Source: Hyaloraphidium curvatum (taxonomy: Eukaryota; Monoblepharomycota; Hyaloraphidiomycetes; Hyaloraphidiales; Hyaloraphidiaceae). Taken from it: a DNA stretch of 64,000 nucleotides. The stretch spans positions 434,001 to 498,000 of the forward strand of contig JAIVFI010000010.1 of NCBI GenBank assembly GCA_025558095.1. The letters run 5' to 3'. Positions 1 through 64,000 of the stretch are shown piece by piece. The notes below the pieces were generated by a model, which worked only from the letters and a program-made list of their open reading frames with translations, was not told the origin of the DNA and did no database searches. Position numbers and translations under genes: made by a program. Every line of letters starts with the position of its first letter. Positions within the stretch are counted from its first letter, which is position 1.

Positions 1-348
1 CGGCCATGCCGGGGCCTGAGATTCGGAGAACCGTGAGCCCTCCATCGCGACAACTTCTAGCAAGCTGTGGGCACCTTTCGTGTAGCAGATCACGTCCACA
101 TCGATGGAACTGATCCCGGCCTCCTTCAATGCTTCCTGCGTCACGGCAAGGATGACGCTCCGGTGGTGCGCGGCCGTCTCGCGCGGCAGGAAGCCCTGCC
201 CGGGCGGGGTGATGTAGGTCCGCCGCACGTTGGCTAGGGCGTGCGAGGTGCCGTCCGGGTCGTGTCGCAGGATGCCGACGCCAATTTTGTTGGCGGAGCC
301 CTCGAAACCGATGGCGATGAGGGACCCGGCGGGCTTGGTGTGGACCAT
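1..348 (-). CDS. KAE1: KEOPS subunit Kae1, tRNA t6A37 threonylcarbamoyltransferase (5' part)
   Basis: Kae1/OSGEP transfers the threonylcarbamoyl group to A37 of ANN-decoding tRNAs as the catalytic subunit of the KEOPS complex. The first 91 codons run from an ATG at 348 and contain the family N-terminus [15 protein letters not shown] and the block [20 protein letters not shown], which includes the HH-containing stretch typical of the ASKHA fold. A 59-nt intron (74 to 16, GTGCCC...CTCAG) joins ACGAAAG to GCCCCGGC and restores the conserved YTKGPGMA. The gene continues past position 1, so only about the first 95 residues are visible. It lies 63 bp downstream of ELP3 on the same strand. Family assignment is very secure; the start is supported because homologs begin just before IAIGFEG. 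Confidence 0.93.
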
Positions 349-411
349 CACGGACGGGCGAGTCGTCCCGGTTTCTGAGAGTGATTCATTTGCGCGCGAC
401 GCCACAAGGTG

Positions 412-2500
412 TTATTTGAGCATCTTGGACATGTACGGGCCATCGAGCTGCGAGAAAAGGGTCAGGAGAACATCCTCCACCATCTGCCGGGGTTGGAGCC
501 CACCTCGTAGCCGAGCTTCCGGTAGTAATGCCGCGTACCGACGCCCGAGATCACCGAGATCTTGACGCTCCCGTGCTCCTCCTTCGCTATCCGCTCCGCC
601 TCCTCCATGAGCAGCGTCCCGAAGCCCTGGTGCTGGAACTTGGTCGGATCCCGCGAGTGCACGGGCACCGCCGTCCCGTACACGTGGAGCTCGCGGACGA
701 TCGAGGTCTGCCCCGCGTCCTTGAGCTCCGGGCGAAAGGTCGTCTCCGCGGAACACTTCCTCAGCCGCAGGAGGCCGATCAGAACGTCCTGCTCCGGGTC
801 CTCGTAGGCCAAAAACGTCTCCCAGCCGCCGTTGGCGACGTAGTCCCTCCGCACCAGCTCCACCTCCTCCACGCGCACCTTGTTGTGCACCTCCTGGATC
901 CCGACCTCGCGGGTCCGCACGTCGCGGCACTCTGTGCCCAGGTCCTTCATCCGCTGCAGCGCCAGCTCCCGCACGTTGCCGTGCTCCACGCCCGAGGTCA
1001 CGAGCGGCATCGGGATGTCGCGCTGGATCCGGTACACGCGCGTCCACGGCGGGATGAGGGCCAGGATCTTGGCCACGAGGTCCACGAGCACGTTGGGCGG
1101 GTAGTTTTTGTAGCGGCCTGTGCGCCAGAGCTCGTACAGCCCCGTCCCGCGGATCACGAGGGTCGGGTAGAGCTTCAGTCCGTCCGGCCGGAAGGCCGGG
1201 TTCTCGAACAGCTCCTTGAACTGCTCGATGTCGCGCTCGATGGGCACGTTGGGCAGGTTCGGCATCATGTGCGTCACCACCTTGTACCCGGCGTCCTTGC
1301 TCAGGGCAAAGGACTCGCACACGGCCTTGACCGTGTGCCCGCGGTTCGTGTCCCTCGCAACGTCCTCGTACACGCTCTGTACCCCGATCTCGAGCCGCGT
1401 GCACCCGTACCGCAGCATCTGGCCCAGGTGCTGCTTCATGCAGTAGTCCGGGCGGGTCTCGATGGTGATGCCGATGACCTTGCTCCGCCCCTGCTCCGAC
1501 ATGCGCACGGCCTCGTCCACGTCGGCGCTCTGGAACCCCGAGCACGCGTCGTGCAGCCGCGAGATGAACCAGTCGCGGTACTCCTGGTCCAGGCTCATGA
1601 AGGTGCCGCCCATGATGATGTACTCGACCTTGTCGACCGAGTGGCCCAGCGAGCGGAGCTGCTCCATGCGCGCGCGCGCCTGCTCGTACGGGTCGTACCG
1701 GGCGCGGATCGCGCGCATCGAGGTGGGCTCGTAGCCCGTGTACGACTGCGTCGAGTACTCAAAGTCCGAGTCGGGGCCGCCGGGGCTGTCTCGCGTTAGG
1801 CGGGCCCGCGGCGGGAAAAACAAGGCGCTCGGCGCTTACCAGTAGACGCAGATGTTGCCCGTCGTGGCGATGTGCGGACACCGGTGAGGCTTGCACATGA
1901 CGGCGACGACGGCGATCTAGACAGAGGTGGGCCAGCTGTCAGTCCGACTCCACACTCCGCGGTATGTCAACGCACCCCGCTTGCGGTCCGCACTGGCCTG
2001 ACCAGGAGCCCGCTGATCTTGTCCCTCTCCTCCGGGGGCACAGCCGCGATAATGTCCACGAGCTTTGGCATGAAGCTGATCCCGTACTTCTTGGCCACGC
2101 GGGCGCGCAGCGCGTTCAGGTTCAGCGGCTTGGAGTCCGGCGGCCGCGGGGCCAGCAGCTCGCGCACGATCTCTGCGGTGCATTTGACCAGCCGCGCGTG
2201 CGCGTCGGAGGAGCCCTGCGGCTCTGTCGGGGGGAAGGTGACGGCCGGTGCGGGGCCGATGCCGGCCGGAGCGGGGCGGAGGGGCGATGAGACCGGGCAG
2301 ACGATTCCCGCGGGGTCGACGCCTGCCTTTCCGCTGCGGCATGGCGCCGTCCGGCCGGGAGGACGGAGTGGAGTGGATGAAGGGATTGGATTGGATTGGG
2401 TTAGCGCGAGGGTAGGTGACTGTGCGTCCGTCGACCTCGCCCGCTGCCCGCACTTCCACCCCTCCTCGACCGCGCCGGTTCCCTCCGGAATCCGCCGCAT
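412..2500 (-). CDS. ELP3: Elongator complex catalytic subunit Elp3
   Basis: Elp3 is the radical-SAM/acetyltransferase subunit of Elongator, which makes cm5-type modifications on tRNA wobble U34. Four exons are inferred: up to 1976, 1916-1840, 1785-504 and 447-412, with introns of 59, 54 and 56 nt. Splicing restores PVRTASG/IAVVAVM, the cluster motif [14 protein letters not shown] (C-x9-C-x2-C, split by an intron in the last Cys codon) and the C-terminus KLGYE/LDGPYM. The GNAT domain near the end shows [12 protein letters not shown]. The conserved body starts near 2200 with [10 protein letters not shown]. The ATG at 2500 is the only in-frame one upstream and adds about 100 low-complexity residues, so the true start may instead lie on a missed small exon. 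The RPL8 start is only 45 bp away on the other strand. Confidence 0.92.
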
Positions 2501-2545
2501 CGGTCTATACCTCTTCCTCCTCGTCTCGAACCCGTCTCAGAGGAT

Positions 2546-3794
2546 ATGCCGCCGAAGAAGGCCGCCGGGAAGAAGGTCGCGGCCGCGCCGTTCCCCGCAA
2601 AGGGCGGCAAGGCCGCGAAGGAGCCGGCGAACCCGCTGTTCGAGAAGACGCCCAAGAACTTCGGCATCGGTGGGCGCGGCCTACCCAGCGACCTCGAGAC
2701 GCGCTCACGCCGCGGTTGCAGGCCAGGACATCCAGCCCCAGCGCGACCTGTCCCGCTACGTCAAGTGGCCCGAATACGTCCGCCTGCAGCGCCAGAAGGC
2801 CATCCTGAAGAAGCGGCTGAAGGTGCCGCCGGCAGTCAACCAGTTCACGCGCGTGCTGGACAAGAACACCGGTGGGCACCGGCGGCGCGCATCGGCACCG
2901 GAGGAGAGGGCTCACGCGGGTCGCGTCTGCAGCGACGCAGCTGTTCAAGGTCCTGAACAAGTACCGCCCCGAGACCAAGCAGGAGAAGAAGGAGCGCCTG
3001 AAGGCGACCGCGGAAAAGGTCGCCGCCGGCGGCAAGGCCGAGGCGGACAAGAAGCCCCTGTTCGTCAAGTACGGCATCAACCACCTGACGGCGCTCGTGG
3101 AGAACAAGAAGGCCGCCCTGGTGGTCATTGCCGACGACGTCGACCCCATTGAGGTGAACAGTCGCTGCCAATGACCGGTCTCGCGCGAATGGCCCTCCGG
3201 GTGCCCTCTTTGCCGGACCACTGTTAGGCATGCCCCCGCGCCGGGTGCGGACGCGTTGCCGAAGCCGCAAGGCAGAGGCCGCGCAGATGCAGGCAGGGGT
3301 GCATTATTGCGACCAAGTAGCTGATGAACCTGGCCGTTCTCCTCCCCTTCCCCCCGCGCTGCGCCCCACCTCGACGCTTGCTTCCGGACCGGGTGCGTAC
3401 CTTTGCTGCGTCCGCCTGACCTCCCACAGCTCGTCATTTGGCTGCCCGCCCTCTGCCGGAAGATGGGCGTGCCGTACTGCATCGTCAAGGGCAAAGCCCG
3501 CCTCGGCACCGTCGTGCACAAGAAGACGGCCACCGCCCTCGCCTTGACCGAGGTGCGGCCCGAGGACAAAAAGGACCTTGCGGATCTCGTCGGCGCCATC
3601 AAGGCGAACTACAACGACAAGGACGCCGAGATCCGGAGGAGCTGGGGCGGCGGTGTCATGGGCCAGAAGAGTGGGTCGCGGCGTTGCGTTCGGGCGGACG
3701 ATGGTCTGACGCCGTGGTTCTGTCAGGCGTGCACAGGACGGAGGCGCGCGCAAAGGCGCTCGCGAAGGAGGCGGCCGTCAAGGCCAGCGCCTGA
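2546..3794 (+). CDS. RPL8: 60S ribosomal protein eL8 (L7Ae family)
   Basis: This is the cytosolic large-subunit protein eL8 (yeast Rpl8), an L7Ae/L30e-fold RNA-binding protein. Five exons: 2546-2669, 2722-2871, 2933-3153, 3430-3670 and 3727-3794. They give 267 residues, normal for the family. The start [10 protein letters not shown] is lysine-rich. Splices rebuild [39 protein letters not shown] and the C-terminal [19 protein letters not shown]. The core [20 protein letters not shown] and [15 protein letters not shown] are diagnostic. The third intron is long for this window (276 nt, 3154-3429); the others are 50-61 nt. Donors are GTGGGC, GTGGGC, GTGAAC and GTGGGT. It is divergent from ELP3 with under 50 bp between the putative starts, so promoter elements must overlap. 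A ribosomal protein gene with four introns fits a fungus. Confidence 0.96.
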
Positions 3795-4002
3795 GCCGGT
3801 TCTTTTGGGTCGTGCCGCTGCGCGGATGCTTCGCTTGGATGTATTGGGCGGCTCCGCGCGGAAACACGTCTCTTGCCTGGCTTTGTTTGCCCCTGCTTCC
3901 TTCGAATTGTGTCCCGCGGTGCCGGATATGAAGATGGCCGGCCACGCCGCCTCGATCACGCGCTCCGCTCCTTCTGGCCTTCAGCCTAGTCGACGCAGCG
4001 TC

Positions 4003-4515
4003 TCAGTGTCCAGCGGTGTCTTCTCCACGAGGCACTTCGAGCACTTTGTACGCCTTCTCCCCGCCGGCCGCGATCATGGCTTCCGCGATCTTGAGCTCGT
4101 CGCGGAGCGCGTCCAGCCTCTTGTTCCCGTTTGAGTAGCCGCTCCTCTCCGGGTGCCCGTCCAGCTTGCGGATCATCGCTTCGAGCACGGGCTTGACCTT
4201 CCTGGCGAGCTCGGGGTGGCTGAACACCCTGCGCGGGCTCGAGCCCCCGGCGAGCATGTTGAGGAGGCCCGACGGGACGCCGTGGCGCGCGACGAGCATG
4301 AACATGGCGGTGTTGCCGGGCATGAGCTCGGAGACCATGTCGGCGACGAGGTGGAAGTTCTTTTCCACCCAGTCCTGCTGCTCTTCGTACGACGCGTCGT
4401 CGTCCGACCCGGGCGGCTCGCGGCGCGGATCCTCGGAAAGGAGGCGGCTGACGAGCTCGTCCCAAGTGTCGAGCGCGTCATCGTTTTCGTCGCAATAGAA
4501 GCCCCAGGCGCCCAT
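4003..4515 (-). CDS. DUF4259-like protein, function unknown
   Basis: A single open frame of 170 codons starts at ATG 4515. The N-terminus [20 protein letters not shown] resembles the signature of DUF4259 proteins (MGxWG...ENDDALDW), mostly bacterial proteins of unknown role. I chose this start because the signature begins at the Met; an upstream in-frame ATG at 4563 would add 16 unrelated residues. The rest is mixed helical ([39 protein letters not shown]) with no catalytic motif I recognise. It is intronless, like its three right-hand neighbours. The domain call rests on one N-terminal motif, so treat it as tentative; that the frame is a gene is likely from its composition and length. Confidence 0.6.
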
Positions 4516-4603
4516 TTTGATGGAATGGAGGCGGAAAGAACCGACACGTGTGCGCGCGATCAAGTGGTCACCTTCAAGGCGCTTGAACCGCTGTGACTAC
4601 AAT

Positions 4604-5416
4604 TCATGTAGTCGACAGATCTAATCCGCCGCGCGCCTCCACCTCGCGCTCCAGATCCAAGATTCTGGAGTAGTCTGCCTCCTCCACGTCCGAGAACCCT
4701 GCGATGAGGAGCTGCCTCCGAACATCCGCCAGCTCCGGATCATCTACCGCGGCATCCAGCGCCTGACGTATCTTTACCATATCTTTCGACCGCGCCAGTG
4801 ACGTGATGTACGGCAAAGAAGGGACCTGCGGAGAGCGAGCGACCTCGACGAGGTCCGCCAGGAGCTCGGGCCTATGTCGGACTGCCAGTGCGACGCACAC
4901 GGCGTCCACGGCTGCCACATCTGCACGTCCCTCGTTCAGTGCCGCGAGGGACAGAAGGTGTCCGCCCGTCATGACGGTCCGGGAAAAGAAGCGGCCCCGA
5001 TCGGCGAGCGGTCCAAAGACCAGCTTCAAGGCCAGCATTCCAGACATGGAATCAGTATTGTTCACTGCCGCCACGCGTCCGCGAAAGTCCTCAAGGCGCG
5101 TCGCTCCGTTCGACCTCCTGGCCAGGACGATGCTAGAGTAACGTCCCACTGAGCACCCGTCGGCATCGTAGGTCGGCGCTGCGACAAACGACACGCGATC
5201 CCGCAGGGCGTGGGTCAACGGGTATCCGCACGTCTGACTGAGGATGAGTTCCGGGTCGGTCCAGACGCTTTCAATGTCGCTGTAGTCGGGTCGCGTCGGC
5301 CCGGCGGGAGCCTCGATGTGCAATCGGCGCAAATGGCGCGCGATGCCGCGAATCCATAAGTCCGTCGCCTCATGGAGCTCGGGCCAATCATACATGGGCA
5401 GAGTGAGCGTGGCCAT
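4604..5416 (-). CDS. Phosphate/phosphonate-binding-protein-like (PhnD family) periplasmic-binding fold
   Basis: This intronless 270-residue frame (ATG 5416) looks like the PhnD-type substrate-binding domain that serves ABC transporters in bacteria. Features of the fold: an early aromatic strand LTLPMYDWPELHEATDLW, the hinge segments YSSIVLARRSNGATRLEDFRG and VNNTDSMSGMLALK, the TGGHLLSLAALNEGRADVAA segment that in the family lines the ligand cleft (GxH...L..G.AD.AAID), and PQVPSLPYITS near the end. There is no signal peptide or lipobox, so a cytosolic role is expected, and no ABC transporter partner is nearby. Fungi do carry stand-alone copies of such bacterial domains; related folds are also used as thiamine-precursor synthases, but the His/Cys features of THI5 are not seen. 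Ligand is unknown. Confidence 0.75.
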   Translation of the reverse strand: MATLTLPMYDWPELHEATDLWIRGIARHLRRLHIEAPAGPTRPDYSDIESVWTDPELILSQTCGYPLTHALRDRVSFVAAPTYDADGCSVGRYSSIVLARRSNGATRLEDFRGRVAAVNNTDSMSGMLALKLVFGPLADRGRFFSRTVMTGGHLLSLAALNEGRADVAAVDAVCVALAVRHRPELLADLVEVARSPQVPSLPYITSLARSKDMVKIRQALDAAVDDPELADVRRQLLIAGFSDVEEADYSRILDLEREVEARGGLDLSTT

Positions 5417-5682
5417 ACGTCTAGCATGTCACGGCGGTGCCAGCGGCGGAGCAACCAGGAAAGACCCCGCCCCCGCCCCAAATGATGTGTCCCCGTCCCC
5501 GGGCCAGAAAACTCCTCCGGAGTTCCCGATGGAAACGGAGTGAGCGTCTGGGACGGCCGGCCCCGCCGCCGATTGGCGGGGGTCGCGAGATTCCGGATGA
5601 CGCGATGAGTTTGGTGCAAGCGCAAAGCACAACATGCGGGCGTCCCTGAAACTCAAAGACCCCCCGGTCAATCCCGAAAACG

Positions 5683-6768
5683 ATGACCATTCGACGAGAG
5701 AAAACACCCGCCGCCATGTCGTTACGTCTGGAATGGGCGACCCTGGGACTTATCGGCGCAACGTGGGGCGCTTTCGTCACGTTGACGCTTCTGCACGCCG
5801 CGATCCCCCTTTGGACCATGGTGCTCGCCGGCGCCTATATCGTGGCGCTTCACAACTCGCTGCAGCACGAGGCGACCCACGGGCACCCGACGAGCAGCAG
5901 TACGCTCAACGAGGCCCTGGTTTCCGTCCTGCCTATCAGCCTCTGGTTCCCCTTCCGCCGTTTCAAGAAGTTGCACCTGCAGCACCACCGCGACGAGAAT
6001 CTGACGGATCCGGCCCAGGATCCCGAGAGCTACTACTTTGACCCTCAGGCCTGGGCATCAACGCCCGGCTGGCTCCGCGCCGTCTACACGGCCAACAACA
6101 CTCTTGCCGGGCGCCTGATCCTCGGCCCTGCCCTGGTTGTTATCAGGTTTTGGCCCGCCGAGCTTCTCAAAATCCTGCAGGGCGACGGCGAGATCGCCCT
6201 CGCGTGGGCAGTGCACCTCGCCGGGATCGCCCTGCTCCGTCAGTTGCTCCGCTTCTGCGGCATGGACTTTGCCTACTTCATCCTCGCCGTCGCATACCCC
6301 GGCAACTCCCTGACGCTGCTTCGATCATTTGTCGAGCACCGCGCGCACCATCTCCCCGGCGGGCGGACAGCCATCGTCGAGGCCCACCCCGCCATCTCCC
6401 TCCTCTTCCTCCACAACAACCTGCACGCGGCGCACCACGAAAAACCCAGCATGCCATGGTACGAGATTCCGCGGTACTACCGCGAGAACAAGGAGCGGCT
6501 GCTGGCCGAGAACTCGGGATACTTCATTGATGGTTACTCTGCGATCGCGCTCCGCTGGCTTTTCGTGCCAAAGGAGCCCATCGAGCACCCGCTGCTGGCT
6601 GCAGCCGCCCGTGGAGGCGAGGAGAAAAAGCCGCTTGCGAGCGACGTGGGCAAGAAGGCGTTCTTGGGGACGCTGCGCGGCCCGGTGTACGAATCGAGGA
6701 GCCGGGAGACGATACCGACGACTTTGAGAAGGCTCGGAAGGCGGGCATTCCGCATCGATGTACGCTGA
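5683..6768 (+). CDS. Membrane fatty acid desaturase
   Basis: Di-iron membrane desaturase, expected in the ER, introducing a double bond or hydroxyl group into an acyl chain or lipid; substrate unknown. The single exon encodes 361 residues and has three histidine boxes: HEATH (62-66), HLQHHRDE (about 98-105) and HNNLHAAHH (about 242-250, HxxHH type), plus a FVEHRAHH segment. Hydrophobic stretches flank the boxes (for example LGLIGATWGAFVTLTLLHAA). It lacks a cytochrome b5 domain, so it needs a separate electron donor. A second ATG at 5719 would remove 12 residues. It is compact and intronless and looks more like bacterial FA_desaturase proteins than the fungal Ole1 or Delta-12 types, which suggests horizontal acquisition. 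It is divergent from the PhnD-like gene across 266 bp. Confidence 0.87.
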   Translation: MTIRREKTPAAMSLRLEWATLGLIGATWGAFVTLTLLHAAIPLWTMVLAGAYIVALHNSLQHEATHGHPTSSSTLNEALVSVLPISLWFPFRRFKKLHLQHHRDENLTDPAQDPESYYFDPQAWASTPGWLRAVYTANNTLAGRLILGPALVVIRFWPAELLKILQGDGEIALAWAVHLAGIALLRQLLRFCGMDFAYFILAVAYPGNSLTLLRSFVEHRAHHLPGGRTAIVEAHPAISLLFLHNNLHAAHHEKPSMPWYEIPRYYRENKERLLAENSGYFIDGYSAIALRWLFVPKEPIEHPLLAAAARGGEEKKPLASDVGKKAFLGTLRGPVYESRSRETIPTTLRRLGRRAFRIDVR

Positions 6769-6795
6769 CTCTATACACGCTCAAACATGGCCTTG

Positions 6796-7437
6796 CTACT
6801 TGCCGCCGAGGATCTTGAACGGCCCGCCCTTTTCCAGCGCCCTCTTGTAGGCCGGCCTCGAATGGATCCTCTCCAGCCAATCCAGCAGCTTCGGGAACCG
6901 CTCATCCAGCCCCCCGCGGACCACCGCCGCCTCGAGCGGGAAGCTCATCACCACGTCCGCCGCCGAAAACTCGTTCCCCGCGAACCACGGCCTCGACGCG
7001 AGCTCGCCCTCCAGAAAGTGGAGCTGCGCCTCGATGTTGGGCCGCACGAACGCGTCGGACATTCCCGCACCCCCGGGCACGCGGTCCAGGAGCAGCTTCA
7101 TCACCAGCAGGGGTTGAGCCGAACCCTCTGCGAAGTGCAAGTAGTACGTGTAGCGGCGCCTGTCCTCGCCCGCGGGGGGTTTGAGCTTGCCCCCGGCGAG
7201 CTCATCCACAATGTACTCGATTATGGCACCCGTCTCGGCGACGACGACATCGCCGTGCTTGATCACTGGGCTTTTGCCGAGGGGATGGATCTCCTTGAGC
7301 TCGGGCGGGGCGAGGTTCGTCACGGGATCCCGCGAGAAGCGGAGGACCTCGTAGGGAATGTCCAGCTCCTCGAGGAGCCAGAGCACGCGCTGCGAGCGCG
7401 AATTCTCCAGATGATACACCTTGACAGGCTCCATCAT
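6796..7437 (-). CDS. Glutathione S-transferase
   Basis: A 213-residue soluble GST, intronless, start at ATG 7437 (a second Met follows directly). The thioredoxin-like N-domain has VYHLENSRSQRVLWLLEELD, the cis-Pro/glutathione-binding region HPLGKSPVI and the ETGAIIEYI motif carrying the Glu-Ser/Thr-type glutathione contact. The helical C-domain has FAGNEFSAADVVMSF, which matches the conserved N-capping box (SxAD). It conjugates glutathione to electrophiles or acts as a peroxidase; substrates cannot be read. The length is standard. It is convergent with the desaturase (27 bp between stops) and divergent from the F-box/XPA-like gene across about 115 bp. Confidence 0.92.
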   Translation of the reverse strand: MMEPVKVYHLENSRSQRVLWLLEELDIPYEVLRFSRDPVTNLAPPELKEIHPLGKSPVIKHGDVVVAETGAIIEYIVDELAGGKLKPPAGEDRRRYTYYLHFAEGSAQPLLVMKLLLDRVPGGAGMSDAFVRPNIEAQLHFLEGELASRPWFAGNEFSAADVVMSFPLEAAVVRGGLDERFPKLLDWLERIHSRPAYKRALEKGGPFKILGGK

Positions 7438-7553
7438 CCCGAGTGGAATGCTCCCCGGGAGACAATCGGCCGGCTGTGTTTATGGTTATTGCTCGCAAAC
7501 TCGACCTTCTCAGAAATCGGACCCCGGCCATGCTTGTTCGCCGACAGAGAGCG

Positions 7554-9204
7554 ATGGCGGAGTCCATCGAGCAGCCTGAAGCAGCTGGCTCCGTCTTTTC
7601 CGAGTCCGGCGTGCGCCGCTCCGCCCGCGCCGCCAAGCCCCGTCTGCCCCCGCCCGCGCCGGAGCCAGCCCCGGAAGCGGAGTCTGCCCCCCGGAAGCGG
7701 CGCGCCAAACCCGCGCCGAAGCGCCCCGCGGCCGAAATTGGGACGCACGATGAGAAGGAGCCCGTGGCTGTGGGGAACGAGGGCGCGGAGACCTCTGCCC
7801 GGGCCGATGGGGAGGGGGTGACTCAGCGTGCCCCGACCAAGAAGCGCCGCAAGGCCGCGGCGAAGGAAGACGAGCCCCCGGCCTACAGGCTGGTGCAGGA
7901 GACGGTCACGCTGGAAGGCCTGCCGGTCGAGATACTCGAACAGATCGTCGGGTACGTGCCACCTTCGCATCTTCCAACTCGTCCTTCGTGCGACCCCTCC
8001 TCCCCAGCCTCCTGGCGAAGCACGACGTCCGCGACGCCCTCAACCTCTCCGAATCCTCGGCCTACATGAACTCGGCGGTCAAGGACAGCCCCGTGTGGCA
8101 CTCCATCCTGCGCGCCGCCGGGCTGCCGGAGCCCAAGAAGCGTAGCCGGGTGTACGGCACGTGCTTCGCGGTGGTGGGGAAGAACTGGCACCGCATGTGC
8201 GAGGGGTGCTACGCCGTCAGGCGCGGTGGGTTTCCTGGCCCGTGCGTGCGTATTAGGTGCTGACCCCGCGCCGCGGAAGACCGCGCGCCGTACGACGTCG
8301 ACGGGACGACCTTCAGCCTCTGCACCACCTGCCGCGTGTCGCTCTGGGACCCCGCGGACGACGAGGAGCTCGACGCGGCGGCGATGAAGCGCATCACCAA
8401 GACCGAGGCGCTCAACACCTACCGGCTTTCCGAGGGCGACCTCGAAGGCTTGGACGTGCAGTTCAGGGTCAACCCGCACGGGTACTTTGCCGCGCCGATG
8501 CAGCTCTTCCTGGAGCACGAGGTGGTGGAGGTCGCGAGGAGGCTGCACGGGGGGGATCGGGGCATCGAGGTCGGCGGCGACGCCTGGCATGCACCACGAG
8601 GTCGGACTGACGCCCCGACAGGCGGTCCAGAGGTTGCACCGCGAGCGCTCGGGCAAGGTGCAGGAGAAGCGCGCGCAGGCCCGCAAGTCGCGGAAGGAGG
8701 AGCTCGAGGCCGAGCTGGCCAAGCACGGGCTCCAGGTACGCGGGGATTCGAGGCTGTGCGAGGACTACATCAAGGGCGGCAAGGGCAGGGGCCTTCGCGA
8801 GGTGGTGGACGCGATGGTCGAGATGGACTGGTACTTCAAGCACACGGTGGGTCGTTTGGTCGCCGGGAGGCCGCCGATCGGCCGGCTGACGTTCCCGTCC
8901 GAAGAACTACGAGACCTTGCGCTACGAGGAGACCGTGCCGGCGTTCGTCGACTACCGCGGGCGCATGCGCTACGGCCGCCGCACGGTCAACTCGGAGCTG
9001 GGCAAGCAGCGCGCGCTGGAAGAGTTTGTGCGGAAGCGGCGCGCGGCGGGTCGGTCGTTCTTGCGCCGCCTACGTTTCGAGATCCGCTGACGTGCGTTTG
9101 GGACAGGGATCGACCGGTCGCCGGCCGAGGATCCGCCGTCGCCCGCGAGGCCGCCCGAGACGCTGTGGCCGCGGATCGAGGCGATGATGGGCATCCGGGG
9201 CTAG
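7554..9204 (+). CDS. F-box protein with XPA C-terminal-like zinc domain
   Basis: Six exons are inferred (7554-7951, 8008-8225, 8280-8569, 8622-8846, 8905-9049, 9107-9204; introns 52-58 nt). After a basic, low-complexity N-terminus comes an F-box: LEGLPVEILEQIVG, LLAKHDVRDALNLSESSAYM. Then two CxxC pairs (CEGCYAV and FSLCTTCRVS), followed by ITKTEALNTYRLSEGDLEGL and VNPHGYFAAPMQLFLEHEVV, which resemble the C-terminal DNA-binding domain of the repair protein XPA/Rad14 (linker, CDL-type helix, NPH). The charged helix that follows (ERSGKVQEKRAQARKSRKEE) matches the XPA helix that ends the family domain. Likely role: an SCF adaptor with a nucleic-acid or zinc-dependent reader; substrate unknown. 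The start is the ATG nearest the basic region; two upstream in-frame ATGs (7482, 7530) exist. Confidence 0.72.
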
Positions 9205-9377
9205 AAGCCGTGCAGATCTGCCGAGACATCTTCCGTCATGCTTTGTCCTTTTCCAACCCTTTCCAACACGGTGACGCTCGGACGTCGGACGAATGCCGCA
9301 ACACCAGTCCAGTTCGATCGATCTACCGCTTCCTTCCACCGTGCACAAGACCGAAGCTCCATGACGCCGGCTGGGGA

Positions 9378-10492
9378 TCACCGCACCGCAGCCTCCGCCT
9401 GCACGGCGCCCTCCCCCCTCTCCAGCTCCCCCGACGCCCTCACGCTGCTCGGAAACGGGAACCCCTTCCTCGGCCTGCCCTCCTCCTCGTCCCCCTCGTC
9501 CTCCTCCTCGGGCGGGTGCCCCTCGCCCGACACCTTGGACGCGTAGTAGGCGCCGCCCTCGCCGCCGGGGGAGGGGGAGAAGGGTAGGTAGTCCGCTGCG
9601 GCGGGCGGGGCGGGGGCGTCGTCGACGGGGGATTTGTCCTTGATGACCGTGTCGACGAGCCAGAACTGCGGGCGGGGGAAAGGTGAGCGCGGAGAGGGGG
9701 TGGAGGAGGGTGGAAGCGGCCCACCTGCACGACGTTCATGATGATGGGCACGATGAACATGACCAGCACGACCTGGCCGCGCTCGCCGGGCACCCAGGAG
9801 AGGAACCACGCGCCGATCTCTGCCCAGATCGGCATGGCGGCCATCAGAAAGACGACGGTGCCCTTCATCCCCATGAGCACGGCGGTAAAGACCAGCAGCT
9901 GCTTGAACCAGATGTACATGTCGGGCCGCGGGCCGTGGCCGTAGTTGCCCGTGGCCAGGTCGGTGACGCCCAGGGCGACGAGGGCGGCGGTGAGCGCGCG
10001 CAGGTACAGCCAGACGATGCCGACGCCCAGCGTGGTGTCGAGCATGAAGTTGCAAAAGTACCACACGCACGGGTTGCCGTGGTCCTCGGAGGCGCGGCCC
10101 ATGGCGAAGGAGAGCAGCAGGTTGGAAGTGTGCATGAGCGTCTGGCCGGCCACCTGCTTGCCGGTGTCGAGCGCCCACACGGCCCACGGGCGGCGCGGGT
10201 GCTCGCGGTGGCGCTTGTAGACGAGGGCCGACAGCGCGCAGCAGGCGAGCAGCAGCTGCACCAGCAGGGCGAACCCGGACATCAGGTGGCAGCGCGGTCC
10301 GACGGGGTCGGGCGGCGGCAGCGGCACGCCGGGGGGGATGTCCGGCGCGTCGGGCGGCGGCGAGGGCGCGAGCGTGGGCAGCGGGTCGCCGGCCGGGTCC
10401 GAGAGCAGCGCGGTGGCAAGCAGCAGCAGGTCCGTCGGCGTCGGCAGCTCGCCCGGCCCCGCCACCCCCCGCCGATACCGCGGCTGCAGCAT
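9378..10492 (-). CDS. STIMATE/TMEM110-like multi-pass membrane protein
   Basis: Two exons (10492-9725 and 9665-9378; intron 59 nt, GTGGGC donor). The core matches the STIMATE (TMEM110) family, ER or vacuolar membrane proteins linked in animals to ER-plasma membrane contacts and store-operated calcium entry. Diagnostic stretches: KRHREHPRRPWAVWALDTGK, NPCVWYFCNFMLDTTLGVG, YIWFKQLLVFTAVLMGMKG, PIIMNVVQ/FWLVDTVIKDK (rebuilt by splicing). About five hydrophobic segments are visible. The N-terminus is Pro-rich and the tail acidic (EEEDEGDEEEG), facing the cytosol in homologs. I chose ATG 10492; the frame is open further upstream but without an ATG. Function in fungi is essentially unstudied; the calcium role is by analogy only. 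Confidence 0.82.
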
Positions 10493-10804
10493 TGCGCCGC
10501 CGCCGGTGCGAACGAGGTGCGCCGCGCGGATCTGAGAGAGTGGCCGGCCGCAGGCGGTGCTCCGGCCGGGGCGGACAGGGAGGTGAAGGGTCGGCTGGCC
10601 GCGGCTGGCCGCCAAAGGCACAGCACGGTTGCTGAGGTCCACAGGCCGCGGGACCGGATGCTGTTACGCAACAGGCAGCCCACGATGATCGGCGGCGATG
10701 GACCGCGATTCGGCACCGGCGCTTGAGATCGAGGCAACGGGAAAGAGTGATGATCGCGGGCGGTCAAGCCATTCACACCGCAACCAAAAGCCCCATTCTG
10801 CAGA

Positions 10805-12010
10805 ATGACCGACGGCGCGAACGCTGCCGCGGTGCTCGCGCATGCCGTTGCTCCGAAGGGATCGGCGCTGGCCGCCGTCGTCGGCGAAACGCCGGTGCAG
10901 GACGCGCTCTTCCCCCGCCTGCCCCCCGACGCGCTCTTCCGCCTCGCGCGCGCCTCCAAGCTCATGCACGCCGTCGTCTCCGCCTACGCCGTCCGCGCTT
11001 TCGATCCCGACCCGGCGATCGCGCGCTTCTTCGCGGACCCGGCGCGCTTCCGCCGCGTCCTCGGCAAGGCGCGCGCCGCCGTCTCGGGCTCGTTTCCGCT
11101 GCAGATCCTCGGCCGCGTGATGTACCCGGGCTCGGACATGGACATTTACGTGCACGCGTCAGGCGCGGTGGATCTCTGCGCATTCATGCTCGCGGAGGAA
11201 GGCTACGCCTACCAAGCCGAGGCCGAGGAGCTCGCGCGCGCGAAGGGGAATCCGCTCGAAGCACTCAGGCGAAGGCTTTCGAACATCGAGCACGAAATTG
11301 AGAGTGGATTGGGACGCGAGGCCTGGGAGACGTACTTCGGGTGGGCGGCCCTCATGCGCGGCTAGCAGCAAACTCGCTGACTCGCACAACTTGCTCTGTA
11401 GGCACTTTGCCCTCCTCCACTTTCAGCGCACGGCACCCGCCGGCGAGCTCACCGTCCAAATCATCGTCTGCCGCGGAAGCCCCTTTGCCAGCATCATGCG
11501 GTTCCACTCGAGTAAGCACCTCCGATCGTGCCCTTGGCCGCCTCCCACTCAACCCATTCCCGATCCGGCAGCCTGCGTCATGAACATCCTCACCCACCGC
11601 CACCTCTTCTCCTTGTACCCCAGCACCACCTTTTCCCGCCTAGCCGCGCTGGAGCTCGTCCACCCCGCTCTGCGCACGGCCCGCCAGAGGGAGCTGCACG
11701 CCGCCGCGATCCGCAAGTACCGCGACCGCGGGTTCTCGATCGTGCAGGGCGACGAGGATGCCGGGGAGCTCGCGCTGGGGCCGCGGACGGTCGGGGACGG
11801 GATGACGTGGGCGGTGCCGCTGCGGGTCGGGTCGGACGTGCCGGTGGATGCGGTCAAGGGGAGGGCGTGGAAACTCGAGCGGGCCGTTTGGCCGCCGGGA
11901 CGGGTGCGCGTCAGGGACGGGGATCTCTTCTACCAGCAGGAGAAGGAGTGGGATTCATGGGATGGCCCGGTCGGCGAGGAGGCTTTGTTGCAGCTCGGAG
12001 AAGATTCACT
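10805..12010 (+). CDS. F-box/nucleotidyltransferase-fold protein, paralog A (3' end unresolved)
   Basis: Exons 10805-11340, 11402-11511 and 11572 onward; introns 61 and 60 nt, at positions identical to those of paralog B at 15.5 kb. A degenerate F-box (LPPDALFRLARASKLMHAVV) is followed by AAVSGSFPLQILGRV and YPGSDMDIYV, which together fit the nucleotidyltransferase signature hG[GS]...[D]h[D]h. Exon 3 carries CVMNILTHRHLFSLYPSTTF and RKYRDRGFSIVQGDEDAGEL, shared with the paralog. Conservation with paralog B fades near 12,000. After that the frame has no stop until 12,785, inside an antisense gene that ends at 12,027, so the true 3' end (missed intron, sequence error or overlap) is not resolved and the end given is nominal. 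Enzyme activity is unproven. Confidence 0.65.
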
Positions 12011-12026
12011 GCCTCAACCGTACGCG

Positions 12027-13575
12027 CTACACCCTGTGCCACGGGCACCCACGCTCCGCGTGCCCCGTCACGCCGCACCGCCCGCACTCGACCCACGCGT
12101 CGCCGTCCTCGTCGTCGTCCATCGTGTCCAGCGCGCGCTCCAGCACCGCCTCCTTCCTGCTCTGCTGCACGCACGCGCGCCTCCAGACGGCCTTGACGAT
12201 TTCCGCGGGGAGATCGAGCCGGACGACGCTGATCCCGACCCATCCCTCGCCCGCGGGGAAGTCGTCTTCCGCCTCCACGATGCGCAGCGTGGCCTTGGGC
12301 GACCCGCGCATCCCGCCCACGTGCTGTGCCCGCCAAACAACAGTCAAGACGTCAGCCCACTGGCAACGTCAGACCGGCGATCGCGCAACGCACCGCCAGC
12401 TCGACCTCCATCTCCCTGCCCACCAGCTCCCCCTCCTTCCCCGCCCTCGGCCTCCTCATGCGCACCTCGAGCGCCCCGTCCGGCGGCAACCACCCCCTGT
12501 CCCTCGCCCACGGCTCCGCCTCGTCGTACCGCCGCAGCCAGCCGAGGTGCGAGAGGAAGATCCACACGCCCAGGCGCGCCGAGGACGGGCTGGCGAGCAG
12601 GTCCGAGGCGCGGATGTGCGCGGTGGGGAGGTCGCGGGCCGAGGCGGGGCCGGAAGCGTCGGCGTCGGCGAGGAAAACGATCCTGTTGGGGAGCGGCGCC
12701 TCGTCCGACGAGTCGTCCGAGCCGTCGTCGCCGACGTCGGGGTAGAAGACCGCGGTGCGCACGCCGGCGTCCTCTCCGAGGGTGACCGGGGAAGCGGGCG
12801 CCTTGGGCCTGTGGGCATTCGGTCAGCACCTGCGATTGCCACCCCGGCCGCCGCCCGCCGATCGGAACACCCACCCTCCGATGCGGTTCATCACCAGCGC
12901 CACGTGCATCTCCATCCACTGCACCCCGCTCCCCGTCACGTCGCTCCTGAACCGCGCGTCCAGCGCGCATCGCAGCTGCCTGCGGAGCTCCCTGCACGCA
13001 GAAGCGAGCCTGATCGCGTCGGCGGTCGCCAGGAACCCGGCGATCCGGAGGCGCAGGTGCACGGCTAGGTCGGCAAAGGTCTTGGGGGGCTTGGCGGGGG
13101 CGCGAAGCCTGGCGGCGGGGGCGCTGGCGGCTGGGGACCTGGCCGCAGGGGGCGCGGCGGCGAAGAAGAGGCCCTTCGGGTGCAGCCAGGGGCACCGCTC
13201 GCCCTTCTTGCACGATCCTTTCGTCACGAAGAAGTAGCACACCACCGGCGGACCTCTCCCGCTGAGCCTCTGCACGAACTTTTTCCTGCGCCTCGGCCCG
13301 GGCTGCGCGGGAAGCGGGGCTTGCGCGGGCGCCCGCGGCGGCATCGCCGGCATCCACCCGGCGAGCGGCGCCTGATGCACCCTCGGCACGTGCGCGAAGC
13401 GGCAGTCGGCCCCTCTGGCGCACCCGCCGGCGTCGAAGAAGCGGCATCGCATCGGTGACGTGGTCGGCCGGCCGGCGGGCGGGGCGGGGGCGCCGTGCGA
13501 GAAGGGGCAGGCGGCGCCGTTGCGGCAGGCGCCGAGGGCGTGGAAGCGGCACGGGGCGTCGAAGGAGGCGGGCAT
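12027..13575 (-). CDS. CCCH zinc-finger F-box protein
   Basis: Three exons: 13575-12875, 12808-12361, 12323-12027, with introns of 66 and 37 nt. The N-terminal part has three CCCH fingers of C-x8-C-x5-C-x3-H type: CRFHALGACRNGAACPFSH, CRFFDAGGCARGADCRFAH and CYFFVTKGSCKKGERCPWLH. An F-box-like segment follows (FADLAVHLRLRIAGFLATAD, ASACRELRRQL). The exon-2 part is acidic and includes RIVFLADADASGP; the C-terminus ends in a small Cys/His knuckle CGRCGVTGHAERGCPWHRV. CCCH fingers usually bind RNA, so this may be an SCF adaptor directed at RNA-bound proteins; that is inference. The 37-nt intron is unusually short, but its phase is right and the flanking protein reads well. Start chosen at the first ATG of the finger-containing frame. 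Confidence 0.68.
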
Positions 13576-13829
13576 GGCGGGCGGGGCGGGGGGAACGTTT
13601 TTGTTTGAAGAGGCGTCGACTCGTCGGCCAGCAAATGGCAGCGCAAGCACCTTGCAGACTGACGGACTGGTTGGCGCCGGACTACGAATGGAAATGCCTT
13701 GAAAAGCTCAAAACACGCAGAGGCATGTCGTGTTCGATTTACAACCGCGGGCGAGGTGCACGGGCCACGGGCCAGCCGGGGTCGGAGTCTTGTCCGCATA
13801 CACTTCTTTCCCTGCGTCTGTTTCACGCC

Positions 13830-15043
13830 TCACGCCGCCATCCCCAGCCCCCGCCCGGCCCTGTGCAGCGCCGCCGTCGCCGTCCGCCCCACCTGATCGG
13901 CGGAGAACGGTCCGTCGTCCTTCTGCAGCGCCCACACGAACAACCCTGCCCTGCCCGGGTGCCGGAGCACCGCCGCGGCGGCGTGCTCGACCTCGGGCAG
14001 GGTGAGCTCGTGGCCGGGGTGGCCCTCCTTGCCGGGCTGGACGCCGACAAAGACGCGGCCGGGGAAGTGCGCCGAGAAGGCGGCGATGTACTTTTCGTAG
14101 TCGACGAAGCCGGCGACCCCGAAATCGTACGACATGACGGCGACCTGGATGGATCCAATATCGGATGAGATCGGGATGATGGAAAATCCGGCGATCGATG
14201 GAGACCCACCATGTCGAGATGGCCGCTCTTGAGCATCGGCACGACGTTGCCCGTCTCGACCCCATTGGCCATGGATGCCAGCGTGAGCACGTAGCGTGGT
14301 CGGGGGAGCCTGCTCCTGAACTGCTCGGCGAGCTTGGGCAGGAAGTCGGTCACGTGCGGGGCCGGGCCAAATGCGTCGTGGGGCTCGTAGTCGATGTCGA
14401 GGCCGTCGAGGTGGAAGTCTTCCACGAAGGCGACGATGTTGTCGATGTTGTACGACGCGGCCCTGCGCCCGGGAGGCTCTGATCAGCGTGTCGCCGAGGT
14501 GATCACCGGCCTGGATGGATGACGGCCACGCACCAATCGCCGTGGGTTGCACCTCCCACGGAAGCAATGATCAGCGGCGGAGGGCTCCTCGCGCGAAGCG
14601 CTGCGAGCCCCTTCTTGAACTCGTCGTCGGCCATGGCCGCGAATCCGGTGTCGAGCCCCGAGCGCGCGAGCGACAGGCTCCCCTTGACGTATGCGCACGC
14701 GGGCGACAAGAAAAGACACCCAGACAATGTCGCAGTAGTCAGGAACTCCGCAGAGGCCCCCCTTTGGCGGCTTCCACGCCTGGAAGTACGCCCCGTACGG
14801 CGAAGCCCCAAGCCTCAGCAGGGGCTCGTTGACGTGAGCCGGGTGGTGCTTCGGCGAGCGCATCCACGCTTCCGGCGCCTCCTCCGCGGGACCGAGGTCC
14901 TTCCACGGCTGGGAGCCGTCGGCAGCAGGCGTGCCGGGGACGTGGGCCTGCGACCAAAAGGCGGCCTCGTAGCCGTTGCCGGCGTGGAAGACCTTGTCGC
15001 CGGCCGAGTAGGGCTGAGCGCGCTTCCAGGGGAGGTACGACAT
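13830..15043 (-). CDS. GH18 chitinase with N-terminal chitin-binding module (apparent frameshift)
   Basis: An N-terminal CBM5/12-like module (WKRAQPYSAGDKVFHAGNGY, AFWSQAHVPG, WKDLG) precedes a GH18 barrel. The strand-3 motif IIASVGGATHGDW, the catalytic DxxDxDxE site in FHLDGLDIDYEPHD (acid Glu present) and VAVMSYDFG are all there. Two introns are clear: 14533-14463 (rebuilds GDW/AASYNIDNIV) and 14209-14145 (rebuilds LDM/VAVMSY). Between CDIVWVSFL and AYVKGSLSL the frame shifts by one base near 14,690; either a 37-nt intron (GTGTCT...CAAG) deletes this strand or there is an extra G. No signal peptide is seen at the ATG 15043; an AG just upstream suggests a missed first exon. Predicted substrate chitin; secreted or cell-wall role inferred. 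Confidence 0.75.
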
Positions 15044-15527
15044 GCTGCGGACGTTGAATGGAATGCCGACTTCGGATTGATGTCCCAGCTGCACTTGCTT
15101 GCGTCCCTGAAGAAAGGGTCCGTTTCCTTCTCGATTCTAGGCCCAGGATTGCTTGGCCGCCGCCGCGAAAGTGGCCTTCCAATCCAGACACAAGGGGTGC
15201 ACTCCTGGACTCGTCCCTTTCGGGATGCTACCTGGGTTATACTTAGCTCACATCCCGTGGATATCGCGCTGGTGCGTGCATCGACATATGGAACTGAGGA
15301 GGTGCGTTCATCGACTTGTGGAACCGTCGGCGGTAACGGAGGCCCGAGTCTCCATCGCAGCTCAATCGTACTTCGCGAAGCATTTGGTTGGCATGAGCAA
15401 GCTTTCCCGGCCTTCTGATGTACGAGCTAGATGCGCTCTGTGGGGCGGCAGTCGCAAATCACGTGCAAAAGCGAGAGAGCCGCGTCATCGGTTTGGCAAC
15501 AGCAGCGAAGCCCACACCTCCCACGAA

Positions 15528-16769
15528 ATGACCGACGTGGTGGAAGGCGCCGCGCCCTCCGAGCCGCTTCCCGCCGCCGCCGCTCCTGTGCCTCCTTCGG
15601 CTCTGCCGCTGCATGCCGTCGTGGGGTACATGCCCGTCTATGAAGCCCTGCTCTCGCGCCTGCCCCCCGACGCCCTGTTCCGCCTCGCACGCGCCTCCAA
15701 ACCCATGCACGCCATTGTCACCGCCTACGCCGCCCGTGCCTTTGACCCCGACCGGGCCATTGCTCGCTTCTTCGCCGACCCGGCGCGCTTCCGCGCCACA
15801 CTCGCCGAGACCGGCGCCATCGTTTCGGGCTCTTTCCCGCTGCAGATCCTCGGTCGCGTGAGGTACCCGGGCTCCGACATGGATGTCTACGTACTGCCTC
15901 CCAACGCGAGGAAGCTGTGCGCGTTCGTGCTCTCGCAGAAGGGGTACAAGTACATTGCCAGCGATCGCGAGCTCGTGCGTTTCGGTAGCCCGCAAGAGTC
16001 GCTGCGGGGCATGCTTCGAGCGCCCGAGAGGGAGTGGAACGACGGGCTCAGGGGCCCGGAACTGGCGGATTTCGAGTCGTACAGCGAGTAAGTCGACTTG
16101 CTCCCCAACCCTTCGCGAAAGGTCCGGCAGCTAACCACGATTGGACAGGAACCAGGTAACGAAGCACATCCTTCGCTTCCGCCGCCAAGGTCGCGACGAG
16201 GACCACGAAGTCCAAATCATCGTGCCCCGTGGCGACGTCTTCGCCACCGTCATTGCGTTCCATTCCAGTGAGTCCGGGAAACTCCGACTCCAGAGGTGCT
16301 GCAGATCGATAACGAACTCACAGCGTGCGTCATGAGCATCCTCACGCACCGCAACCTCTTTTCCCTCTACCCGCGCACCACCTTTTCCCGGGGGGCCAAC
16401 CTCGATCTCCACAGCGGCATTCTGATCGGCTTCCAGTACAGTAAGAGGCACCGTGCGGCGATCGAGAAGTACCGCGACCGCGGCTTCGAAGTGCTCAAGC
16501 ATGCGGAAGAGACGGGGGAGCTCGCGATCGGGCCGCGGAGGGTGGGGGACGGGATGACGTGGACGGTGAGGCTGGCAGGCGCCCAGGGTTTACCGCCGGA
16601 TGCGATCGAGGGCAGGGCATGGGAGCTCAAAGGCGCCAGGGTTGCGGGGCTCGTTTCGACGAGGACGACCGATCTCGCCGGGACCGAGAACTGGGAGGCG
16701 GGAGAGTGGGGTGATGAGGCCGAGTGGGGAGCTATCGTGGACTGGGAAGAGGACGAGGAGACGGAGTGA
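15528..16769 (+). CDS. F-box/nucleotidyltransferase-fold protein, paralog B
   Basis: Three exons, 15528-16087, 16149-16267 and 16324-16769 (introns 61 and 56 nt), give 374 residues. The order is an F-box-like helix pair (LPPDALFRLARASKPMHAIV), then IVSGSFPLQILGRV and YPGSDMDVYVLP, a nucleotidyltransferase-type GS...DhD signature, then a divergent middle, then CVMSILTHRNLFSLYPRTTF, KYRDRGFEVLKHAEE and VGDGMTWTV. The C-terminus is acidic (DWEEDEETE). Paralog A at 10.8 kb has the same domains and the same intron positions and phases; this copy has a proper stop. No second catalytic Asp or substrate-binding motif can be assigned with confidence, so it may be an inactive fold used for binding. It lies upstream of a BTB gene in convergent orientation. 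Confidence 0.75.
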
Positions 16770-16877
16770 TGCGGCAGGAGGCGGCGGTTGGGTTCTTGCA
16801 GCCAAGAGTGATATCCTCCTGAATTTGAACGAGTCTCCGCGACACAAAATGAAAATCATGTCGAACCGATCACAGCC

Positions 16878-17562
16878 CTAGAACCGCATCATCTTCGGCT
16901 TCTCGATGAACTTGTCGAGCTTTTCTTTCCAGACTCCGTACGGCGGCGGCTCGGTGCTTCGCGCGTAGTCGGACAGCACAGAGCGCATCTCCTTCATCCG
17001 TTGCACGGCGAGCTCGCAGGCAAGGGATGGCTTGGAGCCGGCGACGCGGTCGAGCACCTCTTCGAACAAGTCCTGCGGCGCGGCAAGCAGCTTGGCCCTA
17101 GCAGCGGCGACGGTCCTATCCATGCCTGCCGCGGCGGCCAGCGCGAAGAGCTCGCCGACGTGCTCGGTGAAGGGGCGCTGCACGCACCGGGCCCAGGAGC
17201 ACGCGGTCGGCCTCCTCGGGGAGCTCGTCGACGCCCAGCTTGTCCCCCAGCTCGAGAAGGCCGCCCAGCTCCTCCGGCGCGAGCTCCTCGATCCGGAACC
17301 CGGGGTCGCGGTAGATGAAGCGAAGGAGCAGCAGCACGACCGACGCGTCCTCGTCGGGCAGCTCCCATCGGCCCGAGCGGCCCTCCTTGAACGAACCCCC
17401 GGCGGCGGCGGCGAAAAACGGCGAGAAGCGGGCGAGGAACACGCGATGCGCGCGGAACTCGGCCGCGTCGGCGCCAGTCCCGACGACCAACGTGTAGTCG
17501 GGCGCGCAGCCGGGCACGGAGAGGAAGGAAGGGACACCGTTGGGGGCCGGCGGCGGGGCCAT
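16878..17562 (-). CDS. BTB/POZ-BACK protein (one apparent frameshift)
   Basis: From ATG 17562 a BTB/POZ fold reads clearly: CAPDYTLVVGTGADAAEFRA, HRVFLARFSPFFAAAAGG, EDASVVLLLLRFIYRD, LLELGDKLGVDELPEEADRV. The BACK-like helices that should follow (RPFTEHVGELFALAAAAGMD, AARAKLLAAPQDLFEEVLDR) lie in another frame; one extra base near 17,190 (run CCCGGTGCG) accounts for it. A 55-nt GTCGAC...GCAG intron would also restore the frame, but would delete the conserved VDELPEEADRVLLG helix, so I favour an indel or a pseudogene. BTB-BACK proteins act as substrate adaptors for Cullin-3 ubiquitin ligases. Length when joined is about 227 residues. Confidence 0.68.
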
Positions 17563-17956
17563 CGTTAGCAGAAGGATGCGAGCGACGAACGACGTTGAGA
17601 GCGCGCCCCGAATCCGAGTCCGAGCCCGCCAGTCCCTGTCGCGATCACCACTGATGGATGATGATAGATGCTCTGCTCGACGTTGTTACTCTACCGACAA
17701 GTGACCTTCGGTGCGTCATCAAAGCCTGCGTGGTTCTATTCACGCCCGTGCACGCGACTAGCATTTCGTCCTTTCATACCACGATGAGTGGTCCTCAGAC
17801 CGAGTAAGATGTAGCTATGCCGGCGGCCGTGCGGGGTATTGCGCGATCCCGCCTCCAGTCCCGCCTCCGGAAGTTCCGCACGCGGTGAAACTCTGGATCC
17901 ACCTTCTCTCCGCGTTCTCGTTCCCGCGCCCACCCCACCGGTCCGCGCATCTAGCA
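17563..17956. other. Intergenic, divergent promoter region
   Basis: 394 bp between the divergent BTB and dioxygenase genes. Locally less GC-rich than the genes. I see no ORF with coding character, no tRNA and no repeat. Confidence 0.5.
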
Positions 17957-19246
17957 ATGATGTGGACGCCCGACCTCGCAGCGTACGGCATCTCGCCCAC
18001 GACGGGGTTCGCCGCGGGCATCCCGCCGCCCCTGGCCGCGCCCTTCGACGCGTGGGAGGCACTCGCGGCTTCGATCCCCGCGGCCACGGTCTCCGAGGAA
18101 GCGGCCGACGCGTTCCGCGCCAAAGTGCGCGCGCTGGAGGTGCTCGACGCCTCGCCGCTCGACGGGGAGGGCGTCCGCCGCGCGTGCGTGTTGCTTGGCT
18201 TCCTCGCCAACGCGTTCGTCCACGGCCCTGGGACGAAGCCGGACACGCTGCCTAAAGGCGTCGCCGTGCCACTCGTCGCCGTATCCCAGAAATTGGGAAT
18301 GAGGCCCGGTTTCGGCTACTGGCACGGCAACCTTTGGAACTGGCGGCCGACCGGCAAAGCGGAGGGCCTGGACGGGATGGAGGCCGTGTTCGGCTTCACC
18401 GAAGCGGCCCGCAAGGACGAGGACCATTTCGCGCTCGTGCCGGCGGCGATCGATGCCCTCGGAGGGCCGGCTTTGTGCCGCGTGCGGGGCTGCTTCGAGG
18501 CTGCGGAGGCTGGCGACGTCCAAGCATTCGCGAAAGAGTTGGACGAGCTCAAGGGGATCATCGAAGCCATGGTGGCGACCCTGGGGAGGATGGGAGAGGG
18601 CTGCTCGCCCGACGTGTTCTGGAAGGGCTTCCGGCGGTACCTGGGAGGGCTTGCGGGGACCGAGTTCGAGGGCGTCAAGTCGTTCCCGGCTCTGGAAGAT
18701 GAGGCCGACGAGACCGCCGGCAGCCTCGAAGGCAGAGTCAAGGCAGCGAACGGCATCGACGCGCAAGCCAACGGGAGCGGCGGATGGGTCAAAAGCACCT
18801 TCGGAGGATCCACTGCGGCACAGTCGCCCATAATCCAAGCCCTCTCCGCCTTCCTTGGGGTCGATCACCGCCCCACGCGTCCTTCTTCGCAGGGAGATCC
18901 CAACTTCCTCGTGGAGATGCGCAACTACTCGCCCCTGAACGCTAGGCGCTTCCTCCGCGACCTGGCTGTTGGCTCCGCGCCCGTGCGCGAGTTCGCCGCC
19001 GCGCAGCCAGAGCTCAGGGAACGGATGGATGGATTGCTGGCGCTGCTGGCACGGTTCCGCGAGCGTCACCTGGGCCTCGTGATGACTTATGTGCTTTTGC
19101 AAGCAAAAAAGGACGCTCGCGACAGGGGCGAACCGGAGGACGGGGACGAAGCGAAGGGGACGGGTGGCTCGGCATTGCTGCCGTTCCTGAAGCAGGCAAA
19201 GCAGGAGACCCTGGAGGCGAGGAGCGGATCGTCGAAGACGGTATGA
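17957..19246 (+). CDS. BNA2: Indoleamine 2,3-dioxygenase
   Basis: Heme dioxygenase that opens the indole ring of tryptophan to N-formylkynurenine, the first step of the kynurenine/NAD pathway; cytosolic. Intronless, 429 residues from ATG 17957. Family landmarks: KLGMRPGFGYWHGNLWNW, FALVPAAIDALGG, the glycine/serine block GGSTAAQSPIIQALSAFLG with DPNFLVEMRNYSP following, and the C-terminal RFRERHLGLVMTYVL, whose His (about residue 371) is in the position of the proximal heme ligand. Fungal genomes often hold several IDO paralogs with different affinities; which class this is cannot be told. An in-frame open region upstream lacks an ATG, so the start is the first of two adjacent Met codons. Confidence 0.9.
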   Translation: MMWTPDLAAYGISPTTGFAAGIPPPLAAPFDAWEALAASIPAATVSEEAADAFRAKVRALEVLDASPLDGEGVRRACVLLGFLANAFVHGPGTKPDTLPKGVAVPLVAVSQKLGMRPGFGYWHGNLWNWRPTGKAEGLDGMEAVFGFTEAARKDEDHFALVPAAIDALGGPALCRVRGCFEAAEAGDVQAFAKELDELKGIIEAMVATLGRMGEGCSPDVFWKGFRRYLGGLAGTEFEGVKSFPALEDEADETAGSLEGRVKAANGIDAQANGSGGWVKSTFGGSTAAQSPIIQALSAFLGVDHRPTRPSSQGDPNFLVEMRNYSPLNARRFLRDLAVGSAPVREFAAAQPELRERMDGLLALLARFRERHLGLVMTYVLLQAKKDARDRGEPEDGDEAKGTGGSALLPFLKQAKQETLEARSGSSKTV

Positions 19247-19667
19247 ATCTGCTCCCTGCATCAGATCCACCGATGAGCTCAATGGCAGCAATATTGTCGG
19301 ATTCATTTCATTCTATTGGTCCAGAATAGAGACGCATCCTGCATTCCCACACTCGCTGGTGAGTTGAGGAGCCGAGGTGTCCCAGTGATGACTCGGCCGA
19401 CGTAAACAGACACGGTCAGGCGCCTGGACAACGCGGCACACAGCGGGGGCGAAAGGCGCAAGAGCAAATCGGAACTTCGTACGATGGAGTCCAGTGGCCT
19501 GCCTCGGAAATGACCGGCGAGCTTCGGGCGTGTCGGCGTGGCGGCGGCTGCTAAGCCGAGCACGGCCTCGGCCTCAACGGCTTCGGCGCCGCCGTGCTCG
19601 CCTGCTTGGGAGCTCTTTGGCGTCGTCTCCCCGGGCGGATTCTCTTCGAAAGTTGGGGATCTTGCCA
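19247..19667. other. Intergenic / 5' leader of the K+ channel gene
   Basis: About 420 bp between the dioxygenase and channel genes. It contains a 9-codon upstream ORF (ATG 19484, TGA ending 19513) that could lower channel translation if transcription starts upstream of it. No other feature recognised. Confidence 0.35.
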
Positions 19668-22224
19668 ATGGCGTCGGAGACCTTTGGGAGCCGGATCCGC
19701 GGAGCTCTGGCTTGGACGGGCGACCAACTCCATTCCCTCATTGCCTACCTCTGGGACTGGGACCTCCACGACCCGTGGCATGAGGGCGAACCCTTCTTTT
19801 TCGGAGCGCTATTTGCTGTGGTGTCTGCAACTTCGCTCATGAGAGTCAACGCGGACCAGACGTGGATCGTTGGCGTCCCTGAAGAACCGGTGGCGACCAA
19901 CATCATCCTCGAGGCTCTCGTCGATGCTGGAGCGACCTCCATTGCCATTTTCGCTGCCGCTCTCGCTGCAGGGCTCGTCTCCTGGACTGGGATCGTCCTT
20001 CGGATACTGGACAAGTGGCCACGGCCCGCGGCGAAGGTGGCGGTCATCGCGGCAGCGATACAGACCGTCCTCTCTGCCGGCGGGCTTGTTTCCTTCCTGA
20101 CTCTGGTGACCTATCCGCAAAAGGAGTGGTGGTGGAACAACACCTATTTCGCCGCCATCGAAGCTATCGGGGCGGGCACCATTTCGACCTGTCTCTTCCT
20201 CATCGACGTGCTTTACCTCCACATTCCGCTGGAAACGGTTACGGTTGCGCGCCGGAAGCTCATTTTCGCCGCTTTAGGTGCGATGTCCTACCTGGTGCTA
20301 ATGGCTCTCGTCTTCGAGCATGTGGAACCGGGCTGGGATTTCTCGACCGCCTTCATCTTCAGTGCCGTCACCTCGTGCACCATCGGGTACGGACAAAACA
20401 CCACTCGGACGGTCGCGGGCCAGATCCTCCTCTTCTTTTTAGGGCCCATCGGGATCGGCCTCATCGGCTTCCTCTTGTTCTCGATCAGGGACAACTTGCT
20501 CGAGTCGGCGAGGGAAAACATGAAGCGCCTGGTCGTCCGCCGACGACTCAGCAGGCAGCTCGGACGCGACGGAGATGCCGCGAGCATCCTCAGCGGCGTA
20601 ATAAGGGGCGAAAGGAGGTACAGCGCCGCCAGCGAGCTGGAAGGCTACGGCGGGATGCAAGAGCTTTCGGCCGTGCCTGGTCTCGCCGAGGCGAAGCTTG
20701 CGGAGGAGATGGTGGAGCGGAATCAATACGAGGAGCAGGACGCGGAGACAGAGTCCGTTGTTGGTGACAGTGCAACGGCATTGGAGCCCGGTCTGGCCAG
20801 CTACCGGGACGTTGACCCGGACAGGGACTCAAACGTGGAGTCGGACTTGGAATCTGCCGAACGCGTGGATGGAGGCACCGGCCAGATGGTGGAAGATCGA
20901 GCGCACGTCGCCGACAATTCTGTCGATTTGCAGAAACAGCGCGCAAGATCTCCGTCTAGCGAACGCAAGCCGAAATATCCTTATCAGCGGACATGGTCGG
21001 AGCGTATTCTCGGCAGAGACGCCGAGTCCGTGTCTTTGGATCCACGCTCGATCACCACCCCAGCGAGGAGGACTTCGCTCGTCATTGACGGACGAATGAC
21101 CTCGCTCACGCCGATTCCACCTAACGAAGCACGATCGGCATCTTTCCAACCCGCATCCATTCTTGCGCCTGCTGCACCTCAGGGTACCGTTTCCCTCACC
21201 TTTGCCGCTCCCCCCCGTTCCGTAACCCCGGACATGGAGAACATGCGGAGCCTGACGCCCTCGCAGGGCCTTCGGCGCCGGGATTCCGCGACCCCGACGC
21301 CGTGGATCAAACCACACAATCTCGGATCCGGTGTTCCACTGCGCCATTTCATCACCGCACCGGCCGAGACGGCAGGCATCGGAGCCATCGGCAGGGGGAA
21401 CGCTGTCGCGCCCTCTGTCGATGGGCCGCGCTTCAGCGGAGAGAACGGAAGCCGGCTGCTTTCCGCCGATCAGGCCGTGCTGGAGCGGGGCAAGCACGCA
21501 TCGCAGGATTCTATGTTTGCCAACCCCATCACGCTCCGGATGACCCTTCCAGACGCGACGGCCGGCCAGCCCGGATTCGGCGTCGCGCTGACGGCTGGGC
21601 TGTCGCGTACCCTGACGATCGACCCGGCGACGCTGTTCACGCCCGAAGAGGCTCGGCAGGAGCGCAGAAGGATAGAGATGTGGAGCATCGCGAGGATCGG
21701 TGTCATTTTCTTGATCTACTGGTTCATCGGGGGCGTGCTTTTCTACGTTCTAGAGCCGCCGTGGGATTATCTCGAAGGCCTTTACTTTGCGTGGTCGACG
21801 CTAACCACCGTCGGGTACGGAGATCTCGTGTGGTGAGTGGGACGCCATTGCTGCGACCGACTTCGCTCATCTCCTTGTCCAGCATCAAGCCGGCGTGCTG
21901 GGAGTGGTGAGTGCGGCAAGACCAATACTCGATCGCAGCTTACTCTTTTCGTCTAGGTGGCTCTACTTCGTGTACATAGAAGTCGCCCTGTTCGGTGCGG
22001 AGCTTCTTTGCGCGCACCGGTTGCTCGCTGACCTCTTGCACCTTCACCCAGCCTACCTGATTGCGCTCGTGGGGGATTTGATCAACCAGCGGATGGACAC
22101 GAGGCTGGAGCGCACCGTCTCGCGGGATCCGCGCCCAAAGGGCGGGGGGACGGTGACCGCAATGGGGACGGCAATGAGTTTGATGCCGAGGGTGGAGATT
22201 GAGGAGGACGATGAGCGGCAGTAG
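19668..22224 (+). CDS. Two-pore-domain outward-rectifier K+ channel (TOK type)
   Basis: Plasma-membrane potassium channel of the fungal 8-TM, two-pore architecture. Exons 19668-21832, 21883-21906 (only 24 nt) and 21957-22224; both introns are 50 nt with GTGAGT donors. N-terminal hydrophobic helices (FFFGALFAVVSATSL; IAIFAAALAAGLVSW; AAIQTVLSAGGLVSFLTLV; FAALGAMSYLVLMALVF) lead to pore 1 (SAVTSCTIGYGQN). Pore 2 (STLTTVGYGDLV) follows FLIYWFIGGVLFYVLEPP. Between the two pores sits a hydrophilic insert of roughly 390 residues, rich in Ser, Arg and Glu, far longer than the short loop of yeast Tok1. The selectivity-filter TxGYG is intact in both. The start is the first ATG before the hydrophobic region; K+ efflux upon depolarisation is the expected role. 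Confidence 0.87.
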
Positions 22225-22452
22225 ATGAATCTGGACGCTAGTGCAAGGTGGTGGTGTATCGTTCGTGACAAGTGCTGGATGCAATCGTGAGAAATGCAAT
22301 CAGATGCTACCTTTTTGCTCGCCAAGAGCGGACAGGTGATGGGGCGGAGTTTGGATGTGGCGTGGTCCCTGACTCGCCACCAGGGACGCCACATTCAGTC
22401 GAGTCATAAAAGGCGACTTGGAACCGGTCCTCCCGCACACCGCAGATTCGCG

Positions 22453-24498
22453 ATGCGCGCCGCATTAGCCTCCGCGCTCCTCGCGCTCCTCGTGGCCTCC
22501 GCCGCCGCGCAGGATCCGACGACGTACGAATGCAACACCCTCGGAGATTGGCTCCGCCAGCGCAAGGCCTCCGGAATGGGCGACATCGGTTCCACGCCCG
22601 ACAACTGCTGCGCGTGGGATTATAGTGCTTTGTCACCCTCCGGCGGCACCCGCAAGGCGTCCTGCAACGCTGCCAGCGAGGTGCAGGTCCTGACCTGGCG
22701 CGGCGAGCTCAACGGCACCTTCAACTTCGCCGGCCTGTCGCCAAAGCAGACCCTGGACCCGGGGCAACTCTCGGCACGCTACGAGACCATCGACCTGTCG
22801 GGAAACCCGAACCTCCATGGCCCCATCATCCCCGGATCGCCGTCCACCTACGCCAGCATGAAAAGCCTCAACCTGTCGAACTCGGGCCTTTCCGGCCGCC
22901 TGCCGCGGATGGACGCCTGGATGCCGCAGCTCACGAGCTTCGACGTCAGCAACACCTTCCTCACCGGCTTCCTGCCGCAGATGCCCTCGGGCCTGGCCGT
23001 GTGCCGCATCCCGCCCTCGGTCTGCTACTACGCCGATGCGCCGTGGACCGCGTCGACGCCCAAGGCCTGCCTCGAGGGCCTGCCGCAGTGCCAGGGCACC
23101 TACCCGGCGCAGCGGCCCGACCCGACCATCCTGCCCCCGCTCCGGCCGCACTGGGGCGACGTGCCCGACCCTCTGAGCGCCAACGGGCTGGCCACCATCA
23201 GGGGGCAGTGCCAGGCGCTGCTGACCTGGCTCACGGCGCACGGCGCATCGATCAACGAGACCGAGTTCATGGAGTTTGCTGGAAATTCGTCATGCTGCGG
23301 GTGGGGCGTCGCGGGCCCAAACCTCAAGCGCATCTACTGCGCCCGCAACGACCAGGCCATCGTCCGCCTGGAGCTGCAGAACATGGGGCTCACGGGCGAC
23401 GCCGCCCAGCCACCGGACACGATGGCGCAGATCAAGGCCCTGGGCATCCTCCGCCTCGACAACAACCGCCTCACGGGCTTCCCGAGCTGGATCCTCAACA
23501 TGTCCGACATCGGGCAGCTGCTCGCGTCCAACTGCGAGCTCACCGGGCCGGTGCCGAACCTGACGCCCCTGGAGTCGCTCACGCAGATATGGCTGACCAA
23601 CAACTCGCTCACGGGGCCCATTCCCGCCGTGCGGGGGGTCACGGACAACTACTGCTTCCTCAACCCGCAGCGCGGGGCCGGGCCGTGCTACCAGAACGAT
23701 CCGCAGTGGAGCGAGCCCACCTGCCTCTGGGGTTACGGTAACCGTTGGGCCGAGTTCTGCACGGAGACGGTCCCCAGTGTTCCAGATGTCGTTCAGCCCC
23801 AGACCGATTGGGCCTGCGTTAAAACGGTCTGCGGCGAGAACCTGGTCGTGAGGCGCGTCTGGAGCTTCCAGCAGGGCATCACGATCCAGTGCAAGGGCGA
23901 CGGGAACGCGCCGTACGGGACCAACAGGCTCGCTTGCCAGTTCTGTGGGTGATCGATCCGCTGCATTGGACTGCGACAACTCTGACGCCCCTACGATGCA
24001 GACTCGGACGACAAGTGCACGGTCCCGACGACCATCACCAAGCCCCAGAACCGGCGGCTTGCCTCGCGCGCTCCCGCGGACGACGGCCCCGTGTGCATGC
24101 AGGAGGACACGTACACCGAGAGCTCGTGCATGTGCCCGTGCGCAAACTGGTGCGCCGCGGCGTGGGAGAGCTGGGGGCAGTTCCAGGCCAACTCGACGGC
24201 CGCGACCACGGCGACGGCGAGCACGGCGACGGTTACGGGCAGCGTTGTTCCGACTTCTCCTGCGACCACCGCCAGCGCGACGAGCGTGCCTGCAACGAGC
24301 ACGGCCGTGCCGACGTCGTCCGTGCCGGCTACATCTACCGTCGCGACTTCGAGCGCGGCTACAAGTGCGGCCACGAGCTCGGCGACGACTTCGGTGCTGC
24401 CGACGTCTACCACGTCGAGGCCGTCGGGTTGCGACAGGCTCGCAATCGGCTCGATCGCCGGGCTCATCGCGGCCGGCGCGTGCATGGTCGTGCTCTAG
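22453..24498 (+). CDS. Secreted leucine-rich-repeat protein, probably GPI-anchored
   Basis: ATG 22453 opens a signal peptide (RAALASALLALLVASAAAQ). The ectodomain has two Cys-bounded LRR blocks of the extracellular, plant-like type: caps with paired Cys (DNCCAWDYS; NSSCCGWGVAG) and repeats such as YETIDLSGNPNLHGPI, SLNLSNSGLSGRLP, LRLDNNRLTGFPSWI, IWLTNNSLTGPIP. One intron (23945-24001, GTGGGT donor) joins CQF to YSDDKCT. The C-terminal part is a Cys motif (SSCMCPCANWCAAAW), then a Thr/Ser/Ala stalk and a terminal hydrophobic segment (LAIGSIAGLIAAGACMVVL), as in GPI-anchored wall proteins. Likely surface recognition or adhesion; no enzyme domain. Confidence 0.82.
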
Positions 24499-24573
24499 AA
24501 AATCCAGATCTATTGTAATGTAGAATGCCCGAATGTCGTATGTAGTGCTGGATGTAAGTGCACCTCACAACCG

Positions 24574-27359
24574 ATGACGCGCCCAAACAAGTGCGAAGCG
24601 TCGGAGTTCGCTCCGCTGCCCCGCGCGTCCCCCACCACAATGGCCGACCCGCAGCCGCTCAACGTGGTGTTCACGGTCGCGCCCGGCGGCAACGGCGTGC
24701 TGGAGGGGCTGTTCGGGGCGCTGGGCGGCGGCGACGCGGGCGACGCGGGCGGGGCCGCCGGGGTCGCGGGCGCCGTCCTGGGCGCGTTCGGGGCCGTCGC
24801 GGGCGGCGACCTGCTGGGACTGCTGCCGGGCATGCCGGGCATCGCCGCCCCGCCCGCCACGCTGCCCGCCGAGCCGTGTTCCGCGTTCCTGCCGGGGGGC
24901 GGCCGCGGGGCGCGCGTCACCGCAGCCGGCCTGCCCGCGCACACGAAGGCGCTGTCGGCCCCGCCCGAGCGGCGGCCCGCGGCGCGCAGGCTGCTGTCGC
25001 CGCTGCTCTGCATGCCCGACGAGCTGGTCACGCACGTCGCGGCTTTCGTCGACGCACCCGCCAACCTGTTTCGCACCTGCCGCGCGCTGCACCGCCTCTC
25101 GCGCCGCACGTCGCTCCGCGTCGAGTTTCTCGCCGCACGGGGCATCGACGCCGCGGGCGACTCGGCCGCTGCTTTCCTCAGAATCGTCTCGCCCGACGTC
25201 CTCGCCGGCCTGTTCGCCCGCGCCCCGGCCATGGCCCCCGTGCCGCGCTACCAGCTGCAGATCCTGCAGCGTCACCTGCTCTCGGCCGGGCGCGCGGACC
25301 TGCTGCCCGCGCTGCTGGCCTACCACGGTCGCACATACCCGTCGCCCGCCCCCGCCCTCCGCGAGCAGTGGGCCGTTCCCTACGGCGGCACGAGCGCGGC
25401 GGTCACCGATGCGGAGCTCTTTGGCGTGCTGTTGGGATCGCACCGCGTGCCGGAAGGCTGCGAGAGCCTCGTGATCGAAGGAATGGACGGCGGCTGGGCC
25501 GTCGAGGAGGTTTGTTCTGTATGCACCTCTCCTGCGTTTAGTGACTAATCAATCTTGTTCTGTGATCAGGACTCGGTGCTCACCGCGCTCCTCACCCTCC
25601 AATCCAAGTACCGCCTCCCGGCCTCGTTCGCGCAGCCCGGCTTCTCCCCCCTGTCAAAATCCCTCTCGAACCTCTCCCTCCGCCCCACCGCCGCACTCCC
25701 CCTGGCCCCCGGCAACCCCAACATCATCGACACCTTTCCCTTTGCCGGCGACCGCGCGTGCGACGTCCGCCGCGACGCCAACGTGCCCGGCACCGACGAG
25801 CCGCACGCGCTGCTGGTCCGCAAGGCGCACGAGGGCGACGCAGTCGCGTGCTCCCGCCTCGCCGCGCTGGGGGTCCGCGCGGCTAGGCTGCCGGACCCGC
25901 TGTACGCGCGTGCCGCCGCCGAGGGCCTGCTCTCCCAGACCGAAGTGGCCCGCAACGCGCTCGCCAATCCCGCAGCGGCGGCCGAGTTCCTCCTCTCCAC
26001 CGATGCAACCAAGCCCGCGGGGCAGCTCACGGCCGCGGGGGTCGAGGCCGGGCTGTGCTCGCGGTACGGCGTGCGCGTGAGGGACAGGGCGCACGAGGAC
26101 GCTGTGGCGGCGGCGGCAGCGGCGGGGCGGGTCGAGGCGCTGAGGGTGCTGCTGGACAGCGAGAATGCGTACGGGAGGTGGGAGACGGGGGAGGGAAAGG
26201 CGCTGCTCAAGAAGCTGCTGCAGGTGGGTCTATGAGTGCAGTGGCCGAGCCCGGTCTGACGGATCCGTTTTGACAGGCATGCAAGAGCAACACCGAAACC
26301 TACAACCTCGTCAAGAGCTACTGCGGCGTTGGAATATCCGAGGACAAGGTGCGTTTGCGGTCCCTGCGAGACATTGGACCTCCCTCAAGCACCGTCTCCA
26401 CAGTCCGTCGCCCTCCTCGCCTCGTTCCTGGCCGCCGACGAGCAAGCCATCCGCAACCAGGTCGCCGCCGGGGCCAAGCTCACGACCGCGCAGTTCGCCG
26501 CCGCGATGCGCTCCCCCTCGGCCCGCCCCGCGCTCCCGCTGCTCTTCTCGCTGTGCCCACTCGACGCGACCGCCCTCGAGCAGGTCCTCAAGCTCGTCCT
26601 CCCCGCCTCCGCGGCCCTCGCCATCTTCGGCAACGACCCCAACCCCGCCGACCCCGCCTTGGTCGCGGCCGTCTCGGGCCTGCTCGCGCACTACGAGGCG
26701 CACTGGCGCCGGCCCGCGGGCCGCCGCGTGCTCAACAGGCTGTTCGAGCGCGCGGGGGAGGCGTGGAGGACGGTGCTGCGGCCGTTCATGGGGACCCCGG
26801 AGGAGTGCGGCGTCGCGAGCACCGCGGCCAAGTGGGATCTGCGGAGGGCGGTGCGGGCCGGGGACGTCGAGGTGGGCATCCTTCTTCGCTCGCATATTCA
26901 TGCAAAGGAACTGACGATCTGCAGGCGGTCGCCGATCTCCACGCCCGCGGCGTGCGCGTCTACCTCGACCCCGAGCTCTTCGGCGCGCAGCGCCCCCCCG
27001 CCGTCGCGCACGAGGACGCCCTCGTGGCGCTGTGGGACCTCGCCGCGCGCGAGGCCCACCCGGCCGACCGCACACGGTTCCTCGGCGAGGCGGTGTACAT
27101 GATGGCCGACCGCACGGCGATGCACGCGCTGCGGAACGGCGCGGCGCCGGACGAGGGGATGCTGCTGGAGTGCGTCAGGAGGGGGGACGAGGGGGGGGGG
27201 GAGCTGTTCGCGGCGGCGCTCGAGGCGGCGAGGGCGGGGCGGCACGCGCTCACGCTCGAGGCGGCGCATGCGGCCATCGTCTCCGCGGGCGGATGGTGGG
27301 CCGAGAAGTGGGGCGAGTACAGGAGCGCGGTCGACGCAGATGGTGAGGAAGGGGCGTGA
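24574..27359 (+). CDS. Large F-box-like repeat protein, function unknown
   Basis: Five exons: 24574-25509, 25570-26223, 26277-26348, 26404-26871, 26925-27359 (introns 53-60 nt, all phase 0), about 854 residues. A Gly/Ala-rich N-terminus (GGGDAGDAGGAAGVAGAV) is followed by an F-box-like motif MPDELVTHVAAFVDAPANLF, CRALHRLSRRTSLR. The rest is Ala-rich helical with ankyrin-like pairs (HALLVRKAHEGDAVACSRLA; EDAVAAAAAAGRVEALRVLL; WDLRRAVRAGDVE; AVADLHARGVRVYLDPELF). These look like degenerate ankyrin or related solenoid repeats. Exon joins are supported by continuous helical reading, such as SEDK/SVALLASFLA and GDVE/AVADLHARG. Probably another ubiquitin-ligase adaptor; partner unknown. Confidence 0.68.
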
Positions 27360-27544
27360 GCTTGTGCAAGGTCGTCAATGGCGTGCTGCGGACTGCAGGT
27401 CTTCTGGACTGGCCATGGCTTTGTCGATCGTGATACCTCTTTCGATGTGATTCTTTGACATGCGATACACTCCTCTAGCGTTTCGCCCAATGCTCCAAGT
27501 ATGTGTGCACGTCCCAATTCATTCAGTTCGATCTTTGGCATCAA

Positions 27545-29210
27545 GAGATCTTGCCGATGCTTGCCGATTGGCACGGAGCAGCGTGCGACCTCGTGCCATC
27601 GCGCCTCGCGGCGGAGCGGTAGGAGCGTCGTGGCTGGGGCCGAAGCCGCAGGGGCCCTCCGGGCCGCCCCCCTACCCGGACTTGCCGTCTTGCCGCCCTG
27701 CCGACGCTGTCGATGCCGAGCTTGTGCGATGCGCTGCGCTGCGAGGAAGGGTGGTCGTTAGCATGCGGCCGGCTGGCCGCATTGTGCTTGAGGTTGAACG
27801 TTGTCGCTTGGAGCCGACCTTGTCCGCCTTGCTGTTGGGCCCAGGGCAGCTCGCGTCCCCACTGCCGCCCACGCCTTGCGGCGAGACGGCTCACCGGGCG
27901 ACGCTGCTGGGGCCGCAGCCGCAGAGGTCCTCTTTGAACCGCCCCCTTACCCGTTGCTGACCTTGCCGAGGTGCCGACGTGCCGAGGCCGGCCTTGCCCG
28001 CCTTGCCGTTGGGCCCAGGGCAGCACACGACCCCGCCGCATCGCACCTCCCGGCGGAGCTGGCAAAGGGCGTCGTGGCTGGGGCCGCAGCCGCAGAGGCC
28101 CCCCGGGCCGCCCCCTTACCCATACCTGCGCGTGCCTGGCAAAAAGGCCGCGGTCTTGGTGCGGAGCAGCCTGCGACCCCGTTCCGCATCGCGCATCGCG
28201 CCTCGCGGCGGAGCTGGCAACGAGCGTCGTGACTGGGGCCGAAGCCGCAGGGGCCCCCCGGGCCACCCCCCTACCCGGACTAGGTCTTGCCGAGGGCCGG
28301 TGCTGTCGAGGCCGACCTTGAGCTGCGCTGCGCTACGAGGAAGGGTGAAAGTTAGGATGCGGCAAGCCGGCCGCCTTGTGCTTGAGGTTGACGTTGCCGC
28401 TTGGAGTCGACCTTGCCCGCCTTGCTGTTTGGCCCAGGGCAGCTCGCGTCCCCACTGCCGCCCGCGCCTTGCGGCGGGACGGGTCACCGGGCGGCGCTGC
28501 TGGGGCCGCAGCCGCAGAAGTCCTCCACGGACCGCCCCCTTACCCGTCGCTGACCTTGCCGGGCCCAGGGCAGCTCGCCTCCCCACTGCCGTCCGCGCCT
28601 TGCGGCGGGGCGGATCACCGGGCGACGCTGCTGGGGCCGAAGCCGCAGGGATCCTCCGCAGACCACCCCCCTACCCGGTCCTGTCGCCCTGCCGCCCTGG
28701 CGTCCGATCGGCCTGAAAGGAACGCAATATTAGCGCGATATCTCTGCGTCGACGGGTGCCAACCTGCCTTGCCGTGCGCCCCCACGCGTGGACGGCACCC
28801 CCCCTCCCGACGCCCTCCCAAACAATGGGCCGTGCGCCGCCGCCAGCGCCGCCCCGCGGGCGCCCCGCCGCGCACGTGTCCGCCCGTGCACGGGCAACAG
28901 CCGGGGGGCACGCCGGCCCGGGGCGGCGCGGCGCGGGGGCGGGGGAGGGTGCCGTTGATTGAGGTCCAAATTGCGCAAGTCTCAGATTCGGATGCCGCCG
29001 GCTTATATACTTCCTAACCCAGCTCTACCCTAGCGCATCGCGATGCGGCGAATCGAGTACTCTCCACAGCTAGCTCGCTGCCCGGGCTGCCGCCTCCGGG
29101 GGGTCACGCATTTGCATTCGCCCTTTTCGGCACCCGTTCCGGCCGCCGCAACCGCCGCCCCGCCGCCCTGGGAGACAGGACGAATGCTTCGTCGATTCGT
29201 GTCGGTTTGC
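27545..29210 (+). repeat. GC-rich dispersed repeat, copy A (inverted relative to 49.9-51.3 kb)
   Basis: About 1.65 kb with no convincing coding frame. The left part is built of imperfect tandem units, each carrying a core like CTGGGGCCGAAGCCGCAG (seen near 27.64, 27.91, 28.08, 28.23, 28.50 and 28.63 kb) and a TACCC(G)-rich tail. The right part (28.69-29.13 kb) is unique to this repeat family and matches the reverse complement of 49.99-50.44 kb closely, including a TATA-like TTATATAC (29003-29010 here) and the block described separately. Both copies open with a short AGATCTTGCCG / GATCTTGCCG sequence (rest diverged), and the 3' side fades after about 29.2 kb. No transposase or reverse transcriptase is inside; it could be a non-autonomous element or an LTR-like unit, but no target-site duplication was found by eye. 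Confidence 0.7.
29036..29127 (+). ncRNA. Candidate structured RNA block, copy A
   Basis: A conserved ~90-nt block in repeat copy A. It has a TATA-like box 25-30 nt upstream (29003-29010), a palindromic hairpin GCATCGCGATGC (29036-29047 region), a possible 7-bp closing stem GGCGAAT (29047-29053) with ATTCGCC (29116-29122), inner self-complementary runs (AGCTAGCT, GCCCGGGC), and a T-run at 29124-29127. Copy B keeps the block and T-run, then diverges. This layout would suit a short Pol III-type transcript, but it may simply be part of a mobile element. I do not recognise it as U6, SRP, RNase P or a tRNA. Confidence 0.3.
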
Positions 29211-29684
29211 GCGATTCCCGCTCCAAGGTCAATGATTGGACTTGGCACAACGTGCTGCGGGCACCTGGCATGCTTTCCTCATAAACTGGAGCAGTTCTAT
29301 ACCCTGCGTCCTTCGCCCTGTCCGCTGCCCGCCGCTCTGCCGCGCCAGTTTGCACAGGGGGCCACGGAATAGCCCTTGCCGGACAAAGTGCTAGCTGTCC
29401 AAGCTCCAGCGTGCAACGACCGGTCTGCTGAAGGAAGCCCGGTGGTGAAGTCCCTGCGAACCATCCGCGGCGTGGCGGTGTGGGGCGGCGGGCCGGCCGC
29501 AGGTCCCCCACGAAGGTTCCACTCCGCCCCCCGCGCCGCCCGCTCCAGAACAGCCGTGCGCAGATAAGGCGTGCTGAGTGCCCGCCGGAAGCAACATCGC
29601 AACCGAGCAGAGAATCCCCGCCGCGAACCCGCGCGGCAGGGCCCGTGTTAGCGCCGCCCCACGAACCCGCCCGCAAACAGCGCG
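29211..29684. other. Intergenic, upstream of BBE-type oxidoreductase
   Basis: About 470 bp between the repeat and the oxidoreductase start. Several short frames exist on both strands, but none has coding character. Nothing else recognised. Confidence 0.4.
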
Positions 29685-31439
29685 ATGTCGGCGCCGCCCG
29701 CCAAGGACGAGGAGTTGATGGACGCCGCCGCGCCGCCTAAGCAGCGCCGCATTTGGCCCTGGGTGCTCGGCGGAGTGCTCGGAGCCGCCGCCATCGCGGG
29801 CATCGTCGCCGGCGCGGTGGTCGGCACCCAGAACGCAAAGGCCGCCTCCGCGGTCAAGACGCCGACGCCGACCGCAACAGCGACGCCGACCTCCTCGTTT
29901 ATTGCGACGCCGACGCCCTTCCCCGTCTCATTCGCGAACCGCACCTCCCACCGCCTGGCTGTCATCGGCTGCCTCGCTCGCTACTTCCCCTCCTCACGCA
30001 TCGTCGATCCTTCCGATCCGAACTTTGACGCACTCGCAGAGGACTTCAATTCGTACTGGAACGCCATCAACGAGCCCCTGGTTATCGTTCTGCCCGTCGA
30101 CCCTTCGGAGGTCGGCGGCGCAGTCCTGTGCGCGCGCGCCGTGGGCCCAAACACGCCGATCGTACCTCGTTCAGGTGGGCACAGCTATGAGGGCTACTCG
30201 CTGGCCCGCGACGGCATCGTCGTGGACCTCAGGCGAATGAGCGATGTGCGCGTCGTCAACGACGCCGAGCGCATCGTGGACATTGGAGGCGGCGCGTGGC
30301 TCGGCAAAGTCTACTACGAGTTGCTGCGTTCTCGCGGATGGGTGCTGCCTGGCGGCGACTGCCCGTCCGTGGGCATCGGCGGGCACGCCCAGGGCGGCGG
30401 CTTCGGCGTGATCTCGCGCAAATGGGGGCTCGTCGTGGACACGATGGTCCAGGTCCAGATGGTGGACGCCGCCGGAAAGGTGGTCAACGCCAGCGCGGAC
30501 GAAAACCCGGAGCTGTTTTGGGCAGTACGCGGCGGCGGCGGCGGAAACTTTGGCATTGTCACACGGTTTCGCGCCAAGGCCGTGCCTATCACGCCCACGG
30601 TGTCGTCGGCTGTCTGGAGTTTCCCGAGCGCAAATGCCGTCCCTGCCATCGATGCGCTCGTGCGCACCGGCTGGACCTGGACCGAGAACGTCACGACGAC
30701 ATTCTACGTGGACAACCAGGGCAGCGTGTCGCTCACTGCTTTTTTCTCCGGCCCCGCGGCCGACTTCCCGATCGCCGAGATCGACGCCAGCTTCCCGGGG
30801 CTGAACGCCACGCGGTCTGGCCCCAACGAGTACAACGGCACCTTCGCTTACCTCCAGATGTTGTATCCCGACATGAGTAACTTTGCCCTACTGACGGACA
30901 AGAGATACGTCGACTCGGCCCGCATGGGCTGGACGAACGACAACTATTTCAAAGCCAAGAGCTTCTACTTCGCCCAGCCCTCCTTCGGCACCTCGCAGGG
31001 CTCTGCGGCCCTCCTCGACGGCCTGCGCGCTGCCCCGGACCCGATCCGTCAGGCGACCTGGTTCCAACTCGATTCCTACGGCGGCCGCATCGCCACCTGC
31101 GGCGCCCCGGGCTACCCGATCTACACGGCCAACGCCTCGCAGTGCCAGCAGAGCACAGCGTTTGTGCACCGCGCCCCGGACCTGGTCAACGTGCAGATGT
31201 ATACAAGTTGGAACAACGACTCCTTCTCTTCCCTTGCGCTGGACTACATGCGGGCTTGGGGCGACCGCGTGGCCCCATGGAGCACGGGATTGGCATACCA
31301 AAACTACATTGATAATGATCTTGGGACGAACTTGACGGCATACTACGGAGGGGCGCTCCCGGCGCTCGGTCAGGTCAAGGGGCGGTGGGATCCGAGCAAC
31401 GTGTTCAGGTTCGCGCAGTCGATTCCTCCGAGCACTTAA
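29685..31439 (+). CDS. BBE-type FAD-linked oxidoreductase with N-terminal membrane anchor
   Basis: Berberine-bridge-enzyme-like flavoprotein, intronless, 584 residues. The FAD-binding PCMH domain shows PRSGGHSYEGYS with His166 and GGDCPSVGIGGHAQGGGFG with Cys226, the two residues that attach FAD bicovalently in this family, so a strongly oxidising flavin is expected. The C-terminal BBE motif is WDPSNVFRFAQSIPP. Such enzymes oxidise alcohols, sugars or alkaloid-type substrates with O2, and many sit in fungal secondary-metabolite clusters. Unlike most secreted homologs, this one starts with a short cytosolic tail, a single TM segment (about 24-48, WPWVLGGVLGAAAIAGIVAG) and a Thr/Pro linker, i.e. 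a type II anchored protein. Its neighbours are lipid/acyl-transfer genes. Confidence 0.9.
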   Translation: MSAPPAKDEELMDAAAPPKQRRIWPWVLGGVLGAAAIAGIVAGAVVGTQNAKAASAVKTPTPTATATPTSSFIATPTPFPVSFANRTSHRLAVIGCLARYFPSSRIVDPSDPNFDALAEDFNSYWNAINEPLVIVLPVDPSEVGGAVLCARAVGPNTPIVPRSGGHSYEGYSLARDGIVVDLRRMSDVRVVNDAERIVDIGGGAWLGKVYYELLRSRGWVLPGGDCPSVGIGGHAQGGGFGVISRKWGLVVDTMVQVQMVDAAGKVVNASADENPELFWAVRGGGGGNFGIVTRFRAKAVPITPTVSSAVWSFPSANAVPAIDALVRTGWTWTENVTTTFYVDNQGSVSLTAFFSGPAADFPIAEIDASFPGLNATRSGPNEYNGTFAYLQMLYPDMSNFALLTDKRYVDSARMGWTNDNYFKAKSFYFAQPSFGTSQGSAALLDGLRAAPDPIRQATWFQLDSYGGRIATCGAPGYPIYTANASQCQQSTAFVHRAPDLVNVQMYTSWNNDSFSSLALDYMRAWGDRVAPWSTGLAYQNYIDNDLGTNLTAYYGGALPALGQVKGRWDPSNVFRFAQSIPPST

Positions 31440-31606
31440 GCGGCTCTTTGTGGCAATTTCTTAGGTATATTTGTCACTCGATAGTAAATGCATTGATGCT
31501 GAATTCATGAATCGTATTCGGTATACAATGCAATGACATTCTTCGCGTCCCTCCATTGGAACACAAATCCCCGCTCCACGTCCGCAAAGGTGGACCCGCC
31601 GTCGCC

Positions 31607-33246
31607 TCAAGCAGCCACCTTGATCCCGTTGGCCTCGCCGTCGTCGAGCAGCTTCCGCGCCCTGTCCCTCCCGAGCCTCTTGGCCGCATCCCGCAGCTTC
31701 TGCTCCTCCATGCCCTCGCACTCGGCGACCAGCCGATCGAATTCGGCCTGGAAGAGCTCGCACACGCGCTGCGCGTCGCCTTCCGAGAACCATTCGCCGG
31801 GGGCGCGGGGGGAAAGGGTCTTGTCGATGTCAGTGTACAGCGTCAGGGCGACCGAGTCGCCGTACTGCGGTCATCGACGAGTCCATTAGCGTAGGTAGTA
31901 GCGAACCATCGACATGGTACTCACGGAGAGAATCGTCATGTTCTGACCCTGGGGTCCGTTCGGCGGACCAATCGGCCACATGTTCTCGATGACCGCAGGT
32001 CCAAACACTGCACGGGGTAGAGTCAGCAAAACAACGAGGCACGAAGCAGGCTTGTTTGTGCAACTCACTGAGCTTCTTCTGCGGCCCGGGCACGTTCGAG
32101 ATGACACCGTGGAGCTTCCCCATTGACGTCAAGGTGATGCTTCGGCTAATGAGCCACGGGAACATCAAACCACGTTGAGAATGAAGCCCAACATAAGGTT
32201 CAACCGATCGTTTGAGCAGGGACATGCGCTGGTTGACGTCCAGGGCGCGCTGCACCGGCGAAGCGATGTGCGTGGGAACGCTAAGAAGGTATCCGGAGCT
32301 CTGATTGTTGATCGCGAAGTCGCTATTAACAAAAAGATCAGTTTCGGTCAAATTGTGCAGACGTAGACACCAACCGATCGGCGCGGTAGCTCGTGGGCAC
32401 AAGGAACACAAAGTGCCCGTCCTTCAGCTGGCCCTTCTCACGCAAGGCTTCCTGGAGGGCGCCGACGAGGAGCGAGACCATGAGGTCGTTGACGGTAGCC
32501 GACCCCACGCTATCCTTGGCCCGCCGGAGGGCGGCGAGGGACACGGGGGCCGACCAGGCGATCTGCTTGTCCGGCAGGCCTTGAGCGCGCTTGGTCGGGC
32601 TGTTGGCCCACGGGCCACGCCTCCGCGTGGTGTTGACGAGGATGCCGACCCAGACAAGGTTCTGGATGTACAGCAAGATGCTGTAGAGGAGGACGACGAG
32701 CTGCTTGATCGACTCCGCGGCGCGGGTGAACCAGGTTTTGGTCTCCTCGGCGATGCTCTTGCGCCTTCCTTTGACGGCCGAAGCCTTGAACTGCAGCGCA
32801 GCGACCTGGTCCGTAGAAGCTCGGTTCACCGCACGTCCGACAGCCGGATCAAAGTTTGCGGTCCACTTTAACAAAGCCTTGGTCGATCCCTGACCGTCCG
32901 TGATGGCATGGTGGAAGCGCCAGACCACGTAGCTCTTCCCGTCCACGTCCAGCAGCATCATCTGCCACAAGGGATGCTGCCAATCGTAGCCACTCGATAC
33001 GAAGGAGCACACAGCCTCCTGGAGGTCCTTGTCCGTGGAGCCAGGCGGCAATCGCTTGAAAACGTAGTGGTTGTTCACGTCGAAGCTCTCGTCCAGCTCC
33101 CAGTAGGGGCGGCCCAGAAGCCATTCGTTGCGAACCAGCCGCTTGATGTACCGGTCCCCAGTGAAGCGAGCAAAGTCGTCGGCGAGGACGCGGCCTTGTT
33201 CCTCTGTAATAGGCGACTGGAGCAAGTAGAGGCCGCCGCAGGTCAT
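31607..33246 (-). CDS. WS/DGAT-type acyltransferase
   Basis: Wax ester synthase/diacylglycerol acyltransferase-like enzyme that transfers acyl-CoA to an alcohol or diacylglycerol. Four exons: 33246-32375, 32322-32069, 32007-31925, 31864-31607 (introns 52-61 nt), 488 residues. The catalytic HHxxxDG is FHHAITDG (His112-Gly118). NDLMVSLLVGALQEAL and GKLHGVISNVPGP are the conserved C-domain (DUF1298) motifs, and MWPIGPPNGPQGQNMTILS/YGDSVALTLY matches the family end. A two-segment hydrophobic stretch near IKQLVVLLYSILLYIQNLVW suggests membrane association. The Met used lies before CGGLYLLQSP; homologs have a few more residues, and a tiny upstream exon is possible. Divergent from the thioesterase gene. 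Confidence 0.88.
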
Positions 33247-33806
33247 CGTCTCGTTGGGGATCTCCCTAGGGGCCAGTTCATCCGTTAGGCATTGAATGGA
33301 AGAGAGAGGTTCATCCGAAAGGCAGATCGGATAGCGATGGAATGATACGGGAAGGAGAGAGCAGACCGCGTGGAAAGATGAGCTTTCTGGTCGCCGGCGT
33401 TACAACCGAGCGACGCGACCAACCCAATGAGAAAGCCGTTGTCATTGCCTCGCAAGTAGTCGCGCTGAGGCGGGAGTCCGTAAGGAAACCTGTAGGCAGA
33501 GCGGGGTTCGTTCCGCTTAGAACCCTGACGCTGTCTCCCGCTCACAAACGAGCTGGCCGTACCATTGTTTGACGTCCGCGAGGAACGCAGGCAGCTGAAC
33601 GGTTGCAGCGTGAAGAAGAAAATCCGCCATCGTGCAGTCGCTTCAAAAAGTCGCCGACGGTTCCGTTTTTGAGCGATGCGCGTCGAGCGCGGGATGGCTG
33701 ATCACAGGCCCGACGAGTCGCTTTTGTCGGCCCCGAGTTCCGATTCGGCTCGCAAGCCGCCGCCGCTCTCCTAAGGCTATCTACCACTCATCGTTACGAT
33801 CTAGAA
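33247..33806. other. Intergenic, shared divergent promoter
   Basis: 560 bp between the divergent acyltransferase and thioesterase genes, so a likely bidirectional regulatory region. No clear protein, RNA gene or repeat seen. Confidence 0.45.
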
Positions 33807-34811
33807 ATGGGGCTGGATGAATTGCTGGCCATGGATCGCGCGGATGACCGGAATGGCGCCGCGTTCAGCGGTGTGTTTGGCCCCGGGCTGCTGAACCAAT
33901 GGGGAGGCGTGCAGGGCGGCATCTTGATGGCATTAACGGTCAAGGCGCTCTGTGATACTTGTAGAGGATCGCCACATCCGGACGTGAGGCACTACCACGT
34001 TACCTTCTATTCTGCTCCGAAGGGCGGCAGCTCCTTTGTGATTGAAGTACGAAAGCTCCATCAAACTCGGAACTTTACCTTTCTGGAGGGAGAGATGCTC
34101 GAGAACGCGGATGGAAACGTACCATATCTCCGGTTCCAAGCCGTGGCCTGCGACTTTTCGTTGGCGACTTCATTGGATGTCTTGCCATCTCCCACTGGGC
34201 CTCCGGTCAAGGCTCAGCGTACGTCGGATTGGCTCAATCCATTTTCAACCGCAACAATCGGCTCCTTGAAGGACTTGACTCGCATCGAGGACTTCTCCGC
34301 CTTGCCGTCCTTCTGGGATTCCATTTCGTTCGCCCGTCACGTGTTTGCTGCAACGCCAATCTTCGAACAGCTTCTCGATCTGCGACTTTACCCCGATTCT
34401 GCAGCTGCCATAGCTGCAGGGGTGGCTCGTAAACCCCCAGTAGGAGGAGTCAGCCCGGCATCGGCTTCCTTCGATCAGCCCGTTTCTTTCTTTGCCGGTT
34501 CCCCGGATCGCCGGCCAGTTGATCCCATATTCCTTGCGCTTCTTTCGGAGACCCCGGCTTGCATCAATGCTCTGCTGCCGCCGCGACAGATTGTTACTCG
34601 GAACATCACCGTTTCCGTTCTCTCCTTCACCCTGGACTTTTTCGCGAGAGTTCCGTCCCGCGACTTCTTGCTCGTGAGGAATTTCCACCAGGGCTATTGT
34701 GGTGACGTGGGGATGCCCGAAACAACGGTCTGGGATCAAGAGACGGGACGCCTCATCATGACCGGTCGGGGAGTCGCGCTGATGCGAAATTTGGATAGGG
34801 GAAAGATCTAG
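33807..34811 (+). CDS. Acyl-CoA thioesterase, double hot-dog fold
   Basis: Intronless, 334 residues. The N-terminal hot-dog half has GPGLLNQWGGVQGGILMALT, where the NxxxxxGG block forms the active-site helix in the thioesterase-like (4HBT_3/TesB) superfamily, then HYHVTFYSAPKGGSSFVIEV and RNFTFLEGEML. The second half has ITVSVLSFTLDFFARVPSRD and TGRLIMTGRGVALMRNL, the closing strand of the second hot dog. It should hydrolyse acyl-CoA or a related thioester. Lower GC than its neighbours and no intron are worth noting. It is divergent from the WS/DGAT gene and runs toward the NmrA-like gene in the same direction (177 bp gap), suggesting linked lipid or product-release chemistry. Confidence 0.82.
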   Translation: MGLDELLAMDRADDRNGAAFSGVFGPGLLNQWGGVQGGILMALTVKALCDTCRGSPHPDVRHYHVTFYSAPKGGSSFVIEVRKLHQTRNFTFLEGEMLENADGNVPYLRFQAVACDFSLATSLDVLPSPTGPPVKAQRTSDWLNPFSTATIGSLKDLTRIEDFSALPSFWDSISFARHVFAATPIFEQLLDLRLYPDSAAAIAAGVARKPPVGGVSPASASFDQPVSFFAGSPDRRPVDPIFLALLSETPACINALLPPRQIVTRNITVSVLSFTLDFFARVPSRDFLLVRNFHQGYCGDVGMPETTVWDQETGRLIMTGRGVALMRNLDRGKI

Positions 34812-34988
34812 ATCTAGACAATACACGGGCAGGCGTCAATGTTGCCTCCAGCTTTGCTCGCTCGCTCCTTCGCTTTTTTCATAGACGTAGATAGTCTGGG
34901 GTGATCGGCAGCCTGCAAGGGGAGGAGGAGGAGTGATCGTTCCTAGCCCCCAACGTACCCCTCGCAACCCATCGGAGCGTGCATCACG

Positions 34989-36473
34989 ATGGCCGCGCGG
35001 CGCGGAGGATTCGCGAGCCCGACGGATCGCGGCCTGCTCATCACGGCCGGGTCGACGGTGCTGTCACGGGCCTTGATCCGGGAGCTGGCGGAGCTGCGGG
35101 ACGCGTTGCCGACGCCGGACGCGGCGGGGGACGCGCCGCAGGCAAACGGTCGCCTTGCGGGCCTGGGCGCGCACGGCATCGAAGTTCTCCGTTCGCTTCG
35201 CGTCGTCGCCTCGTACAGGAGCGCGCAAAAGATGCCGGAGCCGCCGTTGCCTGGGGTCTCGCGGAACGTCGTCCTCGAATACGACCATCAGGAGACCTTC
35301 GATTCCTTTGAGTTCGCTTCCGGGGGCGTAACGGAGCTGGTCTGGATCGTGCCCCCGACGAACGCGAACAGGCTTCAGCAATTCAAACGGCTTATGGACT
35401 TCTGCGTTCGATCCGCTAGACCGTCTCGAGGAACTCGGTACATCGTGATGGTTTCTGCCCTCCAGCCTTCCTCCAAGTCTGGTTTCGCGTCATCAGATGA
35501 TCATCCATTCTTCAGAGCCTACTTGGAGATGGAACGCCAGGTGCAAAAATCGGGCAGTGGGTCCGTCGCGGTCTGAGTGACGGCTCTGGGGCTGACACGG
35601 CCTTTCCAGTCCCATTTACAATTCTACGCTGCTGTCTGCCTTACCAGCACACTTTGCTCGACTTTGTCAAGGCCGGTGCCCTCGCGGCGGAGCCAGGGCA
35701 GCCCATCCCCTTCAAGATGCCGCTGGGGGCTGGCTCCTTCTCCCCCGTCTCGGTATGCGCCGGCTTCACGCTTTGCAGAACCCTGTCTAATCGTCTTTCT
35801 GCTACCAGTCCCGCACTGTTGCCAGCGTCGCTGCTCATCTGTTCCTCAACTTCCCGAACCGATTCATGAACAGGACGCTTGATTGCGTTGGACCCGAGTC
35901 CATGTCAGGCTTGGCGATCGCTTCCGCGGCGAGCCGTGGTCTCGGCGGTCTGCCTATCCGTTTCTCAACTTGCACCCGGGAGGACTTTGCGAAGTGGATG
36001 ATAGAAAACGGAATCGCACGCAATCCGACCAACGTGGACAATGTGCTCGCGGTGCTGGAGCGGATCGCCGACGGCAGGTTCGCCAGCATGACAGATGCCA
36101 TAATCAAAGATGTGTTGGGGTCGGGCTACAGACCGTACCGGTTGGCCGATCACTTCGCGGAGCGGAAGGAGGAGGTCATTCGTGCGCTCGACACTCCGCC
36201 GCTGAATGCGGACAAGACCGCTCACGGAGAGAAGCCGTCGCCGCAAGATTTTGACCCGGATCATCCCTCCACTTTGTGGTGGACCCCGCTCCCTAGCAAG
36301 GAGGTCGGTGTCGCGATGAACACCGCACAGTGGAACTCCGTGAGTTTGCTGGCAGGCATCTTCATCTCATGCTTTACTGATGGCGCCGGCTACAGTTGTA
36401 TGGACCTCAGATGGTCCGCAAATGGAGGGATCAGGCTTCAACGCAGGACGAGAAGGACGGACCAAAGCTCTGA
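34989..36473 (+). CDS. NmrA-like NAD(P)-binding protein
   Basis: Rossmann-fold protein of the atypical SDR/NmrA group. Four exons, 34989-35556, 35610-35752, 35809-36339, 36396-36473 (introns 53-56 nt), 439 residues. The N-terminus (LLITAGSTVLSRALIREL) is the nucleotide-binding beta-alpha unit with a degenerate glycine motif. Splicing rebuilds ERQVQKSG/IPFTILRCCLPY, the family segment that follows the active-site region, then GAGSFSPVS/SRTVASVAAHLFL. A long C-terminal helix-rich part follows (DFAKWMIENGIARNPTNVDN). No YxxxK catalytic pair is seen, as in NmrA sensors, so it may be a redox-responsive regulator or an isoflavone-reductase-like enzyme. Its neighbours suggest a role in the local biosynthetic or lipid cluster. 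Confidence 0.83.
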
Positions 36474-36568
36474 GGGCACAAAAAGAGGGCTGCATTCGTT
36501 GCTCTATCTGCGCAAGACTTCGTCACAAATCAAAAAATGTCAATGAGCATCTACAATTGCAAAACTCA

Positions 36569-38951
36569 TCATCTGCCCCTGAGCTGCAGGATCTCGGGTC
36601 CGTCCGTCGCCAACGGAAGAGAAACGTCCGCCAGCAGCCTCTTGAGGAGGTCCGCGAGCAGCGGCTCTCCTTTCCACGCCCTCGCCATCTCGTCCAGGAA
36701 CCTGCGGTGCAGCTCCACCTTGGCTTGTGCTTCCTCGGCCAGCTTGGCGATTCCTGAGTCCGTAGCCTTGGGTTTGAGATTGCGAACAATGAGCAACTCA
36801 ATCAAGGCCGCCTGGAACGCGAGGAACATGGTCGACGGAGGGAGGCTTGCCAGTTTTCGGTCGGGCTGCGCGAGAAGGCTGGCAACGATGCCCGCGACAG
36901 TTTCTGCGCTCTCGGCACACCTCACAAACGATTCGCTGACCAACCAGACCGAGTCCCGGGCCATCTCTTCAAGCCGGCGGGGCCGGTGGAGCACAATGCG
37001 AATCCCGTGGTAGAAAAGATGCATGTATGCCGTGTGGTAGGAGTGCACTTCGTCGCTTTCCACGGGGAGACCGTCGGGATCGTTCGGAAGCACGAGGAGG
37101 CGCGAACGAAACACGGCATTCGGCGCAATGGTGCGGCAAAAGTCCGGCAGCGCGGCCAACCAATCCATGAGCGCGGCGTCCAGCGTTCTCAGGCGCGTGA
37201 CAATCTCTTGCGGCGCTTCGGGAGAAAAGGGGTTGATGCCGGATTCCGCACATTGCGAGTGGAAGCCATGAACTTTCCCGTAAAGGTTGGTGAGCAGGAT
37301 GTAGTAAGTGAATGGGTCCATTCGCTCCCTGCCCCTTCGGATGGGGTTCAGCTTTACGATGTCCTCCTCGGGCGCATCGATCCAGCTGAGCACCTGCTCG
37401 GCAAACTCCTGGAAAGAGGCAAGCGGGCTTGAGCTCCTAAAGTGCAAGTAGAGCCCGCCCACAACCCACCTGCATGTCGCTCTCTGGAAAGAGAACGAAT
37501 GCGCCTTCGGGGCCGGCCACGCCATTCAGTGTACGCGATCCGAGCGCCTTGATCGCTTGGTACGCTGCCATTCGGAGCTTCACCAGCCCTGCTTCCTCTC
37601 CCAGGAGCCCTTGCCAGACGATCTCGCCAACCGGCAAGCGAAGCTGACACTCCGAATCCTTCACAGCGAGAGGCCGGTTTCCGGCCACCGTTTGCAGGCG
37701 GTCGGTTCCGTAAATCACCCAAAAGACGCGGCGCCGGGTTTCCGCGGCAACAAAGCCGAGATCCGACGGCGGCTCACGGTTCAGACCGAGCTCGAAACAC
37801 ATCCGAGTGCCAAGGGCAGCGTAAATGTACGACAACGATCCTAGGCCTCCAGAAGACATCGAGTAGAGGGTCAGAACGTGGAGCGCCTGTGCGAGCTCGA
37901 CACTGGAACCGATTTCAAGTTCCCGACCGAGCTCCTCCTTCGCCCTTTCGAAAAACTCCTCCGGCTTGGCGAGCGGGTGCGTCGAGCTCTTGGCAGCCAG
38001 AGCCATCATGGCCAGCAGCAAGACCGGCGGATTCCGATCCACCGAGGCAAGGAAAGTCGTGGGCTGGAAGATCGGAGCGAGACTGTAGCACGAGGTGAAA
38101 AAGGTGGCCATCAAGGACTGAATGAGCTCGGCCGGGTAAGCGGCGAAGACGGGGTTTTGTGACGATCTCGGAAGCGAGAAGGTGACGGCGAAGCCAGGCA
38201 ACACGGTCACAGGGGATAGCTGCCCAGATTCGGCGGTTCCCGAGCTCCCATCTTCCGACGTTCCGGTTGCCGACAAAGTCATTTCCAGGTAATCGTCGTA
38301 GGATTCCGGCGAGGCGCCCGGGAAGAGCCCCGACAAAGCGTCGTCGACCGAAAAAGTCGGAATCGCTTGAGGCGGAGCAGCAAACTGCAGCGGCTGCGCC
38401 CCGGTGAGCGACCGGGAAATCTGCTCGGCAAGAAGTGTGAAGTTGGCACCGGGCGCATCGAAAGTTCCGAGCAGATCCGGCACGAAAGGGTACGAAGGGG
38501 GTGGAGACGCCGTCGAACGCGTCGGGAACGCGTTTGGAGCGGGTCCTGCGATCTGCAAGCCGATTGGAGCCACACCGAGTGTTGCAGAAGCAATTCCTTG
38601 TCGTGGTTGACGAGATGTGATGGCGAACGGGGCCAACGCGGCTTCCGCGGCGGCAACAGCGGCCGGGGCCTCAGCAAGACCCGCACCAAGGCCGCCGGCG
38701 AGCATCGCGCGGTTTGCCTCCATGTTTGCTCGCAAGAGTTCCTCCAGCTGCCGCAGCCTTTTGTGGACTGCGCTCTCCGTCCCCTTCGGCACACCCCGCT
38801 TCTTCGCGACTCGATCGTATTTGCACTCATTTGGCGACCGACGTCCGATGCACGCGGAACACGGCTGGTTCCCGTCGCACTTTGTCCTTTTCGCGTGGCA
38901 GACGTTGCAGGCCTTGGACGTCGGGCGCGCCCGCGATTCCGAATCGGCCAT
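36569..38951 (-). CDS. Zn2Cys6 fungal transcription factor
   Basis: Binuclear zinc-cluster regulator, 773 residues in two exons (38951-37470 and 37408-36569; 61-nt intron, GTGGGT donor, phase 0). The Zn cluster has Cys15, 18, 25, 31, 34 and 43 (C-x2-C-x6-C-x5-C-x2-C-x8-C; CNVCHAKRTKCDGNQPCSAC), followed by a basic linker and a short coiled coil (VHKRLRQLEELLRANMEANR). The fungal-specific regulatory domain is visible: YIYAALGTRMCFELGLNREP, AAETRRRVFWVIYGTDRLQT and the C-terminal HSYHTAYMHLFYHGIRIVLH. It is a nuclear DNA-binding activator or repressor, likely recognising CGG-type half sites. It is convergent with the NmrA-like gene and may control that group, by analogy to cluster-specific regulators. 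Confidence 0.93.
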
Positions 38952-39316
38952 GGTGGTCGTTCGCGGGCACGGCCGTGCGGCCTACGAGAGGCTCAAAGCT
39001 CAACACAGGGATGCCGGATCGAGCCGTGCAGTAGGGCAAATGCCGAGTCGCGAGGCAGAGGATGTCCGGATGTCCAGAAAGCGTATCAACTCGGACTGGG
39101 GCCACGTCGAGCTCCAAGAGCCGCGAACGCTCGCCGCGGCCAAAGGCCAAGGTTGGGAGGGCACGCGACGACAGGAAACCACGGCAATGTCCTCGGGGCG
39201 GGCTCTGAGCTCGGAGTTTTTCCTTCCGTGAACCGATAGCGGCGGGTTCGTCCCGAGATCGCGAGCAACCGCGGCCACGCAACGGCGGCGGACCGAAATC
39301 CCCCGATGATCCGACA
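38952..39316. other. Intergenic between two minus-strand genes
   Basis: 365 bp that should hold the promoter of the Zn2Cys6 regulator gene. Nothing further recognised. Confidence 0.4.
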
Positions 39317-40570
39317 TCAATCAAAGCCGTTCTTTTTGTAGATGTACAGCGGAAAAATAGAATGTTTCCATGTCGATATGCCTGCTTCCCCAGCTTGCGA
39401 CGGGAACCGAAGAGGAAACTCGTACGTCGCGACCATACGACGCCTCGCTTCTGGGTCGACCACCTCCCCCACGGCCTCTCGCACCGAAGCTGGTAAACCT
39501 CGAAGAAACTCCAGGAGCATGGGCTCCAGGATCCGCTGCTGCTTGGGCACCAAATACGAGTACACGACCGTTGCACTTGAGTTCAGCAGATCGGCTTCCG
39601 CGAGGTCTGCATGCCATATGTCAACGAGATGCTTGACGCCAGCCTCCTCGACATTGATCTTCGCTTCTGCCACGAGCATCGGGTCGATCTCGTATCCAAC
39701 GCACGTGGCTCCCCGGCGCGCGGCCGCAATGAGTATGTTCCCCGAGCCGCAGCCGAGATCGACAAGGGCATCGGACGCAGATAGGTCCAATTCGGCAAGG
39801 AGCGCGTCGATCGCGGCCGGCGGCGTCAACGCCAGCGGTGCCGAGGAAGAAAGATTCCCGTACGAGATCTGGGAGTCCGAAAAGGGCAGGCAATCGGCAC
39901 CGTCCAGGGGTCCAACGCCTTCATCGTCGAATCGCTGTCCAAATGGCACTGTGTCCACCAGCTCGTGGTCGTAGAGGTGTCCTGACCTCCATACGGCCAC
40001 GATGTCCACGTGATCGACGAGAGAAGAAGCTCCGGTGTGTTGAACTGACGCGACAGCTTTGCGCACCGGCTCCGCCTCGCCGTCCGAGTTGCAATAAGCG
40101 AGTGCGACGTGCGGGAAGAAGGATCCAGCCTCCAGCTCCGCATTCCCAAGAGATCCGAGCACAGCAGCATGTAGAGCGGCGTGCAGGTCGACGAATGCCT
40201 GGTACGGATCGGCCGGAAGCCAGACACCCTCCGTCCCAACCGCCGCCGGAGCGAGTTCCATTCGGAAGGCCTTCCACGAAGATAACTGTGATCCTGCGGC
40301 GCGAACGACGCGTTTCAGGCTCTCTGGAGGCATGTCATCAGCGAAACCGATGCCAAGGAGTGTCAAGTGCAGGCCATCGTCCTGGACCAAGTCCAAGATT
40401 CGGAGCGAGTCCAGCGCGGTGCGCTGCAGCGCCGCCAACTCCCGCACATCGTCGCCGCCGGGCGAAGGGAAAGAGATGCGGAACTCGAGATGCTTCCGGC
40501 CGGGCCTCCATCCCGGACGAAACCACCAGTGATTTTGCATGATGAAGGAGCACGAATCGTCGTACGCCAT
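39317..40570 (-). CDS. 2H phosphoesterase fused to class I SAM methyltransferase
   Basis: Intronless, 417 residues from ATG 40570. The N-terminal half resembles the 2'-5' RNA ligase / 2H phosphoesterase family: WWFRPGWRPGRKHLEFRISF, first His motif LHLTLLGIGF (about residue 68) and second HVALAY (about 154). The usual second motif is HxS/T; here the third position is Ala, so activity may be altered. The C-terminal half is a Rossmann methyltransferase with motif I VDLGCGSGNILIAAARRG (about 269), acidic strand 2 CVGYEID and VVYSYLVPKQQRILEPMLL, similar to FAM173-type protein lysine methyltransferases. The combination could be an RNA-end or nucleotide-processing enzyme, or a modifier of an unknown protein. 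The open frame extends upstream but only this ATG precedes the conserved region. Confidence 0.82.
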   Translation of the reverse strand: MAYDDSCSFIMQNHWWFRPGWRPGRKHLEFRISFPSPGGDDVRELAALQRTALDSLRILDLVQDDGLHLTLLGIGFADDMPPESLKRVVRAAGSQLSSWKAFRMELAPAAVGTEGVWLPADPYQAFVDLHAALHAAVLGSLGNAELEAGSFFPHVALAYCNSDGEAEPVRKAVASVQHTGASSLVDHVDIVAVWRSGHLYDHELVDTVPFGQRFDDEGVGPLDGADCLPFSDSQISYGNLSSSAPLALTPPAAIDALLAELDLSASDALVDLGCGSGNILIAAARRGATCVGYEIDPMLVAEAKINVEEAGVKHLVDIWHADLAEADLLNSSATVVYSYLVPKQQRILEPMLLEFLRGLPASVREAVGEVVDPEARRRMVATYEFPLRFPSQAGEAGISTWKHSIFPLYIYKKNGFD

Positions 40571-40948
40571 CCGGACCGCGCCGGGCCCGGCCGTCCGCCC
40601 CCGCGCCGGCCCCGTCCGAATCGCCGCCGCCCGAAAAAAATCCACGGCCGGAAGCGAGCTTGGCCCCTTTGCCGGGCCACCCTCGTCCTCGTCCGCGTTA
40701 TCCTCGTCGCCAGAAGATCCGCCGGGACGGTCGTCCGCGCGCGCCTAGACGACCTTGCCCACCGGGCTTCTCCTCGCGCCGGATCCCCCGATCTCCGGCC
40801 AAGAACCCTTCTTGTCCCGGCGCCGAAGAGATGCATCGTTTTCAGTTCCGGCGGCCGCCTTTTCGGCCAGCGCCGCCCCCCGATGGCCTCCCGTCCGCGC
40901 CGCGTCATCGGTCGATCCCCGCGAAACCTTCCGTCCGCCCTTCTTCGA

Positions 40949-41173
40949 TCAGCCTTTCCCGCGTTTTCCGCCGTCCGCGCAATCGTCCGAGCTTTCTTGA
41001 TCCGTCCCCGCCGACGATGGAGCCCGCCGGCGCCCGGGCCGGGCAAGCGGGCCGGAATCCGACTCTTCGTCCCCGTAGTCCCCGGCGTCCCCGTCCTCCT
41101 CGTCCTCGCTCGACGTCTCTTCTGGCGCCATCAGCTTTTCAAGCGCGGCCGTGGCCACCACCCGCTTGCCCAT
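40949..41173 (-). CDS. Short acidic open frame, doubtful gene
   Basis: 75 codons from ATG 41173, starting MGKRVVATAALEKLMAPEET and then strongly acidic (EETSSEDEEDGDAGDYGDEE). It lies in the 800-bp GC-rich gap between the methyltransferase fusion and the ADP/ATP carrier, upstream of the former in the same direction. The opening is protein-like and the Asp/Glu/Ser run resembles small nuclear acidic proteins, but low-complexity GC-rich DNA can produce this by chance. No splice continuation is convincing. The rest of 40,571-41,368 shows nothing I recognise. Confidence 0.25.
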   Translation of the reverse strand: MGKRVVATAALEKLMAPEETSSEDEEDGDAGDYGDEESDSGPLARPGRRRAPSSAGTDQESSDDCADGGKRGKG

Positions 41174-41368
41174 CGCTTTGGGCGCGGGACAAGCGGTGTT
41201 CGAGTCACCGATCAACGGTCACAACCCCTCTTTCCTTTTCGTCCACCAACTTTTCTATTCGATGCTCGTAACCGGCCGCCATCGCATCCGGCGACGTTTC
41301 TTCTAACGCGAAACACTCTTTGCTCTTTGCTCGTCCCGGCCAATGGCAAAACTCTGCGCGATCTCCGT

Positions 41369-42684
41369 TTAGATGCCGAAGATGACCTGCGCCGCGGCGG
41401 AAGCGCATCAGCAAACGGGAGACGAACGAAAACGAAGCGATTCCAACCTTGATACGGTCGTATGCGACGATGACAACACTGCCGCCGACGCCACGGAACA
41501 GCTCGGGGATCATGCCTGGGGGAGGAGAAGGGGGAGGGGGGAAGGGGGGCAAAAGAAGGAAAATGAACGAGGGGGAAGAAAAGCGATCAGAACCTGAAGA
41601 AACACGATGCCGCGGTGATCCGTACCCTTGTACATGCCCCTGAGGCCCTCCTTGGCGAGCACCTCGCGGAAGCAGTGGATGGCGCTCTTGTACATCCTCT
41701 CGGAGACGGGCTTCTCGGACTGAAGCATCATCCGACGGCGGACGGTGTCGAAGGGCTGCGCGGAAGAGACAAGGTGTCAGATGCGCGGAAAGGCGGCGCG
41801 CGGCGGATGCGGCCCACGTAGTTGAAGGGCATGACGACCGAACGGGCGACGGTGACGGCGACAAAGGCCGCGACGGCGCCGGCGGTGCCCTTGTCGTTCT
41901 TGTAGGGGTTGAGGTCCTGGATCTGCTTGAACAGACCGAGCTGGCCGGCACGGTACACGAAGGCACCCATGACGGTCACGCCCCAGCCGGTGTAGAGGCC
42001 GGTGATGCCCTGCTTCTTAACCTGGATGGCGGGCGATGCGATAAGGCGGCGCGGCCGGCGCGGACGCACTAAAATAAACTAACCGTGGACGAGATGCAGT
42101 CCCAGATGCCGTTGAACTGGCCCTTGCCGGCCTTGACGTCCGAGGCGAGACGGGTACGGGCGTAGTCGAAGGGGTAGCTGCAGCGCCGTGATGGGATGCC
42201 GGCGACGAGGGATGCCGAAAAAGAGCAAATGCAAATGAGCGCATGCGGCGGCGGCGCGGCGGAGGCGCACGTACGCGATGGTGTTTGCGGCGGCGCCGGC
42301 GAGACCGCCCGAGAAGAGCTTCGAACCCATCGACTTCCAGAAGTCGACGCGCGAGTCGTACTTGGGGAACATGGCGTTGATCGCATCGTTGAAGGCGAGC
42401 GCCGAGCCCTGCTGCGGCGCGTAGCGCAGGATGTTGACGAGGTTCCCGCGCCAGAAGGCGGCGAGGCCCTGCTCGGCGTACACGCGGCGGAAGCAGTCGC
42501 CGATGCCGGAGTACGGCTTGACCTTGCCCGAGATGACGTCGGGGTTCGAGTCCATGGTCTGCAGCAGCAGCTTGACCCGCTCGACCGGCGCCATGGCCGT
42601 CTTGGAGATGGCGCCCGCGACACCACCGATGGTGAAGTCGGTCAGGAACTGCATCAGGCCGCTCTTCTTGCCGTCCTTGGACAT
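41369..42684 (-). CDS. Mitochondrial ADP/ATP carrier
   Basis: Inner-membrane ADP/ATP exchanger, 307 residues in six exons: 42684-42275, 42177-42084, 42021-41818, 41755-41626, 41515-41448, 41386-41369 (introns 97, 62, 62, 110, 61 nt). The three mitochondrial-carrier repeats show KTAMAPVERVKLLLQ, IA/YPFDYARTRLASDV (rebuilt by splicing at GTACGT) and NY/PFDTVRRRMMLQ, which contains the nucleotide-carrier signature RRRMM. The last exon is tiny: GTC ATC TTC GGC ATC TAA. Conserved ends such as LFRGVGGSVVIVAYDRIK/VIFGI support the model. Codon use is strongly biased, as for a highly expressed gene. It is divergent from the ankyrin-RING gene (about 240 bp). Confidence 0.95.
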
Positions 42685-42924
42685 CTTGGCGTCGGTGGCG
42701 GATGGAGGGCGGCGGCCGGGCGGGTCGTGAAAGAGAGAATGGAGGACGAGGAAAAAAGCGCCACGCTCGGCTCCCGCTTCCCGGGCGCTCCCGATCGCGT
42801 TCCCTTATCGGGCCCAGCAGGCCCCTTCCCGCGTCACGGCCATAAATCATGATCTGACGCGCCGTAGCCCCCTCTTGTCGGCTGCTGGCACGTTTCGGGG
42901 GGCAGCCAGGCCGGCCGCAGGGCC

Positions 42925-44121
42925 ATGGGAGGCACCAGCTCGGCCTTCCACAAGGCCGCCGAGGCCGGGGACGTCAACCAGCTGCGGGAGCTTCTCGACG
43001 GCCCAAACCCGCCTCACGTTGACTCGGCGTGTGACACTCGCTACAAATGGGCCCCGCTTCATTACGCCGCGTGGGCCGATCGCAGGGAAGCGGTCGAGTT
43101 CCTCCTTTCGCGGGGCGCCGACATCGAGAGGCGTTCCGGCACCGGGTGGACATTCACCGGGGACCAGAGCCCGCTCTTGGTAGCTGCAGCAAAAGGCTGC
43201 GCTGCCGCGGCGGACATTCTCCTCGCCGCCGGGGCCGACACGGCCGCGCGGGACGACAGTGATCACACATCACTGCATTATGCCGCGGCAGCGACGGGAT
43301 CGGAGCGCCTGGTCGCCCTCCTGCTCGCACGGGGCGCGTCGGCCGACGCCAGGCGGAAGCCCTCGGACACCACGCCGCTGGACGACGCCCTCGAGGCCGG
43401 CGCGATGGAGAACGCGCGGCTGATCCTCCGGCTGTGCTCCCCCGAGACGGCGCTGCGGGCGCTCGAGGCCGGCGTCCGCGGCCTCAAGGCGGCCCGCGTC
43501 GCTTTCGTGTGCGCAAACGCCACGGGCGCCTCGCTTCCTCCCGAACGCCTGCTGGCGCTGCGCGACTCTATGGAAGCCGACGAGACGAGGGCGCTCGCCG
43601 ACGCGGCGGGCAAGGCCGCCCGTGCCGCCGAATCCCGCCGCAAGCTGAGCGAGCTCTCGACCTCTGCGATTGGCGAGCCCAATCCCGCGCGCAAGGCGCT
43701 GCTCGAGGCGCAGGCCGCGGCGGAAGCCCAACGCGCCGCCGCGCTGTCCGAGAACCAGGCGCGCGACGCCGAGCGGTCCGTGGACAGGCGCAACATCATC
43801 CGGTCCCTGGACTCCGCCTGGCGCGCGCGCAGGAACCCCGCCCCGCAGGCTTCCCCGCAAGCCGCCTCGCTGCCCGACGCCCCGCCGATCACCCCGCCGG
43901 CCCCCGCCGATCCCGCACATGCCGCGGCACCCTCCGACCCCTCGCGGCCCCCGGACCTCGCCTCGCCCTGCCCCGTCTGCCTGGACCTCGCCAAAGACGC
44001 CGCGATCGTGCCGTGCGGGCACCTCGTCTGCGCCCGGTGCGGCGAGCTGTGCCGCGCGTCGGGGCGGGGGTGTCCGGTGTGCAGGGGGGCCGTGGGGGCC
44101 GTGATGAGGGTGTACGGGTGA
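42925..44121 (+). CDS. Ankyrin-repeat RING finger protein (putative E3 ligase)
   Basis: Intronless, 398 residues. N-terminal ankyrin repeats: FHKAAEAGDVNQLRELLDG, PLHYAAWADRREAVEFLLSR, PLLVAAAKGCAAAADILLAA and TSLHYAAAATGSERLVALLL. A helical Ala/Arg-rich middle follows, then a Pro-rich spacer. The C-terminus is a C3HC4 RING: CPVCLDLAKDAAIVPCGHLV, CARCGELC, GCPVCRGAVG, the class that recruits E2 enzymes. The ankyrin part should select substrate. The start Met precedes GGTSSAFHKAAEAGD by only a few residues, so there is no room for a targeting sequence; a possible N-myristoylation site (MGGTSS) is present. Likely a cytosolic ubiquitin ligase. Confidence 0.87.
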   Translation: MGGTSSAFHKAAEAGDVNQLRELLDGPNPPHVDSACDTRYKWAPLHYAAWADRREAVEFLLSRGADIERRSGTGWTFTGDQSPLLVAAAKGCAAAADILLAAGADTAARDDSDHTSLHYAAAATGSERLVALLLARGASADARRKPSDTTPLDDALEAGAMENARLILRLCSPETALRALEAGVRGLKAARVAFVCANATGASLPPERLLALRDSMEADETRALADAAGKAARAAESRRKLSELSTSAIGEPNPARKALLEAQAAAEAQRAAALSENQARDAERSVDRRNIIRSLDSAWRARRNPAPQASPQAASLPDAPPITPPAPADPAHAAAPSDPSRPPDLASPCPVCLDLAKDAAIVPCGHLVCARCGELCRASGRGCPVCRGAVGAVMRVYG

Positions 44122-44377
44122 TGGTTGACGGCGTGCGGGAGAGAACTGCAAGTCGGCGATGGACGCCGAGACACCCGATTGATAGTTCGTTCTTGAAGTG
44201 TAGCCGATACGATGTTGCGTGATGCGATGTGTGTTCCTTTTCTGCAAATGATCATTGTCAATTGAGCAATCGAGTTTGATGGATCCATTCAATGGTCTTT
44301 TTGGCTGTTAGGCGTCCGCTGATGACTCGGCATCCGAATCACCGCCCACTACTTTCCCTCCCTCCCTCCCTCCCGCG

Positions 44378-44735
44378 ATGGCCAACCAAGCCGACGACAA
44401 CCTCGAGCACGAAATCCGCCGCGCCGAGCGCGAAGCCCAGGCCGGGGAGGTCCGCTTCCTCCACTCCCCCCCGCAGGTCCGCCCCTCTGACGCGCCCCGC
44501 GCCGAACCGACAGGCCCGCGCCGCGCAGCTCGACGCCGAGATCCGGAGCCACCCCGCCGCGCAGCCGCACGCGGAGCATCACCGCCGCGGGGTGCACGTG
44601 CCGCATCCGCATCTGAACCTGCACCTGGGAGGGAAGCGCGAGGCGTCGGCGGACAGGGGCAAGGGGGACGCCAAGCCGGGGGAGCACACGCGGGAGGAGG
44701 CCGAGAGCGCGTTCAGGGGCGACGACATGCGGTGA
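44378..44735 (+). CDS. Small charged protein, unknown
   Basis: Two exons (44378-44449, 44514-44735; 64-nt intron with GTCCGC donor) give 97 residues beginning MANQADDNLEHEIRRAEREA and joining to ARAAQLDAEIRSHPAAQPHA. The middle is His-rich (HHRRGVHVPHPHLNLHLGG) and the end acidic. It is predicted helical and soluble with no family I recognise. The join keeps a continuous charged helix, which supports the intron, but the donor is weak. Convergent with SSZ1 across 44 bp. Confidence 0.45.
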
Positions 44736-44779
44736 TTCCTTGCGGACTACGGGACCCACGAGGAAGCTTCTTAGTAATG

Positions 44780-46778
44780 TCACGCCGACGCCCACTCGGC
44801 CCGCCCCCGGACCTCCCTCCCCCCGCCCTCGACGCGCACCTCGACGCCCTTCCCATCGGCCGACACCGCCACCCTCCCCGGCCCGTCCCACCCCTCCGTC
44901 CCCGCGCACACCTCCAGCAGCACCCTGACCGAATCCCCGTCCCGTTCGGCGAGCCGGACCAGCAGCCTGTCCGCGCCCTCCGCAGGCGCGACGGGGATCA
45001 CGACGCGCGCGGGGAGCGCCGCGAACCTCGGCAAGACCCACACCGGCTTCCCTGCCCCGTCCAGGACCGCCAGCGCCCTGGCCAGGTGGTCCGCGGGCGC
45101 GGCGGGGGGGAACCCGCCCTCCCCCGCGAGGGAGAGCAGCAGCGAGGCGTGCAGTGCGCAGCCCTGCGCGATGAGCTCGTCGGGTTCCAGGCCCTCGGCG
45201 TTGGGCAGGCGCAGGGGGAGGGCGGGGGGGAGGAGCGAGCGGAGGTGCGATTGGAGGCGCGGGATCCTGAGTCGGTGACGGAGGTTAGCAAGAGCATCGG
45301 AGCCAACAAGGAGAGGCGAAACGGGACGGAGCTCCGCGGGATCAGACAGCGCTGCCGAGCAGGCGGGTGTCGTCGTGTCGCGCCGGGGGCGGGAGGGTTC
45401 CCCCCGCTCCTCGGAGCGGAGGTCCCGCCTGGTCCGGCGGTCCGGGTGTGGTCTGCATCGCTTCCCGCGGAGCCCCGCATGTTCCCCAAAGGGGGCGACG
45501 ATGCTGGGAGAGGTAGCTCCCGACGGGTTGGGGGAGAGAAACTCACTTGGATCCGCCGCCGATGAGGACGACCTCGGCCACGTCCTCCCATCCCCCCTCC
45601 TCCCAGCCCTCCACGGCCGCCACGACCGCCCTCCCCACGTCCTTGATCCACGGATCCGCCAGCGCGTCCCACCTCGCCCTCGCGATCGACCCGCGCAGGT
45701 CCACCCCGTCCCACAGCGACTCGACGTCCACCACGCCCGCCGACGCGCCCGGCGACGACAGGCTGCGCTTTGCGGCCTCGCACGCCAGCAGCAGGCGGGC
45801 CATCCCGCGGCGGCCGATCTCCTCGGGCCCGCCGAGGCGGTACTTGCGCACGAACTCTGCCGCAAAGTGCGCGGCCAGGGCGGCGTCGAGGTCCGCGCAG
45901 CCCAGGGGCAGGGAGCGGTGCGACAGGACGGTGTAGAGCGCGCCGGCGGGGGCGGGCGAGGCGGCGAGCAGCGCGCACGAGGTGTGGCGTGCGCCGACGT
46001 CGGCGACGAGCACCACGCGGGCGGTCTCCCCGGGGGGGGCCGGTGCGGGCGGGCGCAGGGCGTCCAGGGCCAGCAGCGCGGCGGCGGGCTCGGCGACGAG
46101 TGCGGACAGGTCGGGCGGGCAGCCGGCGTCGGCCATTGCAGCGCGCAGGTCGTCGAGCTGCGGGGGGGCCCAGCCGGGCGGGTGCGCGAGCACCAAGCCT
46201 GCGGGCGCGCGGCCGGCGTAGCCCGCGGCGGACGCGAGCAGCCGGCGCAGGTGGTGGGCGGCGGCGTCGCGCGGCGTCATTGTCGCGGGCGGCGCGAAGG
46301 GCGAGTCGGGGTCGGCGGCCACGTCCAGCTCGAAGGCGGGCCGCGCGGGGTCCTCTGCAGATGGCCCGATGCGCGGCGCGAGCTGGCGGGCGACGCGCGC
46401 GACCTCGCCGTCGTCGATGCGCCTGCCGAGCAGCTCCCTGAAGCGCACGAGCGTGTTCGCCAGGTTGCCCGCCTGCTGCTGCCGCGCCGCCGCCGCCGTG
46501 ACGATGCCGTGCGGCGCGACGGCGACGACCGACGGGATGCGGTGGTCGCCGTCCTCGTTGGCAATCACCGTCGGCGCCACCGGCACCCCGGTCGATGACG
46601 TGGCACCCACGGGGGCGGGCAACGCCAGCACGGACACGTCGGTGCCGAACGACGCGCCGACGACCAGCGCGGGCTGCGCGGCACCGCCGCCCGCGGACGA
46701 CGGCGTGTCGGGCCGGACGGGCGGCGTCGACCGGCCGCCGTCGGGCGCGGGCGTGCCGCGCCGCTGCTTCGGGCCCAT
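44780..46778 (-). CDS. SSZ1: Ssz1-type atypical Hsp70 of the ribosome-associated complex
   Basis: Hsp70-family protein like yeast Ssz1, which with the J-protein Zuo1 forms the ribosome-associated complex acting on nascent chains. Two exons, 46778-45548 (about) and 45266-44780, separated by an unusually long 280-nt intron (GTGAGT...CTCAG) that rebuilds GGGSK/IPRLQSHLRSLL; 572 residues. ATPase landmarks: VVGASFGTDVSVLALP, IANEDGDHRIPSVVAV, GNLANTLVRFRELLGR, VAEPAAALLALDAL, VLVADVGARHTSCALLA, LGCADLDAALAAHFAAEFVR. The substrate-binding domain is short, as in Ssz1. The phosphate loops are degenerate relative to classical Hsp70, again as in Ssz1. An upstream in-frame ATG at 46904 would add 42 Pro/Arg-rich residues; I prefer the second. 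Confidence 0.82.
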
Positions 46779-47204
46779 GCCTGGCGCGGGTTGAAAGGGA
46801 GAAGGAAACGTGTGTTTACGGCGTCGCGGGCGTCGGCCGCGGGCCGCACCTGCTACCTTCCCTGCCTGGCCTGAAAGGTGCACGGCTGGCGCCGGCTGCA
46901 GCATGTGCCGATGGATGGCAATCTAATGTGCGGCCTGGATGTTGCTTTCCATGCTTGCCTGCCCTGACTGATGAGGCAGCGAGGGCAGCCATCTTCCACC
47001 TTCGACTTCCATCCATCTGCCGGCGGCCTGAGGCATGGACCAATCCACCCCACTCGTATGCATCTGCCACTTTCCATCACGTCTGGATGCCCTCGTCGGC
47101 GTCGCGGGGTGTCATTCCGCAAAAGTCCGCAGGCGGAGCCCTCAGCCGACGAGGCGATGCCGTTGCCCTCGTCCCATTCCGGACATGCCGCCGCACAACA
47201 CGAA
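46779..47204. other. Intergenic, divergent promoter region
   Basis: 426 bp between SSZ1 and the Cys-rich surface protein gene. Contains short TGCC/TGGC-rich runs; no coding frame or RNA gene recognised. Confidence 0.4.
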
Positions 47205-49667
47205 ATGATACCGACCATGCCTCGAAGCATGCCCATTCTCGCAATCTCCGCCGCACTCCTCCTCCTCGCCGCGCCTCCCCCGGCCTCGGCCGCGCTCCCG
47301 GCCCCCGGCGGCCCCCTCGCCGCGGCCCTCGCCAACAACGCGCACTCCCTCGCGCTGCTCAAGCGGCAGCGGCCCGAGGACTGCCAGTGGTGCCCCGACA
47401 GAGAGACCGGGATCTGCGTGTACCTCTCGTCGAACGTCGCCCACTGCGGGAAGTGCGGCGCTCCGTGTTCAGCGGGCGAGTTCTGCTACATGGGGAGGTG
47501 CAGGACGAACGAGGGTGCGTCTCCGGCGGCACACGGCCGGCACGGATGAAACTGACCCCCCTCCGCGATGGTTAGCCTGGTGCGCCGAGCAGGGCTACCA
47601 GTCCTGCCCCGGCACCCCCGACTTTGCCTGCCTCTCCGACACCACCCCCGAAGCGTGCGGCACCTGCGGCACCGTGTGCTCCGGCGCGACGCCCTACTGC
47701 CAGGGCGGCCGCTGCACGCAGTGCCTCGACGGCGACCTCGTCTGCGGCGGGGTCTGCACCGCCCTGGGCACCGACAACTGCGGGTCCTGCAACCGCGCGT
47801 GCCCGAACGGGACGTACTGCAACGTCTACGTGGACGGCAAGATGAACCCCGGACCGTACGAGTGCGTCCCGCTCGAGTGCGGGTTCGGGACGTCGTGGTG
47901 CCCCGGCCTCGGGTGCGTCGACTTCCGGAACAACGACCGGCACTGCGGGGGCTGCAACGCCGCGTGCGCCGCGGGGGAGCAGTGCCTCGCGGGCGAGTGC
48001 CGCCCGTGCAACGCGACCGAGGGCGGCGCCTCCTGCGGCGGCAGGTGCACGAGCCTGCGCACCGATTCCAAGAACTGCGGATCTTGCGGACGTGCTTGTC
48101 AGTTCGGGGAGATGTGCTGGGAGGGCGAGTGCGGGTGCCCTTCATATGCGCAGGGCCCCGCGCCGCCGAACGTCGTGGACTGCCCCCTGGGCAACGGCAC
48201 CGTCGAGCGGTGCGTGGACCTGGCCAACAGGGGCGACCACTGCGGCGCATGCGGGGCTCGGTGTCCCTCGAAAGAGACGGGGAGCCAGTGGATGGGGTGG
48301 TGCGACAACGGGCGGTGCGACTGCTACCCCCCCGGGACCGGGTCGCGGTACACGCCCTCGCTCACGCTGTGCGGATCGGTATGCACGCCCACGGAAACGG
48401 ACGGGGAGAACTGTGGACGGTGCTCCAATGTCTGCGGGCCGGGGCGGGCGTGCCACAAGGGCGAGTGCTTCGCGTGCGAGAGGCTGGGCATGCTGGCGTG
48501 CGCGGGGATGGACGGGACGTGCATGGCGCCGGGCGAGTACGATTACCGTTGCCCTGCGGGGTCGCTGTACACGAGCACGACCGCGTCGACGGCGGGGACG
48601 GCGACCGCGACGGGGAGCGCGACGACCGCGCGGCCGACCGAGACGGTGGCGCCGCCGGCGTTTGCGGTGCCGCCCGGCAACGCGACCTGCATGCGGTCGT
48701 GCCCGGACAAGGGCAACTTCCTGCTCGTGCGGCCCGTGCTGCTGGAGGGATCTAGGCTGGCGACGGTGCAGTGCATCGGGCCGGACGGGGGCAAGTGCGC
48801 GTGGTGGGTTGCCTGCGGGTCCTCTTCGTGGGCCGTTGAAGGAACGTCGCAACTGATTCGCTGCTCTGATAGGTTCACGGATGCGGAGTGCCGCAGCGTC
48901 GCGCCGGGCGAGTCCGCCCCCGCGCCCTCGTACGACGTCGGCTACCTCTGCTCGCAGAATACGGCCGGATGGTGCGGCGCCGCCTACGGTTACCTTTGGA
49001 CCGCGCCCGGCACGCCGATCCCTGGCAGCTGCCCCGCGCCGGCGCCGCCTACCTCGACGGAAGCGGCCGTTTCGGCGGGTTCCTTTACGTGCGTGCGGTC
49101 GTGTCTGGACAAGGGAAACTACCTGCTGGCAAGAACGCAGGTGGAGAGGGTGTCGTCGGTCATGACGGTGCAGTGTTCGGGGACCTCGCCGACGTCGTGC
49201 GGATGGTGGGTCCGCCGTCGCCCTTGTCTCGACCTCGATTGACCATGTCGCTGCCCAATTCCAGGTTCTCGGACGCCGCGTGCACCCAGGTCGTACCCGG
49301 CGAGACGGGCGGCGGCGCCTCGGGCGTGGCCTGCGCGCAGGTCGAGGACGGATGGTGTCGCGCGGCGTGGAACGTCGCCGCGCTGGGGCTGCCTCAGCAG
49401 AACTGCAGCTTCGTGCCGACGGCGACGGATTCGGGGGCTTCGGCGACGTCGGCGCCGAGGGAGCCGACGAGGGGGAGCGGGGCGACCGCGGCGGGGACGC
49501 CTTCTTCTACGGGGGCGCCGACGGCCGCGGCCACGCCGTCGGGCTCGCCAGCGGCGGTTTTGACGACGACGAACGGGAGGCCGAGCTCGGCGGGCAGGGT
49601 GCTCCGGGGCGCAGGGTCGTGGGTCCCCGTGCTGCTTTCTCTCGGCGCCCTCATCGCGTGGCCTTGA
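47205..49667 (+). CDS. Cys-rich Stig1-like repeat surface protein, probably GPI-anchored
   Basis: Three exons, 47205-47514, 47576-49205, 49265-49667 (introns 61 and 59 nt). After a signal peptide (PILAISAALLLLAAPPPASA) come about seven repeats of the form [N/H]CGxCxxxC...C...G.C, for example HCGKCGAPCSAGEFCYMGRC, NCGSCGRACQFGEMCWEGEC and NCGRCSNVCGPGRACHKGEC, close to the Stig1 pattern. Then follow a Thr/Ala-rich spacer and two copies of another Cys module (CMRSCPDKGNFLLVRPVLLE; CVRSCLDKGNYLLARTQVER). The C-terminus is a Ser/Thr/Ala stalk ending in a hydrophobic tail (GSWVPVLLSLGALIAWP), as for GPI anchors. The second intron falls inside the second module, exactly where the first module reads through. 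Likely a disulfide-rich cell-wall or adhesion protein. Confidence 0.8.
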
Positions 49668-49904
49668 TTTCGGGTCTGTTTATGGCACATCTATGGACAT
49701 GGACATTGCGAGCTGACTATCGTGGCCATCATGTAATACCTATGACTATGAAGCGATTGTTCATGAGGCCTGCAGTGTCGGAGAACTGTCCGCGTACGTC
49801 CGCTAGTCCGGGAGCTGTCATCGCAGAGCGAGCATCTTCCATTTGAAATGCAATGCGGCTGCCGGGCGGGCATCGCACTCTCCTAAGCGCTGGTAATGAG
49901 CGCA

Positions 49905-51335
49905 GAGACAAATATCGCAATCCGCCTTCAATCGATGGAGAGCCCGCCCTGTCTCCCAGGGCGGGGGGCGCCCGTTCCGGGGGCTCAAACGGCTGCCAAA
50001 AAGGGCGAATGCAAATGCGTGACCCCCCGGAGGCGGCAGCCCGGGCAGCGAGCTAGCTGTGGAGAGTACTCGATTCGCCGCATCGCGATGAGCTAGGGTA
50101 GAGCTGGGTTAAGAAGTACATAAGCCGGCGGCATCCGAATCTGAGACCTGCCCAATTTCGACCTCAATCAACGGCACCCTCCCCCGCCCCCGCGCCCCGC
50201 CGCCCCGGGCCGGCGTGCCCCCCGGCTGTTGCCCGTGCACGGGCGGACACGTGCGCGGCGGGGCGCCCGCGGGGTGGCGCTGGCGGCGGCGCACGGCCCA
50301 TTGTTTGGGAGGGCGTCGGGAGGGGGGGTGCCGTCCACGCGTGGGGGCGCACGGCAAGGCAGGTGCGCACGCATCAACGCAGAGATATCGCGCTAATATT
50401 GCGTTCCCTCCAGGCCGATCGGACGCCAGGGCGGCAGGGCGGCAGGACCGGGTAGGGGGGTGGTCCGTGGAGGATCCCTGCGGCTTCGGCCCCAGCAGCG
50501 TCGCCCGGTGATCCGTCCCGCCGCAAGGCGCGGGCGGCAGTGGGGACGCGAGCTGCCCTGGGCCCAACAGCAAGGCGCGCAAGGTCGACTCCAAGCGCCA
50601 ACGTCAAGCTCAAGCACGAGGCGGCCAGCTTGCCGCATACTAACCACCACCCTCCTCGCAGCGCAGCGCACCGCATCCGCATCCGTCGACGAGGTGGCAA
50701 GGCATCCAGCAATCCAGCATCTCCAAGTGTCGGATGTGGGGTCGGCTGCGGCCGGCGGGCTCTGCCCGGCACCCTCCACCACGCGTCCGGCGCGGCGTCG
50801 TGGGGACGGTGCAGCCCGAGACCGGCTCCGAGGCAAGCGGCAAGGCGGCAAGGCCAAGTGTCGGATGTGGAGTCGGCCGATGGGCTCAGCCCCGACTGTC
50901 CGCGCCGGCGAGCGGCGGGCAATCAGTCGTCCGAGACCGGCTCCAAGCGACCACCTTCGGCCCTCAAGCACAAGGCGGCCGGCTTGCCGCATTCTAACTT
51001 TCCGCCCTTCCACACAGCGCAGCGCCCCGACCTCGGCAAGAGCAAGACCGGGTAGGAGGGTGATCCGCGGGGGACCTCTGCGGCTTCGGCCCCAGCGCGC
51101 ACGCCCGCTCGACCCTCCTGTCTTTCGGCTAGGAGGCACCGGGGTGCACAGCTGCTCCGGACCCGCGAAGAACCGGCCTTTCCAGCAGGCACGCGCAAGA
51201 ATGGGTAAGGGGGCGGTCCGCGGGGGACCTCTGCGGCTTCGGCCCCAGCGCGCACGCCCGCTCGACCCTCCTGCCTTTCGGCTAGGAGGCACCGGGGTGC
51301 GCAGCTGCCCTGGGCCCACCGGCAAGATCATCTCT
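49905..51335 (-). repeat. GC-rich dispersed repeat, copy B (inverted relative to 27.5-29.2 kb)
   Basis: Reverse-complement counterpart of the repeat at 27.5-29.2 kb. The unique part (about 49.99-50.44 kb) is nearly the same as copy A. The tandem part (about 50.44-51.33 kb) is rearranged: it has the CTGCGGCTTCGGCCCCAGC core near 50.48, 51.08 and 51.24 kb, two near-identical ~170-bp units at 51.05-51.33 kb, and a stretch near 50.70-50.95 kb with TCGGATGTGG repeated that copy A lacks. The TATA-like site of copy A reads TTATGTAC here. No coding frame is credible. Strand is given so that copy A is plus. Confidence 0.7.
49998..50084 (-). ncRNA. Candidate structured RNA block, copy B
   Basis: Reverse-strand match of the ~90-nt block in copy A. 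The possible closing stem (positions 50073-50079 with 50004-50010), the CATCGCGATG hairpin and a terminal run of five T (50002-49998 on the minus strand) are kept. The sequence diverges from copy A directly after the T-run. The upstream TATA-like box has one change (TTATGTAC), so this copy may be less active or dead. Same caveats as for copy A. Confidence 0.3.
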
Positions 51336-51596
51336 GTATGTAGATCAGAACAATAGAGTTAAGCCGTCACTACTTCAGAATCTATGCGATGTCCGCTTTA
51401 CCAACGTCGTGTTGCACAAGTCTGGGTTGTCGAGGCTGTATTATCAATGGATACGAAGGAGCGGCTTTCCGAGACGATCTCCGAAGCAGTGCATGGAAGT
51501 CCGGCGTGATCGCGGCAGAGGCCCGTCATCATTCGCGGAGCTGCTTTCGCAGCTGTCAAAGCGCTGCTCGGCGAAGTCACTGCATCGCCGGCACAA

Positions 51597-52868
51597 ATGG
51601 GATCGCGCCTGACTGAAGCGGAGGCGCGCGCGATACCGCCGCTGCTCGAGCTGCCGCCCGAGGTGCTGCGAATGGTGCTGGACGAGCTGCCGCGCCGCGA
51701 CGCCGCGGTGCTGCTGCGCGTGCACTCTGCACTGCTCGCGGCAGCCTGGCCGGCCGTGTGGGCGCACGTGGACGCGACCGACCGGGCGGGGCGCGGAACG
51801 CTGCGTGGCGTGGTGCGGACCGGCGCGCGGGAAGCACGGCGGACCGGATGCGCCCGTACCGCGCGGCGCCGTGTCCTCCGTCACATACCGCGGCGGCCAC
51901 GTCACGGATCTTGCGCCATTGCTGGAGTTTTGCGGCACACATCTGCGAATGCTGGACGTGGGAGACTGCGAGCTGGGACGCGTCGCGCTGGGCACGGTCT
52001 TGGCCCTCGTGCGGCCCGATCTCGACGAGCTTGCGATGCCGCTGTCGCCCGCACGTGCTGCAGCCGGGGTCGAGCCGGATGCCGGGGAAGTCGGCGTTGC
52101 GTTGACGCGTTTCCGGAGCCTGCGGCGCCTCAACGTCGCCGGGCGGATGCTGTCTGCCCTCGAGATGGCCGCCGTGCGGGCACTGCCGCTGCAGTCGCTG
52201 ACTACGAGCGAAGAATCGTGGATTTCTGAGAATGCTTGCGTCGCTGCACGTTCGTTGGTGGGCCTCGCTCTCGACCGTCCGCTTCGCGTCTTGTTACGAT
52301 GTCGGCATCGTCGGCCTGCTGCCGGCCGCCCTGGTCAGCCTGGAGCTCATTGTGCCCATCGATGCCGACCGCATGGAGGGGCTCTGCACGCTGTTGCGAC
52401 AGGTTGCCGAGCTGCCGGCTCTTGAAGCTATGATCCTGGGCGATTCTCTGAAGAACGGGCTCTTCCAGCCCGGCAAGCTCTTCTTTGGACAGATTCGCGA
52501 CCTGCTGAAGAAGGAGCGGCGAGGCGCAAGCGTACGCCGCCCTCAAGGCCCTGCCTGCCGGTGCAGTGCCGCATCTCCGCTGGCTCGAGATCCGTTCGCG
52601 CGGGTTCAAGATGGAGTGGCTGCAGGGTATCATCGAGGCCATGCCGAAGCTGTCCCGCTTCCTCTGCATCGATCCCGCCGTGACGACGAAGGCAAAGGAC
52701 AGGCTGATCCGCGCAAAGAAGGAGCTCGACGACCGCAGCATCCGCTACAACATCGATACCAACCTCGGAACGGGGCGTTTTGAAGCCTGGGAACGGCAAG
52801 GCCTCCGCGTCCTGGCCAGCGATCACTTGATCCGCGTGCGGCTTGTGGAAACCGGAAGCCGCCGGTGA
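51597..52868 (+). pseudogene. F-box/LRR-like gene with three +1 frameshifts
   Basis: The ATG at 51597 leads into a clear F-box (LPPEVLRMVLDELPRRDAAV, LLRVHSALLAAAWPAVWAHV). LRR-like reading then continues in three successive frames: VTDLAPLLEFCGTHLRMLDV and FRSLRRLNVAGRMLSALEMA; then YDVGIVGLLPAALVSLELIV and LPALEAMILGD; then AVPHLRWLEIRSRGFKMEWL to the stop at 52868. Each switch (near 51.85, 52.27 and 52.53 kb) needs one extra base removed, and no GT-AG intron of normal size fits. All switches that lie in the duplicated block are shared by the right-hand copy. So either it is a pseudogene that decayed before duplication, or the assembly has repeated indels. If intact it would be an SCF adaptor of about 420 residues. 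Confidence 0.6.
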
Positions 52869-53961
52869 TCGGAGGACGGAGGCGGTCTGATGTGCGAGGC
52901 TGGATTCGAGCAGGCTGGTTGCCTCCGCAACGTTCGGCAAGTTGCGCCGACCGGACACACAAAAGAGCGACGGGCCAGACACCGCATTCGTGCCAACGAG
53001 GCTGTGTTCGATTGGTGATGGCTGTTTCAGGATGCGTCAGTTCGAGAGCTAAGTTCGAGAGCTCAGTTGGAGAGTCTGTTGCTCACCTCCGAATTCTGGT
53101 CTCTTCTCCCCGCGTGGCAGGAATACATTTCTCAACCATTGCTTCTCTTATCCGCCTCGAAAATGCCTTTCGTACCCAGGATCTTCCACCGTGTCCGGCA
53201 ACCGCCCACCACCTCCACCCGGGGATCGAACGTCCGACCACCAAAGGATTTCCTGCAAGTCTAGACAAATGCCTCCTCGAATTGGGGATCGCTCCAGCAT
53301 TAGAATGTGTGCTGTGCGGAAGTGCGCGGTGGTGCTGCAAGCTCCGATCCCCTCGGCTGCCTACGCGTTCCCGGTCAGCGGCAGCATTTCCGTGACGCGT
53401 CGCCGAATCCATGGCTCCGGCGCTTACGGGCTCTGGATCTTCAAGCTCTGGGCAGCGCGAAGTGGCGACGCAGCAGAAATGTGCGACCGCAGAAGGATCT
53501 GCGACCGTGCGCGGACTTCGCTCGGGCGCTGAGCCGCAATTGGAGGCCATCGCGGAGGCTACTTCCCGAGGGGTCGCGCTCTTCCTGGCCTGGGATCTCA
53601 AATCGCTCGATCCCGCACCCGCATCCACCGAGGACTGCGCCTGAGCTGCATCGCGCTCTACCTGCGCGAATCCCGGCATGGTAGACCGGGAACCAGTCGT
53701 AACGTTGTCCAACGTGGTTTCCCCAGGTGCTCGTTCGGGGTCGAGGATGCGAGATGGTAGATCGCCGGATGTACTTCAACTTTCAAGCACGTGCGTTCAC
53801 CATCACAACAACCCCCGAATCCTCGCCCAAACACAGGCCCGCGCCGGTTCCTCGGGCCCGCGAAAGCCCCGCACGGCGCTCGCGCCGGCATCGTCTCCAT
53901 CTGGGCGGCAGCGGGGGAGCGGCTGCGGCTGCCCGGGCGCAACGCCCTCCGTTGTTTGCGC
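52017..53961 (+). repeat. Left arm of inverted segmental duplication
   Basis: Positions x here pair with 116017 minus x on the right arm (62,056-64,000), in inverted orientation, over 1,945 bp. Every stretch compared is identical, and frames on both arms translate identically. The inner edge is sharp: 53,961/62,056 still pair, the next bases differ. The left arm continues left of 52,017, but its partner is beyond the window end. Contents: the 3' two thirds of the F-box/LRR gene, then about 1.1 kb without a secure gene (52,869-53,961; a 77-codon frame at 53,411-53,644 is possible but unsupported). Confidence 0.92.
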
Positions 53962-54038
53962 TCGCAGACACGCAACCACTCCGAAGCCCTGCCCGGTGGA
54001 GCAGTGTACCTCGAAGTTGTTTCACTTCTTACGGACCC

Positions 54039-54971
54039 ATGGATCCATTAGGACAACCTTTTACGGAGGATGTGGGCGGACTGCGCCCTGCTTCTGGCGT
54101 AACTCACTTCAAGACCAGGTATCCCAGCCAAACCAGCAGGGAGCTGTGATTGCCCGACTTCTCCAGCGAAACGCTTCGCTCAACGCTTCTTTGTCCGCGA
54201 AAGAACAGACCATCTCTGAACAAAGGCAGACCATACACGACCTCGTACAGCAATTGAATGAGCAAGGAAGCTCCATAGCAAAGCTCAAGACTGATGCGAC
54301 GACGGTCCAACTGGAGCACAACAAGGAGAAGGCGCATTTACAGGAATGCATCTACAATCTCAGGAATCGTGTGGCAGAGCTGACCGGCGCTTGTTCGCCT
54401 GTGGTGCTGCGAACGGTCCTAGGTAAATCAACGTTCACTTCCTTGCTTTGCTTCCTATTGATGCGCTGATCGACAGAGGACCTTTTCGGGCGCTTGTTCG
54501 CCTGTGGTGCTGCGAACGGTCCTAGGTAAATCAACGTTCACTTCCTTGCTTTGCTTCCTATTGATGCGCTGATCGACAGAGGACCTTTTGAGAATAGTCT
54601 GTGAAAACGATTATGGTCCTGAGTTGGCCGCCAAAATGACTAAGACCGACCGCGCGCACTACGTTTTTGGAGAGAACCCGCCGATGGAAAGCGCCGCCTC
54701 AAAAGTTCAAGAGTATCTGGGACACAAATTCGCGAAGATCGAGTGGGAGGATTTTCAAGGGCCCTACGCGGAGTTCAATGCCCTTCAGTCAAGGCGGGAA
54801 TTCCTGAAGTGGTTGTACAGCGACCTCTCTGCCGGATGCCACACTACCCCATTCGAAACATCGTGGGAGAAGATAAAACCATTCTGCACAAAAGCGATTG
54901 AACGACTCTTCTTCCCGTTGGCGATCGACCTCATCAACGATCTCAACAACGTGGAGGAAGTTGATGTCTGA
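54039..54971 (+). CDS. Coiled-coil protein, unknown
   Basis: ATG 54039 gives MDPLGQPFTED, spliced (intron 54072-54118, 47 nt) to VSQPNQQGAVIARLLQRNAS and a long coiled coil with heptad-like spacing (LSAKEQTISEQRQTIHDLVQ, LNEQGSSIAKLKTDATTVQL, EKAHLQECIYNLRNRVAEL). Exon 2 ends at 54422; joining to 54580 keeps frame (VVLRTVLG/EDLLRIVCENDYGPELAAK) and leads into a globular C-domain (YLGHKFAKIEWEDFQGPYAE, FLKWLYSDLSAG, FFPLAIDLINDLNNVEEVDV), stop at 54971. The intron contains a tandem copy of the exon-2 end and of itself (see 54386-54589). AT-richer than flanking genes. No family recognised. The start lies 78 bp inside the core from the duplication edge. Confidence 0.62.
54386..54589 (+). repeat. 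103-bp tandem duplication spanning a splice donor and acceptor
   Basis: Two identical units of period 103 bp (54386-54488 and 54489-54589). Each contains the last 37 nt of an exon, a GTAAAT donor (54423; 54526), a 54-nt intron and the CAG acceptor (54476; 54579) with GAGGACCTTTT. Confidence 0.93.
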
Positions 54972-55036
54972 AGGGGACTTTGTTTGAACATAGGCTGGCT
55001 TCGTGCCATCAGCATCGTGAACTCGCATTTAGCCCT

Positions 55037-58000
55037 TTACATCGTTTCGTATTGGTACAAATGCTCCGGATACGTCGCTTGGAACTCCAGAATGAGCGCT
55101 CGGAGGGCGTAGTTTGGCGTCAGCACGATCTTTGTCTTGCGACCATCCTTGTCGTGAGTGAGCGGGACCTGCGTCATCGGCGACGTGCCGTTCTGCTTGA
55201 GCCAGTTGCGGATAGCATCTTCTTGATACGTGTATCCATCCGGAGCGACGACGGGATGAGACATGATCTAAGGCACAGTTCCGTCAGTTTAGATCCGCGA
55301 TAGCGCTGCCGAAACGTACCGTCCGGGTGATGGGGCAAACAAAGTGGCCAGGAACCTTGATTGGTTGCCTTGCGATGTGCATCTGAGCCATCGTAGTAAA
55401 AGGCTGGTATGCTTGCTGGACGATGTAGGCGGAACCGTCGGCCGCCGTCATGTAAACTTGTCTCGACAGATCCGGCTGCTGCGACACGGCTTGGCCGTGT
55501 GCGATCTGTTGCTGCGATCCAAAGAAGTGCTGCTGACCTTCGACGGCTTCACCGGGCTCTTCCTCGCTCGCTTCTTCGGAGTCACCGTAACCGCCTGCGT
55601 CAGACATGCCGTTCGTCGAGTCCTCCGGCAGGGACTTCATCGACTCGCGCAGCTTCTTGATCCCTTCCTTCAGCTTCAACATGGGTCCCAGAGGGAGCTT
55701 CAAAGCACGGAAGTCCTCATCTGATGCCAACATGAGCGACTCCATATCGAATTCGTGCTCCTCAAAAAGCTGGACGAATCGAGCGAGCCCGACGGTTCGA
55801 AGAAAGTCCGACAACTTCGTTTCGCCCGAAGAGGGGGCCGGAGGAGGCGCACTACGCCGAGGAGCAAACTCGGATGCACGCTTCGCCTGAGCCTCAGGAG
55901 GAACAGCCGGTTTGGAGATTCTCTGCGGAGACTGCGAGGCCGGCTGCTTTTGCTGCGGTGCAGAAGGCTTGTCGAGGGGATGCTTGAGACCAGGCGGCGC
56001 CGCCAACGGCCGGCGGGCTTCGACATTCTTCTCTTCGGTAGTGCGAGATCCTGCGTCGTCATTTCGCCGGCTCAGGTTGGGAATGGTCGGGGAAGGCATG
56101 TCCCAAAGCGCGGCAATTTCCTGCGATTCGATAGGAGAGACTTTCTTGGCGACTTTGACCGACTCGGTCTCGTCAGCCACGAACGATGCCGTCTTCTCGG
56201 CAGCCTTGTCCACTTCCGAGGGAGCCGGCGCTGCGATCGGAACGACGGGATTCTTCGTGATGATAATGTTCAGTCCGTTCAAAACAGAATCGCCATCGGT
56301 CCGCGCGAGCGGTGTCGGAGGAGCTGTCGGCAGGGCGGGCGCGGCACTGCTTCCAGGCTGAACGGGCTGCGCTGGCTGCCAAGTGTGCATGCTCGAGAAC
56401 CAGCATCGCACCGCGTGAACACAGGACCCGTCGGGATTGACGCGCGTGCACTTCTTCGACGCCTTCCAGATACCTGATCTTTGCTGGCTTGAGTGCGGCG
56501 ATGCCTTCGGGGCGCCCTTCGCCGACTTGGGACTCTGGGCCGTTGGGACGTTTCCGCTTGCATAACGGTCTTCCTCCACAGGCAGCGAACCAGAATCAGA
56601 TTCCGGTTTCGACAAAGGCTCCTGCCTCCGTGACGGTGTCTCGTGGCGCGCTGCCGGCTCCTCGATACGGTTCGCTTGCTGCGCGATGCTCGGTCGCTCG
56701 ATCGCGCGCCGTTCAGGAGACAAAACATCCGACAGCTGAGACACTTGCTCCGAAGCAACAGTAGAATCCGGCAAAAGCGCTGAAGTCGTATCCTGGGGTG
56801 CAACGACGTGTTGTGCCGACACGGACGCCTCCGCAGTAGAATTCTGCTGCCGCAATGGCGCAACCTTAACTTCGCGATCCGCACTCTCAAGCTCGGCAAA
56901 GTCATGCTCCTCAACCGGGATCTCCGCGACGTCCACGACCGGAAAGGGTGGGCTGAATGATGTCGTTGCAAAGGCTTCCCCATTTGCCGATCCCGATGCG
57001 GAGGCAACTCCTTCGCTCTCAGTCGTGTCGCTGCTTTCCGAAACCCTTGTAAACTCGGAGATCGAGGTGTCGTTGCGAGCGGCGTCCTCGCCAACGGTCT
57101 CGGAAGAGTGCTCCGGAGTCCAGGATCCCATGCGCGCCGCCACTTCCAACGAGGCAAGCTCGGCTGCCTTTTCGGCCGCGCGCTTTTCCTTGGACACCTT
57201 GGTCTTCCATTCTGACTCGCGCCGTTTCCGTTCCCTCTCCATCTTGGCGTGCATCCCCGAGATCTTTCCCAGCCACGTCCCAAACAGCTCCGGCCGCAGG
57301 TGGCATGCGCGCAAAACCTCGATTGTCCTGTCGTACGGCTGAATCTCCCGCCATTTCGGCGCGTAAACCATCTCTGCGGTATCACCCTCCACGTCCGAGC
57401 GCTCAAAGTCGCTGGCCCCCAGCGCAGCAATCTCTGACGGGGTCAGCAAGTTCTGCACCTCCTGATCCATTACAATCTGCAACAATGGCACCGATTCGGC
57501 AAGGTTGACGATGGTTTGGTAGATAAGATTACGAACGGCCGGGGCCAGTTCGTTCGCAGAAGGCCACTCGAGCACGTCCTGCGCGAAATCGGAACCGGCG
57601 TCATCGGGCCTTCCTGCACCCGACAAAATGTCCCGGACGCCCTTCTGAAGCATAGTGCGCCACGTCGCGAGCTCCATTTTGGCGTACTTGGCCCTCGAAA
57701 GCTTCGTGTGCACTGCCTCTGCGCGGTCCATGAAGGTCCGGTTAGCGCTGTTGCGCTTCATGATGGCAATGATCCCCCGAATCTGCCCGATGAGTTCGTC
57801 CAGCTTTGTCATGGACTTCGAGCCCGTCGAAAGCTCCGCTTCAATGCTGGCAATTTCCCGATCCCACTCGTCCCGCAGAGCAGCGCGCCGCGATTCCTCC
57901 TTCTTGGCGTATTCTCGCTCCCTCTCCGCGCGCTCTTCCTCCAGATCCGGGACGTAGATCCTAAGCGGTTGCGACGGTTCTCCTGCGGCGTGATCGTTCA

Positions 58001-59265
58001 CGGCCGTCACCGAGAAATCGTAAAGTCCGGGCATCAGCGGCGAGGTCTGGTACTGCGGATGCTTGACGGATCCCATGTTGTTCGTGGTCGACTTCCCGTG
58101 CCCAATCGGGTGCACAGTCATGGTGACGTTGTAGAACTTGACGCCAAGCTGCGCGTGGAACAGTCAGGAGCGGTTGAAACGATGGAAGCAGTGAGAACCC
58201 ACGTTCTCTGCTTCTGAGCACGTCCACCGGAGCCAATAGATGGTGTCGCCTCGATGCCGGTCCGTGACCTTCGTTCCGAATATCTAGACGTGACCCATAA
58301 TGGCATCAAGCGCCTCGGGAACAAACAGGACACAAGCACACCTCTGGCTGCGTACACCTGTGCGGAACGCCGCCCATGAGCCTGAATCTGGGAGCTTGCG
58401 GCCCGTCCGGAGTTGCAGGCGTCGCCTTTTGCTGCGCCCGGGTCGCGCGCTGCTGATCGCTCTTCGAGTCGTAGTGGTCGTCGGTCTTTGGCCGATGAGC
58501 TTTCACGAACTCCGCATGGTCATTCAGCTGCAGGTATTTCTTCCGCAACGATGTGTCCGAAAGCACGGCGTAAGCTTCCTTTAGCTCCTGGAAACGGCGC
58601 GTGTCGGCCTCGGTGCTATGCGGGAGCCTGTCGGGGTGCATCCGAAGCGAGAGGGAACGGTACGACTTCTTCACGGCTTCGAAAATGGCAGCGTCCAACG
58701 ACTCCTCCTCCTTTCGCAACTCTTCCATTGCCTTGTCGAGCGTCTGCACCTGCACGCGAGCCGAGTAGAGATCCGAGTTCGTCTTGGCAAAGGCCTGCAG
58801 CGGGCTCATCCCCGGATACAACTCCGCCATGGTCTGCACGGTTTTGGAGAGCGTTTCCTTCTGCTTATCTGCTCAGATCAGTTCCAAAGGCAGATCTTTA
58901 TGAGAAGAGTCCACCAGACAGGAGATCAGACGCCTACCGAACTTGGTCCTGTCTCCTACCTCGTCCCGCGAAGTCGCCTTCTTCTTCGCGGCGGCCGCCT
59001 TGACCTCTTCCTCGAGTTGCTTCCATTTCGTCGTTGCCTTGTGCCGTTCCTCCGCGTCCTTGGCCGCCTGCCTCGCGGCGACGTGCTCATGGGCGAGTTT
59101 GAGCTGCGAGCTTACAACCCCGAAAAGCTTCCGATACGCGTCCGAGAAAGCGGCATCCGCGTCAAGCTCCAACGTGCGAAAGTACGGAAGAACGGCCGGC
59201 TCGCTGCCGTCCCCCGCCCGGGCGGTGGGCCCATCGGACCGAGCGGAGCTCGCGTTCTTTGACAT
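55037..59265 (-). CDS. J-domain / FN3-like / SAM / U-box multidomain protein
   Basis: Five exons, all joins phase 0: 59265-58960, 58860-58342, 58283-58203, 58148-55320, 55267-55037; 1,321 residues. In order: Lys/Ala-rich N-terminal helix; J domain (about 160-215) with the HPD tripeptide in YRSLSLRMHPDRLPHS and FQELKEAYAVLSDTSLRKKY; a fibronectin III-like domain (about 265-362; TIYWLRWTCSEAEN/LGVKFY, PGLYDFSVTAVNDHAAGEPS, LRIYVPD); a coiled coil (EEERAEREREYAKKEESRRA); a helical middle and long disordered Ser/Pro region; a SAM domain (about 1081-1140; LSDFLRTVGLARFVQLFEEH, LGPMLKLKEGIKKLRE); and a C-terminal U-box (about 1236-1310; FVCPITRT/IMSHPVVAPDGY, AIRNWLKQNGTSPMTQVPL). Predicted: an Hsp70-recruiting ubiquitin ligase for client proteins. 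Each domain is clear; the fusion is supported by continuous frames and good splice sites, but the 58342 donor (GTGTGC) is the weakest. Confidence 0.8.
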
Positions 59266-59561
59266 TCTGTCCCGGCTCTCCCGACCCTCGCCGGCACCGT
59301 TCAGACCTCAAATCAGCGACAGCTGTCAAGCAAAAAGGCGCATCGCCCTGTGCCGTTCTTCTCTCTCTACTTGAGGCGGGTGGGGCGCTTCTTGCTCCAT
59401 GCTCGCGGAGCCGCAGGTTTGATCAATTCAAATACCGCGCCAATGACAAAGATTTCATTCATAATCCAATGAGAAAACCAACTGGTTTGTACAGACGGCT
59501 CCTGCAGCCATCGCAGGCTCTTGATCTGCCGCAGCGTCTCCCTAAGCATGGCGTCGTGCGG

Positions 59562-60780
59562 CTACCGTAGGCTCTTGAGCATCCGCGTCGTCTCCCGCAA
59601 CATAGAGGCCTTGTCGTTCCAGTCCCTCCTCAGCCCGGCAAGCTGCTGCTGCGCCTGGCTCTTGCGCCACTCGTTGTTGCCCCTCGCCACATCCTCCTTC
59701 TCGGCGATCTTGCCCTGCAGCTCCGCCAGCTCCGACTCGAGCCGGGCCAGCCGCTCTTGCAGCTCCGCGCGCCTCGCCGCCTCCTCGTCCTCGCCACTCT
59801 CGTCTTCCTCATCCTCGTCCTCGTCCTCCGATCCGTCCCGGTCCTCGCCCGAAGCTTCGTCCGCAATCCCCATCTCCAAGTCATTCGCCAGCCTGTCCTC
59901 GTCGAAATCGTCCGAGTCGTCGCCGCCAGCTTCAGTGCCACCATCCTCGACCACGTTGCGGGGAACGGCGCGCCACTGCGTCGTCACCTCGAAGGCGAGC
60001 TTGTCCTTGCGAAGCAGACGCTCTACCTCCTTCTCCACCGATTCGATTTGCTTGGAAAATGAGGCGGTCAGTACAAAGAGTCTCGAGCAACGAAAGCAAT
60101 CAGCGCACCTTCTTGATCTGAGGTTTCCGAAACCGTCTGTTCACCACGTTCTTGAGCGGAGGCGTCAGCCCATCCTTCAGCTCGTATTCCTCTTTCCCCG
60201 GTTCCGGCAGGTCCTGCGCGGCCGGCGGCTCCATTCCTTCGACCACAAGCACCTGGTGCACGTCCGCAATCTTCCACCATTGCACCCTATCGTGGCTTTT
60301 CCACGACTCGACAACGGCGGGCAGGTCCTTGAGCGTTGCGCGGTAGCTGTGACCGTCCAGGGAGACAGTTGCTCGGCGATCCGAATGGAAGCGCACACGA
60401 AAGGTTTCCGGAGGCGGCGCCTGGCCGTCTGCGATCAGGGAACGGAAGCGGTCCGCCATCTCGGGGTCCGGGAGGCGCAAGACAAAGTGCTGCTCGGCGC
60501 GGTCTTCGTCGCCGCCGATAACGCGTCCGCCGACCTTGAGCTTTATGTTTGTGATCTGTTTCGGCTGCCTCCGCGCCTGACGCTTGGGTTTCGGGCCCGA
60601 CGGTGGAGATGCGCCCACAGGAGGCGGGGAACGCGGGGTAGGAGCCGGCTTAGCCCGCGTCTGCCGCACTGTCGAAGGCAGCGCGCGCGCATATTGGCCG
60701 CCAGGCGTGGCCGCACCGCCTTCTACGGGCCACGGCGAACCCGGGACCGCCGATGGGCTGAACGGCGCTGGGCTCTCCAT
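59562..60780 (-). CDS. TAF7: TFIID subunit TAF7
   Basis: General transcription factor TFIID subunit (TAFII55 family), nuclear. Two exons, 60780-60109 and 60050-59562 (58-nt intron, CCAAG acceptor), 386 residues. After a Pro-rich N-terminus the TAFII55 domain reads EQHFVLRLPDPEMADRFRSL, RFHSDRRATVSLDGHSYRAT, LKDLPAVVESWKSHDRVQWW, KIADVHQVLVVEGM and the invariant GLTPPLKNVVNRRFRKPQIK. The exon join keeps the helix IKK/QIESVEKEVERLL. The C-terminal half is acidic (EDEDEDEEDESGEDEE) followed by a coiled coil (RAELQERLARLESELAELQG), as in fungal TAF7. Same strand as the J/U-box gene, which begins 296 bp downstream of its stop. Confidence 0.93.
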
Positions 60781-61170
60781 GCTGGCGACCCTTCCGCGCG
60801 TTCAAAAGCAATCCCAACGACGAAGATTGTAGCGGTTACTGGCTCAAAGGTGCCGAATCCATAGCATTGAGGCAAAGTAAAGCGGAGTAGAGGATTGCGA
60901 TTTCCTGGTTTGGGGACCTGCACCCAGACTCATACAGTATAAATGGGTAAAGGTCACCATAAGGTCCCCAGAGCGGGGTCGGGTCGGGGCGTCCGCAAAA
61001 GAATCGACAAATCTAAAAAGAGAATTAAGGTCAAATCTACAGAGAGAATTAAAGTCATACATGTCTGTCTCTGACTCTGTCCGCGATGGACGCCCCTGTC
61101 GGCGTTAAGGAGTTCAAATACTCGGGAGAGACGCTCGAGCTGCGGCTTCAGCGAAGCGGAGCTGAAAGAT
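60781..61170. other. Intergenic, AT-richer stretch
   Basis: 390 bp between TAF7 and the next minus-strand gene's stop. It has a TATA-like CAGTATAAATGG near 60,937 and a degenerate direct repeat around 61,011-61,058 (AGAGAATTAAGGTC and AGAGAATTAAAGTC). No gene recognised. Confidence 0.45.
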
Positions 61171-61973
61171 TTACTGCTCAACGTCATCCGAAAGATCCTG
61201 GATGTTCAAGAGCATGTTTTTTTCCTTCAGCGCTAGTCCCCCAGCATCCATGTCATCGCGGACGCTGGGCTTCGCAAGAGTCGAGCTCAAAACCCCCTTC
61301 GTCGCATTGATGCACGTGGAATGGTCGAGCGGTACTTTCCGCCCGGGTCCTTGTTCAACGTTGTACCTGTCGTTGACGATTCTCTGCAGACGCCAACGAA
61401 CGACACCTTTGTCGAGGTCCGCGAGGCTTTTCAATTGGAATACCGGCGACTTGGTTTGGTCATGAAGAGGAGCATGCAAGAGGAATAGCTTCAGTGCCAA
61501 GTGTGCTGTTTTGAGCATTGTTAGCGCCCCAACTGCATCGCCTACGGCTGAAACTTACTAAACAATGCTTGATACAGGGCGATACGAGCAATCTCTTCGG
61601 CTTTCTCCACGACGTCGTGCATCTCGTCCAGCAGAATGCATTGGTCCTTCTCACTTGGCCAAGAGTTGGTTCTCGCCATCAGTTCGACTTGCTCTGCGAG
61701 GGGCAAGGCCCTCCGAAGGCTCCCATGTGCGCCAGTTTTGGACAATCGAGGATCCGTAGCGACGTGGATTAATGAGGTGATGTGACGCTGGTGTTCAAAA
61801 GTGGATTGGAAGTCCATGCTGTTCCCCCATAGCTTCGTGGTCGGTGCCTGGGGTCGGACTTTTCTGAAGCGTCCTAAAAGCCTTGACTGCACCACGACGC
61901 TTCTGTCCGGTGCGCCGCCCGTGGTCTGGTAGCGGGGCCCGTCATTGCGCGCACGGTAAAGTGAGCCCGACAT
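61171..61973 (-). CDS. Hypothetical protein next to the inverted-repeat edge
   Basis: Two exons, 61973-61559 and 61505-61171 (53-nt intron with a consensus GTAAGT donor), 249 residues. N-terminus MSGSLYRARNDGPRYQTTGG is basic; then MDFQSTFEHQRHITSLIHVA, LRRALPLAEQVELMARTNSW, LLDEMHDVVEKAEEIARIAL and, after the join, ALF/THLALKLFLLHAPLHDQ and VRWRLQRIVNDRYNVEQGPG, LLNIQDLSDDVEQ. It is helical, soluble and without a recognised domain. Codon composition differs from the GC-rich housekeeping genes, as for the coiled-coil gene at the opposite edge of the 8.1-kb core. The start lies 83 bp inside the core from the duplication boundary, mirroring the coiled-coil gene (78 bp), so both may use promoters in the duplicated arms. 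Confidence 0.6.
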
Positions 61974-62055
61974 GGGCGGAACGTGGGAGGAAGTAGTTGG
62001 CAGAAGAGGGTGCACCAACTCGCTCGACGCAAGCGAAGGCCTTGGAAAGAACGGG

Positions 62056-64000
62056 GCGCAAACAACGGAGGGCGTTGCGCCCGGGCAGCCGCAGCCGCTC
62101 CCCCGCTGCCGCCCAGATGGAGACGATGCCGGCGCGAGCGCCGTGCGGGGCTTTCGCGGGCCCGAGGAACCGGCGCGGGCCTGTGTTTGGGCGAGGATTC
62201 GGGGGTTGTTGTGATGGTGAACGCACGTGCTTGAAAGTTGAAGTACATCCGGCGATCTACCATCTCGCATCCTCGACCCCGAACGAGCACCTGGGGAAAC
62301 CACGTTGGACAACGTTACGACTGGTTCCCGGTCTACCATGCCGGGATTCGCGCAGGTAGAGCGCGATGCAGCTCAGGCGCAGTCCTCGGTGGATGCGGGT
62401 GCGGGATCGAGCGATTTGAGATCCCAGGCCAGGAAGAGCGCGACCCCTCGGGAAGTAGCCTCCGCGATGGCCTCCAATTGCGGCTCAGCGCCCGAGCGAA
62501 GTCCGCGCACGGTCGCAGATCCTTCTGCGGTCGCACATTTCTGCTGCGTCGCCACTTCGCGCTGCCCAGAGCTTGAAGATCCAGAGCCCGTAAGCGCCGG
62601 AGCCATGGATTCGGCGACGCGTCACGGAAATGCTGCCGCTGACCGGGAACGCGTAGGCAGCCGAGGGGATCGGAGCTTGCAGCACCACCGCGCACTTCCG
62701 CACAGCACACATTCTAATGCTGGAGCGATCCCCAATTCGAGGAGGCATTTGTCTAGACTTGCAGGAAATCCTTTGGTGGTCGGACGTTCGATCCCCGGGT
62801 GGAGGTGGTGGGCGGTTGCCGGACACGGTGGAAGATCCTGGGTACGAAAGGCATTTTCGAGGCGGATAAGAGAAGCAATGGTTGAGAAATGTATTCCTGC
62901 CACGCGGGGAGAAGAGACCAGAATTCGGAGGTGAGCAACAGACTCTCCAACTGAGCTCTCGAACTTAGCTCTCGAACTGACGCATCCTGAAACAGCCATC
63001 ACCAATCGAACACAGCCTCGTTGGCACGAATGCGGTGTCTGGCCCGTCGCTCTTTTGTGTGTCCGGTCGGCGCAACTTGCCGAACGTTGCGGAGGCAACC
63101 AGCCTGCTCGAATCCAGCCTCGCACATCAGACCGCCTCCGTCCTCCGATCACCGGCGGCTTCCGGTTTCCACAAGCCGCACGCGGATCAAGTGATCGCTG
63201 GCCAGGACGCGGAGGCCTTGCCGTTCCCAGGCTTCAAAACGCCCCGTTCCGAGGTTGGTATCGATGTTGTAGCGGATGCTGCGGTCGTCGAGCTCCTTCT
63301 TTGCGCGGATCAGCCTGTCCTTTGCCTTCGTCGTCACGGCGGGATCGATGCAGAGGAAGCGGGACAGCTTCGGCATGGCCTCGATGATACCCTGCAGCCA
63401 CTCCATCTTGAACCCGCGCGAACGGATCTCGAGCCAGCGGAGATGCGGCACTGCACCGGCAGGCAGGGCCTTGAGGGCGGCGTACGCTTGCGCCTCGCCG
63501 CTCCTTCTTCAGCAGGTCGCGAATCTGTCCAAAGAAGAGCTTGCCGGGCTGGAAGAGCCCGTTCTTCAGAGAATCGCCCAGGATCATAGCTTCAAGAGCC
63601 GGCAGCTCGGCAACCTGTCGCAACAGCGTGCAGAGCCCCTCCATGCGGTCGGCATCGATGGGCACAATGAGCTCCAGGCTGACCAGGGCGGCCGGCAGCA
63701 GGCCGACGATGCCGACATCGTAACAAGACGCGAAGCGGACGGTCGAGAGCGAGGCCCACCAACGAACGTGCAGCGACGCAAGCATTCTCAGAAATCCACG
63801 ATTCTTCGCTCGTAGTCAGCGACTGCAGCGGCAGTGCCCGCACGGCGGCCATCTCGAGGGCAGACAGCATCCGCCCGGCGACGTTGAGGCGCCGCAGGCT
63901 CCGGAAACGCGTCAACGCAACGCCGACTTCCCCGGCATCCGGCTCGACCCCGGCTGCAGCACGTGCGGGCGACAGCGGCATCGCAAGCTCGTCGAGATCG
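62056..64000 (-). repeat. Right arm of inverted segmental duplication (continues past window)
   Basis: Inverted, apparently base-identical copy of 52,017-53,961 (coordinate sum 116,017). Begins sharply at 62,056 and still matches at the last base of the window, so the full arm is longer than 1,945 bp. Between 62,056 and 63,148 no gene is secure. Confidence 0.92.
63149..64000 (-). pseudogene. F-box/LRR-like gene, right copy (3' part, frameshifted)
   Basis: Inverted twin of the gene at 51,597-52,868; the stop lies at 63149-63151 on the minus strand. Only the LRR-like part is inside the window; the F-box end would lie beyond 64,000 if the arm extends that far. It carries the same two +1 frame switches as the left copy (near 63.49 and 63.75 kb). 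Confidence 0.58.

What the first reader, a model, noticed from the sequence alone, without database searches (positions are those of the whole stretch)
55037..59265. J-domain, FN3, SAM and U-box in one protein
I see an HPD J domain, an FN3-like domain, a SAM domain and a C-terminal U-box in one 1,321-residue model. CHIP joins Hsp70 to a U-box through TPRs; here a J domain would recruit and stimulate Hsp70 directly, with SAM for oligomerisation. That would be a new layout for chaperone-linked ubiquitination. The domains are seen; the single-gene fusion depends on inferred introns.
Basis: partly seen in the sequence, partly recalled or inferred. Interest (0 to 1): 0.75.

Follow-up and report, generated by a model that had tools for sequence, protein, structure and literature searches.

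The report
J-domain fused to U-box ubiquitin ligase
A probable swimming-spore fungus has what looks like one gene joining a part that switches on the Hsp70 chaperone to a part that tags proteins for destruction; the parts are clearly in the DNA, but that one RNA joins them, that it works, and that nobody has seen it before are not shown.

Summary
On the minus strand, 59265-55037, five exons with four GT-AG introns (69, 58, 54, 52 bp; typical for this genome) give 1,331 aa. Pfam finds U-box (9e-15), DnaJ (2e-12, HPD intact) and SAM (5e-6); the FN3 is weak (at best 8e-4, below cut-off) but its fold is supported. FN3 half, SAM and the first part of the U-box share one 943-codon exon, and the U-box score rises from 42 to 62 bits when intron 4 is spliced, so the FN3-SAM-U-box chain is solid. 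Only the link to the J-domain exon rests on inference; codon usage and the lack of a start codon before mid-FN3 favour one gene. New points: the J domain lacks a recognisable helix I (helix II is modelled as one 55-residue helix); the FN3 is followed by a three-helix bundle, inconclusively BAG-like; the same genome has an ordinary CHIP. Best reading: an Hsp70-recruiting U-box ligase working beside CHIP, SAM as assembly part. SAM-U-box pairs are known (WDSUB1); I found no J-U-box protein in the papers searched, but no eukaryotic protein database could be searched, so novelty is untested. No function was tested.

The parts
58938..59265 (-). exon 1: ATG, helical N-terminal region (aa 1-109), no domain found
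   Evidence: open frame, best codon score of all exons; no Pfam family above cut-off
58342..58868 (-). exon 2 (aa 110-285), carries the J domain
58534..58680 (-). J domain, helix II - HPD - helix III (aa 173-221); HPD at 58638-58630
   Evidence: Pfam DnaJ 2.3e-12; own-genome HMM 47 bits; fold match to J domains
58639..58803 (-). single long helix (aa 132-186) running into the HPD loop, where canonical helix I + II would be
   Evidence: AlphaFold2 model, pLDDT mostly above 90
58203..58283 (-). exon 3 (aa 286-312), first recognised strands of the FN3-like domain
   Evidence: GT-AG borders; adding it raises the fn3 score from 17.1 to 19.9 bits
57960..58238 (-). FN3-like domain (aa 301-375), interrupted by the intron 58202-58149
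   Evidence: Pfam fn3 0.05 in the full protein, 8e-4 isolated; Foldseek FN3 matches mostly prob 0.96-1.00
55320..58148 (-). exon 4 (aa 313-1255), 943 codons open without a stop
57624..57941 (-). three-helix bundle after FN3 (aa 382-487)
   Evidence: AlphaFold2, pLDDT about 80-92 over most of it, single sequence; best fold match AtBAG1 Z 9.5 but CorA and others tie
55647..55817 (-). SAM domain (aa 1090-1146)
   Evidence: Pfam SAM_1 5.4e-6; best solved relative USH1G SAM E 3.6e-9
55037..55267 (-). exon 5 (aa 1256-1331, stop TAA)
55079..55355 (-). U-box (aa 1244-1318), interrupted by the intron 55319-55268
   Evidence: Pfam U-box 9.2e-15; 42 bits exon 5 alone, 62 bits when spliced
58869..58937 (-). 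intron 1, GT-AG, 69 bp
58284..58341 (-). intron 2, GT-AG, 58 bp: the inferred link between the J-domain exon and the FN3 exons
58149..58202 (-). intron 3, GT-AG, 54 bp, with CTGAC branch-point-like motif
55268..55319 (-). intron 4, GT-AG, 52 bp, with CTGAC branch-point-like motif

Best explanation
It is one protein-coding gene of a fungus (probably zoosporic) for a class-C-like J-domain protein that carries its own U-box ubiquitin ligase. Most likely mechanism: the FN3-like domain and/or the flanking helical regions bind particular clients or a site in the cell; the J domain calls an Hsp70 to that place and triggers its ATP hydrolysis so that it grips the client; the U-box at the far end of a roughly 430-residue, low-complexity and probably flexible linker brings a charged E2 enzyme, so that the client (or the Hsp70) is ubiquitinated; the SAM domain gathers several copies or docks to a partner. 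Shown by sequence: HPD-containing J-domain core, SAM, complete U-box, order of domains, ordinary introns. Inferred: one transcript, Hsp70 stimulation, E3 activity, clients, flexibility of the linker, role of SAM and FN3.
For: Three domains above curated cut-offs. FN3 half, SAM and U-box start in one uninterrupted 943-codon exon, and the U-box is split by an intron whose removal raises its score by 20 bits. The predicted frame is best in all five exons among the sense frames and no intron frame looks coding. Intron lengths of 52-69 bp match those deduced in five other genes of the genome, 52-72 bp, GT-AG, most with a CTGAC/CTAAC-like motif. A separate downstream gene would have no ATG before aa 322, in the middle of the FN3-like domain (sequence). 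The J-domain core folds as helix II-HPD-helix III, with J domains filling most of the best fold matches. The HPD and basic helix II (KKSYRSLSLRMHPDR) are the Hsp70-contacting elements in known J domains, and the CPI...P pattern of the U-box fits E2 binding (family knowledge).
Against: No transcript. No relative with the same order was found, but no eukaryotic collection could be searched (searches cover prokaryote genomes and viral contigs only). The exon 2-exon 3 splice is the weakest of the four: three splice choices keep the frame and score alike. FN3 stays below the Pfam cut-off. Canonical J-domain helix I is not recognisable, so Hsp70 stimulation may be altered. The genome already has CHIP, so this chaperone-ligase is not needed for the general task. 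No biochemical data.
Confidence: 0.5

Rival explanations
1. Two neighbouring genes: a short J-domain protein (exons 1-2, ending at the in-frame stop at about 58306) and an FN3-SAM-U-box ligase starting downstream.
For: Exon 2 runs open to a stop about 35 bp beyond the proposed donor; intron 2 has three near-equal solutions; exon 3 is only 27 codons with the weakest coding score.
Against: Only about 143 bp lie between the stop and the exon 4 frame; the first ATG of the second gene would be at aa 322, cutting the FN3-like domain in half; exon 3 in frame raises the fn3 score from 17.1 to 19.9 bits.
Confidence: 0.13
2. One gene, but the ligase is not chaperone-driven: the helix-I-less J-like hairpin is a structural or targeting part (as J domains are in radial spokes and mitochondrial complexes), and the protein is a SAM-assembled, FN3-targeted U-box ligase of the WDSUB1-like kind.
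For: Canonical helix I not recognisable and helix II fused into one long helix; J domains built into radial spokes, flagellar repeats and ciliate complex I are among the fold matches; SAM-U-box proteins without any chaperone part are known (PMC3087547); the genome keeps CHIP and has the flagellar gene PACRG.
Against: HPD and basic helix II are kept, which is unexpected if Hsp70 binding had been lost.
Confidence: 0.3
3. The three-helix bundle after FN3 is a BAG domain, so the chain would carry J (ATPase trigger), BAG (nucleotide exchange) and U-box (ligase) in one molecule.
For: Best fold match is AtBAG1 bound to HSP70 (Z 9.5, rmsd 2.1, 91 residues), with AtBAG4 Z 8.3 and AtBAG1 alone Z 8.1.
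Against: CorA, alanyl-tRNA synthetase and designed bundles score alike, and Z under about 13 is not telling for bundles; no BAG match in Pfam, while the two ordinary BAG genes of this genome are found easily at 9e-13 and 3e-10; no alignment to them.
Confidence: 0.06

Closest known systems
CHIP / STUB1 (TPR - coiled coil - U-box)
   Same: C-terminal U-box and a part that brings in Hsp70 in the same chain
   Different: Hsp70 is held through TPRs on its EEVD tail in CHIP; here a J domain would act on the ATPase side. CHIP inhibits Hsp40-stimulated ATPase (PMC8299108), a J domain would stimulate it. No TPR here. The genome has its own CHIP.
WDSUB1 and related SAM-U-box proteins (Monosiga: two SAM plus U-box)
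   Same: SAM before a C-terminal U-box (PMC3087547)
   Different: WD40 repeats in WDSUB1 against J, FN3-like and helical regions here; orthology not tested
HSJ1 / DNAJB2 (J domain plus ubiquitin-interacting motifs)
   Same: a J protein wired to the ubiquitin system in one chain
   Different: HSJ1 reads ubiquitin on CHIP clients (PMC4192669); this one would write it
DARTAGNAN of stramenopiles/alveolates (DIX-like plus DnaJ)
   Same: a J domain joined to a self-assembling domain in zoospore-forming microbes (PMC12077222)
   Different: no ligase part; DIX instead of SAM; other lineage
Class C J-domain proteins
   Same: J domain with unrelated further domains and no G/F or zinc-finger region found
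   Different: canonical helix I not recognisable; no J-U-box member found in the papers searched

Membership tests
J-domain (DnaJ/Hsp40) proteins | HPD motif between helices II and III | tested here: met
   Pfam DnaJ 2.3e-12, HPD invariant among 16 J domains; fold match to J domains
J-domain (DnaJ/Hsp40) proteins | helix I (YYxxLGV type) packed on helices II/III | tested here: inconclusive
   profile match starts at position 15; no such motif just before helix II; model shows one long helix, but its alignment carried no helix I rows; exon 1 gives no hit
J-domain (DnaJ/Hsp40) proteins | stimulation of Hsp70 ATPase | not testable with these tools
   needs biochemistry
U-box ubiquitin ligases | complete U-box domain | tested here: met
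   Pfam U-box 62 bits, positions 1-69 of 73; U-boxes of CHIP, PRP19 and plant PUB12 found by sequence in PDB
U-box ubiquitin ligases | E2-dependent ligase activity | not testable with these tools
   needs biochemistry
CHIP/STUB1 | N-terminal TPR domain | tested here: not met
   no TPR in Pfam, while the genome's own CHIP shows TPR and U-box
WDSUB1 | WD40 repeats before SAM and U-box | tested here: not met
   no WD40 in Pfam
WDSUB1 | SAM followed by C-terminal U-box | tested here: met
   definition from PMC3087547
Fibronectin type III domain | match above curated score, seven-strand sandwich | tested here: inconclusive
   19.9 bits against 25; fold of its second half matches FN3; the spliced domain could not be folded
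SAM domain | match above curated score | tested here: met
   27.1 bits against 23; USH1G SAM 3.6e-9
SAM domain | polymerisation through mid-loop and end-helix surfaces | not tested
   only nearest relatives listed
BAG co-chaperones | BAG sequence profile and fold | tested here: inconclusive
   no profile match; fold Z 9.5 tied with unrelated bundles

The most novel reading that the evidence does not exclude
A first single-chain ligase that both triggers Hsp70 on a client (J domain) and ubiquitinates that client (U-box), with SAM-driven clustering, working beside CHIP in a fungus that probably makes swimming spores; in its strongest form a BAG-like bundle would add nucleotide exchange, so that the Hsp70 cycle and ubiquitination are run by one molecule.
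Probability: 0.3. Interest if true: 0.75.

Novelty: new variant of a known kind. Interest (0 to 1): 0.52.

Why it matters
Cells sort Hsp70 clients between folding and destruction with separate J proteins and ligases. A natural fusion of the two would define a client path in which loading onto Hsp70 leads straight to ubiquitination, and it would give a simple reagent to test how J-domain action and ubiquitin transfer are coupled. If the J core without canonical helix I still works, it also shows what is the minimum of a J domain.

Tried and rejected
Paralogues of the J/FN3/helical part or of SAM-U-box in the same genome: none beyond single-domain similarity. Relatives in prokaryote genomes and viral contigs: none, as expected for a eukaryotic gene. 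Helix I hidden in exon 1 (LPYFRTLELDADAAFSDAYRKLF looks J-like by eye): not supported, a J profile made from the genome's own J domains does not pick it and shuffles score higher. BAG domain after FN3: only a fold-level, tied match, no sequence support. Taxonomic placing by 18S: no match to the pattern used; two Rfam SSU searches failed on the server and still counted; chitin synthase, Zn2Cys6 transcription factor and PACRG used instead. Literature for J-U-box or J-RING fusions: none found. Early splice models with wrong borders gave stops and were discarded.

Full report
Setting. The window is contig C10, 434001-498000, of a 31.9-Mb, 55-contig genome. It is a fungus: a Zn2Cys6 transcription factor with the fungal-specific domain lies in the window and the genome has several chitin synthase matches; it also has the flagellar gene PACRG, so it is probably a zoosporic fungus. 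No species was identified.

Gene model. On the minus strand I find exons 59265-58938, 58868-58342, 58283-58203, 58148-55320 and 55267-55037, giving 1,331 aa. All four introns are GT-AG, 69, 58, 54 and 52 bp. Five introns deduced from conserved proteins elsewhere in the genome are 52-72 bp, GT-AG, most with a CTGAC/CTAAC-like motif. A codon table from eleven other J-protein reading frames of the genome scores each exon highest in the predicted frame (0.30, 0.21, -0.08, 0.06, 0.03, against -0.28 or less in the other sense frames), and the introns score negative in every frame. The antisense frames of the exons are lower too. The low-complexity middle of exon 4 scores near zero, as biased composition would.

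Domains. Pfam: U-box 9.2e-15, DnaJ 2.3e-12, SAM_1 5.4e-6, all over the curated cut-offs; fn3 0.05. Isolated and spliced, fn3 reaches 19.9 bits, E 8e-4, still under the cut-off of 25. An AlphaFold2 model of aa 313-640 (single sequence, mean pLDDT 60) shows the last strands of a sandwich that Foldseek matches to many FN3 domains with probability mostly 0.96-1.00, although the E-values are only 0.05-0.25, and then a three-helix bundle with pLDDT about 80-92 over most of its length.

Is it one gene? Exon 4 is a single open stretch of 943 codons holding half of the FN3-like domain, SAM and the first residues of the U-box. The U-box is completed by exon 5: 42 bits for exon 5 alone, 62 bits when spliced. 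Thus FN3-SAM-U-box is one unit. The J domain is tied to it only through intron 2 and exon 3. For this: exon 3 in frame raises the fn3 score from 17.1 to 19.9 bits; exon 4 has no ATG before aa 322, which lies inside the FN3-like domain; the gap between the alternative stop of exon 2 (58306) and the exon 4 frame is about 143 bp. Against: three alternative borders of intron 2 keep the frame and score alike. I hold one gene at about 0.85.

J domain. The core helix II-HPD-helix III is clear, and J domains of DNAJB8, DNAJC5, DNAJB12 and others are the best Foldseek matches; in VIA-align J domains fill most of the leading rows, with Z 6-7 over about 60 residues, though a long-helix protein ties with them. 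But the profile match begins at position 15, no YYxxLGV motif stands just before helix II, and the model (16-row alignment, mean pLDDT 86) has one helix of 55 residues running into HPD. The alignment rows given for that model lacked helix I on purpose, so this is a strong hint, not proof. A J-like look of exon 1 was tested and not supported.

SAM and U-box. The SAM domain is nearest, among solved structures, to USH1G/SANS and ANKS4B, then ANKS3, ANKS6 and BICC1. The nearest U-boxes in PDB by sequence are bacterial LubX and plant PUB types, then CHIP and PRP19. Within the genome the nearest U-box is that of a U-box-VWA protein (family).

Context in the genome. The genome has an ordinary CHIP (TPR + U-box), a UFD2-like gene (by eye), a U-box-VWA protein, 43 J-domain matches, some of them parts of one gene, and two BAG matches. 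The gene under study has no paralogue. So it is an addition to, not a substitute for, the CHIP system.

Known things. SAM-U-box is an established pair: WDSUB1 has WD40-SAM-U-box, Monosiga has SAM-SAM-U-box, and others have SAM-U-box alone (PMC3087547). J domains linked to the ubiquitin system are known in HSJ1, which reads ubiquitin (PMC4192669). CHIP binds Hsp70 by TPR and inhibits Hsp40-stimulated ATPase (PMC8299108). Odd J fusions with assembly domains occur in stramenopiles and alveolates (DARTAGNAN, PMC12077222). Phrase searches of 5.39 million papers found no J-U-box or J-RING fusion; this is weak evidence of novelty because protein databases could not be searched.

Mechanism. By family knowledge, HPD plus basic helix II contacts Hsp70, and the U-box recruits E2. 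In one chain joined by a long low-complexity linker this would couple client loading to ubiquitination. FN3-like and helical parts would choose the client or place; SAM would cluster or dock. All functional steps are inferred. The main rival is a WDSUB1-like ligase in which the altered J hairpin is only structural. A BAG reading of the three-helix bundle cannot be excluded but has no sequence support.

Verdict. Observation confirmed; interpretation partly supported; a new variant of a known kind, with novelty among eukaryotes still to be tested.

Noticed in passing
window 49369-53961 and 62056-64000 (continuing to contig C10 position about 500650): Inverted repeat of about 4.6 kb, 99% identical (first 2.4 kb without a mismatch), flanking 8.1 kb that holds the gene under study and a TAF7-like gene; could permit inversion, or be a recent duplication or an assembly effect.
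   Followed up: partly
window 51510-52226 (+): Frame inside the left repeat arm with a weak F-box match (E 0.007, under cut-off).
   Followed up: no
window 59562-60801 (-): TAF7 (TAFII55 N-terminal domain, E 9e-33) directly upstream, head to tail, about 300 bp from the start of the gene under study.
   Followed up: no
window 54386-54589 (+): Perfect tandem pair of 101-bp units within a coiled-coil-like plus-strand gene candidate (54100-54971) with no convincing Pfam family.
   Followed up: no
L003 (C32:79813-79962, -): U-box followed by a VWA domain in one gene: another unusual U-box layout in this genome.
   Followed up: partly
window 42868-44118 (+): Ankyrin repeats followed by a C-terminal C3HC4 RING, XBAT-like layout.
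   Followed up: no
window 465-1835 (-): Radical SAM plus GNAT acetyltransferase frame, Elp3-like.
   Followed up: no
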